DNA of 46,911 bases. It comes from a virus. This document shows, piece after piece, positions 1 to 46,911 of this stretch. The stretch spans positions 1 to 46,911 of the IMG/VR virus record IMGVR_UViG_3300015374_000013. One strand, given 5' to 3'. Every line of letters begins with the position of its first letter. Positions within the stretch are counted from its first letter, which is position 1. The notes beneath the pieces were generated by a model. The model was not told the origin of the DNA. It made no database searches and was given only the letters and a program-made list of their open reading frames with translations. A program made the translations under genes and the position numbers.

Positions 1-3000
1 CTCGCGTGGCGCGATCAGCAGCTACTCCGGTTGGAGTGGGGTGGCGCGACTCGCAAGGGCGGCGCGATCCCGGTCAACCCCCTCATCACGAACAACCTCG
101 ACCGCTACCTTCGTCTCGCCGCGAACCTGCCGCAGGGTGGCGGCGGCAAGCAGATCGGCGCCCTGGTCGATGCCAAGAGCATCCCTGACCTCAACCGGCG
201 TCTCTCTTCCATCGCCCGCTACGACGCGGCTCGCTACCGGCACGAAGTCGAATCCTCGAAGCATCACGGCTGGTGGGAGGGCGCTCTGAACGCTGGCGGC
301 ACCGGCCTCTCCTGGATCAGCTACCCCGGCGTCAAGGTCAAGGAACAGGCTCTCCTCTTCGCCGCGACCTTCCGCGAGGCGACCCGCACTCTTCAGGATC
401 CGTACTCCCGCGCTGGCGGCTCCGCTGGCATCCACTCTGACATCCGGCAGGAGGCTCGCAGCTACGAGAAGTGGTTGCAGGACGAGCATCCCTGGATGAA
501 CCTCGGGCTGAGCATCGCCCTCGACCCTCTTAGCTACGCCTTCCCCTGGACGCTCGCCGGTGCCGGGATCAAGGCTGGCGTTCGCGGGGGCACCGAGATC
601 GCGCTTCAGGCCGAGAAGCTAGGGTACGGGATCTCCCGCTCTGGCAGCTTGATCCGCTACAAGGCTCTTGTCCCCGTCTCGAAGACCGGGCTGGCGCTGA
701 CCGTCCCCGCTCGCAGCGGTCGCCTGCTCCGCACGACTGCGCAGGTCGAGATGGACGCGATCAAGGCCTCTCGCCCCGGACAGGCGATCTCCTTCGCCGT
801 CGAGAAGGCTACTGCCCTCAAAAGTGAGGCGATCTCCGTCGCTCGCGCCCGTGTCGCCCGAGATGCGCGGCACGGTTTCTCGACCAAGACTCTGAAGGGG
901 CGGTTCCCCGAGGAGGTCATCACGACCGGCCGGGGCGCCAAGCCTGACACGGTGAAACAGCTTGAACAATGGGACGAGAAGATCGACAAGTATCTCAACG
1001 GACTACACCCGCAACTTCTCTCGGATCTCCACCGCTCCGGACTCTCTCTCTTTTCGCACGTCTCGCGTGACGAACACAGCGGAATCGGCGCTGCAATCCT
1101 TGCGCGAATGGCCGAGGTATTCCGCACGAACCAAGTCAAGCGCCTTGCCTTGCAGCGTGCTCGCGACGAATGGCGCGGGATCACCGAGGATGGCACGGTC
1201 AATCTGGCAGCCGGTGAAGCCCGCGCTCGCGTCGTCTACCTTGACTACTTGCAGCGTGGCGGCGCCTACATCCGGGGAGCGCACGATGCCGAGCTTGCTC
1301 GCGAGATCACTCCGCGCGTCTACCAGTTGCTCGATCAGTGGGAGGCGACGATCTTCCGCAAGCTTCAGGATCGCATCGAGAAGATGGCCGACGATGCCGG
1401 TCGCCCGCTGTTCGAGGGGGACTCTGGTCGCTGGATCGGCCGTGACTCCGAGGCTCGCCACTACTTCCGCGCCCTGGGCGCTGACGCCTTCGATCCGAAG
1501 CGCAAGGTGCCGATCAAGAACACTCGCTTCGGCGAGGAGTTCACCGTGGGCGAGAAGGATCAGATTGTCGATGACGAGATCCGTGGTGAGACGGGCCGCT
1601 TCAAGGCCTGGTTCTACCGTGAGCGGGCCGAGGGTCGCGCGATGAGCGACGACTATATGGACACACGCATCACCGAGATCATCCGCGATGCTAACAAGGG
1701 CTGGCGCCAGAAGGCCAACGGCAAGTGGGAGGACACGCGCCGCACGATTCTCGTCCCGGACATCTACGCCCGCCAGCTACGCCACCTGTACGGCGAGGTT
1801 CTGCACTCCACGTCTCCGCTTGTCCGCGAGAAGGATCTTGACTATGACATCCTGCGCGGGCTGCGCGAGGTTGCCGCGCGACCGCAGGACGCCTTCGAGT
1901 CGCAGATGGAGAAGGAGTTTGAGCAGTACGCCTACATCCTGGCCGGTGGCCCCTCCGAGGTTACTGGCGGGCTGGCCGTGAAGACGGATCCCCACATCTT
2001 CGACTTCCTCCCGCAGACCGACCGGGCGACCCGAGCGCAGCACGACGCGATCCGCAAGGCCGTCGATGAGGCGTCCGCGATGATGGGGCGGGCCTACAAC
2101 GAGAGCTTGCCCACTGAGCTTCGTCGCGAGTGGGCGCTGATGGCTGCCCTCAAGGAGGCGCAGGGATTCGTTGGTCGCAATACCTACCGCGCGATCCAGG
2201 GAGGTACATCGGCTTGGATCATCCTTACCCTTCCGCTCCGTTCCGGCTGGATCGTTCGCAACGTCGTGGACAATACGGCGAAGGCTATGACGCGGGGCGT
2301 CGTGGATCCTCGGCACTACCTTTCGAGCGGTGTTCTGACCGCCGACCTGCGGGCTGTCCTCTTCGCCGCCGAGAAGATGGACTCGATCTTCGGTACGCGC
2401 GTGGCCGAGCATTACGGCGAGCTTATGGATCGGTTCTGGGGGCAGCGCATCGAGTCGTTGCAGAAAATCTTTCACACCCACGGTATCGAGGTTCCGGCGC
2501 AGGTCTTGGAGGAGATGCGCTTCAACCCGTTCGAGCACGGCCAGCGTCTCGCCCGCCCGAGCTACGCCGCCACCGGCAAGAAGGTTGAGCGCGGCGCCCT
2601 CGCCAGCTTCCGCGATGGCGTCTGGGAACTCTTCGCCTCCAAGCCCGAGAACTACGCCAAGCGCATCCTGTACCGCAAGAAGTACGCTGAGGTTCTGGCC
2701 GAGACTGGCGATGAGACGCGGGCCTTCAAGGAGGCGTGGGCTGAGGTCGAGCATACGCTGTTCGACTACTCCAAGGTCACCGTCATCGAAGACACGCTGA
2801 AGCCGCTGTTCCCCTTTATGCAGTTCTGGCGTAAGAACACGAAGTTCTGGCTACAGACTGCGGTTGAGAAGCCCTACCTTCCCTACGGGCTGGTCAACTT
2901 CGAGGAGAAGCTGAGGGATCAGGTTCACGCCGATCTTCCGGACTGGCAGCGTCGCTACATTCACACCGACGAGATCGCCGACGGCCTGAATCAGATCCCC

Positions 3001-5652
3001 GGCCTCGGCTGGCTCGCCCGCCCGCTGGCGGATTCCGACTCGATGGTGGATCCTGTTTCGTTCTTCTCGTTCGCGCCGCTCTACCGCACGTTCAAGAGCG
3101 AGAACCCGAACCTTCCCGGCGAGCAGGCTGGTCTGCCATTCCTCTCGGGGATGATCGACGCTATGAACGATTGGGGACTGTCGATGAACCCGCTCATTCG
3201 CAAGCCTCTTGAGTGGGGCGGCGTCGCGAACTACCGCTCCTGGCAGAGCATCTTCCCTCAGACGCCGGTGGTGCAGGCTTTCACGCGGAAGTATCTCAAC
3301 GAGCGCTTCCCCAACGGCCTCAATATTGAGGCGTGGATTCAGGATGCGACACTCGGTCAGCTTTTCGACCTGCCCAACGCGCAGGAGAAGCTGGCCTCGG
3401 ACTTCAACCAGTACGTGCAAATGGAGATGGCAAACCAGGCGCTCCGGGGCGAAGAGCCTAACCGCGCGAAGGCTGAAAAGAAGCTCCAAGATTTCTTCCT
3501 CGTATTCAATATCGTCGGCTACTTTGGAGGCGTCTATGCCCGTCGTGCGACACCCCAAGACCAGTGGCTATGGAAGCTCTCGGATGACTTCCATAAGCAC
3601 ACGAAGGAATGGAACGATCTCACTCCGAAAGAGCAGCAGGCCTACCAGCTATACAAGCGCCGCAAACTCGACCCGGTCGAGTTCGATCGCTACGTGTCCC
3701 TGATCCCGCTGATTCAGGCCTACTTCGGCCAGCCGAACTACGCGACCAAGGAGTCGATGAAGCTGCGGTACCCGGAGATCGTGCCCTTCGTTGAGCCTGC
3801 CTGGTCTGGGAAGGGCTTGCAGTCCGAGGAGTACCTGCATCACGCGCAGCTTGCGAAGGAGACTGGCACGATCATCGCCCTCTCGAACCTGGCCTCCGAG
3901 TTGAAGCTTAGCCCGGAGGTTCGCGACTTCGCCGAGAATCTGATGGTCACGCGCGAACTCAAGGAGTTCTGGGCTGCGAACGACACGCCCGCCGAGACTC
4001 GCGAGAAGCAGATCAAGGGGCAGTTCTTCCACTACATCGGGCGCCTTACCGACACCTACTTCGCGATCCCCGAGGACGACTTCGACGCGAAGAACGGGTT
4101 TCTCAAGCAGCACCCGGTCTTGGAACACTGGTGGCTACAGAACAACACGAACTCCGACGACTTCAAGTCGATCATCAATGCGAGCAACGCCGACCTCCGG
4201 GAGTTGTACTTCGAGCACCTGGACAACAAGGACTACAAGAGTGCCGACGCCTTTCTCCATCAGTACCCCTTCATCTTCGAGTTCACGAAGGCTGCCGACC
4301 GCGTTGATCCTGAGGGCAACTGGATCGGCAACGGCAAAGGCCACGGCCACGGTAGGCACGGCCTCTCTCAGCACGCGCAGGACTACCTCGCCGCCAAGTC
4401 CGCGCTCAGCCACTACTTCGCCCTGGGCGAGTCGATTCGTTCCAAGTGGCTCGCTGGTGGTTCGCCGGACGCGCTGAAGGTCAAAGCCTACTTCGCCAAG
4501 TACAGCCACTTCCACGGCGGTCAGGGCCGTGGCACGACCCAGCACGCTCGCGACTACCTGGCGGTTGCCCCGCTGCTCACCCGCTTCTTCAAGGTTGCCA
4601 AGGCTCGCGGGTTCAACGCCGCCTGGGACTCCCTCGACAAGAAGGAAGCCGCCAAGGTTCAGGCCTACTTCCGGAAGTACGCGCATCCCAAGGGGCACAG
4701 TCAGCACGCGAAGGACTATATGGAGAACAAGAAAGCTCTCGAATACTACTTCTCTCTGGACAAGTCCAAGCGCGATGAGTGGCTGCACGGCGGCTCCCCG
4801 AGGGCCGAGGCTGTCCTGGCCTACTTCAAGAAGTGGAGCAAGACGCATCAGGTCGAGCGGGCCTTCCGCAACAACCCGACGCTGAAGAGTCTGCGCCCCG
4901 AGCTTGCGATGCGCCTGAAGTTCTGGCAGAAGCTCTTTAGCCTCGACCCCTCGGCGCGGCCCGAGTTCATCCTTGAGAACGCCGAGAAGTACGGCGTCTT
5001 CATCTACGGCCCCATCGGTCAGTCTAAGCGCAACGAGCGCTTCAACGACTGGCTGCGGCAGGGCTATGCTCACGGCCTCGGCGACAAGGCTGCCGTCCTG
5101 CTCTACGTGAAGCCTCTGCTCGACTACTTCTTCAAGCTCAAGACGCGCGATCAGAAGCAGTTGTTCCTGAAGGCGAATCCCGAGCTTGACTACTACTTCC
5201 GGAACTTCGTCAAGGCTACGCCAAGCGGCGATGCAAAGCTCGACCGGCTTTTGGAGCAGTATTTCGCTCTGCCCGAGCATTCGCCTCAGCGCTCCGACTT
5301 CATCAAACGTCATCACGAAGTACAGGTCTATTTCAACTCGAAATCCACGCCTGCGGAAAGGGCGATCAGAAATCAGTTGGAGGTCTACTTCGGACTCTAC
5401 GGCCCCGAGCGCAAGATGTACGGCTTGCAGCACCCTGAGATTCAGGCCTACTTTGACCAGCGGGCCAACGAGCGCGATGCCGAGCAGGCTGTCGGTGAGG
5501 CTTTCGCCAAGGCCGACCCGAGATTGCGCCGCTTCTGGGATATGGCGCGGCTCGATATCACCCTTGCTGGTGAGCAGGTTCGCGAGGCTATGTTTGCACG
5601 CCGCAAGCTTGGAGTTCGCGGCCTTGCAACTCGTCGCGAACGCTCTGCTTAG
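1..5652 (+). CDS. Giant putative internal virion/ejection protein (5' end outside window)
   Basis: The frame is open to the left edge, so the start lies upstream; 1873 aa can be read from a TTG at 31, but that is probably not the true start. The protein is mostly helical and polar. Near residue 740 it has an aromatic/Arg-Asn segment (RSGWIVRNVVDN) and near 910-937 a segment ending FPFMQFWRKNT. I recall both styles from large phage structural 'polyvalent' proteins. Residues about 1440-1610 hold three tandem units (QHAxDY, ALxYYF, WLxGGSP, AYFxKY), and more xYF motifs follow to about 1810. It lies just upstream of scaffold and capsid, and the portal start at the other window edge would precede it if the ends join, so an injected internal head protein (T7 gp16-like role) is my best inference. 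I see no RNA polymerase, transglycosylase or protease motif. Virion placement is moderately sure, function is not. Confidence 0.6.
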   Translation, partial: LAWRDQQLLRLEWGGATRKGGAIPVNPLITNNLDRYLRLAANLPQGGGGKQIGALVDAKSIPDLNRRLSSIARYDAARYRHEVESSKHHGWWEGALNAGGTGLSWISYPGVKVKEQALLFAATFREATRTLQDPYSRAGGSAGIHSDIRQEARSYEKWLQDEHPWMNLGLSIALDPLSYAFPWTLAGAGIKAGVRGGTEIALQAEKLGYGISRSGSLIRYKALVPVSKTGLALTVPARSGRLLRTTAQVEMDAIKASRPGQAISFAVEKATALKSEAISVARARVARDARHGFSTKTLKGRFPEEVITTGRGAKPDTVKQLEQWDEKIDKYLNGLHPQLLSDLHRSGLSLFSHVSRDEHSGIGAAILARMAEVFRTNQVKRLALQRARDEWRGITEDGTVNLAAGEARARVVYLDYLQRGGAYIRGAHDAELAREITPRVYQLLDQWEATIFRKLQDRIEKMADDAGRPLFEGDSGRWIGRDSEARHYFRALGADAFDPKRKVPIKNTRFGEEFTVGEKDQIVDDEIRGETGRFKAWFYRERAEGRAMSDDYMDTRITEIIRDANKGWRQKANGKWEDTRRTILVPDIYARQLRHLYGEVLHSTSPLVREKDLDYDILRGLREVAARPQDAFESQMEKEFEQYAYILAGGPSEVTGGLAVKTDPHIFDFLPQTDRATRAQHDAIRKAVDEASAMMGRAYNESLPTELRREWALMAALKEAQGFVGRNTYRAIQGGTSAWIILTLPLRSGWIVRNVVDNTAKAMTRGVVDPRHYLSSGVLTADLRAVLFAAEKMDSIFGTRVAEHYGELMDRFWGQRIESLQKIFHTHGIEVPAQVLEEMRFNPFEHGQRLARPSYAATGKKVERGALASFRDGVWELFASKPENYAKRILYRKKYAEVLAETGDETRAFKEAWAEVEHTLFDYSKVTVIEDTLKPLFPFMQFWRKNTKFWLQTAVEKPYLPYGLVNFEEKLRDQVHADLPDWQRRYIHTDEIADGLNQIPGLGWLARPLADSDSMVDPVSFFSFAPLYRTFKSENPNLPGEQAGLPFLSGMIDAMNDWGLSMNPLIRKPLEWGGVANYRSWQSIFPQTPVVQAFTRKYLNERFPNGLNIEAWIQDATLGQLFDLPNAQEKLASDFNQYVQMEMANQALRGEEPNRAKAEKKLQDFFLVFNIVGYFGGVYARRATPQDQWLWKLSDDFHKHTKEWNDLTPKEQQAYQLYKRRKLDPVEFDRYVSLIPLIQAYFGQPNYATKESMKLRYPEIVPFVEPAWSGKGLQSEEYLHHAQLAKETGTIIALSNLASELKLSPEVRDFAENLMVTRELKEFWAANDTPAETREKQIKGQFFHYIGRLTDTYFAIPEDDFDAKNGFLKQHPVLEHWWLQNNTNSDDFKSIINASNADLRELYFEHLDNKDYKSADAFLHQYPFIFEFTKAADRVDPEGNWIGNGKGHGHGRHGLSQHAQDYLAAKSALSHYFALGESIRSKWLAGGSPDALKVKAYFAKYSHFHGGQGRGTTQHARDYLAVAPLLTRFFKVAKARGFNAAWDSLDKKEAAKVQAYFRKYAHPKGHSQHAKDYMENKKALEYYFSLDKSKRDEWLHGGSPRAEAVLAYFKKWSKTHQVERAFRNNPTLKSLRPELAMRLKFWQKLFSLDPSARPEFILENAEKYGVFIYGPIGQSKRNERFNDWLRQGYAHGLGDKAAVLLYVKPLLDYFFKLKTRDQKQLFLKANPELDYYFRNFVKATPSGDAKLDRLLEQYFALPEHSPQRSDFIKRHHEVQVYFNSKSTPAERAIRNQLEVYFGLYGPERKMYGLQHPEIQAYFDQRANERDAEQAVGEAFAKADPRLRRFWDMARLDITLAGEQVREAMFARRKLGVRGLATRRERSA

Positions 5653-5672
5653 CTGCCATCCGTAACCTGTGC

Positions 5673-5678
5673 TACTCT
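5673..5678 (+). promoter_or_regulatory. Promoter -10 box (TGC-TACTCT) before scaffold gene
   Basis: The extended -10 TGC-TACTCT (TGn-TAnnnT) lies 38 nt upstream of the scaffold start. It matches the box in front of the 10748 gene (GTGCTACTCTT in both). Here the start codon also has a GGAGG ribosome site, so this would be a leadered transcript. No clear -35 is visible. Confidence 0.5.
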
Positions 5679-5716
5679 TGGCACGTTCCTAAACTACGAA
5701 CGGAGGTTCACGCACT

Positions 5717-6421
5717 ATGTCGGAAGACACATCCACCACGGCGACATCAGAGGGGACATCGAGCGACGCTGGCGCGTCTGCCGGTGGCTCCGCTGACGGT
5801 GGCGCTGGCGGAACGGAGGCGGCTGAGCAGTTGGCCGCTGAGAGGGATGCACTTCAGGCAGAGGCCCGAAGGCATCAAGCGGAGCGCGACCGCGTTGCCG
5901 CAGAACGCGACAGGCTCAAGCGCGAGCTTGCCGCTGCCAAGGGCACTTCGTCCGACGAGACGCCTGCTGCCGCGTCCGGCCTGACGGCCGAGCAGATCGC
6001 GGAGCAAGTGCGGATGGAGATGCGGCGGGAAGCGACTCGTACTCGCGAGATCGCTGCCGCAGAGGCAACCGCCCGTGAGCAGTACCCGAATGCCAACCCC
6101 GAGATTTTCGCCCGCGTCGATGAGTTCGACTCGGCCGAGGCTCTTGTGGAGGCCGTTCGGTCTTCGCACGAAGCAACCACGTCGCTCATTCAGGACAGGT
6201 TGCAGGCTGCGGAGAAGGAACTCCGTGAGAGGTACGAGAAGGTTCACGGCCCTCTCCCCGAACCCGCTCAGACGTCCGAGCAGACCGCTCCTGCGGGCAC
6301 GCCCTCAATCGAGGAGTTGTCCGCGATGAACCAGGCGCAACTCGACGCTTTGGAGAAGCGCGAGCCGGGAGTCATCGACCGGGTTCTCCGTTCCGCCCAA
6401 GAGGCTGGATCTCTTGTCTAG
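5717..6421 (+). CDS. Capsid scaffolding protein
   Basis: The protein is 234 aa. Its low-complexity Ser/Thr/Gly/Ala N-terminus (about residues 1-35) is followed by a long charged coiled coil rich in AERDxL and QAERDR heptads (about 36-75), a middle helical part, and a C-terminal helix with LSAMNQAQLDAL. This composition, and its position directly before the major capsid gene, are typical of phage scaffolds, which guide procapsid assembly and then leave the head. The ATG at 5717 has GGAGG 11 nt upstream. The C-terminal helix would bind the capsid protein if it follows other scaffolds. No protease domain is visible. Confidence 0.8.
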   Translation: MSEDTSTTATSEGTSSDAGASAGGSADGGAGGTEAAEQLAAERDALQAEARRHQAERDRVAAERDRLKRELAAAKGTSSDETPAAASGLTAEQIAEQVRMEMRREATRTREIAAAEATAREQYPNANPEIFARVDEFDSAEALVEAVRSSHEATTSLIQDRLQAAEKELRERYEKVHGPLPEPAQTSEQTAPAGTPSIEELSAMNQAQLDALEKREPGVIDRVLRSAQEAGSLV

Positions 6422-6447
6422 CCTTACCAACCAAGGAGGATTGACCA

Positions 6448-7437
6448 GTGGCTAGCACCACCCCCACCCACGTCGATTCCTCGATCCCGGAGATTTGGGC
6501 CAAGGATACGCTCCGCAAGGTGCGCGTCGATGGCTTCTGGGGTCGATTCGTCGGCGGCGAGGGTTCGGGCGCTCCGATCATTCAGAAGACGGAGCTTCTG
6601 AACAACCCTGGCGACCTGATGCACATTCAGGTCACCGATGTTCTCGCGGGTGCGGGCATCTCGGGCGACACGGCCGTCCTGGAAGGCAGCGAGGAGAACC
6701 TCGCGACCACGGAGATCAAGGCGTCTCCGCTCCAGTACCGGCACGGTGTCCGGATGTTCCGCCGCGCGGACAAGAAGTCGATGCTCGACCTTCGGGCCGA
6801 GGGTCGGATGCGTCTCGAAGAGTGGGCGAGGAACAAGATCGACTCGCTCCGCTTCTCGCAGTTCGCAGCGACGTCGCTCGCCGCTCCGCTGGGCGCTGAG
6901 GCGTACACCCCCAACATCTACGTCGTAGGTGGCGGGGCGCTGTCCATCGATTCGGTCGCCCTCACGGACGACCTGACGGTGGCCGCGTGTCAGCAGATCA
7001 AGCTGATCCTGCGGATGAACAACGCGAAGCCGCTCGACGTTGACGGTCAGCCGCACTACGTCTACGTCACCCACCCGTACACGACTTATCAGCTCAAGCA
7101 GGAGTCGCGTTACGAGTCGTGGGTGCGCGAGGCGCACGTTCGCGGAGAGAGCAACCCGTTCTTCAGGGGCGCTCTGGCCGTCATCGACGGACTCATCATC
7201 TACGAGCACCCGTCGGTGCCCATCGCGACGAACGCCACGTCCGTTCCGGTGTCCAAGGGCATCGCGTTCGGTGCGGAGGCCTTTGTGGAGGCTCTGGACG
7301 AGAACATCTCGTACCAGGAGAAGCTGTTCGACTACGACAACGAGTACGGCCTCGCTGTCCGCTTCGCCTTCCAGTCGCGCCGCGCTCTGGAGCTTTCCTC
7401 GCTCCAGGTGTACACCACGGCGGAGACGATCAGCTAA
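6448..7437 (+). CDS. Major capsid protein, N4 gp56-like
   Basis: The 329-aa protein forms the head shell. The N-terminus (SSIPEIWAKDTL), a segment DTAVLEGSEENLATTEIKAS, RHGVRMFRRADKK, a long helix with RMRLEEWARNKID, and the C-terminal VIDGLIIYEHPSVPI strand pattern match the N4-gp56 family of HK97-fold major capsid proteins as I know it; length is normal for that family. It starts at GTG 6448 after a perfect AAGGAGG and sits 26 nt after the scaffold gene, the usual order. A hairpin terminator follows it. Confidence 0.88.
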   Translation: MASTTPTHVDSSIPEIWAKDTLRKVRVDGFWGRFVGGEGSGAPIIQKTELLNNPGDLMHIQVTDVLAGAGISGDTAVLEGSEENLATTEIKASPLQYRHGVRMFRRADKKSMLDLRAEGRMRLEEWARNKIDSLRFSQFAATSLAAPLGAEAYTPNIYVVGGGALSIDSVALTDDLTVAACQQIKLILRMNNAKPLDVDGQPHYVYVTHPYTTYQLKQESRYESWVREAHVRGESNPFFRGALAVIDGLIIYEHPSVPIATNATSVPVSKGIAFGAEAFVEALDENISYQEKLFDYDNEYGLAVRFAFQSRRALELSSLQVYTTAETIS

Positions 7438-7461
7438 GGCTGATCTCTCTAGCGGGATCGC

Positions 7462-7487
7462 AGGGGGCCGGTTTAGTCCGGCCCTCT
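7462..7487 (+). terminator. Hairpin terminator after major capsid gene
   Basis: A 10-bp stem (7462-7471 with 7478-7487, one G-U pair) has the 6-nt loop TTTAGT. The following sequence is only moderately T-rich. It sits between the capsid stop and the next promoter, so it could limit read-through and set capsid stoichiometry. Confidence 0.6.
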
Positions 7488-7490
7488 GTG

Positions 7491-7496
7491 TATTCT
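7491..7496 (+). promoter_or_regulatory. Leaderless promoter -10 box (TATTCT), 7 nt before start codon
   Basis: TATTCT preceded by TGTG lies exactly 7 nt before the GTG at 7504. Transcription from such a box would begin at or next to the start codon. No ribosome binding site is present, which fits a leaderless mRNA. Confidence 0.65.
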
Positions 7497-7503
7497 GGGT
7501 CTT

Positions 7504-9468
7504 GTGACGGTTCTTCCCTCCCTGCGTTCAACCGGCCTGTTCATCGGGACGGGCGCCATCGCTGGCCGTACTGACGCCGAGCTTGCGCGGTACGATCAGA
7601 TCATCACCAACTTCGACCACGCCGACCGGATCCCCGGCACCAAGGCGATCAACCCTGCCTGTCGCTTCCTGAACTACAAGAACGCGCTGCTCTGCAACGA
7701 TTGGGGGCGCGAAGGCCCGCCGCCGCTGCCGACGGACGGCCACGGTGTTGGCACCACTGGCGTTTCCCACACCGAGCTTGTGGAGAACCCGGATTGGGGT
7801 CTGTACACGATGCTCACCGAGACGTATCCGAACTCGGTGGGACGCGATACCCCCGCCGTCCTCTGGGAGTGCATCACCACGGGCGTCGTCGTCAACGAGA
7901 ACGCTTCGAAGGGCGACACCACCCGCAAGGCCTATCTCCCTGAGGCTGCGGGCCTGACCATCGGCCAGCCCTCGCTGACCGGCCGCGCCGCCTACAAGTC
8001 GTTCGACTTCGGCACCGAGGGGATCCGCACGGACTTCAAGCTTCAGGGCGAGCAGGACTACTGCTTCGAGGGATGGGCGCAGGTCGATGCTCTTGGCAGC
8101 TATATGGCTCTCGTCGGCTCTGACGGGACGAGCCACCGGATGAGTGTCTTCGTCCGGCCCGACGGTTTCCCGTCGTTCTACAGCGACACCAACCTCGAAG
8201 GGCAGACTTGGTTCCAGGACACGGTTCCCGTTGGCACGCCTTTCCATTGGGCGTGCAACTGGCGCCACTCCACGCTTACCGCCGAGTTCTTCATCAACGG
8301 CGAGTCGATGGGGGAGGTCGTACTTGCGCAGCCGATTTCCGGCGCGAATGTCGGCTACCTTAGCATCGGCTCTTGGCACAACGATTACGCGCATTACGTG
8401 TGGAATGGACGGCTGAGCCATATCGCCGTCTACCACCACGTATTGACCGAGAGGCGCATCACGGCTCATTACGTGAACGGCCCGACGGCTGCGCCGAGCG
8501 GAGGCGTCCTCTGCGAGTCTGGTCTGTTCCCCGACAACTACCTCGGCCGCGTGGATCATCCCGGCTACATCGACCGCTGGCTCTCGAACGTGCGGCTCGA
8601 CATCGAGGACTCGGATTGGGATGGGATAATGATGGATGACGTGGACGACACGGCTCGATTCCACTTCGGCGTCTGGATCGGCGTCCCGGATGAGCCGTAC
8701 TCCCCGCTGGTCGATGACGACCTCCGGGCGATGTTCACCACCTTCCTCACGGCCGTCTATGCCGATCTCTCCTCGGAGTTCCACGTCTGGGCGAACATCG
8801 CAAACTCGGCGCGTCCTGACGTCTGGGAGCTATGGCTGCCCCATCTCGATGGCGGCTTCCGCGAGTTCTGGAAGAAGACTGGCACCGGCGACTCCCGGCC
8901 CCTCGAACCTCCGACCTACCCCGCTGCGGTTAACGAGCGCTATGTCGATGCGGAGTTCCCCTACGAGGATGGCTACTTCCCCCTGGCGAATGCCGACGGT
9001 AAAGGCTTCTGCCCCATTACGTACGGGATTGCAGCCGACACTACCGCCCAGCTTTACGGGTACGCTAGCGCGATGCTCAGCTACAATGCGGCCCTCGATC
9101 AATACTACTGCTTTGCCAAGGGCGATGCGGTTCAGGATTCGTGGACTGTCTACTGGACGAAGGATATTGGTCAGCCTGTCGCTCCGCGTGTCGAGATTGC
9201 GACCAACTGCTTCACTCGCGAGTTCACCGACGGGATCGTGCTGGTCAACGGCAGTAGCGCGGCGCACGCCTTTCCCGTCTCCCGCTTCTCTGGCCCCGGA
9301 TTCACGCGGATGGACGGCTCGCAGGCTCCCTCTTCGGTCACGCTTCAGCCTGGGACTGCGGAGATCATCACCGGCAAGCGTCTTGTGCCTGACACTCGCC
9401 GTAAGATCTCGCTGCCGAAGAAGCGCGGAACGGTCGCATCCCGTCCTACCTACGTGCTAGAGTCATAG
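7504..9468 (+). CDS. TIM-barrel glycosidase-like virion protein with inserted LamG domain
   Basis: 654 aa. Residues about 1-130 and 330-560 resemble the GHL15-type glycoside-hydrolase-like TIM barrel: an early FDHADRIPG segment, then SDWDGIMMDDVDD (strand-end acidic residues), WANIANS, LDGGFREFW and a final PVSRFSGPGF beta domain. Between them, about 160-320, lies a LamG/concanavalin-like sandwich (SFDFGTEG, FEGWAQVD, FINGESMG, WNGRLSHIAVYHHVLTERRI). Such a protein could be a receptor-binding or capsule/exopolysaccharide-degrading tail component. Acidic residues for catalysis are present (DDVDD), but activity is unproven. The start has no ribosome site but has a -10 box 7 nt upstream. Fold call is moderate; role is inferred. 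Confidence 0.55.
   Translation: MTVLPSLRSTGLFIGTGAIAGRTDAELARYDQIITNFDHADRIPGTKAINPACRFLNYKNALLCNDWGREGPPPLPTDGHGVGTTGVSHTELVENPDWGLYTMLTETYPNSVGRDTPAVLWECITTGVVVNENASKGDTTRKAYLPEAAGLTIGQPSLTGRAAYKSFDFGTEGIRTDFKLQGEQDYCFEGWAQVDALGSYMALVGSDGTSHRMSVFVRPDGFPSFYSDTNLEGQTWFQDTVPVGTPFHWACNWRHSTLTAEFFINGESMGEVVLAQPISGANVGYLSIGSWHNDYAHYVWNGRLSHIAVYHHVLTERRITAHYVNGPTAAPSGGVLCESGLFPDNYLGRVDHPGYIDRWLSNVRLDIEDSDWDGIMMDDVDDTARFHFGVWIGVPDEPYSPLVDDDLRAMFTTFLTAVYADLSSEFHVWANIANSARPDVWELWLPHLDGGFREFWKKTGTGDSRPLEPPTYPAAVNERYVDAEFPYEDGYFPLANADGKGFCPITYGIAADTTAQLYGYASAMLSYNAALDQYYCFAKGDAVQDSWTVYWTKDIGQPVAPRVEIATNCFTREFTDGIVLVNGSSAAHAFPVSRFSGPGFTRMDGSQAPSSVTLQPGTAEIITGKRLVPDTRRKISLPKKRGTVASRPTYVLES
9458..9463 (+). 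promoter_or_regulatory. Leaderless promoter -10 box (TGC-TAGAGT), 7 nt before start codon
   Basis: The extended -10 TGC-TAGAGT overlaps the end of the preceding gene and ends exactly 7 nt before the GTG at 9471. No ribosome site is seen. Confidence 0.6.
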
Positions 9469-9470
9469 CC

Positions 9471-9767
9471 GTGTTTCGTGGCGTAAGAGGCGAACAGATC
9501 ATCCGGTGGGTTACCGTCGAAGACGAGGGCGCCGCTGTGGATCTCTTCTCTGCTTCTGCCTCTGCTCGCAAGCCTTCCGGCGCAGCCGCGATTTGCACCG
9601 CCGCCATCGAGGATCCCTCGACCAGCGGCATCGTCCGGCTCACCATCGCTGGCGCCGATCTCAACGAGGTCGGCAAGTGGATGATCGAGCTTGTCGCCAA
9701 CGGCGAGCACACCGAAGAGCCGATCCCGCTCTTCGTGCGCGACGAGTACGAGCGCGGCCCGAGGTAA
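9471..9767 (+). CDS. Small putative virion protein
   Basis: A 98-aa beta-rich protein (EQIIRWVTVEDE, GIVRLTIAGADLNEVGKWMIEL) that ends in a charged tail. The pattern resembles a small Ig-like or BppU-type N-terminal domain that describes an applied 'load' on a fibre, but I do not recognise it firmly. It lies between two LamG proteins in the virion block, 3 nt after the first, so it is probably part of the same tail or decoration assembly. GTG start, leaderless-type promoter. Confidence 0.45.
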   Translation: MFRGVRGEQIIRWVTVEDEGAAVDLFSASASARKPSGAAAICTAAIEDPSTSGIVRLTIAGADLNEVGKWMIELVANGEHTEEPIPLFVRDEYERGPR

Positions 9768-9770
9768 CAC

Positions 9771-10718
9771 GTGAGCTACGCGAGCGAAGTCCTCGCGGAT
9801 AGCCCTCTCTCCTATTGGGATTTCCAGGAGACGGCGGGCACGAACGCGAACGACCAGGGTTCCCTGAATCACGACGGCACCATTACGGGTGGCGTTTTGC
9901 TGAATCAAACCGGCCCGATTGTCGGCGGCACCGGCAAGGCCTTCAAGTTCGATGGCGTCGATGACGAGTGCATCGCCACGGGTGGCTCTGCCGACTACCG
10001 ACTCAACGGCAACTTCACCATCGAGTTTTGGGCGAAGAATGTCGCCTTCCCTGGCGCGGGATCCTTCGACGGTCTGATCTACAAGTACCACGGCTTCAAC
10101 ACGACCGGCTGGGAGATCTTCTACGACTCGACGGGGCGCCTCTCCCTGAAGCGCAACAACGTGGACGTCTCGGTTGCGAACGTCGCCGGTGACAAGCTCA
10201 GCCAGTCGGCCTTCAAGCATTTCGTCTTCACGTACAACGGCACGGTGGCAAAGTGGTATGTGAATGGCGTCCTTTCCTCCACTACCACGATCACCTACCC
10301 CGCCACGACCGACACGACGCACGACCTGTCTGTGGGCGTCGGCGACGGCTCGGGCTTCGGCAACAACATCATCGCCCACGTTGCCATCTACGGGACTGCT
10401 CTTTCTCCCGCCCGCATCCTGCGGCACTACAATCGTGGTTCCGGCACTCTCGATGTGCGCGGCGTGGACGATGGGATGGGCACGCTGGTCGGCCGCATTC
10501 AGCAGATTTCCACCTACCTCGGCATTCTCTACGCCCGTGGTGTGGACGACGGGATGACCGCTGCGACCCTTGTGGGGCGCTGGAATACCGCCAAGCTTGC
10601 GTTCCTCTTTGCGAGGGCCATTCCCTGCGACGTTTCCGAGGCTGTAGGCCGCGCTGATTTCTACGCGCTGGTGCGAAATGTCAAGTCCAGGCTCACCGTC
10701 CGCCTTTCCAGGCGTTAG
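9771..10718 (+). CDS. LamG-domain virion protein
   Basis: 315 aa. Residues about 1-225 form a LamG/concanavalin A-like sandwich: SPLSYWDFQET, GKAFKFDGVDD, FTIEFWAKN, WYVNGVLSS, HVAIYGTALSPARILRHY. Such domains bind glycans or decorate capsids and fibres. The last 90 residues differ and carry two RGVDDGM repeats followed by a basic end (VRLSRR). It starts with GTG, 4 nt after the previous stop, with no ribosome site and no -10 box at 7 nt, so it is probably translationally coupled. Role in decoration or adsorption is inferred. Confidence 0.65.
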   Translation: MSYASEVLADSPLSYWDFQETAGTNANDQGSLNHDGTITGGVLLNQTGPIVGGTGKAFKFDGVDDECIATGGSADYRLNGNFTIEFWAKNVAFPGAGSFDGLIYKYHGFNTTGWEIFYDSTGRLSLKRNNVDVSVANVAGDKLSQSAFKHFVFTYNGTVAKWYVNGVLSSTTTITYPATTDTTHDLSVGVGDGSGFGNNIIAHVAIYGTALSPARILRHYNRGSGTLDVRGVDDGMGTLVGRIQQISTYLGILYARGVDDGMTAATLVGRWNTAKLAFLFARAIPCDVSEAVGRADFYALVRNVKSRLTVRLSRR

Positions 10719-10734
10719 CATCCGGCCCTAGTGC

Positions 10735-10740
10735 TACTCT
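10735..10740 (+). promoter_or_regulatory. Leaderless promoter -10 box (TGC-TACTCT), 7 nt before start codon
   Basis: TGC-TACTCT ends exactly 7 nt before the ATG at 10748, and no ribosome site is present. The same 11-mer core occurs before the scaffold gene. Confidence 0.65.
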
Positions 10741-10747
10741 TCCCGTA

Positions 10748-11350
10748 ATGGCCGGACGCTACTCAGTCGGACTCGAAGCGATGGCGCAGGGGCAGGTGAA
10801 TCTGCTCACCCAGGATATTCGCGTTCTCGCTTGCGAGGCGACTTACGTTGCCTCTCTCACCGCAGACGGCTTCTATGCTGGCGCGGGCACCGACATCCTC
10901 GATGGCTGGCTTGCCGACAACCTCGGCAACCTCGTGGACTACAACAACGCCTACTACGCGGACGCCGGTGTGATCGACAAGGCGATTGTCAACGAGGATT
11001 CCTTCGCCAAGGGCGTGAACAACCCGCTGACGAAGTGCGTCGGCGTCTCCGCTTCCGCCCTCTCTGCCAAGACCGTCACTGACGGTTACCTCAACGGCAG
11101 CGACCCGCTCTTCTCGGGCCTTCCCGGCTCTAAGACGATCACGCAGCTTGTCGTGACCGCCTTTACGTCGTACACCGTCGGCGTTGACACCGGGAGCGGG
11201 AGTTCCGGTGGCTTTACGGTCTACCGGCATATGCCGCTCTGTCTCATCACGCACGACACCACCGACACGGCGATCTCGTTCGACACGGGCACCGGCCTGG
11301 ATCTCGTCGTCCGGTGGGAGAACGTCGCCCCGTTCATCTACTGGGTCTAG
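10748..11350 (+). CDS. Putative virion protein, unknown
   Basis: 200 aa, rich in Ala, Gly, Thr and Asp with alternating hydrophobic strands. The N-terminal third includes DILDGWLADNLGNLVDYNNAYYADAG, and the C-terminal part FTVYRHMPLCLITHD and LDLVVRWENVAPFIYWV. It has no enzyme motif. It resembles beta-structured decoration or neck proteins by composition, and its place between the LamG protein and the connector supports a structural role. I do not recognise the family. Confidence 0.4.
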   Translation: MAGRYSVGLEAMAQGQVNLLTQDIRVLACEATYVASLTADGFYAGAGTDILDGWLADNLGNLVDYNNAYYADAGVIDKAIVNEDSFAKGVNNPLTKCVGVSASALSAKTVTDGYLNGSDPLFSGLPGSKTITQLVVTAFTSYTVGVDTGSGSSGGFTVYRHMPLCLITHDTTDTAISFDTGTGLDLVVRWENVAPFIYWV

Positions 11351-11353
11351 GCT

Positions 11354-11935
11354 GTGGCCTGGGCGCTCGAAGACTTCCTAGAGGCGGTAGAGGACGAGCT
11401 TGGCGAGGCGGCTGAGCTTGTTCGCGATGAGCAACTGATCCGCTGGATCAACCGTGGCCGCACTCGCCTCGGGTTCTACCGGCAGAAAACGGCGGCTCTC
11501 TCCTGGGCCGACGGCGCTGCCTCGGTGGCCCTGCCTGCCGATTGCTCTCGCGTTGATCGCATCCTCACGACCGGTAGTAACGCCCTCCCTCCGCATATGA
11601 TCCTTGCCGGAACGCTCGCCTTCTCTGACCCCGACCGGGTTACCGCTGGTACCGCAACGCTGTACTACGGCGCGGAGTGGCCCGCTGTCACCGGCTCCGC
11701 TCCCTCCACGATGCCCGCGATTGCCGACGAGGCTGTGGTCAGCTACGTCCTGGCTCGCTTCTTCAAGCGCATCGCCGGGATTCGCTCGGACTTCCGGCGC
11801 TACGTGGCGATCACGGGCCAGAATGGCGTTGACGTTCGCGACCTGCTCGATCTCGCCACGGATCACGACCGGGATTACGAACGTGCCCGCGATGATCTTG
11901 TGATCGACGCCCCCGCAACGTTCTTCTCGGACTAG
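11354..11935 (+). CDS. Head-tail connector/adaptor protein
   Basis: 193 aa. The start (LEDFLEAVEDEL, then DEQLIRWINRGRTRLGFY), a short beta segment (ALPADCSRVDRILTTG) and helical C-terminal half (ADEAVVSYVLARFFKRIAGIRSDF) match the general form of gp6/gp4-type adaptors, which bind the portal ring and dock the tail. It directly precedes the propeller tail protein, as adaptor and nozzle genes do in podoviruses. It begins at GTG 11354, 3 nt after the previous stop. Confidence 0.6.
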   Translation: MAWALEDFLEAVEDELGEAAELVRDEQLIRWINRGRTRLGFYRQKTAALSWADGAASVALPADCSRVDRILTTGSNALPPHMILAGTLAFSDPDRVTAGTATLYYGAEWPAVTGSAPSTMPAIADEAVVSYVLARFFKRIAGIRSDFRRYVAITGQNGVDVRDLLDLATDHDRDYERARDDLVIDAPATFFSD

Positions 11936-11938
11936 CCC

Positions 11939-13900
11939 GTGACACTTCCGGCGTTCGACAGCGAGCGTCACACCATCGGCCTCGGGCCGACGGGCGGCGC
12001 AAAGGGCTTCACCGTTGCAGGCTCCTACCGCAAGAGCTTCAAGCGCGACCAGTCCGGCGATGCGGCAGGTGTCCATTACGGCGCCGAGTCCTACTTCAAC
12101 AATCCCGGCGTCTCGTCCTGGTCAATGGACGACTTCACGGGCGGTGGCTGGCAGCAAGTCTGGGGCAAGGACAACCGGATGTTCTCCTCCTGCGAGAATA
12201 TGCTGCCGACGCAGTACGACCGCTCCCTCCGGACTGTTCCCCCGTTCACCCTCCGCGCTGCGACCGGCGTGGGCGGCGGTGTGTACACGAACAAGCCGCT
12301 TCACTTCTACAATCACGCGGGCTGGATCACCGCCTTCTATCCCGACCGTCTCTATCGTAATCACGCGAGCGGAGGCGCTGCCGAAATCTTCCTCGACACC
12401 TTCGGCGGCGACCCGCATAGCTGCGCTGCCTACGATCCCCGCACCGGCCGAGTGCTGGCGGGCTTCAAGAACGGCCTCGGCCCCGGCGTTGCCGTCTTCG
12501 ACGCCTTGAACGGCACACACATCGCTGGCGCCAGCGTCCAGCCCGGAATACTGATCCCTTACGGCACCCTCACGGGGATGAACGTCCAGGGAGACAAGCT
12601 CGTCCTTGCGGCGGGCAACGTCCTGTTCACCGTCACGCTACAGGATGGTGCCTACAACTTCGTCTCGGGCGACTACACGAAGATCGGTAGGCTCCCTGGC
12701 TCCTGGCTCGACTCCTGCTGGTCTGGTGGCCTGCTCTACATCCTCTGCGGCGGCGCTGACAAGAAGGTTTCTCTCGTCGCGTTCGATGGCGTGCAGGTTC
12801 TCCCGGTCTGCGAGTTCCCGTACAACTTCTACGGCGAGTCCGTCTGCGCCTACGGTGGCCGGATCTACGTCGGCGGCGCGGGCCTCGACTTCAACGGCGC
12901 GTATGGCTACGCCGAGTTGTACGAGGTCACTGGCTCCTCGGTTCGCCTTCTCAAGACATTCGCTCCGGAGAAGTGGTCGGGCCGCTACAGCGCCCCCACG
13001 TCCGTCCGCTCGATGGTCGTTCACGAAGGCCTGCTCTTCTTCGGCGATACTGGCAACGGGCTGATCGCCTACGACGTCACCACGGACGCCTTCTACGGTG
13101 GGCCGCGCTTCGACTCGGGCCGCACTAATCCTGGCCGTGAGGTTCTGCGCCTGCTCTCTGCTCGCGGGCGCATCTGGGGCTACGTCAACCACCCGCTCGC
13201 CCCTGCCGACAACGGCATCTGGGCCAACGTTGTGCAGGGCGACGTCCCTGCGCTCGGCTCCTTCTCTGGCAAGGTCATCACGTCGGACTTCGGCCCGGAG
13301 CTTGACCGCCTGAAGGACTGGACGCGCATCCGAATCCTCACGCGCGGCGACTCGAACACTCCGACCGTCGAATCCTCGGTCGATGGCGGCGCCACCTGGA
13401 CATCTTGTCCGCTGGTGTCCACGGACACGGCCGGACAGGCTGGCTCGCTGCGCACGTACACGATCAACTCGGCCAACTCGCACGTGATCCGCTTCCGCAT
13501 CTCCCTCCCGCGCACGTCTTCTCCGACCGTCTCATTCGCTGAGCTTGCGGGCTTCTCCGCGAGCTTCAAGCTGATCGACACTGACGACGTGAACGCCGAC
13601 GGCACCGAGAAGCTGGCTTGGTCGTTTGCCATCGCCGGTGTCGAGGAGGTCGAGATGCTGGACGCGACTCCCGAGAAGCTGAGGCTGAGCGAGATCAATG
13701 ACGCCCTGTGGAGTTGGGCGCGGGCCAAGACTACGCTGGACTTCATCGATCCGTGGGGCGACACCTACGCTGTGAAGATCGACTCGATCAACGAGACTCA
13801 GCCCGCCGTCCTGCCGATGGTCGAGTTCGATGACCCGATCTCGTCTGCCTCGCAGGAAGGCCGCGAGGCCTTCTACGCCGTCACTCTCGTCCAGGTCTAG
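11939..13900 (+). CDS. Tail nozzle/propeller-like tail protein
   Basis: 653 aa. Repeated four-stranded blades are visible from about residue 100 to 460 (CAAYDPRTGRVLAGF, LVLAAGNVLFTVTL, LLYILCGGADKKVSLVAF, GRIYVGGAGLD, LLFFGDTGNGLIAYD), followed by a beta domain with repeated SPTVSF-type strands. This suggests a beta-propeller followed by sandwich domains, as in podoviral tail nozzle proteins (P22 gp10/T7 gp12 type). Location right after the connector agrees. The GTG start is 3 nt after the connector stop. I cannot exclude a receptor-binding protein. Confidence 0.55.
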   Translation: MTLPAFDSERHTIGLGPTGGAKGFTVAGSYRKSFKRDQSGDAAGVHYGAESYFNNPGVSSWSMDDFTGGGWQQVWGKDNRMFSSCENMLPTQYDRSLRTVPPFTLRAATGVGGGVYTNKPLHFYNHAGWITAFYPDRLYRNHASGGAAEIFLDTFGGDPHSCAAYDPRTGRVLAGFKNGLGPGVAVFDALNGTHIAGASVQPGILIPYGTLTGMNVQGDKLVLAAGNVLFTVTLQDGAYNFVSGDYTKIGRLPGSWLDSCWSGGLLYILCGGADKKVSLVAFDGVQVLPVCEFPYNFYGESVCAYGGRIYVGGAGLDFNGAYGYAELYEVTGSSVRLLKTFAPEKWSGRYSAPTSVRSMVVHEGLLFFGDTGNGLIAYDVTTDAFYGGPRFDSGRTNPGREVLRLLSARGRIWGYVNHPLAPADNGIWANVVQGDVPALGSFSGKVITSDFGPELDRLKDWTRIRILTRGDSNTPTVESSVDGGATWTSCPLVSTDTAGQAGSLRTYTINSANSHVIRFRISLPRTSSPTVSFAELAGFSASFKLIDTDDVNADGTEKLAWSFAIAGVEEVEMLDATPEKLRLSEINDALWSWARAKTTLDFIDPWGDTYAVKIDSINETQPAVLPMVEFDDPISSASQEGREAFYAVTLVQV

Positions 13901-13902
13901 CC

Positions 13903-14733
13903 GTGCCGCAGCTTGGCGTCCGGCGCACAAGGCGGGCCGAGAACAAGCGGTTCCGTCTCCACAAGCCGTATTGGGTAGATCCCTACCCCTTCATCCCCGG
14001 TACTGAACCGGAGAAACGGATCTTCGAGGCGCTGATGCGGCGCCATCTTTACTTTGTGTTCCAGGGCGACCTGCCGGAACTCTCGACCGAGAACAAGCTG
14101 CGCAATCAGGAGGAACTTCGTAAGACTGAGGCAGAGATTCGCCGACTCATCGCCCTGCTCGCAAAGGTGACTGCCAATCCCCGGCAGTTGGAGCACCGAA
14201 TCCGGGAGAAACTAGACCTGGAAAGGAAGCTTCAAATCGAGAAGGCAAAGCTCGATGCAATCCAGAAGGCTGGTATCTCGGGCGCTTTCCTCTTCGCTCC
14301 TGGCTTCAAACCTGACTTCGTTTTCCCCGAGTACAAGGTCATTCTCGATCCGTTCGGCGTCTTCCACCACTCCCTTGCTGCCGCCGTCGAGCGCGACGCG
14401 ATCAAGAGCGTGGTGTACCGAACCCTGGGCTACTCCTTCTATCACCCCTGGTGGGACGAGCGCGGTTTTCTCTGGGCGGACGGCACCGGCACCAACCTCA
14501 CCTACGAGCGCATAGGCTACGACGCCCTGCTCTTGCTCGACCGCATCCCCGAGTTCAGGCACGGCCCCACTCACAAGCTCACTGACCCGCAGGACATTCA
14601 GGCCAAGCGCTTCCCTGGCTACCGGCTCGGCAAGAACCTTGGCGCCGGTGCCAACAGCGTCGCCATCGCTAATGCGAAGCGCACTAAGCCGAAGCTGCTC
14701 ACAATCAAGTCCAGACGGCGGCGCACCCGTTAG
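13903..14733 (+). CDS. Vsr/DUF559-like nuclease-fold protein with coiled-coil insertion
   Basis: 276 aa. Residues about 38-58 (EPEKRIFEALMRRHLYFVFQ) look like the first helix and strand of a Vsr/DUF559 nuclease; 60-115 is a charged coiled coil; then GFKPDFVFPEYKVILDPFGVFHHS, ERDAIKSVVYRTLGYSFY resumes the fold. The family's PD and GxxHH/RD elements are present, but the expected glutamate in the I-x-E/D-x-DG strand reads LDPFG, so activity may be altered. The C-terminus is very basic (KSRRRRTR). It stands among tail genes, so it could be a virion protein that acts on DNA at entry or exit. Function is inferred. Confidence 0.5.
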   Translation: MPQLGVRRTRRAENKRFRLHKPYWVDPYPFIPGTEPEKRIFEALMRRHLYFVFQGDLPELSTENKLRNQEELRKTEAEIRRLIALLAKVTANPRQLEHRIREKLDLERKLQIEKAKLDAIQKAGISGAFLFAPGFKPDFVFPEYKVILDPFGVFHHSLAAAVERDAIKSVVYRTLGYSFYHPWWDERGFLWADGTGTNLTYERIGYDALLLLDRIPEFRHGPTHKLTDPQDIQAKRFPGYRLGKNLGAGANSVAIANAKRTKPKLLTIKSRRRRTR

Positions 14734-14752
14734 TCGCGTCCGACACATAGGG

Positions 14753-14758
14753 TACGAT
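14753..14758 (+). promoter_or_regulatory. Leaderless promoter -10 box (TACGAT), 7 nt before endolysin start
   Basis: TACGAT, preceded by AGGG, ends exactly 7 nt before the ATG at 14766. No ribosome site is present upstream of the start, so a leaderless transcript for the lysis block is likely. Confidence 0.65.
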
Positions 14759-14765
14759 TCGACCT

Positions 14766-15857
14766 ATGAGAAACCTCACCGAAGCCCAGAAGGGCGCCAT
14801 CAAAGGTGCGCTCGGCGCACTCCTCACCCTCCTCGCAGCGTTCGGGATCTATCTCGGCGTTGGCGTGGTCACTGAGTCCGGTGCTCCCACCGGAAACGAG
14901 ACGGTCACTGTTGGCGGCGAGCACGGCACGCCCGAACAGACGCTCGTTGTTCCCAAGGTCGCTGTCGATCAGGCGGAGGCTGCGCTCGACACGCACGAAG
15001 ACCTACGTTCGCAGCAGCCGGAAGGTGTCACTCCGCAAGAGCTAGACGCCGCCGAGGTACAGCAGGAGGCTTTCGCGGCCAACGATCAGCTTCCGGCAGT
15101 CACGCCGGACGCCGCTCCGAATCAGCCCGGTTGTACCACTCAGCTTGTCCAGAACTACTCGTCCCGGCGCGGGGTCGCGCCTCGACTGTTCGTGCTTCAC
15201 TACACCGTTTCCCCGAACCGCGTCGGTTGGAGCGACGTGAATGCCGTTGTCTCCCTGTTCGACCGTGCCTCCTTTCAGGCCTCCTCGAACTACGTTATTG
15301 ACGGCGAGGGCAACTGCAAGTACATCGTCCGCGAGAGTGACAAGGCGTGGACGCAGGCAGCCGCCAACCCGGTCAGCATCAGCGTCGAGGTCATCAACTC
15401 GGGCCACGAAGCGGTTTATGCCGCGCCGCCCGGTCTGCGCAAGATCGCGCAGGTTGCCCACGACGCGATGAAGCGATGGAACATCCCGATCCAGCTTGGT
15501 CAGGTGCGCGGCTGCACGGTCGTCCGCCCCGGCCTTGTTGACCATCTCAGCCTCGGGGCTTGTGGTGGGGGCCACCACGACATCTCTCCGTACCGCGTCG
15601 GCCCCGTCCTTGCTGCGATCCAGGCGGTCGGTGCTCCTGTCCGCCAGATCCTCCCTCTGCCTTCGAAGGAAGCGGCCAATGCGAAGTGCAGTATCCCGAA
15701 CCTGCGTTCGCGTCTCGGCCTCTCCCGCTCGGGCTACGTCGGCAAGAAGACACGACGCGCAATCCGGACGCTACAGAGGCGCTACGGCATTAAGCCCACT
15801 GGCTTCGCCGGGGTCAAAGTGTCGCGCATCCTGAAGCTGAAGGGCTGTCATCTGTGA
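14766..15857 (+). CDS. Endolysin: N-acetylmuramoyl-L-alanine amidase with membrane anchor
   Basis: 363 aa. A hydrophobic segment at about residues 13-36 (GALGALLTLLAAFGIYLGVGVV) could be a signal-anchor. An acidic linker (about 40-120) is followed by an Amidase_2 domain: LFVLHYTVSPN (first zinc His), NYVIDGEGNCKYIV, AWTQAAANPVSISVEV, ending GGGHHDISPY. The C-terminus (about 300-363) is a PG-binding-1 type repeat (LRSRLGLSRSGYVGKKTRRAIRTLQRRYG). It cuts the amide bond between MurNAc and the stem peptide. The following genes encode small membrane proteins, a normal lysis cassette. Confidence 0.85.
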   Translation: MRNLTEAQKGAIKGALGALLTLLAAFGIYLGVGVVTESGAPTGNETVTVGGEHGTPEQTLVVPKVAVDQAEAALDTHEDLRSQQPEGVTPQELDAAEVQQEAFAANDQLPAVTPDAAPNQPGCTTQLVQNYSSRRGVAPRLFVLHYTVSPNRVGWSDVNAVVSLFDRASFQASSNYVIDGEGNCKYIVRESDKAWTQAAANPVSISVEVINSGHEAVYAAPPGLRKIAQVAHDAMKRWNIPIQLGQVRGCTVVRPGLVDHLSLGACGGGHHDISPYRVGPVLAAIQAVGAPVRQILPLPSKEAANAKCSIPNLRSRLGLSRSGYVGKKTRRAIRTLQRRYGIKPTGFAGVKVSRILKLKGCHL

Positions 15858-16078
15858 AAGAACCCTTGAACCTTCCGAGGGGTTCCGTGAGAGCGGCCCT
15901 GACCATTCTCCTGGTCGGGGCCGCAATCGCGTCGATGTTCCTCCCGATAGTGGACGATCAGGCGCAGGGCTTCGTTCTCGCATCCGCCGCGCTTGCCGTT
16001 CAGTCGTACTTCAACAAGCGGGACAAGGAAGAGGAAATGTACGGCCCCCCGCTGCCTCCTCCCTCAGTGAACGAGTGA
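15854..16078 (+). CDS. Small membrane protein, holin candidate
   Basis: 74 aa. A short basic N-terminus is followed by two weakly separated hydrophobic stretches (AALTILLVGAAIASMFLPIV and GFVLASAALAVQSYF) and a charged tail (KRDKEEE). GTG start overlapping the endolysin stop by 4 nt, so the two are translationally coupled. Size, topology and position fit a holin. Confidence 0.55.
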   Translation: MKEPLNLPRGSVRAALTILLVGAAIASMFLPIVDDQAQGFVLASAALAVQSYFNKRDKEEEMYGPPLPPPSVNE

Positions 16079-16081
16079 GAT

Positions 16082-16273
16082 GTGTTGAAGTGGGGAGGGC
16101 AGCTTCAGGGGGTCATATGCTTCCTGCTCGGCGCGGGCACCTTCGTCCACGAAGTCGTGCTGACCACGGGGGATCGTCCCTACATCCTTACCGCTTCACT
16201 CGCCCTGATGGGCTTCCCGTTCGTGTTGGGATTCGAGACAAAATCGCTGAAGAAGGGAGGCGACTCCTCTTGA
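16082..16273 (+). CDS. Small two-helix membrane protein, holin-like
   Basis: 63 aa with two hydrophobic segments (GVICFLLGAGTFVHEVVL and YILTASLALMGFPFVLGF) and a basic C-terminus (KSLKKGG). It starts at GTG 16082, or possibly TTG 16085, right after the preceding gene. It is the second holin-like protein in a row, so the pair could be a holin and antiholin. Confidence 0.5.
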   Translation: MLKWGGQLQGVICFLLGAGTFVHEVVLTTGDRPYILTASLALMGFPFVLGFETKSLKKGGDSS

Positions 16274-16359
16274 CAAGACCACTGACCTTGAGCTACACGC
16301 TCGGCGCCACGTTGCTCGTCACACTTCAGGCGATGACCGGGAGCTTCCTCCCTTGGTGA
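16270..16359 (+). CDS. Tiny membrane peptide
   Basis: 29 aa from TTG 16270, with GGAGG 9 nt upstream and the TTGA overlap with the preceding stop. The sequence is mostly hydrophobic (LSYTLGATLLVTLQAM). Its coupling on both sides suggests it is translated, but it may be only a spacer. Confidence 0.3.
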   Translation: MTRPLTLSYTLGATLLVTLQAMTGSFLPW

Positions 16360-16715
16360 AATACTTCCACAACAATCCCTGGAACACGGTCGGCTACGTC
16401 TTCCTGGCCGTCGCCATCGTCCTGTCAGGATGGGTCTTCCAGCGCCAGCAGACGGCGCAGGACAGGCAGATCAAGATTGACCGCTCGTTCGCTGTCAAGC
16501 TGGCCGTGCAGCAGAACCAGTTGTTCGCTGCGCAGGATCGCTCCTGCAAGGCCATCAACGGCGCCGTGAAGTTCTGGACTGTGGTGCGCGAGTCCACCAT
16601 CGCTGCGCAGGCTGAGCCGGACTTGCCGAGGGGTTTGCGTGCGGCTAATGCGCGGTACATCAAGGCTCTGTCGTTCGTCATCCGCGAGGGGAACAAGGTG
16701 ATTGCAGAATGCTGA
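16353..16715 (+). CDS. Single-pass membrane protein, possible spanin-like
   Basis: 120 aa from TTG 16353 (GTG 16356 also possible). One transmembrane helix (about 13-29, TVGYVFLAVAIVLSGWVF) is followed by a polar helical domain (QRQQTAQDRQIKID and so on) that ends with Cys. Its topology (N-terminal anchor, charged helical outside part) resembles an i-spanin. It resembles the next gene in layout. Confidence 0.45.
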   Translation: MVKYFHNNPWNTVGYVFLAVAIVLSGWVFQRQQTAQDRQIKIDRSFAVKLAVQQNQLFAAQDRSCKAINGAVKFWTVVRESTIAAQAEPDLPRGLRAANARYIKALSFVIREGNKVIAEC

Positions 16716-17095
16716 AACAAATCCGCGACTACTTCTTTCACGTCCCCGAGGATGCTGGTCGCCCCGTGTATACCCACGGCCCCGTTATCCGTCGCTTTAC
16801 GCTCGGGTATGTCATCCTGTCTGTGGGAATCGTCCTCGGATTATTCCTCAGCTACAAGCAGACTGCGGAGCTTCACAAGATCGCCGACCAGTCGCGTAAT
16901 GCGGCGTGCCAGCAGCGCCGCAACTATGAGATTACCGCTCAGCGCACGAGAGACTTCCTCAACAGCGGTGCCACTATTCCGGGCATCACTTCCGCGAGCT
17001 TGCAGCGCAGCATTCGCCTCAACGAGCAGAATGCCAAAGCGCTTTCCGATGTGGATTGCGACTACCCTCCCCCGATCAAAGGTAGCTACCCCTAG
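16709..17095 (+). CDS. Single-pass membrane protein, likely relative of preceding gene
   Basis: 128 aa. An N-terminal cytosolic stretch with aromatic residues, one membrane helix (about 32-49, TLGYVILSVGIVLGLFLS), then a polar helical part with two cysteines. The order and spacing of the membrane helix, Q/K-rich helix, Cys and short C-terminal repeat parallel the gene before it, so these two may come from a duplication. ATG at 16709 overlaps the previous stop by 7 nt. Confidence 0.45.
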   Translation: MLKQIRDYFFHVPEDAGRPVYTHGPVIRRFTLGYVILSVGIVLGLFLSYKQTAELHKIADQSRNAACQQRRNYEITAQRTRDFLNSGATIPGITSASLQRSIRLNEQNAKALSDVDCDYPPPIKGSYP

Positions 17096-17113
17096 TCCGT
17101 CCGGATAGGGTGC

Positions 17114-17119
17114 TAGGAT
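17114..17119 (+). promoter_or_regulatory. Leaderless promoter -10 box (TGC-TAGGAT), 7 nt before start codon
   Basis: TGC-TAGGAT ends exactly 7 nt before GTG 17127. No ribosome site is seen. It is one of the best matches to TATAAT in the set. Confidence 0.7.
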
Positions 17120-17126
17120 TCCGTTC

Positions 17127-17417
17127 GTGCCTACTTCAGCAGCAGCGCGAGTTACGGCCCCCGCCGCCTCGGCGACCGACATCGAGATCGTGGCTGCGGT
17201 CAGTGATCGTGAGGGGCTGGTCATCTTCAACGACTCGGTTCAGACCCTCTACATCCGTTTCGGTAGCTCGGCCGCGTCTCTCTCGGACTGGTCGGTGAAG
17301 CTGCTCCCCGGCGACCTGTACGAGATCGGCAACAACATTACGTATTACGGCGCCGTCCACGGCATCTGGGCTGCGGCTGACGCCTCGGGCAAGGCTCGGG
17401 TCACGGAGTTCGCCTAA
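17127..17417 (+). CDS. Small putative virion (decoration/fibre) protein
   Basis: 96 aa: low-complexity Ala-rich N-terminus, then beta strands typical of small phage head or tail proteins (REGLVIFNDSVQTLYIRFG, SVKLLPGDLYEIGNNITYYGAVHGIWAAAD). I recall this pattern (xxIFNDSxxxLYVRFG) from many phage structural genes, mostly of undefined role. The next gene starts directly at its stop. Confidence 0.5.
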   Translation: MPTSAAARVTAPAASATDIEIVAAVSDREGLVIFNDSVQTLYIRFGSSAASLSDWSVKLLPGDLYEIGNNITYYGAVHGIWAAADASGKARVTEFA

Positions 17418-17870
17418 ATGCCTCGCTCCTCCCGTAGGTTCTGGGAGCTTGAGGCTGCGATCACCGCTGACTTCTCGACCGCCTCCCTCACCGCCGTCAG
17501 CGTCACTGGGCTGAAGGTCACCCTTCCGGCCAACTCCCTCTGGGAGTTCGAGTGCGTGATGGTGATGAACTCTTCCGACGCCTCCGGTGTCAAGCAGGCC
17601 GTCAGCGGGCCTGCCGGTTCCGCCCTCTCTTGCCTGTTCGAGGGCGAGGCTAACAACTCGTTCCCCGGCACCGCGCAGCACGGTGTTGGCACCCTCTCGG
17701 CGAACGCGCTTGGCACCGTTGGCGCTGCCAACGATGTCATCGGCATCGTCAAGGGCTTTATGAAGGTTGCTGGCACCGCTGGCGACCTTCAGATGCAGTT
17801 CGCGAAGGTCACGGCTGGCACCGGCATCGTCCGCGCTGGCTCGATCCTCCGCGCACGCCGCCTCTCTTAG
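17418..17870 (+). CDS. Putative virion protein, beta-rich
   Basis: 150 aa with repeated strands and Gly/Thr/Ala turns; the C-terminal half (GFMKVAGTAGDLQMQFAKVTAGTGIVRAGSILRARRL) resembles the trimeric head domains seen at the ends of phage fibres. No enzyme motif. It directly follows the preceding small virion gene, no gap, so both are likely parts of one structure. Confidence 0.5.
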   Translation: MPRSSRRFWELEAAITADFSTASLTAVSVTGLKVTLPANSLWEFECVMVMNSSDASGVKQAVSGPAGSALSCLFEGEANNSFPGTAQHGVGTLSANALGTVGAANDVIGIVKGFMKVAGTAGDLQMQFAKVTAGTGIVRAGSILRARRLS

Positions 17871-17887
17871 CTAGCCGACTCCTCAGC

Positions 17888-17893
17888 TAAACT
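17888..17893 (+). promoter_or_regulatory. Leaderless promoter -10 box (TAAACT), 7 nt before start codon
   Basis: TAAACT ends exactly 7 nt before ATG 17901. The upstream trinucleotide is AGC rather than TGC. It marks the start of the recombination gene block. Confidence 0.55.
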
Positions 17894-17900
17894 CCTGGAA

Positions 17901-18758
17901 ATGGCGATTCCAGGCCTGAAAACGAAGTACGAAGTCCGAGGCAAGGTGAGGATCGGTGAGAAGCGCACGGCTTCCTCCGGCCGCTCCTACCCTGCCGCCA
18001 CCGACTACTTCGTCTCCGACGATGCGGAGTTCAACTCCTTCTACAACAGCGGCACTCCCGCTGGCGGGCGTCCGAATACCATCGAGATCGTGATGCCCCA
18101 CGCCGACGTCGAAGACTGCTTCTCCTCCGGGCTTGAGTGGTGGACGAAATCGGCGAAGGCTACGAAGTCCACGCTGGCCTGCTACACGAAGGGCGACGGC
18201 ACCGCGCTCCGCAAGGATGGAATGCTTGACCCTGACGACAAGGTACTCGGCCCCGCCGTGGGTCAGGGCAGGCTGCCCATCGTCTGCCGCTTCCGCGAGT
18301 GCCCGCAGTTTGGTCACAACTGCAAGCCGATGGCTCGCCTCTCCTTCTTCCTCTGGCGCGGTCAGACTACCTCGGTTCTGAACATCGATACGAAGTCGTG
18401 GAACACCATCGAGCGTCTGACGGCTGCCTTGCAGGGTGCCCGGATGAAGGGGCCGCTGACCGGCCGCGTCTTCGCGCTCTCGGTGGCCTTCGAGACGAAG
18501 GGTGCCAACCGCTTCCCCGTCCTCTCACTAAAGGAGATCGACGTGCAGATCAACAACGAAACTGACGTCAGCATCGCCGAGGGTTACATCGCCATCGAGC
18601 GCGCGAAGGATCGTGGTGGCGACGAACGGATGCAGCTTGCTGCTTACCTCAATGAGGTTCGCCCTGGCTGGCGTGACGATGAAGAACTGGTCGCGAAGAT
18701 CCAGAGGGTCGGCGTATCCGAGGCTCTGGCTAAGGTCAGGGCGCAGGCTTCGGCCTAA
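17901..18758 (+). CDS. Gp3-like (phiC31 RDF-family) protein, putative recombination function
   Basis: 285 aa. The start (IPGLKTKYEVRGKVRIGEKR, then YPAATDYFVSDD and NTIEIVMPHADVEDCF) follows the Gp3-like family that includes the phiC31 recombination directionality factor. A Cys/His cluster at about residues 130-145 (CRFRECPQFGHNC) could bind metal, and the segment MKGPLTGRVFALSVAFETKG is followed by a helical C-terminus. No integrase is present in the window, and the gene stands before a RecB/Cas4-like nuclease, so a role with that nuclease in DNA recombination is more likely than excision control. Family call is fairly good, function is inference. Confidence 0.6.
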   Translation: MAIPGLKTKYEVRGKVRIGEKRTASSGRSYPAATDYFVSDDAEFNSFYNSGTPAGGRPNTIEIVMPHADVEDCFSSGLEWWTKSAKATKSTLACYTKGDGTALRKDGMLDPDDKVLGPAVGQGRLPIVCRFRECPQFGHNCKPMARLSFFLWRGQTTSVLNIDTKSWNTIERLTAALQGARMKGPLTGRVFALSVAFETKGANRFPVLSLKEIDVQINNETDVSIAEGYIAIERAKDRGGDERMQLAAYLNEVRPGWRDDEELVAKIQRVGVSEALAKVRAQASA

Positions 18759-18782
18759 CGAAACTAACGAAAGGAACGTTAG

Positions 18783-18941
18783 ATGCGACGCTTCATTCTG
18801 TGGGCAAGGTGCGCCCTCACCCACCACAAGCTCGTCGTGGCTCTGAACTTCGAGCACGCTTGGTCTTGCCGTTGCGGTAGCAACGTCGAGCCGTACATCT
18901 ACAGCTTCGCTCAGCGGGGTTGGGATGCCCAGGATAGCTAG
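18783..18941 (+). CDS. Small Cys-containing protein
   Basis: 52 aa, missed by length cut-offs. ATG 18783 has GAAAGGAA upstream. The sequence has a basic N-terminus (MRRFILWARC) and a CxC pair (WSCRCG). It overlaps the next gene start (18925) by 17 nt, which supports a real, coupled gene. No family recognised. Confidence 0.5.
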   Translation: MRRFILWARCALTHHKLVVALNFEHAWSCRCGSNVEPYIYSFAQRGWDAQDS

Positions 18942-19992
18942 CGCCCGCGAGGGGGAGTTCTCCTCCACGCGCGTCAGCCCGTCTCGCATCAACTCCTACG
19001 TCACCTGCGGCGAGGCCTTCCGGCGCTACTACATCGAGGATGAGCCGAAGCTGCGCTCGGGATCCTCAGCGCTCTTCGGACAGGTCGTTCACCTTGCGAT
19101 GGAGAAGTGGACGCCTGACCGTTCGCAGGATCTCCTGGGGCTGATGAGGGCCGCGTGGACGGAGAGGACGGCCGACACCGTTGTCGCCGAGTTCCTGGCA
19201 GAGTACGCTTCGCTCTCTGTCGAGGCGATCAAGCAGGAACACAAGATCCGCGAGGCCTGGAAGGCGAAGGGCAAGGAGTCCAAAGCTCCGAGGATGACGA
19301 AGGAGTGGAAAGAGTCGGCAATCGGCAAGAAGCTTCGTGCCCTTATGCCGAAGTGGGAGAAGCGTCTGAACGAGGGTTCGCCCTGGGAGTTCAACGAGTA
19401 CGACCCGCTGCCCGCGCTCTACGATGAGTCGCTGGTGATGAGCCGCCGCATTCAGGCTCGCCTTGGCTCTCTCCCCAACACGCTCTACACCGAGTTCGAG
19501 GCCGAGGAAGACTGGCGCGGCTTCCAACTCAAGGGCTACATCGACGCCATCGAGCCTCTGCTTAGCGGCTCCGGTGAGCTTGTCGGCATCGGCGTCCTCG
19601 ATTACAAGACCTATCGCAAGTCACCGTTCCCGGAGCTTGAGGGGGACGTGGACGGAGACGGGGCAGAACTCAAGGACTACCGGCAGCTTGTGATGTACGA
19701 CGTCGTTATCGCCTCGATGGTGGATCGCGGGGCGTTGTCCCTCCCGACCGGCATTCCCGTCTTCGTCGGCGTGGACTACCTGCGCACCGGCGAGCGCCGC
19801 TGGTGGAGGATGGGCGAGGGCGATCACGAACGTCTCTTCCACGAACTCTCTATGTACCGGCGCGGGATCGAGAGCAAGGTGTTCCTCCCCGCGAACAAGA
19901 GCAGCAACCCGAACTATTGCGACTACGGCGAGACGTGCTGCCTGCGCCGCGCTGATCCGGGGCTTGCTCAGAGGGTGGTGATCCCGTCGTGA
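18925..19992 (+). CDS. PD-(D/E)XK nuclease, Cas4/RecB-like with Fe-S cysteines
   Basis: 355 aa. The N-terminus (SRINSYVTCGEAFRRYY) carries the first Cys and the family's helix; GQVVHLAMEKW is the conserved His motif; FQLKGYIDAIEPLL and IGVLDYKTYR give the D and DxK of the PD-(D/E)XK core; CDYGETCCL near the end gives further Cys that could bind a 4Fe-4S cluster with the first. These proteins degrade DNA ends and often work with an annealing protein. It follows the Gp3-like gene. Confidence 0.75.
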   Translation: MPRIASAREGEFSSTRVSPSRINSYVTCGEAFRRYYIEDEPKLRSGSSALFGQVVHLAMEKWTPDRSQDLLGLMRAAWTERTADTVVAEFLAEYASLSVEAIKQEHKIREAWKAKGKESKAPRMTKEWKESAIGKKLRALMPKWEKRLNEGSPWEFNEYDPLPALYDESLVMSRRIQARLGSLPNTLYTEFEAEEDWRGFQLKGYIDAIEPLLSGSGELVGIGVLDYKTYRKSPFPELEGDVDGDGAELKDYRQLVMYDVVIASMVDRGALSLPTGIPVFVGVDYLRTGERRWWRMGEGDHERLFHELSMYRRGIESKVFLPANKSSNPNYCDYGETCCLRRADPGLAQRVVIPS

Positions 19993-20465
19993 AACAGACC
20001 GCCCGCGACATCCTCGAAGCGCTGGCCCACGAGGTCACCGCTGATGGTGAGATCCTGCTGGCCCGCCTCCTGGACGACGACCCCGCGCTTGAGGTCATCC
20101 CTCCCAAGACGTTCGACGTCGCCCGCGAGGTCTTCGGTGACGGCGTGCTGGGTCGGCGGGGCAGGATCGCTACCCCGCTCCGCTCGAAGATCGCCCACGC
20201 GATGCGCGTCTGGGACGCCAAGTACGGCCCGCTGAACGATGAGCAGATGGACTACGCCGACGATCTCCTCGCTTGGACGATCCGCTCTGGTGCCGCCTAC
20301 GCTGCCGCTCAGAATATGGCCCACGCGGCTCCGATGGTCTGGACGAACCTTCAGTCCATCGTCAACCACGAACGCGCCGACGCAGGCTTCAAGTCCAGGG
20401 CGTCTGCTACCATCGACGTCTCGGAAGAGATCGCCGAAGCGCTTAAGAAGAGGAGCGATGGCTAA
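19989..20465 (+). CDS. Unknown helical protein in recombination block
   Basis: 158 aa, largely alpha-helical, acidic N-terminus (ARDILEALAHEVTADGEILLARLLDDD), then a GRRGRIATPLRSKIAHAM segment and an Ala-rich helical end (EEIAEALKKRSDG). GTG start overlapping the nuclease stop by 4 nt, and its own stop overlaps the next gene by 8 nt. Not recognised; position suggests a DNA role. Confidence 0.4.
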   Translation: MKQTARDILEALAHEVTADGEILLARLLDDDPALEVIPPKTFDVAREVFGDGVLGRRGRIATPLRSKIAHAMRVWDAKYGPLNDEQMDYADDLLAWTIRSGAAYAAAQNMAHAAPMVWTNLQSIVNHERADAGFKSRASATIDVSEEIAEALKKRSDG

Positions 20466-20805
20466 GCACTCCCCCTGGAAAGACCTGGAACGTCGCCACG
20501 CCAAGCGGATGGGCGGCGAGCGCATCTGGCGTCAGGACTTCTCCGAGATCAAGCCCGACGGCGAATCGCTCACGGATATCTGGGACTGCAAGTGCTACCA
20601 GCGTTTCTCCATTATCTCCCTCTTCAAGGCTTCGGAGGCGAAGTACCGGAGGTACGCTGACGGTCGCCGGTTCCACCTGTGCCTCTTCTCGCGCGAGCAT
20701 CGCGGGGCCGGTGACTTCGTGGTGCTGAAGGCTTCAGACTACGAGATCCTTCTTGCCAAGGAACGCCTGCTCGACAGGAAGCTCGCCGAAGCGAACGGCG
20801 AATGA
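20458..20805 (+). CDS. Small nuclease-like protein (possible PD-(D/E)XK/resolvase-like)
   Basis: 115 aa from ATG 20458 (AGGAG just upstream). It begins KHSPWKDLERRHAKRMGGERI, then FSEIKPDGESLTDIWDCKCYQRF: the D/E...D-x-K pattern (DIWDCKC) is like the core of small PD-(D/E)XK or resolvase-like nucleases found in phages. The C-terminus is a helical stretch (EILLAKERLLDRKL). ATGA overlap with the next gene. Catalytic assignment is tentative. Confidence 0.5.
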   Translation: MAKHSPWKDLERRHAKRMGGERIWRQDFSEIKPDGESLTDIWDCKCYQRFSIISLFKASEAKYRRYADGRRFHLCLFSREHRGAGDFVVLKASDYEILLAKERLLDRKLAEANGE

Positions 20806-21425
20806 GCGGCGGCATCTGCATCGCCGGTCGCGCTGGTTCCGGCAAGTCTCCGCTTGCTCAGCATATCGTCTCAGCGTTTTCTCAGTACGGCATCCCCGCC
20901 AAGAAGCTGTCGTTCGCCGATGCGCTCAAGCAGGAGGTCTGGGAGTTGTACGGCGTGCGTAAGGGCGATCTCGGCAGCCGCGAGCTTCTGATCTCTCACG
21001 GCGAGGGTAGGACGGCTCTCGACCCGACCTATTGGGTGCGACGTCTGATGCCTCGCGTTGAGGCCTGCTGGTCGGAGGGCGCTATCCCTGTCGTAGATGA
21101 CGTGAGGCGAGAGCCTGAGTTCTCGCGTCTCTCATACGAAAGTTTCTTCCGGGTGAGGGTGCTTGCGCCATTGGTCCTGCGGCGGGCCGCGCTGGAGAAG
21201 AACGGGCTTGACCCCGACTTCGCGACGTCGGACGACCCGACGGAGAGACATCACGAGGTTTGGCGATACGACTTCCGCCGCGTCCTAATGCACACCGGGC
21301 AGGACTACTGCGACGCTGCCGCTCAGATCGTTCAAGCTAGCGGGCTAGCGCTTCGAGCAGCAACACCAACAGGCAGATCGTCAGAAGCACTCCCGAGATT
21401 AGTCCAGCCGCTACCCAACTGTTAG
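20802..21425 (+). CDS. Deoxynucleoside monophosphate kinase
   Basis: 207 aa P-loop protein. GRAGSGKS (residues 9-16) is the Walker A motif; PAKKLSFADALKQEVWELYG matches the phage dNMP kinase substrate region; IPVVDDVRREPEFSR is the DDxR strand with arginine; the C-terminal LMHTGQDYCDAAAQI is normal. It phosphorylates dNMPs to dNDPs for phage DNA synthesis. The last about 30 residues are low-complexity and overlap a small minus-strand gene that runs toward it. Confidence 0.8.
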   Translation: MSGGICIAGRAGSGKSPLAQHIVSAFSQYGIPAKKLSFADALKQEVWELYGVRKGDLGSRELLISHGEGRTALDPTYWVRRLMPRVEACWSEGAIPVVDDVRREPEFSRLSYESFFRVRVLAPLVLRRAALEKNGLDPDFATSDDPTERHHEVWRYDFRRVLMHTGQDYCDAAAQIVQASGLALRAATPTGRSSEALPRLVQPLPNC

Positions 21426-21477
21426 GCTTCGACCGCTCGTCTGGGTTGTGACTCGGCTGTTTCGGGATTCGGCTCAC
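21337..21477 (-). CDS. Tiny single-pass membrane protein
   Basis: 46 aa from GTG 21477, which overlaps the tail fibre stop codon (TAGTG). A polar N-terminus (SRIPKQPSHNPDERSKPN) is followed by a strong membrane helix (VAAGLISGVLLTICLLVLLLEAL) to the C-terminus. It is convergent with, and overlaps, the end of the dNMP kinase gene by about 89 nt. Translational coupling to the fibre gene supports it. A lysis or membrane role is possible. Confidence 0.5.
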   Translation of the reverse strand: MSRIPKQPSHNPDERSKPNSWVAAGLISGVLLTICLLVLLLEALAR

Positions 21478-23390
21478 TAGATCACCCTGATCGGCGTTAC
21501 CTTGAGCTTGCGCCAGCGCGTGTGTGGCGTTCCCGTGTCGGTTGCACACTGGTACTGAAGCTTCAGCGTGGCCGCTGCCGTCACTCCGCGAATGATCTCG
21601 CTGAGTGAAATCGTCGCCGTGTGGCCCGCCAGCACGTACTCACCGCCCGGTGACGGCCCCGCTCCGTTGACTCCGCTGAACGTGCCCGACGTTGATGCGA
21701 GCCCTGCCAGAATGTTTCGCGCGGTTGTTGACTGCGTGGCGATGTACTGGTTGCACTCGGCGATGATTTCGTAGTCGCCCCCTCTCGGTAGCGTGACCGA
21801 TGGCCCCACCGTTGTTGCATCTCTCCACGTGGCATCGTCGGTGTAAGTCTCGTCCGTTGCGACGACTGCCGAGAGCGAGGCTCCACCGATATACTTCCAC
21901 TTGTACGTCGTCTCGCTGTTGTCGTACACGAACAGCCAGTAGAACCCTGACCCCTGGTAGATCCAAAGATCCCCCGTGGTTGGCGATGCTGGCGGCGATG
22001 TGCCGATGCTCCACAAGAACTTGTTTCCTTTGATGCTCCCGGCGAGATCGCCGTTGAGAACCGCGCCGCTCAGGTTCAGCTTTCCGTACGCGATTGCTGC
22101 TGTTCCCGAAATGTCTGTGTCCGCAATCGTTCCCGTTGCGATGTCGGACGAGAGAATGCTGTTCGCGAGGTTTAGCTTGCTGTACGAGATGGCCGCGCCG
22201 CTGTTGATGTCCGCGTCCACGATCACGCCCGCCGCAATCGCTGGCGCTGCGGCTGTGCCCGCGAGGTCGCCCGCAAGCTGGATCTTCCCTTTCGTGGTTG
22301 CGTCTGCGTCCGGCGTCGATCCTGCTGGCCCCATAATGTTGGTGCGCAGCGTGTACGTGCTGCTGCCGGTCTTCTCGTAGACATCACCGTTTCCGGTGTT
22401 CAGATACCAGTCACCGATGATCCCGAGCGCACCCGACGGCGCCCCCGCGCCCGAGCGCCACACGCCTCCCGGCGCTCCCGCGCTGCCCGTCGAGCCGGTC
22501 GGCCCGGTGAGATTGTCCCTCAGCGTGTAGGTGCTGCTGCCTGTCTTCTCGTAGACGTCTCCGTTGGCGTCGTTGAGATACCAGTCGCCCACGATTCCGA
22601 GTGCACCCGACGGTGCGCCAGTCCCACTCCTCCAGATCGATCCTGGGGCACCGGCGCTCCCGGTACTTCCCGTCGATCCGGTCGGCCCTGTGAGGTTGTC
22701 GCGCAGGGTGTAGGTGCTGGCGCCCGTCTTCTCGTAAATGTCCCCGTTGGCGTCATTCAAGTACCAATCCCCGATGACTCCCAACGCTCCGGACGGCGCC
22801 CCGGTGCCGCTGCGCCATACCGAACCCGCCGCACCGGCAGGCCCGGTCGATCCTGCTGGCCCTGTCGAACCCGTCGAGCCGGTCGGCCCAGTGAGATTGT
22901 CCCTCAGCGTGTAGGTGCTGGCGCCCGTCTTTTCGTAGATGTCCCCGTTGGCATCGTTGAGATACCAGTCGCCGACGATACCCAACGCACCCGAGGGCGC
23001 TCCCGTCCCAGACCGCCACACTGATCCTGGCGCTCCGTTACTGCCGCTTGGGCCGGTCGGCCCCGTTGCACCCGTCGCCCCCGCGCTACCAGCCGCCCCC
23101 GTTGCTCCCGTTGGCCCTGTGAGGTTGTCTCTCAGAACCCACGTGGTTGCGTCCGTCTTCTCGTAGACGTCGCCGTTGGCATCATTAAGATACCAGTCGG
23201 TCGGATCTCCTAGTCCGGAGGACGGTGCCCCCGTGCCCGAGTGCCAAACCGACCCGCCGCCGCCGACGCCTCCCGCGATCTCGCCCTCGATGTCAGCGAT
23301 GTCGCCTTGGATCTCTGTGATGGACGAGGAGTGCTGCCCGTAGAGCAGCGCTAGAGAGCCTGGTAGTTTATCGAGGTTCTCGATAGCCAC
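21477..23390 (-). CDS. Collagen-like tail fibre protein with tandem repeat modules
   Basis: 637 aa. About 60 N-terminal residues form a helical region (ITEIQGDIADIEGEIAGG). Then five modules of about 55-60 residues follow, each with WHSG/WRSGTGAPS, DWYLND, GD(I/V)YEKTG, YTLRDNLTGPTG and a variable collagen-like Gly-X-Y stretch. After the repeats come a fibre region with AAISYSKLNLANS-type repeats (about 395-460), a DLWIYQGSGFYWLFVY segment, and a beta-rich C-terminal head. This is a typical phage adhesin. It is on the opposite strand from the other virion genes. GTG start at 23390. Confidence 0.8.
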   Translation of the reverse strand: MAIENLDKLPGSLALLYGQHSSSITEIQGDIADIEGEIAGGVGGGGSVWHSGTGAPSSGLGDPTDWYLNDANGDVYEKTDATTWVLRDNLTGPTGATGAAGSAGATGATGPTGPSGSNGAPGSVWRSGTGAPSGALGIVGDWYLNDANGDIYEKTGASTYTLRDNLTGPTGSTGSTGPAGSTGPAGAAGSVWRSGTGAPSGALGVIGDWYLNDANGDIYEKTGASTYTLRDNLTGPTGSTGSTGSAGAPGSIWRSGTGAPSGALGIVGDWYLNDANGDVYEKTGSSTYTLRDNLTGPTGSTGSAGAPGGVWRSGAGAPSGALGIIGDWYLNTGNGDVYEKTGSSTYTLRTNIMGPAGSTPDADATTKGKIQLAGDLAGTAAAPAIAAGVIVDADINSGAAISYSKLNLANSILSSDIATGTIADTDISGTAAIAYGKLNLSGAVLNGDLAGSIKGNKFLWSIGTSPPASPTTGDLWIYQGSGFYWLFVYDNSETTYKWKYIGGASLSAVVATDETYTDDATWRDATTVGPSVTLPRGGDYEIIAECNQYIATQSTTARNILAGLASTSGTFSGVNGAGPSPGGEYVLAGHTATISLSEIIRGVTAAATLKLQYQCATDTGTPHTRWRKLKVTPIRVI

Positions 23391-23398
23391 GAATCTTC

Positions 23399-23404
23399 AT
23401 CTTA
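23399..23404 (-). promoter_or_regulatory. Candidate leaderless promoter -10 (TAAGAT) of the tail fibre gene
   Basis: TAAGAT lies 8 nt before the GTG of the fibre gene on the minus strand, and no ribosome site is evident. This is one nt longer than the exact 7-nt spacing of the plus-strand set. Confidence 0.4.
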
Positions 23405-23432
23405 TCTGAAGCTTCGGACTGTCTCCCCCACG

Positions 23433-23460
23433 AAAAAGGGGGCGGGCCGAAGCCCACCCC
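23433..23460 (-). terminator. Rho-independent terminator with UUCG loop (minus strand)
   Basis: Read on the minus strand, GGGTGGGC-TTCG-GCCCGCCC (8-bp stem with one G-U pair) is followed by CCTTTTT. It sits just after the stop of the gene at 23463 and closes the early minus-strand operon ahead of the fibre gene promoter. Confidence 0.85.
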
Positions 23461-23462
23461 TG

Positions 23463-23795
23463 TTATCCGATCTCTAGTACCCAGCCCTTTCCGTCGTTTC
23501 TGTTCACCTTGATTGTGGTACAGCCTGCGTAGTTCTCGCCCCACTTCAGCGCCGACGCCTGGTTCTCGCATTCATCATCGTCGTGCAGGCGTCCCTCGAA
23601 GTACAACTCGCCGTCGTCGTCGTAGAGCCTGAAGTCGATGGACTTCAGGGGCTTGCCGGGCAGCGGCGGCGATTCGTGGCCGAGGATGTAGGCCTCGATG
23701 GGGATGCGAGCGTGCTCCTCCATCATCCCGACCGCGTTGTACTCGGGATCGTCGCCCTTTTCCCAGATGTGGTCTTTCAGGATTCCCCAGGACAT
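23463..23795 (-). CDS. Hypothetical acidic protein
   Basis: 110 aa, mixed alpha/beta, rich in Asp/Glu (LYDDDGELYFEGRLHDDDECENQ) and with WGENYAGCTTIKVNRNDGKGWVLEI at the end. This resembles small phage early proteins of unknown function. It is the last gene before the strong terminator. ATG start; it overlaps the gene before it by 19 nt. Confidence 0.4.
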   Translation of the reverse strand: MSWGILKDHIWEKGDDPEYNAVGMMEEHARIPIEAYILGHESPPLPGKPLKSIDFRLYDDDGELYFEGRLHDDDECENQASALKWGENYAGCTTIKVNRNDGKGWVLEIG

Positions 23796-24088
23796 TCTTC
23801 CTCCTCTGCGTCCTGTAGCGAATGGAGAAGCACCTGCGCGTGTCCCTCGGCCATCTGATTGACCTCAGAGCCAAGGTGGCGGTAGAAGCGCCAGAGCAGC
23901 GCTGGCTTGTACAAGTTCTCCCAGTCCTCCGGGGACAGCCCAAGCTCTGAAAGCTCTGTGCCGCTCATCTCGCAGGCCTGGTCTACGACCTGTGCGATGT
24001 CGCGCATCCACTTCTGGGCTGACTTCTTCGACTTGGGATCGAAGGTGTCGGTGATGACTTCCTGTAGGTGCCCGCGCCCGAGGTTCAC
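23777..24088 (-). CDS. Hypothetical protein
   Basis: 103 aa, helical, with an N-terminal DTFDPKSKKSAQKWMRDIAQVVDQA segment and an acidic C-terminus (AEEEECPGES). It overlaps both neighbours by 4-19 nt, so it is part of the polycistronic early operon. Not recognised. Confidence 0.4.
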   Translation of the reverse strand: MNLGRGHLQEVITDTFDPKSKKSAQKWMRDIAQVVDQACEMSGTELSELGLSPEDWENLYKPALLWRFYRHLGSEVNQMAEGHAQVLLHSLQDAEEEECPGES

Positions 24089-24294
24089 GCGATCACCCGG
24101 TCGTAGAAGTTGTCCGGCACGTCGTCGGCGATTCGTCCCTTGACTGTGGTTGTGAGTTCGTTGCTCAGCGTGTCCAGCGCCTTCCGCTCGGCCTCGGCCT
24201 CATCGCTGGCGTATACGGCGACGTCGCCAAGCTCTGCGTAGTGGTTGCCGTTGTCGAATGTCACGTTCACAAGATACCTGGGCCTGCGGCTCAC
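24085..24294 (-). CDS. Hypothetical small protein
   Basis: 69 aa from GTG 24294. Strand pattern (RYLVNVTFDNGNHYAEL) then a helix (DEAEAERKALDTLSNEL) and KGRIADDVPDNF. GTGA overlap with the gene before. Not recognised. Confidence 0.35.
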   Translation of the reverse strand: MSRRPRYLVNVTFDNGNHYAELGDVAVYASDEAEAERKALDTLSNELTTTVKGRIADDVPDNFYDRVIA

Positions 24295-24482
24295 GACTGC
24301 CCCAAGTGGCCGAACATATGCGCTTCTGCAACCTCCCGGCCGATCTTCTCCATCTGTTTCGTGATGATTTCGTGCTCTTCCTGCTTGGAGAGTCCGGACA
24401 TCGCGAATGAGTGCGACGCTGACGTCGCTCTCTGCGGCTCGCCCTGTCCGCCTCGCGCGATTGTGATGGTGACCGTTATCAC
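24291..24482 (-). CDS. Hypothetical small protein
   Basis: 63 aa from GTG 24482, GTGA overlap with the preceding gene. A beta start (ITVTITIARGG) precedes a helix rich in Glu/Lys (LSKQEEHEIITKQMEKIGREVAEA). Not recognised. Confidence 0.35.
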   Translation of the reverse strand: MITVTITIARGGQGEPQRATSASHSFAMSGLSKQEEHEIITKQMEKIGREVAEAHMFGHLGQS

Positions 24483-24673
24483 TCGATGACCTCGAACACG
24501 ATCACGTGGCCGGGGGCATCGAAGTAGTCGTTGAGCAGGCTGACTGCCTCCGTGAAGTCGTGGTACAGAAGCTCCGAATCCACGTCTCCATCCTCATCGA
24601 GGACGGTCAGCCTGAATAGTGGTCGGCGCTGCTCCTCGATTGCCTGGATCGTGCTTCTCTGCTTCTCGTTCAT
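24479..24673 (-). CDS. Hypothetical small protein
   Basis: 64 aa with ATG 24673 after AAGGAG, overlapping the helicase stop by 4 nt (ATGA). Helical start (STIQAIEEQRRPLFRL), then DEDGDVDSELLYHDFTEAV. Not recognised; coupled to the helicase gene. Confidence 0.4.
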   Translation of the reverse strand: MNEKQRSTIQAIEEQRRPLFRLTVLDEDGDVDSELLYHDFTEAVSLLNDYFDAPGHVIVFEVIE

Positions 24674-26007
24674 CCTGTGGCTCCTTCCCTTGGTAGGTTC
24701 TTGAACGTGCTGTACCTCGTCGTGAAGCCGAGGCGCACCGTGCCGCTCGGCCCCATCCTGTTCTTCGCGACGATCAACTCCGCAATCCCGAGGTCAGGGG
24801 AGTCCGAATAGTAATATTCGTCTCGATATATGAACAGGACTGTATCGGCGTCCTGTTCGAGCGCCCCCGAGTCTCGGAGATCGCTCAGCCTCGGCCTCTT
24901 GTCGTCTCGGTTCTCGACGTTACGATTCAGCTGCGAGAGCGCGATGATTGGGATGTTGAGTTCCTTCGCGAGCAGCTTCAGGCTCCTGCTGATCTGTGCG
25001 ATCTCCTGTTGGCGCGAGTCCTCGCTGCTGGTTGACAGCATCAACTGAAGGTAGTCAACGACGAGCAGCCCCAGGCCTCCCTGTCTGTGCAGCCGTCTTA
25101 CGCTGGCCCGCAAGCTGGCTGGGGAGACTCCGGGGCTGTCGTCTATGTAGAGGTTCGTCCGCTGTTTCACTGTCACGCGGCCTTTCTTGAACCTCTCGAA
25201 CTCGTCTTCGGTCATCTTCGCAGTCCGAAGTGTCTGCGAATCGAGCTTGGCGGCGCGGCTCAACTGGCGGATCGTAAGCTCGGCCTCGCTCATCTCCAAC
25301 GAGACGATGCCGCTCGGCGTGCCGTAGTAGCTCACGTTCTCGCAAATGTTCAGGCCGAGTGCCGACTTGCCCATCGCTGGGCGCGAGGCGATCAGCGTGA
25401 GGGTTCCGGGGTGGAGTCCGGAGAGCATTCTGTCGAGGTCGTGAAACCCTGTTTTCAGCCCGAACCTCGTTGCCCCGCTATTGTAGGCCTCCTCGATGTC
25501 GTCGGCAACCTCGTCCACCGTGTTGGCGACGGCCCTAAACTCGGTGACCTGTGTGGCGCTCAGCGCCTCGGTCAACGCCTTCTCTGCCTCTTCGGTGAGA
25601 TCGTCCAGCGATCCTTCGCGCTTCTGGACTAGCCATTGGATCTTCTTGCCCGCCGACTCAAGCCTACGCAGGCCCGCGTGCTCGGCGACGATCATCGCGT
25701 GGTGCCTCGCGTTGGCTGTGGCCGGGGCCAGATGGACAAGCTCGTGGATCTTGTGCGACCCACCCGCTGTGTTCAACTGGCCCCTCTTCTCAAGCTCGTC
25801 TGACAGCGTGAGCGGATCGACCGGCAGGCTGTTGGCGTGGAGGTCGAGGATCACGCGGAAGATGTTGCCGTGCGTGACGTTGTAGAAGTCCTCGGGCTTG
25901 ACTACCTCGGCGGCTGCCTCGATGGCCTTCCACGACTGAAGCATCGCCCCAAGGACGTACTCCTCAGCCTCTAGGTTCTGGGAGGCGACGTCAGACACTA
26001 TCCTCAA
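24670..26007 (-). CDS. dnaB: Replicative DNA helicase, DnaB-like
   Basis: 445 aa, normal for DnaB. The N-terminal domain is about residues 1-130 (EEYVLGAMLQSWKAIE, EDFYNVTHGNIF). The RecA-like core has Walker A SRPAMGKSALG, IVSLEMSE, Walker B LLVVDYLQLM, IIALSQLNRNVE and the Arg-finger region RLSDLRDSGALEQDAD. It unwinds DNA 5'-3' at the replication fork as a hexamer. TTG 26007 is the likely start; GTG 25998 is the alternative. No helicase loader or primase gene is visible nearby. Confidence 0.92.
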   Translation of the reverse strand: MRIVSDVASQNLEAEEYVLGAMLQSWKAIEAAAEVVKPEDFYNVTHGNIFRVILDLHANSLPVDPLTLSDELEKRGQLNTAGGSHKIHELVHLAPATANARHHAMIVAEHAGLRRLESAGKKIQWLVQKREGSLDDLTEEAEKALTEALSATQVTEFRAVANTVDEVADDIEEAYNSGATRFGLKTGFHDLDRMLSGLHPGTLTLIASRPAMGKSALGLNICENVSYYGTPSGIVSLEMSEAELTIRQLSRAAKLDSQTLRTAKMTEDEFERFKKGRVTVKQRTNLYIDDSPGVSPASLRASVRRLHRQGGLGLLVVDYLQLMLSTSSEDSRQQEIAQISRSLKLLAKELNIPIIALSQLNRNVENRDDKRPRLSDLRDSGALEQDADTVLFIYRDEYYYSDSPDLGIAELIVAKNRMGPSGTVRLGFTTRYSTFKNLPREGATG

Positions 26008-26221
26008 GCCGCTCGATGCGAGCGTGACAGTAGAGCGGCTTCGAGCGCGTGAAACGCCCGACTGTGCTGGTGACGAGGAACACGTCGCCGCGCTGGCCCT
26101 GCAACGCCACCTTGCCCGCGACCGCGAACACCCTGTCTAGCGACGAGTGCTGGAAGCGGCGGACGACTCCGTAGTCGGCGTCGAGGATCTGGTACTCTCG
26201 CCGCTTGCTGCGTGTGGTCAT
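25991..26221 (-). CDS. Hypothetical basic protein
   Basis: 76 aa, basic and beta-rich (TTRSKRREYQILDADYGVVRRFQ, FLVTSTVGRFTRSKPL). Overlaps the helicase start by 17 nt and the preceding gene by 4. A nucleic-acid or regulatory role is possible only from basic charge; not recognised. Confidence 0.4.
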   Translation of the reverse strand: MTTRSKRREYQILDADYGVVRRFQHSSLDRVFAVAGKVALQGQRGDVFLVTSTVGRFTRSKPLYCHARIERLEDSV

Positions 26222-26421
26222 AGCTCGCTCCTTTCGAGGTTTGACAGTGATCTTACCCGGACGAGCGGGTAGTCGCTTTTGACCCTTGCTCCGCCGATCC
26301 GATGGACTTCGATGTAGGCCACGCTCTTCACGATGGCTTTGATTGTGCCTTCGATGACCGGCTGGCCCGCGCCGCGCTTGCTGCGTACGAAGTGCCCGAC
26401 GTCCAGTCTGTCACTGACCAT
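26218..26421 (-). CDS. Hypothetical small protein
   Basis: 67 aa, beta-rich with basic residues (HFVRSKRGAGQPVIEGTIKAIVKSVAYIEVHRIGG). It resembles small all-beta phage early proteins. Overlaps both neighbours. Not recognised. Confidence 0.35.
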   Translation of the reverse strand: MVSDRLDVGHFVRSKRGAGQPVIEGTIKAIVKSVAYIEVHRIGGARVKSDYPLVRVRSLSNLERSEL

Positions 26422-26737
26422 TCAGTACCCCTTTCACGGTGTTGTAGAAGCTCCCGCCGTTCCCGGCCTCGAAGACTTCTGGGATGTTGGAGTTCCGAAT
26501 CGGATTTCCCTCAGTCCAGTCAGGTTGTTTTCGCCAGCCCCTTGTGTTGACCCACGTGACATACATCCACGCCCATTGATCGCGAGCGAATCGGATGATA
26601 TCCTCGGTGGACTTTACGCCTGCGAAATAGATGCTGTAATGCGACCAGCATTCCTCTCGCGTTGGCGGTCTGTCTTCTGGTAGTGGGGGCGCGATGGCGT
26701 AGCGATTGTCTGGGACGTATCTACGCCGCCTTGACAA
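26411..26737 (-). CDS. Hypothetical protein
   Basis: 108 aa from TTG 26737, which overlaps the preceding stop by 17 nt (an earlier in-frame extension would run through the other gene in a shifted frame, so I chose this start). Contains REECWSHYSIYFAGVKSTEDIIRFARDQWAWMYVTW, Trp-rich and helical. Not recognised. Confidence 0.4.
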   Translation of the reverse strand: MSRRRRYVPDNRYAIAPPLPEDRPPTREECWSHYSIYFAGVKSTEDIIRFARDQWAWMYVTWVNTRGWRKQPDWTEGNPIRNSNIPEVFEAGNGGSFYNTVKGVLNGQ

Positions 26738-27299
26738 GCTTGCGCCTTGGCTTGACCTTTGCGATCTCGCGGATGAATGTGACCGCGACCTTTGCGGCCT
26801 CCATTTCCACGATCTCGTCGGCATCGACGCTCAGCCCGAGGCAGAATCCCTTGCAGAACGAGACGGCCTGCCTTTCCAGCGCCTCTGACTCGTCCGGATG
26901 GATCGGGTCGTCGGTGCTGTCGTTGTGAATGTCGATCTGCTCACGTGCCGCCGCAAGATGCGCCGGGAACGTCGGCAGGCCTGCATCGTGGTAGCGCTCG
27001 ATGTGCCTGTCGCAGGCGAGCAGAAGCCCGTCCGCCATTTCCGTTCCGGTGCGCATCGTCTCGCCGTTGATGATCGACCAAATGCGACGTGGCACGCTGC
27101 CCGCCTCGATGCCGGGGATGATCTGTGGGAGGCGCCGGGAGATGCGTTCGATGCCGCCCTCCCGGTGCTGCTCCACTGTGCCGTCGGCGTGCTCGTGAAC
27201 TACGTCCTCGCCCATTTCCTCTACGAGCGGGGCGAGGATCTCTGCGAACATCGCGGTTGGCACGTAGTACGCCGGGTTTCCTCTGTGATGTGAGGTCAC
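26721..27299 (-). CDS. Putative helix-turn-helix phage protein
   Basis: 192 aa. At about residues 66-100, ERISRRLPQIIPGIEAGSVPRRIWSIINGETMRTGTEMADGLLLACD resembles a Cro/CI-type HTH followed by its positioning helix, as seen in small phage regulators. The rest is helical. It sits at the end of the methyltransferase-helicase gene and may be a regulator, though the match is not strong. Confidence 0.45.
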   Translation of the reverse strand: MTSHHRGNPAYYVPTAMFAEILAPLVEEMGEDVVHEHADGTVEQHREGGIERISRRLPQIIPGIEAGSVPRRIWSIINGETMRTGTEMADGLLLACDRHIERYHDAGLPTFPAHLAAAREQIDIHNDSTDDPIHPDESEALERQAVSFCKGFCLGLSVDADEIVEMEAAKVAVTFIREIAKVKPRRKLVKAA

Positions 27300-30200
27300 A
27301 TTCCCTCCTCTCCGAACAGCCCAAGCTGTCCAGCTTCGTCGGCCAGGACTTCCTTCTCCTCAAGCTGAGCGTTGGCAAGCTCACGCATCCGCGCGAGGAA
27401 GGCGAGGGAGTCTTCGCCCTCCTTCGGCTTTAGGTCTTCCGGGTCGATCTCGACCGTCTCGGCGGCCGGATCCGGATTGTCCTCCGTGGCCTCGAAGCCA
27501 ACTTCGTCTTCCCACGTGATTTCCGCAGGAAGTTCGTCCACGGGGGTCTGAACCTCCAAGTTGCAAATGCCACTTAGAGGGGAGTCGGCGGTTGCACCCG
27601 AGGGTAGCACGATGTTGTACGCGCAGGCACGGGCGGGCGAGGCTGCCGGGTCTTCCGGCTCCGGAGGCGCCGATTCCTCCGTAGCTGACGCCGCTGCCGA
27701 AGGAGAGGGAGGCTCCTCCGGGGTAGGCTCGACCGGCGCCTCGCCCTGCTTGTCGTCCTCTTCGGTCGGGAGACTCATTGTCTCTTCGACCTTGACGTTG
27801 AGATCCTTCGGGATCTCGAAGTCAGCGAGGACAGGAACGCGCTTCCAGGATTCCTCAACGTCAGTCTCATCGACCTCTTCGCCGGTGATCGGGATGCCCT
27901 TGTCGATCAACTCCTTGATGATCGCGGCCTCGTCCACCGACTCCTCTTTCTTCTCGATGAGCCTTCCGTCGAGTGCAAGCTCAGCGGCCTGCCCCTTCAG
28001 CGAGAGGTTCTCGTACTTCTTCGCCGTCAGCGTCCCCTTGGGGATCACGATGTACACGTCCACGTCCTTCTCCGACGTGAGCCTGTGAACTCGGGCGATG
28101 AACTGGTCAAGCGACTCGAAGTCCCACGGTAGACCGTGGAGAACGACCGCCGATCCGGCGTCGAGGTTGTGTCCGAGGCGAATCGCCTGGACTCCGGTGC
28201 AAAGCACCTGAACCTCGTTCGTCTGGAAGGCGTAGACGGTCTTCGCCCGCTTGTCTGGGTTCTGCGTCTGGTTGTTGCCGTCGAGGACGTGGAGAGCCTT
28301 GACGTCGCGCTCGCAAAGCTGGTCGGCCAGGAAGCGTGACGTGGCAACGAGGTTGCTGCCGACGAGCACCTTCCGGCCCTGCTTGGCGAGTGCCATACAA
28401 AGCTCCAAGACCTTGAGGTTGGCAGGCGTCCAGTTGCTTACGGAGATCCCCGTCCATTCGTGGTCGGGATCGGCCTCCGGGATCGTCGCAGCGTAGTCGA
28501 GCTTCTGCTGCATCCCGAGCATCGGGGCCATAATCTCGTGCATTCCGGCCTTGACAACCTTGGAGTCCGGGTACTTGTCCTCGAAAAACAAGTGGAACGA
28601 CTGAAGCCACTTCTGGCTGATGCGCTGTTGCTGGATCCCGAGCGGGACGGTGATGGGGTGGAACGTGCGAGGAACGATCTTCTCGCCCGTCTCCTCCTTG
28701 CGCCGTCGGATGGTGCTGCTCGACAGCATCCGCCAGAGCCGCGATAGGTTCGTGACCTCCGGGAGAACCTTGCGGTTCTGCTTCCGGCCCCGTCCGTCGT
28801 GCTTCCACTCGATGACGGCGAAGTCGTCCTCGAACTGGCTCTTGTCGTTGTAGCCGTACGGGAACAGCCGGGAGTTGTTGCCGAGGCACCACCAGAGCGG
28901 CCAGAACGCCTGCGGCACGTAGTTCTTGATCGGTGTGCCGGTCATCGAGAGCTTGAACCGAGCGTTGATGCCACGGATGACCTCGCTCCGGGTGGAGTAG
29001 TCGCCCTGGATCATCGTCGCCTCGTCCACGATGGCAACGCCGTGTTTGAAGGCCGTCGAGAGCTTGCTGCCCATCGGCTTGACGCGGTGCTTGTAGTGGC
29101 TGTAGCCACACTGGCCCCCGCTCGTCTTCTCGGCGCGGCAGAACTTGCCGTTCCACCCGCTGCGCCGGTCGGACTTGCACTCCGGGCAAAGCTCCTTCGA
29201 CGTGATGTCTTTCGTGACCTCCTGCCACTGTTCCGGCACGTACCGGGTGTGGCCGACGTAGGCCTCGATCTGATCCTCCTCGATGCCGAGCGCCTTGGCC
29301 TGCGACTCGTCAACGACGTGGACGTAGCGGCCGGTGCCTGCGATCTTCTTGAAGTCGGTCTTCTGCTCGACCACGACCTCGGGCAGCATCTCGCTCTTGG
29401 ACGTGCCGACGATGCTCAGCGCCTCGTAGTAGGTGATGAAGCGCCCGCTGCCGCCCATCTTCAGCTTCTTGGCGATGGCGTGGGCCTCGCCGTGCGTCTT
29501 GATGAGTTCGAGTTCGAGTCCGAGGAAGCGCTCAGCCTCGCGCTGCCACTGAGGGATGAGATCCTTGGGCACGATGAACAGGGCTGCGTTCTGCGCTCCG
29601 AGCTTGATGCAGCACTCCGCGTACGTGATTCCGCCGAGCGTCTTTCCGAGTCCCTGCTCCCAGGCGAGGAGTCCGGCACCCTTGACGAGCATCCGTGCCA
29701 TATCCTCGATCTGGAACTTGCGGAAGCCCTTGAACTTCTTGGCCTCCGGGAACTTGGCCTCGTACGCCTTCGAGTGAACGAGCATCTCCTTCTCGACCTC
29801 GCGGACGATCTTGCGCATCCGCTCCGTCTCCTCTGGGTACTTCGTTCCGACGTCACCGGGATCCGGCAAGTCGAAGTGGTCGATGAGGTACTGGATGTGC
29901 TCCGAGTCGCCAGAGGAGTCCGTGAACGACCAGTGGCCGATGGTGACCTTCATCACCTTCGCTGCCGTCTCGAACGTGCGCTCTTCCCACTCGCCTGCGT
30001 TCTTGCCCGAGCGGATCTGGACGGCGCGAGACTCCTGCGTGCGGATGGTCTGCGTCTGCGAGCGAATGTCGTATCGCTCTCCTTCCAGGAACCCGCGCTC
30101 CTCGTCGGTTTTGATGCACTCGATGGTGTCGATGTCCGAGAGGTAGCCGAGGCGCTGCTGCGGCTTGATCGGGTAGAGCGGGCAGATGATCCGCTTGAAC

Positions 30201-31327
30201 TCCATCAGCGCTTCCTCGACCGCATCGAACGCGCGAGGATCGATGGTCAGGATGTCGCTCTTGGCGAGGCCAAGCAGGACGTTCCACTCGCGCTCGTTGT
30301 TCGCGAAGTAGTTGACTGAGTGGTTGTTCATCCGGTTGACGTCGTGCAAGCGGTGCGTCTTCTGCAACGCCGCCGCCGCGAAACTGGATGGCATCACCTG
30401 AAGCACCTTGCCGCCGACAAGCTGGACGTCGAACTCGCGCTTCTTGATGCGGCCCTCGACGCGGCGCTCGTACTCCTCCTGGACTGCCTTCCAAGCGGTT
30501 TGCCGCTTGTGCGACTCGTAGTCGCGCTGCGCGACGCGCTCGTACGGCTTGAGCGCAAGCTTGCGGTGGTCTGTGACCCAGGATGCGAGGAGGTCGAGCA
30601 TATCGCGCGGGCACTCCCGCTTGACGTAGCCCGAGCCGTCCTCGGCCTTCCAGTCGCCGCGCATCTCCGGGTTGATCCCGAAGGCGATCACGCAGGGGAG
30701 TGTGGTGCCCTCGAAGAGATCGTCGCACTCCACGACGGCGTAGATGCCACGCGCCATCGGCTCGCCGATGATCTCCTTGTAGAAGCGGTCGCGGCCCGCG
30801 ATGAAGGCCAACTGGCCGTCGTATGCGAGGATCTGCATACAGTAGAAGAACGCGAGCTTGGTCGAGTTGACGGGCTGGCCGTCCTTGTAGGTCGGCTCCT
30901 CCCAGGACAGTCCGAAGGGCGGATTGGCGACGATGGCGCCCCAGTCGTCCACCACGCGCCTGAGCAGCGGGTAGACGTGCTGGATGTCACCCCGGATCGC
31001 CTTGTAACTGCCCTCCGAGTTCTTGATCTGATCCTCGTCAATCTCGACGCCCCACGAATAGCCGGGGTCGAACTCCCTCAACAGCGAGCCATCGCCCGCC
31101 GTCGGATCGAGGACATTGACGTAGCGGCCCACGACGTCGGCGACGAGCTTCGCGGCCTGCGGCGGGGTGTAGAACTGCTGAAGCCCCTTGGTGCCGTTTC
31201 CAAACTGGTTCTTCTCAAGGACGGACTTGCTGCTCTGCAAGGCCTCCTGAGTGAGGGCGCCACCTTCGAGCTTGCCGCCCTTCTGATTCTGATTCGCCTC
31301 CCTAACTGCGTGGGCCAGATTGAACAC
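27296..31327 (-). CDS. N6-adenine methyltransferase-SNF2 helicase fusion, putative anti-restriction protein
   Basis: 1343 aa. An N-terminal methyltransferase domain has DPTAGDG (74-80, SAM binding) and NPPF (135-138, catalytic), plus SWGVEIDEDQ. A middle domain (about 250-530) is of unclear fold. An SNF2-type ATPase follows: WEQGLGKT (about 557), VDEAT (about 766), SMTGTPIKN, and the C-terminal RecA lobe VLCTGVQAIRLGHNLDAG and QFIARVHRLTS (about 1077). A Cys cluster (CPEC, FCRAEKTSGGQCG, about 712-742) interrupts the ATPase half and may bind zinc. The last 230 residues are acidic and disordered. Fusions of this kind (P1 DarB type) protect phage DNA from restriction or modify it. It starts at GTG 31327 after AAAGGAGG. 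No nuclease domain is seen. Confidence 0.8.
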   Translation of the reverse strand: MFNLAHAVREANQNQKGGKLEGGALTQEALQSSKSVLEKNQFGNGTKGLQQFYTPPQAAKLVADVVGRYVNVLDPTAGDGSLLREFDPGYSWGVEIDEDQIKNSEGSYKAIRGDIQHVYPLLRRVVDDWGAIVANPPFGLSWEEPTYKDGQPVNSTKLAFFYCMQILAYDGQLAFIAGRDRFYKEIIGEPMARGIYAVVECDDLFEGTTLPCVIAFGINPEMRGDWKAEDGSGYVKRECPRDMLDLLASWVTDHRKLALKPYERVAQRDYESHKRQTAWKAVQEEYERRVEGRIKKREFDVQLVGGKVLQVMPSSFAAAALQKTHRLHDVNRMNNHSVNYFANNEREWNVLLGLAKSDILTIDPRAFDAVEEALMEFKRIICPLYPIKPQQRLGYLSDIDTIECIKTDEERGFLEGERYDIRSQTQTIRTQESRAVQIRSGKNAGEWEERTFETAAKVMKVTIGHWSFTDSSGDSEHIQYLIDHFDLPDPGDVGTKYPEETERMRKIVREVEKEMLVHSKAYEAKFPEAKKFKGFRKFQIEDMARMLVKGAGLLAWEQGLGKTLGGITYAECCIKLGAQNAALFIVPKDLIPQWQREAERFLGLELELIKTHGEAHAIAKKLKMGGSGRFITYYEALSIVGTSKSEMLPEVVVEQKTDFKKIAGTGRYVHVVDESQAKALGIEEDQIEAYVGHTRYVPEQWQEVTKDITSKELCPECKSDRRSGWNGKFCRAEKTSGGQCGYSHYKHRVKPMGSKLSTAFKHGVAIVDEATMIQGDYSTRSEVIRGINARFKLSMTGTPIKNYVPQAFWPLWWCLGNNSRLFPYGYNDKSQFEDDFAVIEWKHDGRGRKQNRKVLPEVTNLSRLWRMLSSSTIRRRKEETGEKIVPRTFHPITVPLGIQQQRISQKWLQSFHLFFEDKYPDSKVVKAGMHEIMAPMLGMQQKLDYAATIPEADPDHEWTGISVSNWTPANLKVLELCMALAKQGRKVLVGSNLVATSRFLADQLCERDVKALHVLDGNNQTQNPDKRAKTVYAFQTNEVQVLCTGVQAIRLGHNLDAGSAVVLHGLPWDFESLDQFIARVHRLTSEKDVDVYIVIPKGTLTAKKYENLSLKGQAAELALDGRLIEKKEESVDEAAIIKELIDKGIPITGEEVDETDVEESWKRVPVLADFEIPKDLNVKVEETMSLPTEEDDKQGEAPVEPTPEEPPSPSAAASATEESAPPEPEDPAASPARACAYNIVLPSGATADSPLSGICNLEVQTPVDELPAEITWEDEVGFEATEDNPDPAAETVEIDPEDLKPKEGEDSLAFLARMRELANAQLEEKEVLADEAGQLGLFGEEGM

Positions 31328-31547
31328 TGGCAGCCTCCTTTCGACGCGCCTTCTCTGCGGCGCTTAGTCCTCTGGGTATCGACGGGGTTACCGGGGGGCA
31401 TACTCTCCCCAGAAAGTCACTCTCACATTCCGGGCAGACCTTCAGGACGCCGCCCCACGCCAAGTCTCTCTGTGGCGTGTTTCGGATCGTGACGAGCTTC
31501 GTGCCGCAGTACAGGCACGTGTCTCGCCCAACGAGTTGCCTTGTCAT
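31302..31547 (-). CDS. Small zinc-ribbon protein
   Basis: 81 aa. Two cysteine pairs, CLYC (11-14) and CPEC (38-41), suggest a zinc ribbon. A basic C-terminus (LSAAEKARRKEAASV) follows. It overlaps the methyltransferase-helicase start by 26 nt. ATG start; function unknown. Confidence 0.5.
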   Translation of the reverse strand: MTRQLVGRDTCLYCGTKLVTIRNTPQRDLAWGGVLKVCPECESDFLGRVCPPVTPSIPRGLSAAEKARRKEAASVQSGPRS

Positions 31548-31993
31548 TTCGCGCTCCTCTCGGCCGCTCTGAGTCTTCCGAGGCGGCTCACGCCTTCGCG
31601 CTTGACACGAACGAGATCGCGGAACTTTGCAACGTTGGCCTCTGCCCAGTCACGTGCGTCGATCTCCGACGGCTTGATGTTGTAGGAATAGCGCTCGTCT
31701 TCTTCCCACTGTTTTTCCGTCCACTTTTCCATCTGCCATTCGTGGCGTAGTTCGTGCAGGATTGTCTTGACGATTTGCGACTGGACAAACGGAAGTCTTG
31801 TGACTTCCTGCTTCTCCATCCCGTAGTAGATTGTGATGACGCGCTGCCATCCGGCGCTTCCCCGAAGGGTCTGCCCTCGGCTAGCGGAGCGCTTCAGGAC
31901 GACACTTACCGGGTGATCTAGGCCCAGTTCTTCGCAAGCGCGAACGAATGCCTCCTGGTTAAGCGTGACTACGATTTCGGGCGGCGCTGGCAT
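31544..31993 (-). CDS. SprT/zincin-like protein with HExxH motif
   Basis: 149 aa. HELRH at residues 80-84 (ILHELRHEWQ) is an HExxH zinc-protease motif, with a helical acidic part after it (SEIDARDWAEAN) that could supply a third ligand. The N-terminal part is beta strands. This looks like a small SprT-like or ImmA-like metallopeptidase. Phage homologues can cleave host regulators or act in DNA repair; here neither is shown. TAATG overlap with the gene before it. Confidence 0.55.
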   Translation of the reverse strand: MPAPPEIVVTLNQEAFVRACEELGLDHPVSVVLKRSASRGQTLRGSAGWQRVITIYYGMEKQEVTRLPFVQSQIVKTILHELRHEWQMEKWTEKQWEEDERYSYNIKPSEIDARDWAEANVAKFRDLVRVKREGVSRLGRLRAAERSAK

Positions 31994-32253
31994 TACGCTG
32001 AGAACTTCTCAAGCCTGCGCAGCCTGAAGTGGTAGTCCCGCAAGGCATCCTCGACGTCCTTCCGATACCAGCCGGTGGTGCAGTAGGCGCCCTTTGGATC
32101 GTCCACGTACATCCACGTCGCGAACTGCTTTCCTTTGTCGTCGTATGCCATCACGATGGCGCCTGGAAGGTTCCCAACCCTGTCGGGAAGCCGTCCGAGG
32201 ATCATCAGGGTCGTTCCGTTGGGGAGCTTGTCCCCCGGTTTCAGATTGTCCAT
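31993..32253 (-). CDS. Hypothetical small protein
   Basis: 86 aa. ATG 32253 is chosen because GGAGGA precedes it (an in-frame upstream extension is possible but lacks a site). The sequence is beta-rich (LPNGTTLMILGRLPDRVGNLPGAIVMAYDDKG), then WMYVDDPKGAY and a helical end. Not recognised. Confidence 0.45.
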   Translation of the reverse strand: MDNLKPGDKLPNGTTLMILGRLPDRVGNLPGAIVMAYDDKGKQFATWMYVDDPKGAYCTTGWYRKDVEDALRDYHFRLRRLEKFSA

Positions 32254-32261
32254 TGTTCCTC

Positions 32262-32477
32262 CTAGCCGTCGTGGTGGTAGCCGCCCATTTCGTCCAGTGG
32301 GCGCTGCCAAGCTGAGTTCTTCGCCTCTTCGAGTGCGTCCACTCCGCTGTTGACCAACTCGGTCAACTCATCGGCGAGTTGCCAGTGTGCGGGCGGAATG
32401 TCCTCTCTTCCGAGGAGTTGCTGCATCCCGAGAAGTTGCTGCTCTGTGAATACGAGGGCAATCTTTATCGCGGGCAT
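32262..32477 (-). CDS. Hypothetical helical protein
   Basis: 71 aa. ATG 32477 with AAGGAA before it. The sequence is IKIALVFTEQQLLGMQQLLGRED and then a helix (LTELVNSGVDALEEAKNSAW). Longer reading at the 5' end is a shadow of the zinc protein in the other frame. Not recognised. Confidence 0.45.
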   Translation of the reverse strand: MPAIKIALVFTEQQLLGMQQLLGREDIPPAHWQLADELTELVNSGVDALEEAKNSAWQRPLDEMGGYHHDG

Positions 32478-32638
32478 ATCACGGTTCCTTGCAGGCCGTG
32501 AGTGACGCAATCCGAGCAATAAAGAGCGCCGAACTTTGTTCTCCCGTCGTGCGCACCGCACGCTACACACGCCTTTGTAACCTGCGGATGTTGGGGTACG
32601 TTGTAGCGCTGTACCGGCTCTTGGTTCTGCTCGCTCAT
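32465..32638 (-). CDS. Small zinc-finger protein
   Basis: 57 aa, below the usual length cut-off. It reads MSEQNQEPVQRYNVP, then CVAC (24-27) and CSDC (41-44), a CxxC...CxxC zinc finger. The ATG at 32638 overlaps the previous stop by one base, and the stop overlaps the next start by 13 nt, so it is part of the packed operon. Likely DNA- or RNA-binding or structural. Confidence 0.5.
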   Translation of the reverse strand: MSEQNQEPVQRYNVPQHPQVTKACVACGAHDGRTKFGALYCSDCVTHGLQGTVICPR

Positions 32639-32784
32639 TACACATCAACTCCGTCCGCTCGCATATCGTCCTCCCATTCCTCCATCATTACTTCCTCGTA
32701 GCAGTCCTCGCAATGGGATCCGTCTTGCGACTCGCGGGAGTCGAAGGGGATTCCACATCGCTCGCAGTCGAAGTCAACCGGCAC
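32638..32784 (-). CDS. Small zinc-ribbon protein
   Basis: 48 aa from GTG 32784. CERC...CEDC gives a CxxC...CxxC zinc ribbon of about 16 spacing, followed by an acidic helix (YEEVMMEEWEDDM). It overlaps the preceding stop by 11 nt. Unknown role. Confidence 0.45.
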   Translation of the reverse strand: MPVDFDCERCGIPFDSRESQDGSHCEDCYEEVMMEEWEDDMRADGVDV

Positions 32785-32992
32785 GGGATTTTCGCCCGTA
32801 CTCTGTGAGTGCGTTTGCGGCGACGGACTGCATCCAGATGTGGCGAGGGAAGTTCTGCTCATCGCATCTGCCCCAGTTCGCTGGGTACGCGATGCGCTCA
32901 AGCGCGACGAGCAGATCATTCAGGCCGTCTTTCTCTTCGGCCCGAATGCGATCCATCATCGCGTCGTGGGCTGCTCCGTCAGGATACGCCAT
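32774..32992 (-). CDS. Hypothetical small protein
   Basis: 72 aa from ATG 32992 (AYPDGAAHDAMMDRIRAEEKDGLNDL); helical, ending in WMQSVAANALTEYGRKSR. Overlaps the next gene's start by 11 nt and the previous gene's end by 14 nt. Not recognised. Confidence 0.4.
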   Translation of the reverse strand: MAYPDGAAHDAMMDRIRAEEKDGLNDLLVALERIAYPANWGRCDEQNFPRHIWMQSVAANALTEYGRKSRAG

Positions 32993-33173
32993 TGAGGTCA
33001 CCCCACCTGTTGATGAGTTCCTGCTGGAACTCGTGTAGCGCGGTTCGCTCAAGCAACTCAAGCGAGTCCTCGTCCACGAAGCGCAGCGCCATCAGCAAGG
33101 CGTCTGCTTCCAGCTTGCTGATGAGGAATGCCTTGCGGACGCTGCCACGCTGATCGATGTTGTGGCCGCTCAT
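32979..33173 (-). CDS. Hypothetical small protein
   Basis: 64 aa, helical, with SKLEADALLMALRFVDEDSLELLERTAL. Its ATG at 33173 overlaps the gene before. Not recognised. Confidence 0.35.
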   Translation of the reverse strand: MSGHNIDQRGSVRKAFLISKLEADALLMALRFVDEDSLELLERTALHEFQQELINRWGDLNGVS

Positions 33174-33355
33174 AGCTCGTAGACCGCCGCGATCTCGTCC
33201 ACGCCGATTACCAGCGGCGCAGGCTTGGCGTTCTCCCAGGACACGGCGGTGATGCCGCCTTCGGCTGCGCGCGTGACCCTAAATGCGGTGCAGTTCAAGA
33301 CTTGCGTAGCTCCGCTCTTGTAGATGATCTTGATCTTGTGTCTGCGCCCGAACAT
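33170..33355 (-). CDS. Hypothetical small protein
   Basis: 61 aa, beta-rich and basic at the start (FGRRHKIKIIYKSGATQVLNCTAFRVTR). ATGA-type overlap with the next gene. Not recognised. Confidence 0.35.
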   Translation of the reverse strand: MFGRRHKIKIIYKSGATQVLNCTAFRVTRAAEGGITAVSWENAKPAPLVIGVDEIAAVYEL

Positions 33356-33564
33356 CAGCCGATTTCCTGCACTTCGATGTCGGCGTAGTGCGAGAAACGG
33401 CCGAGGTAGTTGTTCAGCGCCGCCCGAATCTCGGTGTCGTCCACCTTCGGGTGGTTCCTGTTGTGCGGCGAGATCGTCACGATGAAGCTGCTGTTGTTCT
33501 CGGCTGTGTGCGTGACGGTCACGTCAGGCTTCTTGCGCAGGGTGCGCAGAATCAGATTCCACAT
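33355..33564 (-). CDS. Hypothetical small protein
   Basis: 69 aa, beta-rich (VTVTHTAENNSSFIVTISPHNRN) then a helical segment with HYADIEV. ATG start after AAAGGAG. Not recognised. Confidence 0.35.
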   Translation of the reverse strand: MWNLILRTLRKKPDVTVTHTAENNSSFIVTISPHNRNHPKVDDTEIRAALNNYLGRFSHYADIEVQEIG

Positions 33565-33575
33565 CGCTGCTCCTT

Positions 33576-33923
33576 TCAGTCGAGCGGGTCGCTGTCGTCG
33601 CAGGGGCGCGGGCGTACGAAGTCGTGTCCGAACGGGTTGAGTCCTCGTTCGGCCCTGATCTTGCGCACGGCCTTGTTTGGCCCAAGGTTCTCACCGTTCT
33701 CGAATGCGTTGCACGGGCGACCGTCCTTGCCCTGCAACGGCGCGAGCAAGTGGTTCGCCCCTTCGGGTGCGCAGTCGATCCAGCGCATCGCCTGTCGATG
33801 GAAGTCCTTGATCCACTCTGGTGGGTATGTGCTGAAGATCGGATCCGGCCTCGCGATTTCCTTCAGGCGATACTCGCGGGCCTGCTCCCGGTCGTGGAAC
33901 CGAGGTTCTCCGGGCTGGAACAT
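33576..33923 (-). CDS. Hypothetical protein
   Basis: 115 aa, basic and Trp/His rich (FHDREQAREYRLKEIARPD, HRQAMRWIDCAPEGANHLLAPLQGKDGRPC). The C-terminus has RKIRAERGLNPFGHDF. It overlaps the previous gene's stop by one base. Not recognised. Confidence 0.4.
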   Translation of the reverse strand: MFQPGEPRFHDREQAREYRLKEIARPDPIFSTYPPEWIKDFHRQAMRWIDCAPEGANHLLAPLQGKDGRPCNAFENGENLGPNKAVRKIRAERGLNPFGHDFVRPRPCDDSDPLD

Positions 33924-34057
33924 CAGTAGCCCCGGTTGACCTTGCGGCTCTGCTTTGCGACCTTGTTCTTGGCGCGGCGCTTCTTGCGAGCCTTGTGGAG
34001 CTTCGGCTTCTTGCTCGGCTTGCTGTCCGGGTAGCGATCCTCGTTACTTCTTGGCAT
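33923..34057 (-). CDS. Small very basic protein
   Basis: 44 aa, below the usual cut-off. ATG 34057 overlaps the dUTPase stop by 14 nt. Lys/Arg make up nearly half (KPSKKPKLHKARKKRRAKNK). It could bind nucleic acid. Unlikely to be chance, given packing and codon use. Confidence 0.45.
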   Translation of the reverse strand: MPRSNEDRYPDSKPSKKPKLHKARKKRRAKNKVAKQSRKVNRGY

Positions 34058-34505
34058 CGTTGTCCTCCTCGTCTGTCGAGCCGAACCCACCGTCGCCTCG
34101 CTCCGTGTCGCTCAGGGCGCCTGTGAGTTGCCAGCCGACTGTCTCGACCTTCATCACGACAAGCTGGGCGATGCGGTCGCCTGCGAAGATGGATTGTTCC
34201 TTCTTCGTCGTGTTGTAGAGCAGCACCTTGAGGTTGCCGCGATAATCGCTGTCGATCAGGCCCGGTGCGTTCAGGACGGTCAGCCCCTTCTTCAGGGCGA
34301 GTCCAGAGCGGGGCAGGATGAAACCGGCGTGTCCCTGGGGGATCTCCACGGCAAGCCCTGTGTCCACAAGGGCGCACTCTCCGGGGGCGATGTCGAACTT
34401 CTCGATGCCCGTGAGGTCGCAACCTGCGGCTCCCCCTGTCTGCATCGCCGGGACGATGGCGTTGGGGTCGCGCTTGGCGATCTTGATGTTGACCACGCTA
34501 GACAC
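34044..34505 (-). CDS. dut: dUTPase (deoxyuridine 5'-triphosphate nucleotidohydrolase)
   Basis: 153 aa, usual length. The five conserved motifs are visible: AGCDL (motif 1), PRSGLALK (2), GLIDSDYRGNL (3), RIAQLV (4) and C-terminal GDGGFGST (5). It hydrolyses dUTP to dUMP as a trimer, keeping uracil out of phage DNA and supplying the thymidylate route. Confidence 0.93.
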   Translation of the reverse strand: MSSVVNIKIAKRDPNAIVPAMQTGGAAGCDLTGIEKFDIAPGECALVDTGLAVEIPQGHAGFILPRSGLALKKGLTVLNAPGLIDSDYRGNLKVLLYNTTKKEQSIFAGDRIAQLVVMKVETVGWQLTGALSDTERGDGGFGSTDEEDNDAKK

Positions 34506-34929
34506 CCACCCTCGCGGCGTTGCGGCGAATGCGGATCAGCGACTCCCACTCGTCTTGAAGGATACGCCACTCCTCGGCGGCGACGGCGCTGTAAAGTTCG
34601 TCCTCCTCGTCCGTCATCATCGAGTTCCACTCGGCCCGCTTATCGACGTGGCAGCTTCCGTTGTCGTCCTCGTCGTACGCCGGGACGTAACCGGGAGTCG
34701 CCGTGCCGTTGATGACGTCCATCTTCTCCTTGAACTTCTCGTGCTGTCCGACGTCGGTGAGGCGAAGCTGGCCCCAGACGCAAGAACAAGCGTTCGTCAT
34801 TTCCAGCTTGGAGATGGCGAGGTTGTGAGGCTTGAACCAGTCGTCGCTGATGGTGTCGAGGAAGCGGGCGCCTCGGCGGGCGTTGGCCCTGATTTTCTGC
34901 TCGACTGCCTTCTTCAGTGTGACGTTCAT
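34498..34929 (-). CDS. Hypothetical acidic protein
   Basis: 143 aa, helical, with CSCVWGQLRLTDVGQHEKFK and DEEDELYSAVAAEEWRILQDEW. Overlaps dUTPase start by 8 nt and the gene before by 4 nt. Not recognised. Confidence 0.4.
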   Translation of the reverse strand: MNVTLKKAVEQKIRANARRGARFLDTISDDWFKPHNLAISKLEMTNACSCVWGQLRLTDVGQHEKFKEKMDVINGTATPGYVPAYDEDDNGSCHVDKRAEWNSMMTDEEDELYSAVAAEEWRILQDEWESLIRIRRNAARVGV

Positions 34930-35276
34930 TCTTGTCCTCCTTCGATTAGTGAAAGCTGTGCGGCTCGCTCAGGCCGCTTCTTCTCCCCCTTCGGCACACG
35001 ATCACCACTAATGGCTACTTCTGGGTGCCCCTCCTTCCGGTAGAGGAGTGTGCCGCGCGAGAGGGTGCCGCGCACGTGCTTGTAGCCTAGCGCTTGGAGC
35101 GCTTCGTGCCGCGACTTGAGATATCCGTCCGCCGCTTTGATCGTCTTGAACAGGCGAACCCGAGTGCTTGCGTGGTCGTAGAGCGGGAACTCTTCTCCTT
35201 CCGCGACACTCGCTTTGACTGAGGAATCTTGCGCGATGCGCAAGCGTGCCTCTTTTGGTGTTAGCGGGTTTTCCAC
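34926..35276 (-). CDS. Hypothetical protein, HTH-like possible
   Basis: 116 aa from GTG 35276; the longer in-frame version would overlap the upstream gene in a different frame and is not supported. Sequence: ENPLTPKEARLRIAQDSSVKASVAEG, then FKTIKAADGYLKSRHEALQALGYKHVRG. A -10-like box stands directly before the start. Not recognised. Confidence 0.4.
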   Translation of the reverse strand: MENPLTPKEARLRIAQDSSVKASVAEGEEFPLYDHASTRVRLFKTIKAADGYLKSRHEALQALGYKHVRGTLSRGTLLYRKEGHPEVAISGDRVPKGEKKRPERAAQLSLIEGGQE

Positions 35277-35282
35277 CACGAA

Positions 35283-35288
35283 AGGATA
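35283..35288 (-). promoter_or_regulatory. Candidate -10 box (TATCCT) at the start of the 34926-35276 gene
   Basis: On the minus strand, GGGTATCCT ends 6 nt before GTG 35276 (3 nt before the alternative GTG 35279). Fits the leaderless style but off by one nt. Confidence 0.35.
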
Positions 35289-35290
35289 CC

Positions 35291-35491
35291 CTACCCCTCG
35301 GCTGAGAAGGGCAGGGTATCCGTCGTGAGATCGAGGGGGGACAGCGCAGTAGTTCCCTCGTCGTCCGGCGCAACGGATGTGACCGCTGCGGGCACTCCGG
35401 AGTTGTGCTCGGCCGTGTTCTGATCGACGGCGCGAGCGAGAATGAAGAGGAACAGGATGAGGAGGAAACCGGCTAGCGCAAGGCGCTTCAC
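35291..35491 (-). CDS. Small membrane-anchored protein
   Basis: 66 aa. N-terminal basic-hydrophobic MKRLALAGFLLILFLFILARAV is a signal-anchor; the rest is polar, low-complexity (HNSGVPAAVTSVAPDDEGTTAL). ATGA-type overlap with the previous gene's stop. Not recognised. Confidence 0.45.
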   Translation of the reverse strand: MKRLALAGFLLILFLFILARAVDQNTAEHNSGVPAAVTSVAPDDEGTTALSPLDLTTDTLPFSAEG

Positions 35492-35892
35492 GCTGGCACC
35501 ACCAAGTCGTACTTCCTGGCGATCTCATCGAGCTTCGCGACGAAGCGCTCGGTGTCGGACGAGTTGTCGTGGGCGTTCTGCATCTCCATCATCAACTGCA
35601 CGTCCACGTCGCCGTAGAGGTTCTGCGTCGTGGCGGCGTCGGCGTTGAAGCAGTAGTCGGCCACTGTGTTCCAGGCTGTGCCCTCGATGCTTTCGTGCTT
35701 GGACACGGCCTCGTAGAGGTCGTCCGGCATCGTGCAACCGGCCGCGCACTTGCGCACCTGCGAGGATGGCAGTCCCTCGGCCAAGTCCTCCGGGTGGCGG
35801 TAGTAGCAGTCGCCGTTGTCGTCAACGCTCAGTCTCGCACCCGGCGCGGTGAAGTGCGCCCGGACTGCGAGGTATACGGTCTGGTTGTTCAT
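35488..35892 (-). CDS. Hypothetical protein
   Basis: 134 aa with a C-terminal helical part (NLYGDVDVQLMMEMQNAHDN, DEIARKYDLV). Two Cys (CYYRHPED, CAAGC) in the N-terminal half. ATG start after GAAGGGAG. Not recognised. Confidence 0.4.
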   Translation of the reverse strand: MNNQTVYLAVRAHFTAPGARLSVDDNGDCYYRHPEDLAEGLPSSQVRKCAAGCTMPDDLYEAVSKHESIEGTAWNTVADYCFNADAATTQNLYGDVDVQLMMEMQNAHDNSSDTERFVAKLDEIARKYDLVVPA

Positions 35893-36305
35893 CGGACTCC
35901 CTTCGTTGTGTTCCTGGGCCGTGAGATCGCAGGCACGTCACACGCGCTCACGCGCATTCTTAGCCCCGCGCTCAACCCACGGCCCAGACTTTGAAAGACG
36001 GGAACAGCACTCCGGGGTACTAAGCCTCCCGCACGCACTCGGACTGTTGGCTGATCGTGCCGCACCGAGATGTAGCCGGGCAGGGTGTTCGCCCGGAGTG
36101 CTGTGTTCGTGGCTGCGAGTAGTGGCCGCGTCCTGTGATACGCCCAAGTCCCCTCACGTCGAAACGCGATGAACTGTGGGTGACAGGATGCTGGCTCCAT
36201 CTGAGCACTCCGTCCTAGGACTTCGCCCATCTGAAGCCGAGGAGAGCCTGCCATCTTGTACGAAGGCACCCGGTCTTGCTCGGCTGACGCCACACGCGCG
36301 TCACG
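35893..36305 (-). other. Non-coding, hairpin-rich segment between SSB and next operon
   Basis: No convincing gene is found on either strand. It includes a perfect 13-bp inverted repeat (36004-36016 with 36092-36104) and an 8-bp repeat (TGGGCCGT/ACGGCCCA at about 35919/35980). The strand of transcription, if any, is not known. Confidence 0.35.
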
Positions 36306-36338
36306 CCGAAAGCCCCCCGTCCCGAAGGATCGGAGGGC
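36306..36338 (-). terminator. Rho-independent terminator after SSB (minus strand)
   Basis: On the minus strand an 11-12 nt stem (36312-36322 with 36327-36338) with one bulge and UUCG-type loop is followed by TTTCGG. It directly follows the SSB gene. Confidence 0.8.
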
Positions 36339-36366
36339 TAACGGTGCCTAGGCGGAAGGGAGTCGC

Positions 36367-36798
36367 CTAGAAGGGGATGTCGTCCTGAGCGGCAGCGGGG
36401 GCTGCGGCCTCGGCGGGCTTGGCCTCGGCGGCGACGTTCGCCTCCTGCGCGACCTGGACACCAGCCGACTCGGAGTCGTCGCGGGGCGTCAGGAACTCGA
36501 CGCGGTTCGCGTTGATCTCGAAGTAGTTGGTGTACGACCCGTCCTCGTTCTCCTTGCGCGACGTGCGAATCCGACCCTCGACGGCGACCTTCTTGCCCTT
36601 CGAGAGGTAGGTGTGGCACGACTCCGCTTGCCCGCCCCACGCGCTCACGCGCACGAAGTCGGCACCGGCGTCCTTGCCGGGGCGGTTGACTGCGAGGAGG
36701 AACGAGGCGACCTGGTTCGGTGTGCCGTCCTGCTTGGTGCCAGCTTCGCGCTTGTCAACGTCCGAAGCGAGATTGCCGACGAGATTGACGCTGTTCAT
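36367..36798 (-). CDS. ssb: Single-stranded DNA-binding protein (SSB)
   Basis: 143 aa. The OB fold is recognisable (NSVNLVGNLASDVD, TPNQVASFLLAVNRPGK, DFVRVSAWGGQAESCHTYLSKGKKVAVEGRIRT, TNYFEINANRVEFL) and the acidic C-terminal tip DDIPF is the protein-partner motif of bacterial SSBs. It binds ssDNA in replication and recombination. Ribosome site AAAGGAG before ATG 36798. Confidence 0.93.
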   Translation of the reverse strand: MNSVNLVGNLASDVDKREAGTKQDGTPNQVASFLLAVNRPGKDAGADFVRVSAWGGQAESCHTYLSKGKKVAVEGRIRTSRKENEDGSYTNYFEINANRVEFLTPRDDSESAGVQVAQEANVAAEAKPAEAAAPAAAQDDIPF

Positions 36799-36862
36799 AG
36801 CGTCTCCTTTCGTTCGATGGTTGAGGAAGAATCATCTCCCTCTTAGTCACTCACAATCCCCG

Positions 36863-36868
36863 ATTGTA
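36863..36868 (-). promoter_or_regulatory. Promoter -10 box (TACAAT) of the SSB gene
   Basis: On the minus strand, GGGGTACAAT is a close -10 box about 64 nt upstream of the SSB start. No clear -35. The transcript would have a leader and the AAAGGAG site. Confidence 0.5.
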
Positions 36869-36884
36869 CCCCGAGGATCGGATG

Positions 36885-37130
36885 CTACGCGACCTTGCGA
36901 GCCTCGCTCATCCAGTGTGAGACGCGCTTGCGCCAGTAGGCGATCTGCTCATCCATCGCCGCTAGCATCTCCTGGTTGTTCTCGTTGACGGCCTGGAGTA
37001 CGCCAATCGCGGTTCTGGCGTTTGCCAGTTCGGTCAGGGCGTTCTGAAGATCCGCCTTCAGCTTGTTCTCCCTGTCCTGGTACTCCTGGACGAGGACGCG
37101 GCGTCCGGCGTCGAGGTCGTCGGGGTTCAC
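36885..37130 (-). CDS. Coiled-coil protein
   Basis: 81 aa from GTG 37130 (GTGA overlap with the gene before). The central part is a heptad-rich helix (VLVQEYQDRENKLKADLQNALTELANARTAIGVLQ). Not recognised; the longer frame upstream is a shadow of the membrane protein. Confidence 0.4.
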   Translation of the reverse strand: MNPDDLDAGRRVLVQEYQDRENKLKADLQNALTELANARTAIGVLQAVNENNQEMLAAMDEQIAYWRKRVSHWMSEARKVA

Positions 37131-37273
37131 GACCACACCGGCGGGAGCGTGAGCGTGCGTACCATTAGCATCAGGCCGATGACGAGCGCGGCGTAGAACG
37201 CGATGGAGAAGACGATGCAGCCCACCCACGTCCAGAGTGTGAGCCAGTCGATGCCTGGGTAGTCGTGGTTCAT
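37127..37273 (-). CDS. Tiny membrane protein
   Basis: 48 aa, below usual cut-offs, from ATG 37273 (ATGA overlap). A Trp-rich start (IDWLTLWTWVG) and one hydrophobic helix (IVFSIAFYAALVIGLMLM) with a short C-terminal tail. Not recognised. Confidence 0.45.
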   Translation of the reverse strand: MNHDYPGIDWLTLWTWVGCIVFSIAFYAALVIGLMLMVRTLTLPPVWS

Positions 37274-37398
37274 CTCTTGCTCCCTTCCTCGATCTTCTTG
37301 TAGAACTCGCGGTGTGCTTCGATCTCTCGGATCTCAGCCCAGCACGCGAGGTACTTCTCGACCTCTTCGATCAGGCGTTGGCGGCTGTGGCGGTTCAT
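37270..37398 (-). CDS. Small helical protein
   Basis: 42 aa from ATG 37398, ATGA overlap with the next gene. Basic-acidic amphipathic helix (RHSRQRLIEEVEKYLACWAEIREIEAHREF). Not recognised. Confidence 0.4.
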   Translation of the reverse strand: MNRHSRQRLIEEVEKYLACWAEIREIEAHREFYKKIEEGSKR

Positions 37399-37562
37399 CG
37401 CTCGCCCCACTCCTTGATGGCGAGGCTGAAGCCCTTGATGATCCGCTGGAAGAGGAATCCCGGCAGCCACGGATTGCCCTTGAAGAGGCTGGTCGTGATG
37501 AGATCCATCGCCTCTTCGTAGTCCTCGTCCTCGACGCGTAGCATGATGGTGATGTTACGCAT
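37395..37562 (-). CDS. Small hypothetical protein
   Basis: 55 aa from ATG 37562, below usual cut-offs. Sequence has RNITIMLRVEDEDYEEAMDL, then LPGFLFQRIIKGFSLAIKEWGE. The stop overlaps the next ATG by 3 nt. Not recognised. Confidence 0.45.
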   Translation of the reverse strand: MRNITIMLRVEDEDYEEAMDLITTSLFKGNPWLPGFLFQRIIKGFSLAIKEWGER

Positions 37563-37692
37563 CGCGCTTCCTCGGCTTGCGCTTCGGCTTGGCCTTTTCC
37601 GGGGCGTGGTCGCCGTGACGGCGGACGGCTTTGCGGGTGCGCAGGCGGGCGCGGCCCTCGGCGCTCTTGTTGGGGATGTTCCCTTCGGTCAC
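37555..37692 (-). CDS. Small basic protein
   Basis: 45 aa from GTG 37692 with AGGAGG 6 nt upstream; Arg/Lys rich (KSAEGRARLRTRKAVRRHGDHAPEK). Begins the operon leading to SSB region after a terminator. Could bind nucleic acid. Confidence 0.45.
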   Translation of the reverse strand: MTEGNIPNKSAEGRARLRTRKAVRRHGDHAPEKAKPKRKPRKRDA

Positions 37693-37718
37693 GGTGTACC
37701 TCCTGGTCGAATGTCAGC

Positions 37719-37746
37719 CCGAAAGCCCCCTGTATTGTCAGGGGGC
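37719..37746 (-). terminator. Rho-independent terminator (minus strand)
   Basis: On the minus strand GCCCCCTG/CAGGGGGC (8-bp stem, 6-nt loop, 37725-37746) followed by TTTC. It separates the 37555-37692 gene from the upstream operon. Confidence 0.7.
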
Positions 37747-37994
37747 AATCGGACGCCACGCATTACACGCGGCTTGAGCATTTCTCAGCCCTCCTTCTCG
37801 AAGAGTCGCGGCCCGCTCAAGAGCGGGTTTTGCTTCATCTCCATCTGAGAATCACCACAAATAGGCCTATCTGGTTTCCTTCGCCCCGGCACGTCCGCCC
37901 CGCCCCCACCCTCGGTGCGCATTAAGCGCTTCAGGGTTAGCGATCAAAGGGGGGGAGGGCGGCAACCTTACGGCTACCACCCTCCTTTGCGGAG
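37747..37994 (-). other. Intergenic segment with two terminator-like hairpins
   Basis: No gene seen. It holds a plus-direction hairpin (CCCGCT-CAAG-AGCGGG then TTTT, 37812-37831) of uncertain use and the strong minus-strand terminator at 37944-37985. Confidence 0.4.
37944..37985 (-). terminator. Long minus-strand terminator
   Basis: On the minus strand a 14-bp stem with several G-U pairs (37954-37967 with 37972-37985), loop GTAA, followed by CCCCCTTTG. It directly follows the 37995-38804 gene. Confidence 0.7.
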
Positions 37995-38804
37995 TTAGTT
38001 GGCGTAGGCCTGCTGGATCTCCTCGTCGTCCCACTCACCGAACCCCTCGTTCCAGAAGCGCTCGTACGCGAGGTTCAGCTTCTCCTCTGCGGCCTCCCAG
38101 AGCGCTGCCTCCTCCTCGGCGGTGGGCAGCGGGGAGAGATCGAAGAGCGACTCGGCGACGTACTCGCGGAAGCTCTCGATGCTGATGGCGCGGAGGGGCA
38201 ACTGTTGCGTCTTGCGCCCCTCGTACGTCACGGTGCGATGCGGTGTAGCGGCCTCAAGGCGCTTGTGAAGCCGGTGCATCGCATCCTCCCACGCCTCGCG
38301 CTCGGCAAGCGCGGAGTCGTTCGCGGGGACGTGCGTGGACTGGAGACAATGCAGCGTCCCGAGGTACTGCCCGTTCTCCTCGACGCGGCGCTTGCGGCGA
38401 AGGAAGTCCGGCGTGCCGTACTTCGTCTCCTCGCCACCCGTCTTGTAGGTGACGCCGCCGTACGCGACGACCTCGGGGGGCGTGTGGTCGTCCAGCATCG
38501 ACGGGTAGTGGACGCTGGCCTTGCACGCGCTGTGCTCGATGTACCAGCGCATCTTGCGCACTGTGTCGGGCGGGCGGTAGCGTGCGTGCTCGCAGGACTC
38601 GTGTTCGCAAGCCTTCTGCTCCCTGGTCACGAAGCAGTATGGGCGGCGCGGCGTGTCGGTGTACGGGATGTGCCGGTTCGCGTGGTCGAAGGCGCGGCGG
38701 ATGCAGTCCTCGCCGTAGACTTCGTACTGGTGCGCGAGCCGTGCGTCGATGCGGGCGATTCCGGTGAAGCCGGTGTCGTAGACGCGCTGACAAAGGCAGT
38801 TCAC
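37995..38804 (-). CDS. Cys-containing protein, unknown
   Basis: 269 aa from GTG 38804 with AAGGGAG upstream (the longer in-frame reading has no site). It has CLCQRVYDTGF near the start, several CEHESCEHARY-type Cys and His residues at about 80-90, then long helical acidic C-terminal half. The Cys/His pattern suggests zinc, but no known fold is clear. Function unknown. Confidence 0.45.
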   Translation of the reverse strand: MNCLCQRVYDTGFTGIARIDARLAHQYEVYGEDCIRRAFDHANRHIPYTDTPRRPYCFVTREQKACEHESCEHARYRPPDTVRKMRWYIEHSACKASVHYPSMLDDHTPPEVVAYGGVTYKTGGEETKYGTPDFLRRKRRVEENGQYLGTLHCLQSTHVPANDSALAEREAWEDAMHRLHKRLEAATPHRTVTYEGRKTQQLPLRAISIESFREYVAESLFDLSPLPTAEEEAALWEAAEEKLNLAYERFWNEGFGEWDDEEIQQAYAN

Positions 38805-38818
38805 GGTGATGCTCCCTT

Positions 38819-38926
38819 CTAGGGCTGGATGGCCCTCGCTGCTTCGAGGATGTTCAGGACGAAGGGCGTGATAATCGCGAGTGCGAGTAACGCCCAGAGG
38901 ATGAAGAGGAGTGCGTAGAACCTCAT
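38819..38926 (-). CDS. Tiny membrane protein
   Basis: 35 aa from ATG 38926, below usual cut-offs. Almost entirely a hydrophobic helix (LLFILWALLALAIITPFVLNIL) with a short polar tail. Overlaps the previous gene's stop. Lysis or membrane role not shown. Confidence 0.45.
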   Translation of the reverse strand: MRFYALLFILWALLALAIITPFVLNILEAARAIQP

Positions 38927-39129
38927 CGCCACTCCAACTCGGACGCATCTGCGGCCCACGTCCTCCGCGCCTCGTCCAGCTTCGACGGGACGTTGAGGAG
39001 TGCGAGGGTCGTGGCGCTGAAGAGCATCAGATCGGCGGTGGTGCTGTCGCCAGCGTCGTGAAGCTCCTGCGCGTCCTGGATCAGTTCGTCCATCGTGTCC
39101 TGCGTGTGTTGATCGATGCGAGTTGCCAT
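38923..39129 (-). CDS. Hypothetical helical protein
   Basis: 68 aa, helical (TRIDQHTQDTMDELIQDAQELHDA), ending in AADASELEWR. ATG start. Not recognised. Confidence 0.4.
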   Translation of the reverse strand: MATRIDQHTQDTMDELIQDAQELHDAGDSTTADLMLFSATTLALLNVPSKLDEARRTWAADASELEWR

Positions 39130-39201
39130 TCTGGTTCATCTCCCTTGTAGTTTGCCCCCACCCACCCGAGAAGCAGATGGGGGCGTTGGCGGTGGATCGA
39201 T

Positions 39202-39597
39202 CTACCAGACCTGATCTTGCGGGATGTTCGTTTCGGCCCGGATCTCGTCCTGCTGCCGAAGGTGCAACTCGTACTGAGCGTCGTCGCCGTGCTTCGGACA
39301 ATCGACGCAATCCTCGACCAGCACGTGCGGGCCTTCCGGGCACGTGCAGCATTCGCCGCAGAGGCACGTCTTGCATTCCTCGGGAAGGCGGCTGTTCTCG
39401 CTGCCGCAGTCGAGCCGTCTGCCGCACGGTGCGCACGTGTTCCACATCTCGTCCCACCCGTTCGCTGCGGCTCTCGTCGTTCCGCAGTTGGAGCAAACGC
39501 TGTCGAGGTACACCAGCCACCCGTCTTGCGCCGATCCGCTGTGCGTGTTGTCCCCGGCGAGGGTCGCCATCAGCCGGAACATCGCGGACTGCTGCAT
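39202..39597 (-). CDS. Cysteine-rich putative zinc-binding protein
   Basis: 131 aa with at least 14 Cys arranged as CSNC, CAPC, then CKTCLCGECCTC and CVDC (positions about 35-105). Possibly several zinc knuckles. ATG after AGGGAG. It sits at the edge of the long non-coding region. Function unknown. Confidence 0.5.
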   Translation of the reverse strand: MQQSAMFRLMATLAGDNTHSGSAQDGWLVYLDSVCSNCGTTRAAANGWDEMWNTCAPCGRRLDCGSENSRLPEECKTCLCGECCTCPEGPHVLVEDCVDCPKHGDDAQYELHLRQQDEIRAETNIPQDQVW

Positions 39598-39630
39598 CGT
39601 AACTCCCTTCGTAGCGGAAAGAGCCTTGTG

Positions 39631-39662
39631 CTCTCTCTCTCTCTTGCCCTTCGTCCATTATC
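39631..39662 (-). repeat. Inverted copy of GATAATGG-(AG)7 element
   Basis: On the minus strand GATAATGG, 10 nt, then (AG)7. A matching element, GATAATGG, 7 nt, (GA)7, lies at 40000-40028 on the plus strand. The two point outward from a shared hairpin-rich centre. A promoter with GA-rich start region is possible; -35 boxes are not clear. Confidence 0.45.
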
Positions 39663-39999
39663 CCGTGAAACTGGTCTTACTTCCCATCCCCCGGCCTTTG
39701 CTGTTGCGGGGGATGGGCCAACACAACAGGATCTTTCGTTGCCGAGGCACGATTTTTGCCGAAGGTCGGAGCATCCCCGCACTTGGTCTTGGGGGATGCG
39801 GAGTCGAAAGTCCGTCTGGATTCCCTGGCTCGGCGATCTTTCGAGCCAGAAGGGCGTAGGTGTCACCGACCGGAGGGAGGGAAAGGGGACACTCGGTTTG
39901 TAAAGTGCGGACTGAGCGGTTTGGTTTTTGCGAGGGAGCAGCTTTACAAAGCTAGATTCTTGGTGCTGTGATTTTCTCGTCCCCTTGACACCGAAGCCC

Positions 40000-40028
40000 G
40001 ATAATGGCCGAAAAGAGAGAGAGAGAGA
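40000..40028 (+). repeat. GATAATGG-(GA)7 element, plus-strand copy
   Basis: Mate of the 39631-39662 element. A transcript starting after this copy would run into the hairpin-rich half of the non-coding region. Confidence 0.45.
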
Positions 40029-40752
40029 TTCTGGGGGATTTCGTGCAGCGTGATGGGGCAGCTAGTCCAGCGGTTCCCCGGTAGCCTCGGTTTGCGAGGA
40101 GGCTGTTTGCCTTTGCCGACGAGCTTGGCGGAGGGGAAATCGTGTGTTCCTCTTTCCTCTTCTTCGTGTGCCCGGTTTAAAGAGGGACACACGATAGCGG
40201 CGCGTCCTAGATGGCCCATCGGTTTGGCTGTACGAAATCCTCCAGGAAACTGCTGTTAGCCCGATGCGAAATCTGTGATTTCGTGGTTAGGGCTTGCGGC
40301 GACGCACTTTGCTGTTGTCGCCGGATGTTCGGATCGTGTTGCACTACGCCTACTATGGTAGGGGCGGGTGGGTGTGTGGGTGGATACGGTGATGGTAAGA
40401 GTGGGGTTACATAGCTAGTTGTGATACGTGAACGTGCGTGTATAACAGACGCTTATGGCTAGGGCAGTTGATTTATCCCCCCGCCTCTGTGTGCGTGTGC
40501 TTGCTACTGCTTCCACCCCCTTGCTTGCCACCTGTGCCCACGCCTTTGCTCGATACAGATTTCCCTGCTGAGGGAGATGTTGTGGGGGGGGAGTGGTGTG
40601 TGTGTTGTTATTTATGCTTCCTACACCCCCACGTACATCACGAAAGTACGTGTGACCATCTCTGAGGTTGTTTCGTCCCTGCCTCAGTTTCCTGTTCCGG
40701 GAAAACACCGATTCCGCTGTCAGCCGGAACGGCCAGTTTCACGGAATCGTCC

Positions 40753-40773
40753 TTTTCACCGGCGCGGTGAAAA
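40753..40773 (-). terminator. Palindromic hairpin next to terminator
   Basis: TTTTCACCG-GCG-CGGTGAAAA is a perfect 9-bp stem with A/T ends, so it can terminate either strand. It lies 12 nt beyond the stronger minus-strand terminator. Confidence 0.6.
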
Positions 40774-40784
40774 TGCTCCTACAA

Positions 40785-40808
40785 CGAAAAGCGGCCCCGA
40801 AGGGCCGC
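40785..40808 (-). terminator. Rho-independent terminator with UUCG loop (minus strand)
   Basis: On the minus strand GCGGCCC-TTCG-GGGCCGC followed by TTTTCG. It follows the 40836-40910 gene and ends the minus-strand operon. Confidence 0.85.
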
Positions 40809-40835
40809 GATTCGAGATAGAGGATCACCCCCTAA

Positions 40836-40910
40836 CTACCAGCGCCGACCGACTCCTCCGATCAGCACCAGGATGAGGACGATGATGACGATGATCCAGA
40901 GAAGGCTCAT
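40836..40910 (-). CDS. Tiny membrane protein (DUF3309-like)
   Basis: 24 aa, below usual cut-offs. MSLLWIIVIIVLILVLIGG is a single hydrophobic helix followed by GVGRRW. It resembles the N-terminal half of small DUF3309-type membrane proteins. Weak GAGG upstream. Confidence 0.4.
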   Translation of the reverse strand: MSLLWIIVIIVLILVLIGGVGRRW

Positions 40911-40918
40911 CGTCGTCG

Positions 40919-41419
40919 TTACGCCTCGTCAGCCGCAGCCTCGACGTCGCCGACGGTCACGCGACCGTCTGCACCCGAGCCTTCGACCTCCGCGAGATCG
41001 ACGCCAAGCTCCTCGGCCTTTGCCTCGGCTGCCGGGGTCGCATCGACCTCAGCCTCCTCGGGAGCAGCCTCGGGAGCAACCTCAGCCGGGGCAGCCGACT
41101 CCATCGGCTCGCCGGTGAGGTTCTGCGCCTCGCTCGCCGTCAGCGTCGCCTTGGTTCCGGTGGCCTCTTCGACAGCGGCCTCCATCTCCTTGACGGCATC
41201 CGACTCGTCGTCTGGAACGTCGGCCGAAGCCTCGACCGCGTTCTCGCCCGACGATGTGTTCATCGCGAGAGGGGCATCGACGCCTTCGAGGCGCCCGCCC
41301 TTCTCCTGCATCAGGTCGCCGCTCTCCGAAGTGAAGACGACAGCCTGACCGTCCACCGTGACGTCCTTGCGAACGTCCTCGATGCCGTTCTCGGTCTGGG
41401 CCGGGAACGTGTTGCTCAT
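40919..41419 (-). CDS. Acidic protein with C-terminal peripheral-subunit-binding-like domain
   Basis: 166 aa. The first 120 residues are acidic and Ala/Glu rich, probably disordered. The end (about 128-160; key pieces ATPAAEAKAEELGVDLAEV, GSGADGRVTVGDVEAA) closely follows the peripheral subunit-binding domain of 2-oxoacid dehydrogenase E2 proteins (AxxxAxExGVDLxxVxGSGxDGRVxxxDV). In phage proteins such domains are found as small interaction modules. ATG start after AGGAGG. Function inferred only as protein binding. Confidence 0.6.
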   Translation of the reverse strand: MSNTFPAQTENGIEDVRKDVTVDGQAVVFTSESGDLMQEKGGRLEGVDAPLAMNTSSGENAVEASADVPDDESDAVKEMEAAVEEATGTKATLTASEAQNLTGEPMESAAPAEVAPEAAPEEAEVDATPAAEAKAEELGVDLAEVEGSGADGRVTVGDVEAAADEA

Positions 41420-41447
41420 CAGGAACCTCCTGTTAGCTAACCCTTGG

Positions 41448-41453
41448 AGTGTA
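41448..41453 (-). promoter_or_regulatory. Promoter -10 box (TACACT), minus strand
   Basis: GGGTACACT stands 29 nt upstream of the 41419 start on the minus strand, with AGGAGG in the leader. No clear -35. Confidence 0.5.
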
Positions 41454-41484
41454 CCCGATTCTGCGGATGAGTAACAACCTGCGT

Positions 41485-41521
41485 GGCGCCCCCCGGCCTG
41501 CGTGAGCAGGCAGAGGGCGCC
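41485..41521 (-). terminator. Hairpin between minus-strand genes
   Basis: A GGCGCC/GGCGCC-closed hairpin with inner GCCTG/CAGGC pairing lies just after the 41533-41775 gene. It lacks a strong T-run, so it is a weaker terminator or attenuator. Confidence 0.45.
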
Positions 41522-41532
41522 GATTCCGCAGG

Positions 41533-41775
41533 CTAGCCGACTTCGACGGCGCTGATGGCCTGGGTGAACACGCAGACGTCGCCGATGATCGACCAGTGGG
41601 GTCTAGGAGGATCGCTGATGTGATCCCTTATGTCCTCGGCGCAGACCTCGCCGGTCGGCGTGAACTCCTCATCATCGACCCAGGTGTCGATCTCTGCTCC
41701 GCTGGCGAGGTAGAGCGTGACCTTCGAGCGGCCAGCGGTGTTCGTGTAGCGGTCAGGCTGAAGTGGACTCGTCAC
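41533..41775 (-). CDS. Hypothetical small protein
   Basis: 80 aa, beta-rich (KVTLYLASGAEIDTWVDDEEFTPTGEVCAEDIRDHI) ending in VCVFTQAISAVEVG. Overlaps the preceding gene by 23 nt. Not recognised. Confidence 0.4.
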   Translation of the reverse strand: MTSPLQPDRYTNTAGRSKVTLYLASGAEIDTWVDDEEFTPTGEVCAEDIRDHISDPPRPHWSIIGDVCVFTQAISAVEVG

Positions 41776-41956
41776 CGGACTCCTCCTCCCAGGGCGGCGT
41801 CTCGCCGCGCTTCTTCATCGCCTGCCCGTCGAGATGGCGGGCCGCGACTCGGGGGTCGGGGTGGAACTCGGGATCGGAGAGGCAGTCGTTCGCCGTGCGC
41901 TCCAAGCGCATCTGGCGCTGGACTTCCTGCCTCTTGGTGAGCTTCTTGCTAGCCAT
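41753..41956 (-). CDS. Hypothetical basic-acidic protein
   Basis: 67 aa with a basic N-terminus (SKKLTKRQEVQRQMRLERTAND) and an acidic C-terminus (PPWEEESGDESTSA). Overlaps both neighbours. Not recognised. Confidence 0.4.
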   Translation of the reverse strand: MASKKLTKRQEVQRQMRLERTANDCLSDPEFHPDPRVAARHLDGQAMKKRGETPPWEEESGDESTSA

Positions 41957-42269
41957 CGATTTCCCACTTTCCGGACGGGTCGGCCTTGGCGAGCCGCCAC
42001 ATCACTTTGTTGGCGTTCTTCCTTGCGAGGTTGCCGAGAACCTTGTCCTTCGGCTTGATCTCCTGAAGGATCCGGACGTCGTAGGACTGAGCCATCAGCT
42101 TCGCGCTGTAGCCCATCTTCTCGGCGACGGCCTTGAGCGACGGCGCCGCGATGACGAAATCGACGCGCACCGACCAGGGAATGTCTGCGCCATCCTCGAA
42201 CAGATGTGCGACCTCCCTGCGGTTCTTCCGGCCTTCCCAGAGGTAGACCGTGAGTTCTGAAGCTTCCAC
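41949..42269 (-). CDS. Hypothetical protein, HTH-like
   Basis: 106 aa. APSLKAVAEKMGYSAKLMAQSYDV resembles a helix-turn-helix with an aromatic end, but I cannot place it. GAAAGGAA precedes ATG 42269. A -10-like TAGGCT lies upstream on the minus strand. Confidence 0.45.
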   Translation of the reverse strand: MEASELTVYLWEGRKNRREVAHLFEDGADIPWSVRVDFVIAAPSLKAVAEKMGYSAKLMAQSYDVRILQEIKPKDKVLGNLARKNANKVMWRLAKADPSGKWEIDG

Positions 42270-42330
42270 GATTTCCTTTCGTTGTGATCGTGTGTGCGTA
42301 AGCCTAGCCTACGGATCGGTTGGCAGAGAT

Positions 42331-42368
42331 CCCCCCTCACCGAGCACTACCTCGTTCGATGAGGGGGG
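42331..42368 (-). repeat. 9-bp perfect inverted repeat at edge of non-coding region
   Basis: CCCCCCTCA (42331-42339) pairs with TGAGGGGGG (42360-42368), with an inner CGAG/CTCG. No T-run on either strand. It lies upstream of the 42269 gene's promoter region. Confidence 0.45.
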
Positions 42369-42395
42369 CGCGATCATCTAGTGACCGTCGAACCA

Positions 42396-42410
42396 GGAAT
42401 GCAGCATTCC
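42396..42410 (-). repeat. Short palindrome, possible operator
   Basis: GGAATGC-A-GCATTCC, a 7-bp palindrome with one central base. It also encloses a 9-residue reading frame (MLHSWFDGH) after AGAGGAGG on the minus strand; this peptide may be chance. Confidence 0.3.
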
Positions 42411-43057
42411 GCCTCCTCTCTTGAGTCGAACGATTCGTTGTCCGGGGTTTAAACTCCGCCGAGTGCAAGCCTTAGTCTCTCAAACCCTTGCGGAGTTTCG
42501 TGTCCCTTCCGGGACACGGATTTTGGGGTGTTCTGATTCAGAACCAGTGAAAGGGCACAACGACCCCTTTGCAGGAGTCGTTTAGCGATCCAGAGGATCG
42601 CGGGAAGTCTTCAGAGGCCTGAGCCTCAACGTGCCCTGGTCGCGCTTTACCACTTGACTTCCCCGACAGGAAGACAGACGGTGGCGTTACTGGTCGGGGT
42701 CGTGTGCTCGTAGAGCCGGACGACCTCGGAACGCCCCCGCCTGCATTCCTCGCGGACGGAATACTTCAGGGAGCTACAACTGGTCGGGCAAGAGGCTGCG
42801 GGAGCGGGGCCGGGAGGTGCTACCTCCTAAGCCGGTCGCGAGCCGGGCTGCCGGGAAACCCACTCCCGTAGCCTCTCACTACGACACTCGGGCTAGTCGC
42901 TGACCTTGCGGCTCGATCACTAGCGGGATCACATCCCAGGCCTTGTGCCCCCTGGCTCCCGGCCCCCTCGGGTTGTCTCTCGGGGAAGCTCCGGGCTATG
43001 CGATGACACCACTCTAACGAACGCGCCGGACGAAACCCTGCCAGCCGTGATCGACGC

Positions 43058-43063
43058 TATTCT
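43058..43063 (+). promoter_or_regulatory. Promoter -10 box (TATTCT) of the packaging operon
   Basis: TATTCT 24 nt before the 43088 ATG, with GAAGGA in the leader. No clear -35 box. It would transcribe the terminase-portal block. Confidence 0.45.
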
Positions 43064-43087
43064 ACGGATCACGATGAAGGAAACGCT

Positions 43088-43738
43088 ATGCCCGTAATCA
43101 CCGTCAAGACCGTCTCCCGCTGCAAGCTCTGTTCTTCCCCGCACCGTGCGGAGATCGATGCCGAGCTTGAGATCCGGAGCAACCTCAACGGGAAGCCGGA
43201 CGAGAACGGCGTGGTTCACAACATCGAGTACGTCCTCAAGAAGTTCGAGCAGGACTTCGGCGTTGAGAACCCTTCGGCCCGCAACGTTCAGAACCATTGG
43301 GGCAACGCGAGCCGTCACAGCTACCCGGCGTCTCGCGAGGAGGCGATAGCCGCCAGCTTGGAGGATGACAAGCTCACCACGGAGCAGCTTGACATCGTGA
43401 AGAGGATCCTCCCGGACTGGCCCGCGCAGACGCCCACGCCCGAGCAGATCCTTGAGTTGCAGCGGGCGCTGTTTCCCTTCGCCGTGATCCAGAACATCAA
43501 GAGCGGGAAGCCCCTCGGGATCACCTGGGATCAGGTGGATCGCGGGATCAACACGGCCACCCGCAGGAACTCGGAAGAGCAGGCTGCTTCGCTGATCGGC
43601 TCGCTTGCCGGTGCCATCGAGGAGTCGGCTCGCACGGCTGGCAAGGCCGTCGATGCCGTCCTCAAGGGCGACGAGCAGGAGGTCATCGAGGCAGAGGTTG
43701 TCGAACACGAACCCAAGGAGATCACCGATGGTTCATAA
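43088..43738 (+). CDS. Putative terminase small subunit or DNA-binding protein
   Basis: 216 aa. N-terminal CKLCSSPHRAEIDAEL has a CxxC zinc-finger style start; VQNHWGNASRH and then a long helical region (SLEDDKLTTEQLDIVKRILPD, RRNSEEQAASLIGSLAGAIEES) follow, and the end is acidic (EVVEHEPKEITD). Position at the head of the packaging operon suggests a small terminase subunit that recognises phage DNA. I see no clear HTH, so this is moderate. ATG after GAAGGA. Confidence 0.45.
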   Translation: MPVITVKTVSRCKLCSSPHRAEIDAELEIRSNLNGKPDENGVVHNIEYVLKKFEQDFGVENPSARNVQNHWGNASRHSYPASREEAIAASLEDDKLTTEQLDIVKRILPDWPAQTPTPEQILELQRALFPFAVIQNIKSGKPLGITWDQVDRGINTATRRNSEEQAASLIGSLAGAIEESARTAGKAVDAVLKGDEQEVIEAEVVEHEPKEITDGS

Positions 43739-43826
43739 CCTGCCTGGGATCGTACTGGCTTGCATCTTGCTCGTCTGTCTGTTCAACACCTACGCGGAGA
43801 AAAAGGACGATGACAACGACTACTAG
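43728..43826 (+). CDS. Tiny membrane protein
   Basis: 32 aa from ATG 43728, overlapping the previous stop. A hydrophobic helix (LPGIVLACILLVCLFNTY) and a short acidic tail (EKKDDDNDY). The next gene's ATG overlaps the stop. Unknown role. Confidence 0.45.
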   Translation: MVHNLPGIVLACILLVCLFNTYAEKKDDDNDY

Positions 43827-44271
43827 CAAACAAGCCGAGGTCGCTTTTGGCCTCGCAAACGAAGAGCGGATCGCCTATGAGTGGCTTTCGCGGCAGAAGA
43901 TCGAGCCGCTTCTGTCTCTGACCCTGACGAAGGCTGGCGGGTACGCCGACTTTGATTACTGGGTCTTCGATCCGCAGGGCATCCTCGTCTGCTATCTGGA
44001 AGTCAAGATGCGTCGCAAGCCCCTCTCTGCCTTCGGTGACGCGATGTTCCCTCTCCGGAAGCACAAGCTGGGCCTTCGCGTGAAAGGCCTCAATAACGCC
44101 CCCTTCCTTGCCGTCACCGAGTACGCCTGCGGCTCTCTGGTTCAGGTTGATCTCAGCCTTGAGCCTTCCTTCGAGCGGGACATCGCTCGCCGGGATCGGC
44201 CGGGGATGAAGCCTGTGCCGCACGTCTTCTACACCAAGGACAAGATGACGATTCTTCAGGGTGCCCGGTGA
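43810..44271 (+). CDS. PD-(D/E)XK endonuclease-like protein
   Basis: 153 aa. DFDYWVFDPQGILVCYLEVKMRR shows the D...(E)xK core of a PD-(D/E)XK nuclease, preceded by an N-terminal Glu-containing helix (NEERIAYEWLSRQK). Similar small nucleases act as resolvases or in DNA processing. Its place in the packaging operon, before the terminase, suggests work on concatemer ends or structure clearing, unproven. Confidence 0.6.
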   Translation: MTTTTSKQAEVAFGLANEERIAYEWLSRQKIEPLLSLTLTKAGGYADFDYWVFDPQGILVCYLEVKMRRKPLSAFGDAMFPLRKHKLGLRVKGLNNAPFLAVTEYACGSLVQVDLSLEPSFERDIARRDRPGMKPVPHVFYTKDKMTILQGAR

Positions 44272-44558
44272 GCGCTGAGAAGTTCGCTCGTCGGTCGGTC
44301 GTGGAGGTCGTCGTCTGCCGCGTGGCCTCGGAGATGCTGGCCGGGGTCGGCGTGACGATCTCCTCGATTGGCAAGACCATCGAGTGCGCCGCGCAGGGGA
44401 TCTTCCTGCTTGAGTGCGATGCCGCTCGCCGCTACAAGGCCGCGACCGGCTACGACCTCGGCGGTGCGGCTGGCTACCCGAAGCGCTACTCCGACCTTGC
44501 GGAGGAGATCGCGGTCGAGCCGGGTTCCGAGGATGACGACCACTTCTCGATGGAGTGA
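44268..44558 (+). CDS. Hypothetical small protein in packaging operon
   Basis: 96 aa from GTG 44268 (GTGA overlap). A helical protein with SVVEVVVCRVASEMLAGVGVTISSIGKTIECAAQGIFLLECDA; acidic end (EEIAVEPGSEDDDHF). Not recognised; coupled to the terminase ATPase gene. Confidence 0.4.
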   Translation: MSAEKFARRSVVEVVVCRVASEMLAGVGVTISSIGKTIECAAQGIFLLECDAARRYKAATGYDLGGAAGYPKRYSDLAEEIAVEPGSEDDDHFSME

Positions 44559-45388
44559 GCGTCTATGTCTCAACCGGCAAGGCTAGTGAGTCTGACCGGG
44601 TTCTGGATGCGCTGGCCCGTGGGCGGGAAGACCACCAGTTCTTCTCCCGCACATTTCTCAACCGTACCCTCCACGACGGGCAGCTTGAGTATGTCACCAA
44701 CGCGAATGCCACGGTCAACTGCCTCGCGACCGCTAACCGTTATGGCAAGACGACTCTTCTGAGCCACCGGCACTTCCACTCCTGCATCTACAAGATCGGC
44801 GGCGAGTCGAAGTACATCAGCGAGGATGGCGTGATCGACGCCAAGAAGTTCACGGAGATCCGCTACAACACGGTTCACACCGCAGGCGGGTGGGAGACGG
44901 CGGCGCTCGTCTGGGACGAGGCTCACAAGATTATGGGCGAGTCCCCTCGGCTCGAAGCGTTTGTCAAGGACAAGCCGCGCAGCAAGCCCCCGCACATCGA
45001 GTTCATCCACGGCGCCCGCTGGAAGTTCAGGACTCTCGGGCACAACGCCGAGGGCGTGGACGGCAACAGCTTCTACCTCATCAGCATCGATGAGGCGGGC
45101 TGGATCGAGAACCTGGAAGAGATGATGCAGAACGTCCTCCGGGTTCGCGTTGCCGACGTCCAGGGGATGATTGACATTGTGGGGACGTTCAAGCCGGGTG
45201 TGTCCAAGGACTTCTACAAGTTCTGCGTCCGCGCCAGCGCGTATACCGGAAAGGGGTTGGGCTTTGACCATCGCGATCAGGCTGACGAGGCGACGGAAGT
45301 GCAATCGCTGGACGCTTCTATTCGCCGTTACCTTGCTGATTACGGCATCGATCTTGACGAGTTTGCGGAGGCTATCGGTGGGCGCTAA
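44555..45388 (+). CDS. terL (ATPase part): Terminase large subunit, ATPase domain (split gene)
   Basis: 277 aa from GTG 44555, overlapping the previous stop. Walker A-like ATANRYGKTT at about residue 60, Walker B FYLISIDEAGW with the catalytic Glu at about 182, and a coupling segment DIVGTFKPG at about 212. This half hydrolyses ATP to drive DNA into the capsid. The nuclease half is encoded by the gene at 45765, with two small genes between, so the protein is naturally in two chains. Confidence 0.8.
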   Translation: MSVYVSTGKASESDRVLDALARGREDHQFFSRTFLNRTLHDGQLEYVTNANATVNCLATANRYGKTTLLSHRHFHSCIYKIGGESKYISEDGVIDAKKFTEIRYNTVHTAGGWETAALVWDEAHKIMGESPRLEAFVKDKPRSKPPHIEFIHGARWKFRTLGHNAEGVDGNSFYLISIDEAGWIENLEEMMQNVLRVRVADVQGMIDIVGTFKPGVSKDFYKFCVRASAYTGKGLGFDHRDQADEATEVQSLDASIRRYLADYGIDLDEFAEAIGGR

Positions 45389-45653
45389 CTCACACTGGGC
45401 CTGGTTCTGCTTCTCTCGTCAGTGCAAGGTCTGGGCGCAGACCGAGGAGGCGATGGAGTCTCACGTCCATTCGGCGCACGGCGTAGCACGCGACGAGATC
45501 CGGCGCCTCGAACACTACGGCAACAAGGAGGAGCGCACGCTGTTCCTCCGCCAGCGGGATCAGGACATCGAGGACGCGGCGCAAGGGTTCAGCAAATGGC
45601 TCGACAGCCTTAGCGGCGCCGACGACTTCCTTTACGAGACTGGAGGATTGTGA
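45378..45653 (+). CDS. Small zinc-finger protein between terminase parts
   Basis: 91 aa from GTG 45378 (GGAGG 7 nt upstream), overlapping the ATPase stop by 11 nt. CFSRQC then H...H (C-x4-C-x12-H-x4-H) is a C2H2-style zinc site. The rest is helical and acidic (RRLEHYGNKEERTLFLRQRDQDIEDAAQ). It could bridge or guide the terminase; not proven. Confidence 0.5.
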   Translation: MGANSHWAWFCFSRQCKVWAQTEEAMESHVHSAHGVARDEIRRLEHYGNKEERTLFLRQRDQDIEDAAQGFSKWLDSLSGADDFLYETGGL

Positions 45654-45772
45654 GTATTCTCGAAATGATCGTCCTGGTCGCCGCCGTCGTCGGCGCGATC
45701 TTCTTGGCCTACGTCTTCGTTGACCCCGACTACGGCCCCGAGCCTGACGTTCCCTGGGAGGACGATGAGTAG
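45650..45772 (+). CDS. Tiny membrane protein between terminase parts
   Basis: 40 aa from GTG 45650 (GTGA overlap with previous stop). Hydrophobic helix (LEMIVLVAAVVGAIFLAYVFV) and acidic tail (PEPDVPWEDDE). Its stop overlaps the nuclease start. Packaging by this chain is unclear; may be cell-lysis related. Confidence 0.5.
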   Translation: MSILEMIVLVAAVVGAIFLAYVFVDPDYGPEPDVPWEDDE

Positions 45773-46667
45773 GCCCGAATACTACGTCCAGACCGGCTCG
45801 ATGTTCGAGAACCCCCACGGGGTTCCTCACGCCGAGATCGTCCGGATGGTTCTGGACAACCCGGCCGAGGTCACGGCTCAGACCGTCTTCGGCAAGTACG
45901 TGGAGTCTTCGGGCCTCGTCTTCACCGGCGAGCTTGTTCAGATGCTCATTGACCGCAGCCTCCCTCGTGTTCTGGGGAACTCCTACCTCGATGCGGAGGC
46001 GGCGCGGCAGGCTCAGATTTGGGCTGAGAGCCACGACGGTTGGTGGGGCAACCGCTACCACACCGGCATCGACTTCGCGCGGCAGACGGACTTCACTGTT
46101 ATCTGCACGATTGACGTCGTGCAGAGTCCCGCGCGGCTCGTCTACTTCCGCCGACTCAACAGAGTCCCGTGGGACAGCATCTATGCAGAGGTTGGTAAGG
46201 CGCGAGAGTTGTTCGGCCCCAACATCCTCTGCGACTCGACCGGCCCCGGTGGCGACGTCGTAATGGATGCGTTGGAATCCTCGCTGTATTGTCCGACGCA
46301 TCATCGCGTGGTCAGGCAGGGCTACCGCTGCGTAAAGGATGACGGCACTCCCCTGGGTTGTGCGCCGCGAGATTACCTAAGCCTTAGCTGCGCCGAGGGC
46401 TTCGCTTTTTCGGCGCAAAGGAAGAAGGAACTCATCGACCACCTTCGCCTCGTCCTGTCCTCTGGGTATGATGCGTCACAACCTGATGCGTCATTTGGGA
46501 ATCTTCGCGTACCACCCATCGTCCAGCTTGAGGAAGAGCTTTCGTTCTACGCTTGGGAAGATCGCAAGCTACAGACGGATTGCGTCTTCTCGCTGGCCCT
46601 CGCCTGTTGGTCTGGACTCGAACAAGAGGTTGCGCCCGTGTCGCTCGGTAGCCCGTTCGGACGGTAG
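45765..46667 (+). CDS. terL (nuclease part): Terminase large subunit, nuclease domain (split gene)
   Basis: 300 aa from ATG 45765. RNase H-like nuclease residues: GIDFARQTDFTVI (first Asp), LCDSTGPGGDVVMD (second and third Asp), and TDCVFSLALACW (last Asp). It cuts the phage DNA during packaging. The ATPase domain is in a separate gene upstream. N-terminal about 100 residues link to the ATPase part and have no domain of their own. Confidence 0.8.
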   Translation: MSRPEYYVQTGSMFENPHGVPHAEIVRMVLDNPAEVTAQTVFGKYVESSGLVFTGELVQMLIDRSLPRVLGNSYLDAEAARQAQIWAESHDGWWGNRYHTGIDFARQTDFTVICTIDVVQSPARLVYFRRLNRVPWDSIYAEVGKARELFGPNILCDSTGPGGDVVMDALESSLYCPTHHRVVRQGYRCVKDDGTPLGCAPRDYLSLSCAEGFAFSAQRKKELIDHLRLVLSSGYDASQPDASFGNLRVPPIVQLEEELSFYAWEDRKLQTDCVFSLALACWSGLEQEVAPVSLGSPFGR

Positions 46668-46670
46668 GTA

Positions 46671-46911
46671 ATGCAGCTTCCCGGCTTCGACAGAACTCCC
46701 GACGACATCAAGGCTCTCAAGGCCGAGTTCGAGTCGCTGCGCAACGCCGAGTCTCCGAGGCTCGCCCGCTTCCGCGACTATCGTGAGGAGAACGAGTCTT
46801 CGCGCGACGGCGACGTGATGCAGTTCCAGGGCACATCGGACTACGATGTGATTCGCGGAGCGCGTGCGCCGATGCGCCACAACCTCCCTCTTCCCTTCGG
46901 TCAGGCGATGA
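46671..46911 (+). CDS. Portal protein, N-terminal part (runs off window)
   Basis: 80 residues from ATG 46671, 3 nt after the terminase nuclease stop. The segment ARFRDYREEN and NLPLPFGQAM is typical of phage portal N-termini, and the position after terminase is the standard order. The rest is outside the window. Confidence 0.65.
   Translation, partial: MQLPGFDRTPDDIKALKAEFESLRNAESPRLARFRDYREENESSRDGDVMQFQGTSDYDVIRGARAPMRHNLPLPFGQAM

Follow-up and report, generated by a model that had tools for sequence, protein, structure and literature searches.

A gene-free gap in a phage genome probably encodes a large structured RNA around a diverged EGFOA-like core

The window analyzed here (the entire 46,911-nucleotide stretch of the IMG/VR virus record IMGVR_UViG_3300015374_000013) contains a gene-free gap of 818 bases (42270–43087) between a minus-strand gene that starts at 42269 and a plus-strand gene that starts at 43088. 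On its left the gap is bordered by an operon of small genes on the minus strand, and on its right by a plus-strand operon with the terminase genes. The terminase large subunit is apparently split into an ATPase gene, which weakly matches PHROG 9, and a separate nuclease-like gene (44555–45388 and 45720–46667, plus strand); the same split is found in the contigs L002, L016 and L017. Elsewhere the minus strand of the window encodes a 1343-aa protein with N6-methylase, SNF2 and helicase domains (27296–31327), resembling the DarB-sort phage anti-restriction proteins, and a collagen-repeat protein with a DUF5907 repeat (21477–23390).

A sequence-only reading had described the gap as rich in hairpins, and a count against shuffled sequences bears this out. 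The minus strand of 42430–42990 contains 11 non-overlapping hairpins (stem of at least 6 bp, loop of 3–8, G-U pairs allowed), while dinucleotide shuffles have 5.4 ± 1.7 (none of 300 reaches 11); seven are found on the plus strand by identical criteria. The folding z-score of the whole region is -5.9 for the minus and -3.8 for the plus strand, and in sliding windows the signal of the gap exceeds that of most flanking genes and is again stronger on the minus strand. The minus strand has two GNRA-capped hairpins of 8–10 bp, whereas the plus strand lacks any of this length: the GGAA tetraloop that had been noticed is located in the hairpin at 42499–42518, and a second loop, GCAA, caps the 10-bp hairpin P5 at 42559–42582. 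The long stem enclosing another hairpin is also present (42791–42808 / 42859–42876). The supposed closed multi-branch junction survives only in part: the stem GGGCAC/GTGCCC (42553–42558 / 42630–42635) does enclose three hairpins, namely 42614–42627, P4 at 42585–42601 and P5, but it crosses the better-supported helix 42602–42609 / 42656–42663 and can therefore be no more than one side of a pseudoknot.

When the first packaging gene was used as query in a protein search, one contig (L002/L004, hereafter L002) turned up with an equivalent gap. The alignment of this gap with that of the window exposed a conserved stretch, which was used as a pattern and led to L003, a 46-kb phage contig; across the core region, 89 bases of it align at 70%. 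The L003 core sits in a structured gap between leftward genes, and no TBLASTX match links the window to the L003 phage in the 22.3 kb of the latter that were compared. The L003 phage also has a queuine tRNA-ribosyltransferase-like gene (L073, 2155–2892, minus strand), possibly serving DNA base modification. The comparison rests on three sequences, two of which (the window and L002) come from related phages. In all three the core is on the minus strand, and in all three the folding z-score is more negative on that strand; L002 and L003 do not stand out from shuffles in their hairpin counts, though they do in their overall folds, with a modest z-score for L002. A BLAST search of the region against phage and plasmid records yielded no real match.

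The core is built around the helix P2, whose 5' strand GGGAAGUC (42656–42663, minus strand) pairs with the 3' strand GACUUCCC (42602–42609). In L002 the corresponding pairing is CCGCAGC with GCUGCGG, and in L003 GGCAGAC with GUCUGUC, so that a helix of 7–8 bp is kept in three of three loci. Both sides have changed in six of the seven compared pairs, which none of 500 shuffles equaled, these counts leaning towards structure since alignment A3 was put together manually out of flanking pieces; the compensating changes that the earlier reading had proposed to look for in homologous phages are present. Sliding the partner strand destroys the signal, and an independent sequence-shuffle test of P2 gave 0.0001–0.0005 per sequence. 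In every locus P2 lies one base from an invariant AGUG and on its other side directly follows UGAA (42610–42613 in the window). Enclosed by P2 are the core GUGGUAAAGCGCGACCAGGGCAC (42631–42653), a short GUG/CAC stem with a 17-nt loop that reads GUGRUAAnGCrCGACCnrGGCAC across the three loci, and the hairpin P3 (GAGGC-UCAG-GCCUC, 42614–42627), whose sequence and length vary among the homologs. A crossing helix P1 may form between GUGCCCU at 42552–42558 and 42631–42637, joining AGGG of the loop to a downstream CCCU; it pairs in the window and L003, and this pseudoknot is tentative because the partner bases in L002 have a longer competing helix.

The possibility that the hairpins are a mere by-product of GC-rich non-coding DNA draws on the GC content of 61–67% in the window and L002 and on the modest L002 z-score, but the covariation of P2 already contradicts it, as does the invariant core shared across unrelated phages, and we regard it as extremely improbable. 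About 50 other loci match the core pattern exactly; most of them fall within long reading frames, and in none is UGAA directly followed by a P2 of at least 6 pairs. Two prophage-like elements of Bordetella (L010, 3700–3950, and L012 from Bordetella hinzii, 6550–6800) share a conserved gap with TGCCTTGGTCGTGCNTTATCACTGA, which is very close to the core pattern (exact match of 16–18 bases) and could be a chance likeness or a distant relative; as these elements fail the P2/UGAA test and L010 yields no EGFOA match, we treat it as chance.

Comparison with Rfam connects the core to a catalogued family. No family passes the gathering threshold in the window; at a lowered threshold EGFOA RNA (RF02955) recurs at the core in each of the three loci, always on the minus strand. 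Searching whole records at E<=10 gives one EGFOA match each in the window, L002 and L003 (E = 0.0019, 0.010 and 0.058, respectively), whose covariance scores of 15.3, 18.8 and 18.7 bits are all below the cut-off of 37.7. These three matches are not fully independent, as the core itself led to L003 and L002 is a relative, and three of 14 control genomes also give an EGFOA match that stays under the cut-off when this loose limit is applied. The loop agrees with the EGFOA consensus GUGGUAAAGCUAGACCUGGGCAC at 20 of 23 bases in the window, 21 of 23 in L003 and 17 of 23 in L002, in each case at the best place in the record; the next-best place in the window reaches 16 of 23. The enclosing helix of EGFOA, closed after UaaA, corresponds to P2 and UGAA, present and covarying in all three loci, and both P2 and its arrangement with UGAA had been derived before the Rfam model was seen. 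Upstream of P2 are an enlarged first hairpin, long and imperfect (42676–42743), which has a counterpart at the equivalent place in L002, and an EGFOA-type 5' box UCCC...CCGUCC (42751–42776) that cmscan aligns to EGFOA positions 1–27; the CCGUCC box is aligned in the window and L002 and is not recognized in L003. Matches to microRNA families (e.g. mir-4657) reflect the long hairpin only and were dismissed as chance.

Outside the core, structure extends in both directions, and we propose a non-coding RNA from 43004 to 42430 on the minus strand, covering the region with the z-score given above and homologous to structured regions in L002 and L003. The 5' domain occupies about 230 nt before the core. 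Its helix A (42919–42924 / 42892–42897) keeps six pairs in the window and L002, three of them changed on both sides, and its helix B (42860–42879 / 42788–42807) keeps 17 pairs, eight changed on both sides. The 3' domain, about 130–200 nt after the core, carries the GNRA-capped hairpins; at the place equivalent to P5, L002 has a 14-bp hairpin (2346–2379) with GAAA available. The outer domains are seen to be shared between the window and L002. A further 9-bp stem, AAACUCCGC / GCGGAGUUU, is predicted at 42451–42498. The 3' end is uncertain and possibly lies as far out as 42331; a 13-bp GC-rich hairpin at 42331–42368, which has no T run on either strand, may be a terminator.

A promoter-like motif, TTCGTCCG-N-TAGAGT (43011–43034, minus strand), has its single match in the 46.9-kb window at this place, from which an RNA start near 43004 would be expected. 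The form TTCGTCCGGCGC-N-TANNNT is common to the window and L002, at equivalent places upstream of the RNA, and also precedes a gene start in L017; in L003 a near-perfect sigma-70 promoter, TTGACA-17-TAGAAT, immediately precedes the RNA on the minus strand. A plus-strand RNA was rejected on promoter and fold. Two related phages, those of the window (42296–42313) and L017 (about 2640), also have similar near-palindromes, CGTAAGCCTAGCCTACGG / TGTAGGCTTAGCCTACGG, immediately ahead of gene starts; these may represent a phage promoter or operator.

At each of the three loci the structure is followed, at a distance of at most a few hundred bases, by a gene on the same strand, as would be expected if it were a cis-acting leader of the minus-strand genes, such as a riboswitch-like or attenuator element, and not an independent RNA. 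However, the gene immediately downstream is different at each locus (a 106-aa gene in the window, a 63-aa gene in L002 and RNase HI in L003), which speaks against the cis-control of one gene; promoter-like sequence separates the RNA from the next gene in the window and L002; and EGFOA is listed by Rfam as an sRNA gene and not as a cis-regulator. We therefore consider such a leader unlikely, and the promoter together with the differing downstream genes is what one would expect of a separate RNA gene.

The position next to the packaging genes, with divergent operons on either side, which holds for the window and L002, would also suit a structure that acts as DNA, i.e. a packaging site, a replication origin or a divergent promoter region by the terminase operon. 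In L003, though, the surroundings are leftward genes, and some 8 kb separate the element from the terminase small-subunit gene, so that the proximity to packaging genes emphasized in the earlier reading holds for two loci and is not a shared context. Given in addition that folding favors one strand in all three loci, that what is conserved is a loop of RNA-like character which matches an RNA family, and that the L003 sigma-70 promoter points into the element, a DNA element is very unlikely.

The initial proposal of a large structured non-coding RNA is upheld by the compensating changes in three loci, the conserved single-stranded core, the promoter and the finding of no conserved reading frame through the region. 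A structured RNA around an EGFOA-like core is well supported and, in our judgment, very probable. The fuller reading that we prefer, a stand-alone minus-strand phage RNA of about 570 nt around this diverged core, transcribed from its own promoter and probably acting in trans, is reasonably likely as a whole. Transcription would start from the predicted promoter near 43020, run away from the packaging genes and, as we infer, yield one RNA. The CCGUCC box and the first hairpin would precede P2, which would enclose the short GUG/CAC stem with its 17-nt loop and a variable hairpin; loop bases may pair downstream as a pseudoknot, and the outer GNRA-capped helices would form a stabilizing scaffold. 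Displayed on P2 and the GUG/CAC stem, the invariant loop would bind a putative host component in trans, a mode that the anatomy of the RNA makes conceivable at close to even chances.

Two phages that share no detectable protein in the part compared both carry the RNA, suggesting a selectable stand-alone function. The RNA looks accessory in the phages related to the window, since both the core and an EGFOA match are absent from L016 and L017, terminase-related phages with terminase nucleases 53–54% identical, whose records may be fragments. At E<=10 EGFOA was likewise absent from the L010 record. The EGFOA consensus was not found in phage records, nor did 398 genomes from the phylum of L012 contain EGFOA, which shows little, as control genomes are equally without a match; a literature search found no paper on EGFOA. 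A bolder reading, in which the EGFOA motif is the conserved heart of a large ornate phage RNA family, with the full-length form seen at this locus and the core binding a common bacterial target, is doubtful at present; if true, it would define a phage RNA class of the order of GOLLD and ROOL with a widely shared core. In any case, a nearly unstudied catalogue entry is tied to concrete phage genomes and gains a strand, a predicted promoter, a covarying structure and a possible full-length form, which opens EGFOA to phage deletion and structure work.

Few large structured phage RNAs are known, and GOLLD and ROOL, which are still without a settled function, are the nearest in kind, although no test here supports membership. 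They often lie near tRNA islands, while the window has no tRNA genes. The GOLLD model matches neither the window at its gathering score nor the RNA region at E<=10, the ROOL model gives no covariance match, and none of the large ornate families matches even at E<=10. By covariance search the RNA is none of GOLLD, ROOL, OLE and raiA, in agreement with the earlier reading, which saw no clear match to known large phage RNAs by eye. Both GOLLD and ROOL, whose functions are unknown, occur in phages and assemble into cages (PMC12286853). The RNA described here is, like GOLLD, large, structured, non-coding and phage-encoded and, like the pseudoknot-containing ROOL, multi-helix (PMC12286853), but its core differs from both. 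An assembly of the GOLLD/ROOL type, in which an ornate phage RNA forms homo-oligomeric cages, would be consistent with the similar size, the phage location and a multi-helix fold with a possible pseudoknot; considering the missing model matches and tRNA genes, and a conserved part that is a compact core instead of a long conserved scaffold, we judge it rather improbable. Two other likenesses were rejected: the same order of crossing helices as in HDV is accompanied by a long conserved joining loop and no matching active-site sequence, and the loop cannot form the D stem of a tRNA D-arm.

The closest known relative of the core is thus EGFOA, a stand-alone sRNA gene in Rfam, of unknown function. 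Both have, in the same order, a CCGUCC box (here aligned in the window and L002), a hairpin, a helix enclosing the GUG-GUAAAGC..GACC.GGG-CAC loop, UaaA and the closing helix strand. The loop here contains GCRCGACC, whereas EGFOA has GCUAGACC; the first hairpin and P3 are much larger than those of EGFOA, and a possible extra pseudoknot goes beyond it. EGFOA is compact (about 108 positions), whereas the core is 175 nt long in the window and 182 nt long in L002 and forms part of a proposed RNA of more than 500 nt, with the 5' and 3' domains outside the EGFOA model. As the scores of 15–19 bits are well under the cut-off, the sequence comparison points to a diverged, enlarged relative of EGFOA that is not to be filed as a full member. 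The earlier suggestion of a new class was accordingly too strong, and the gap most likely encodes an uncommon phage RNA that is real, though not of an entirely new kind.
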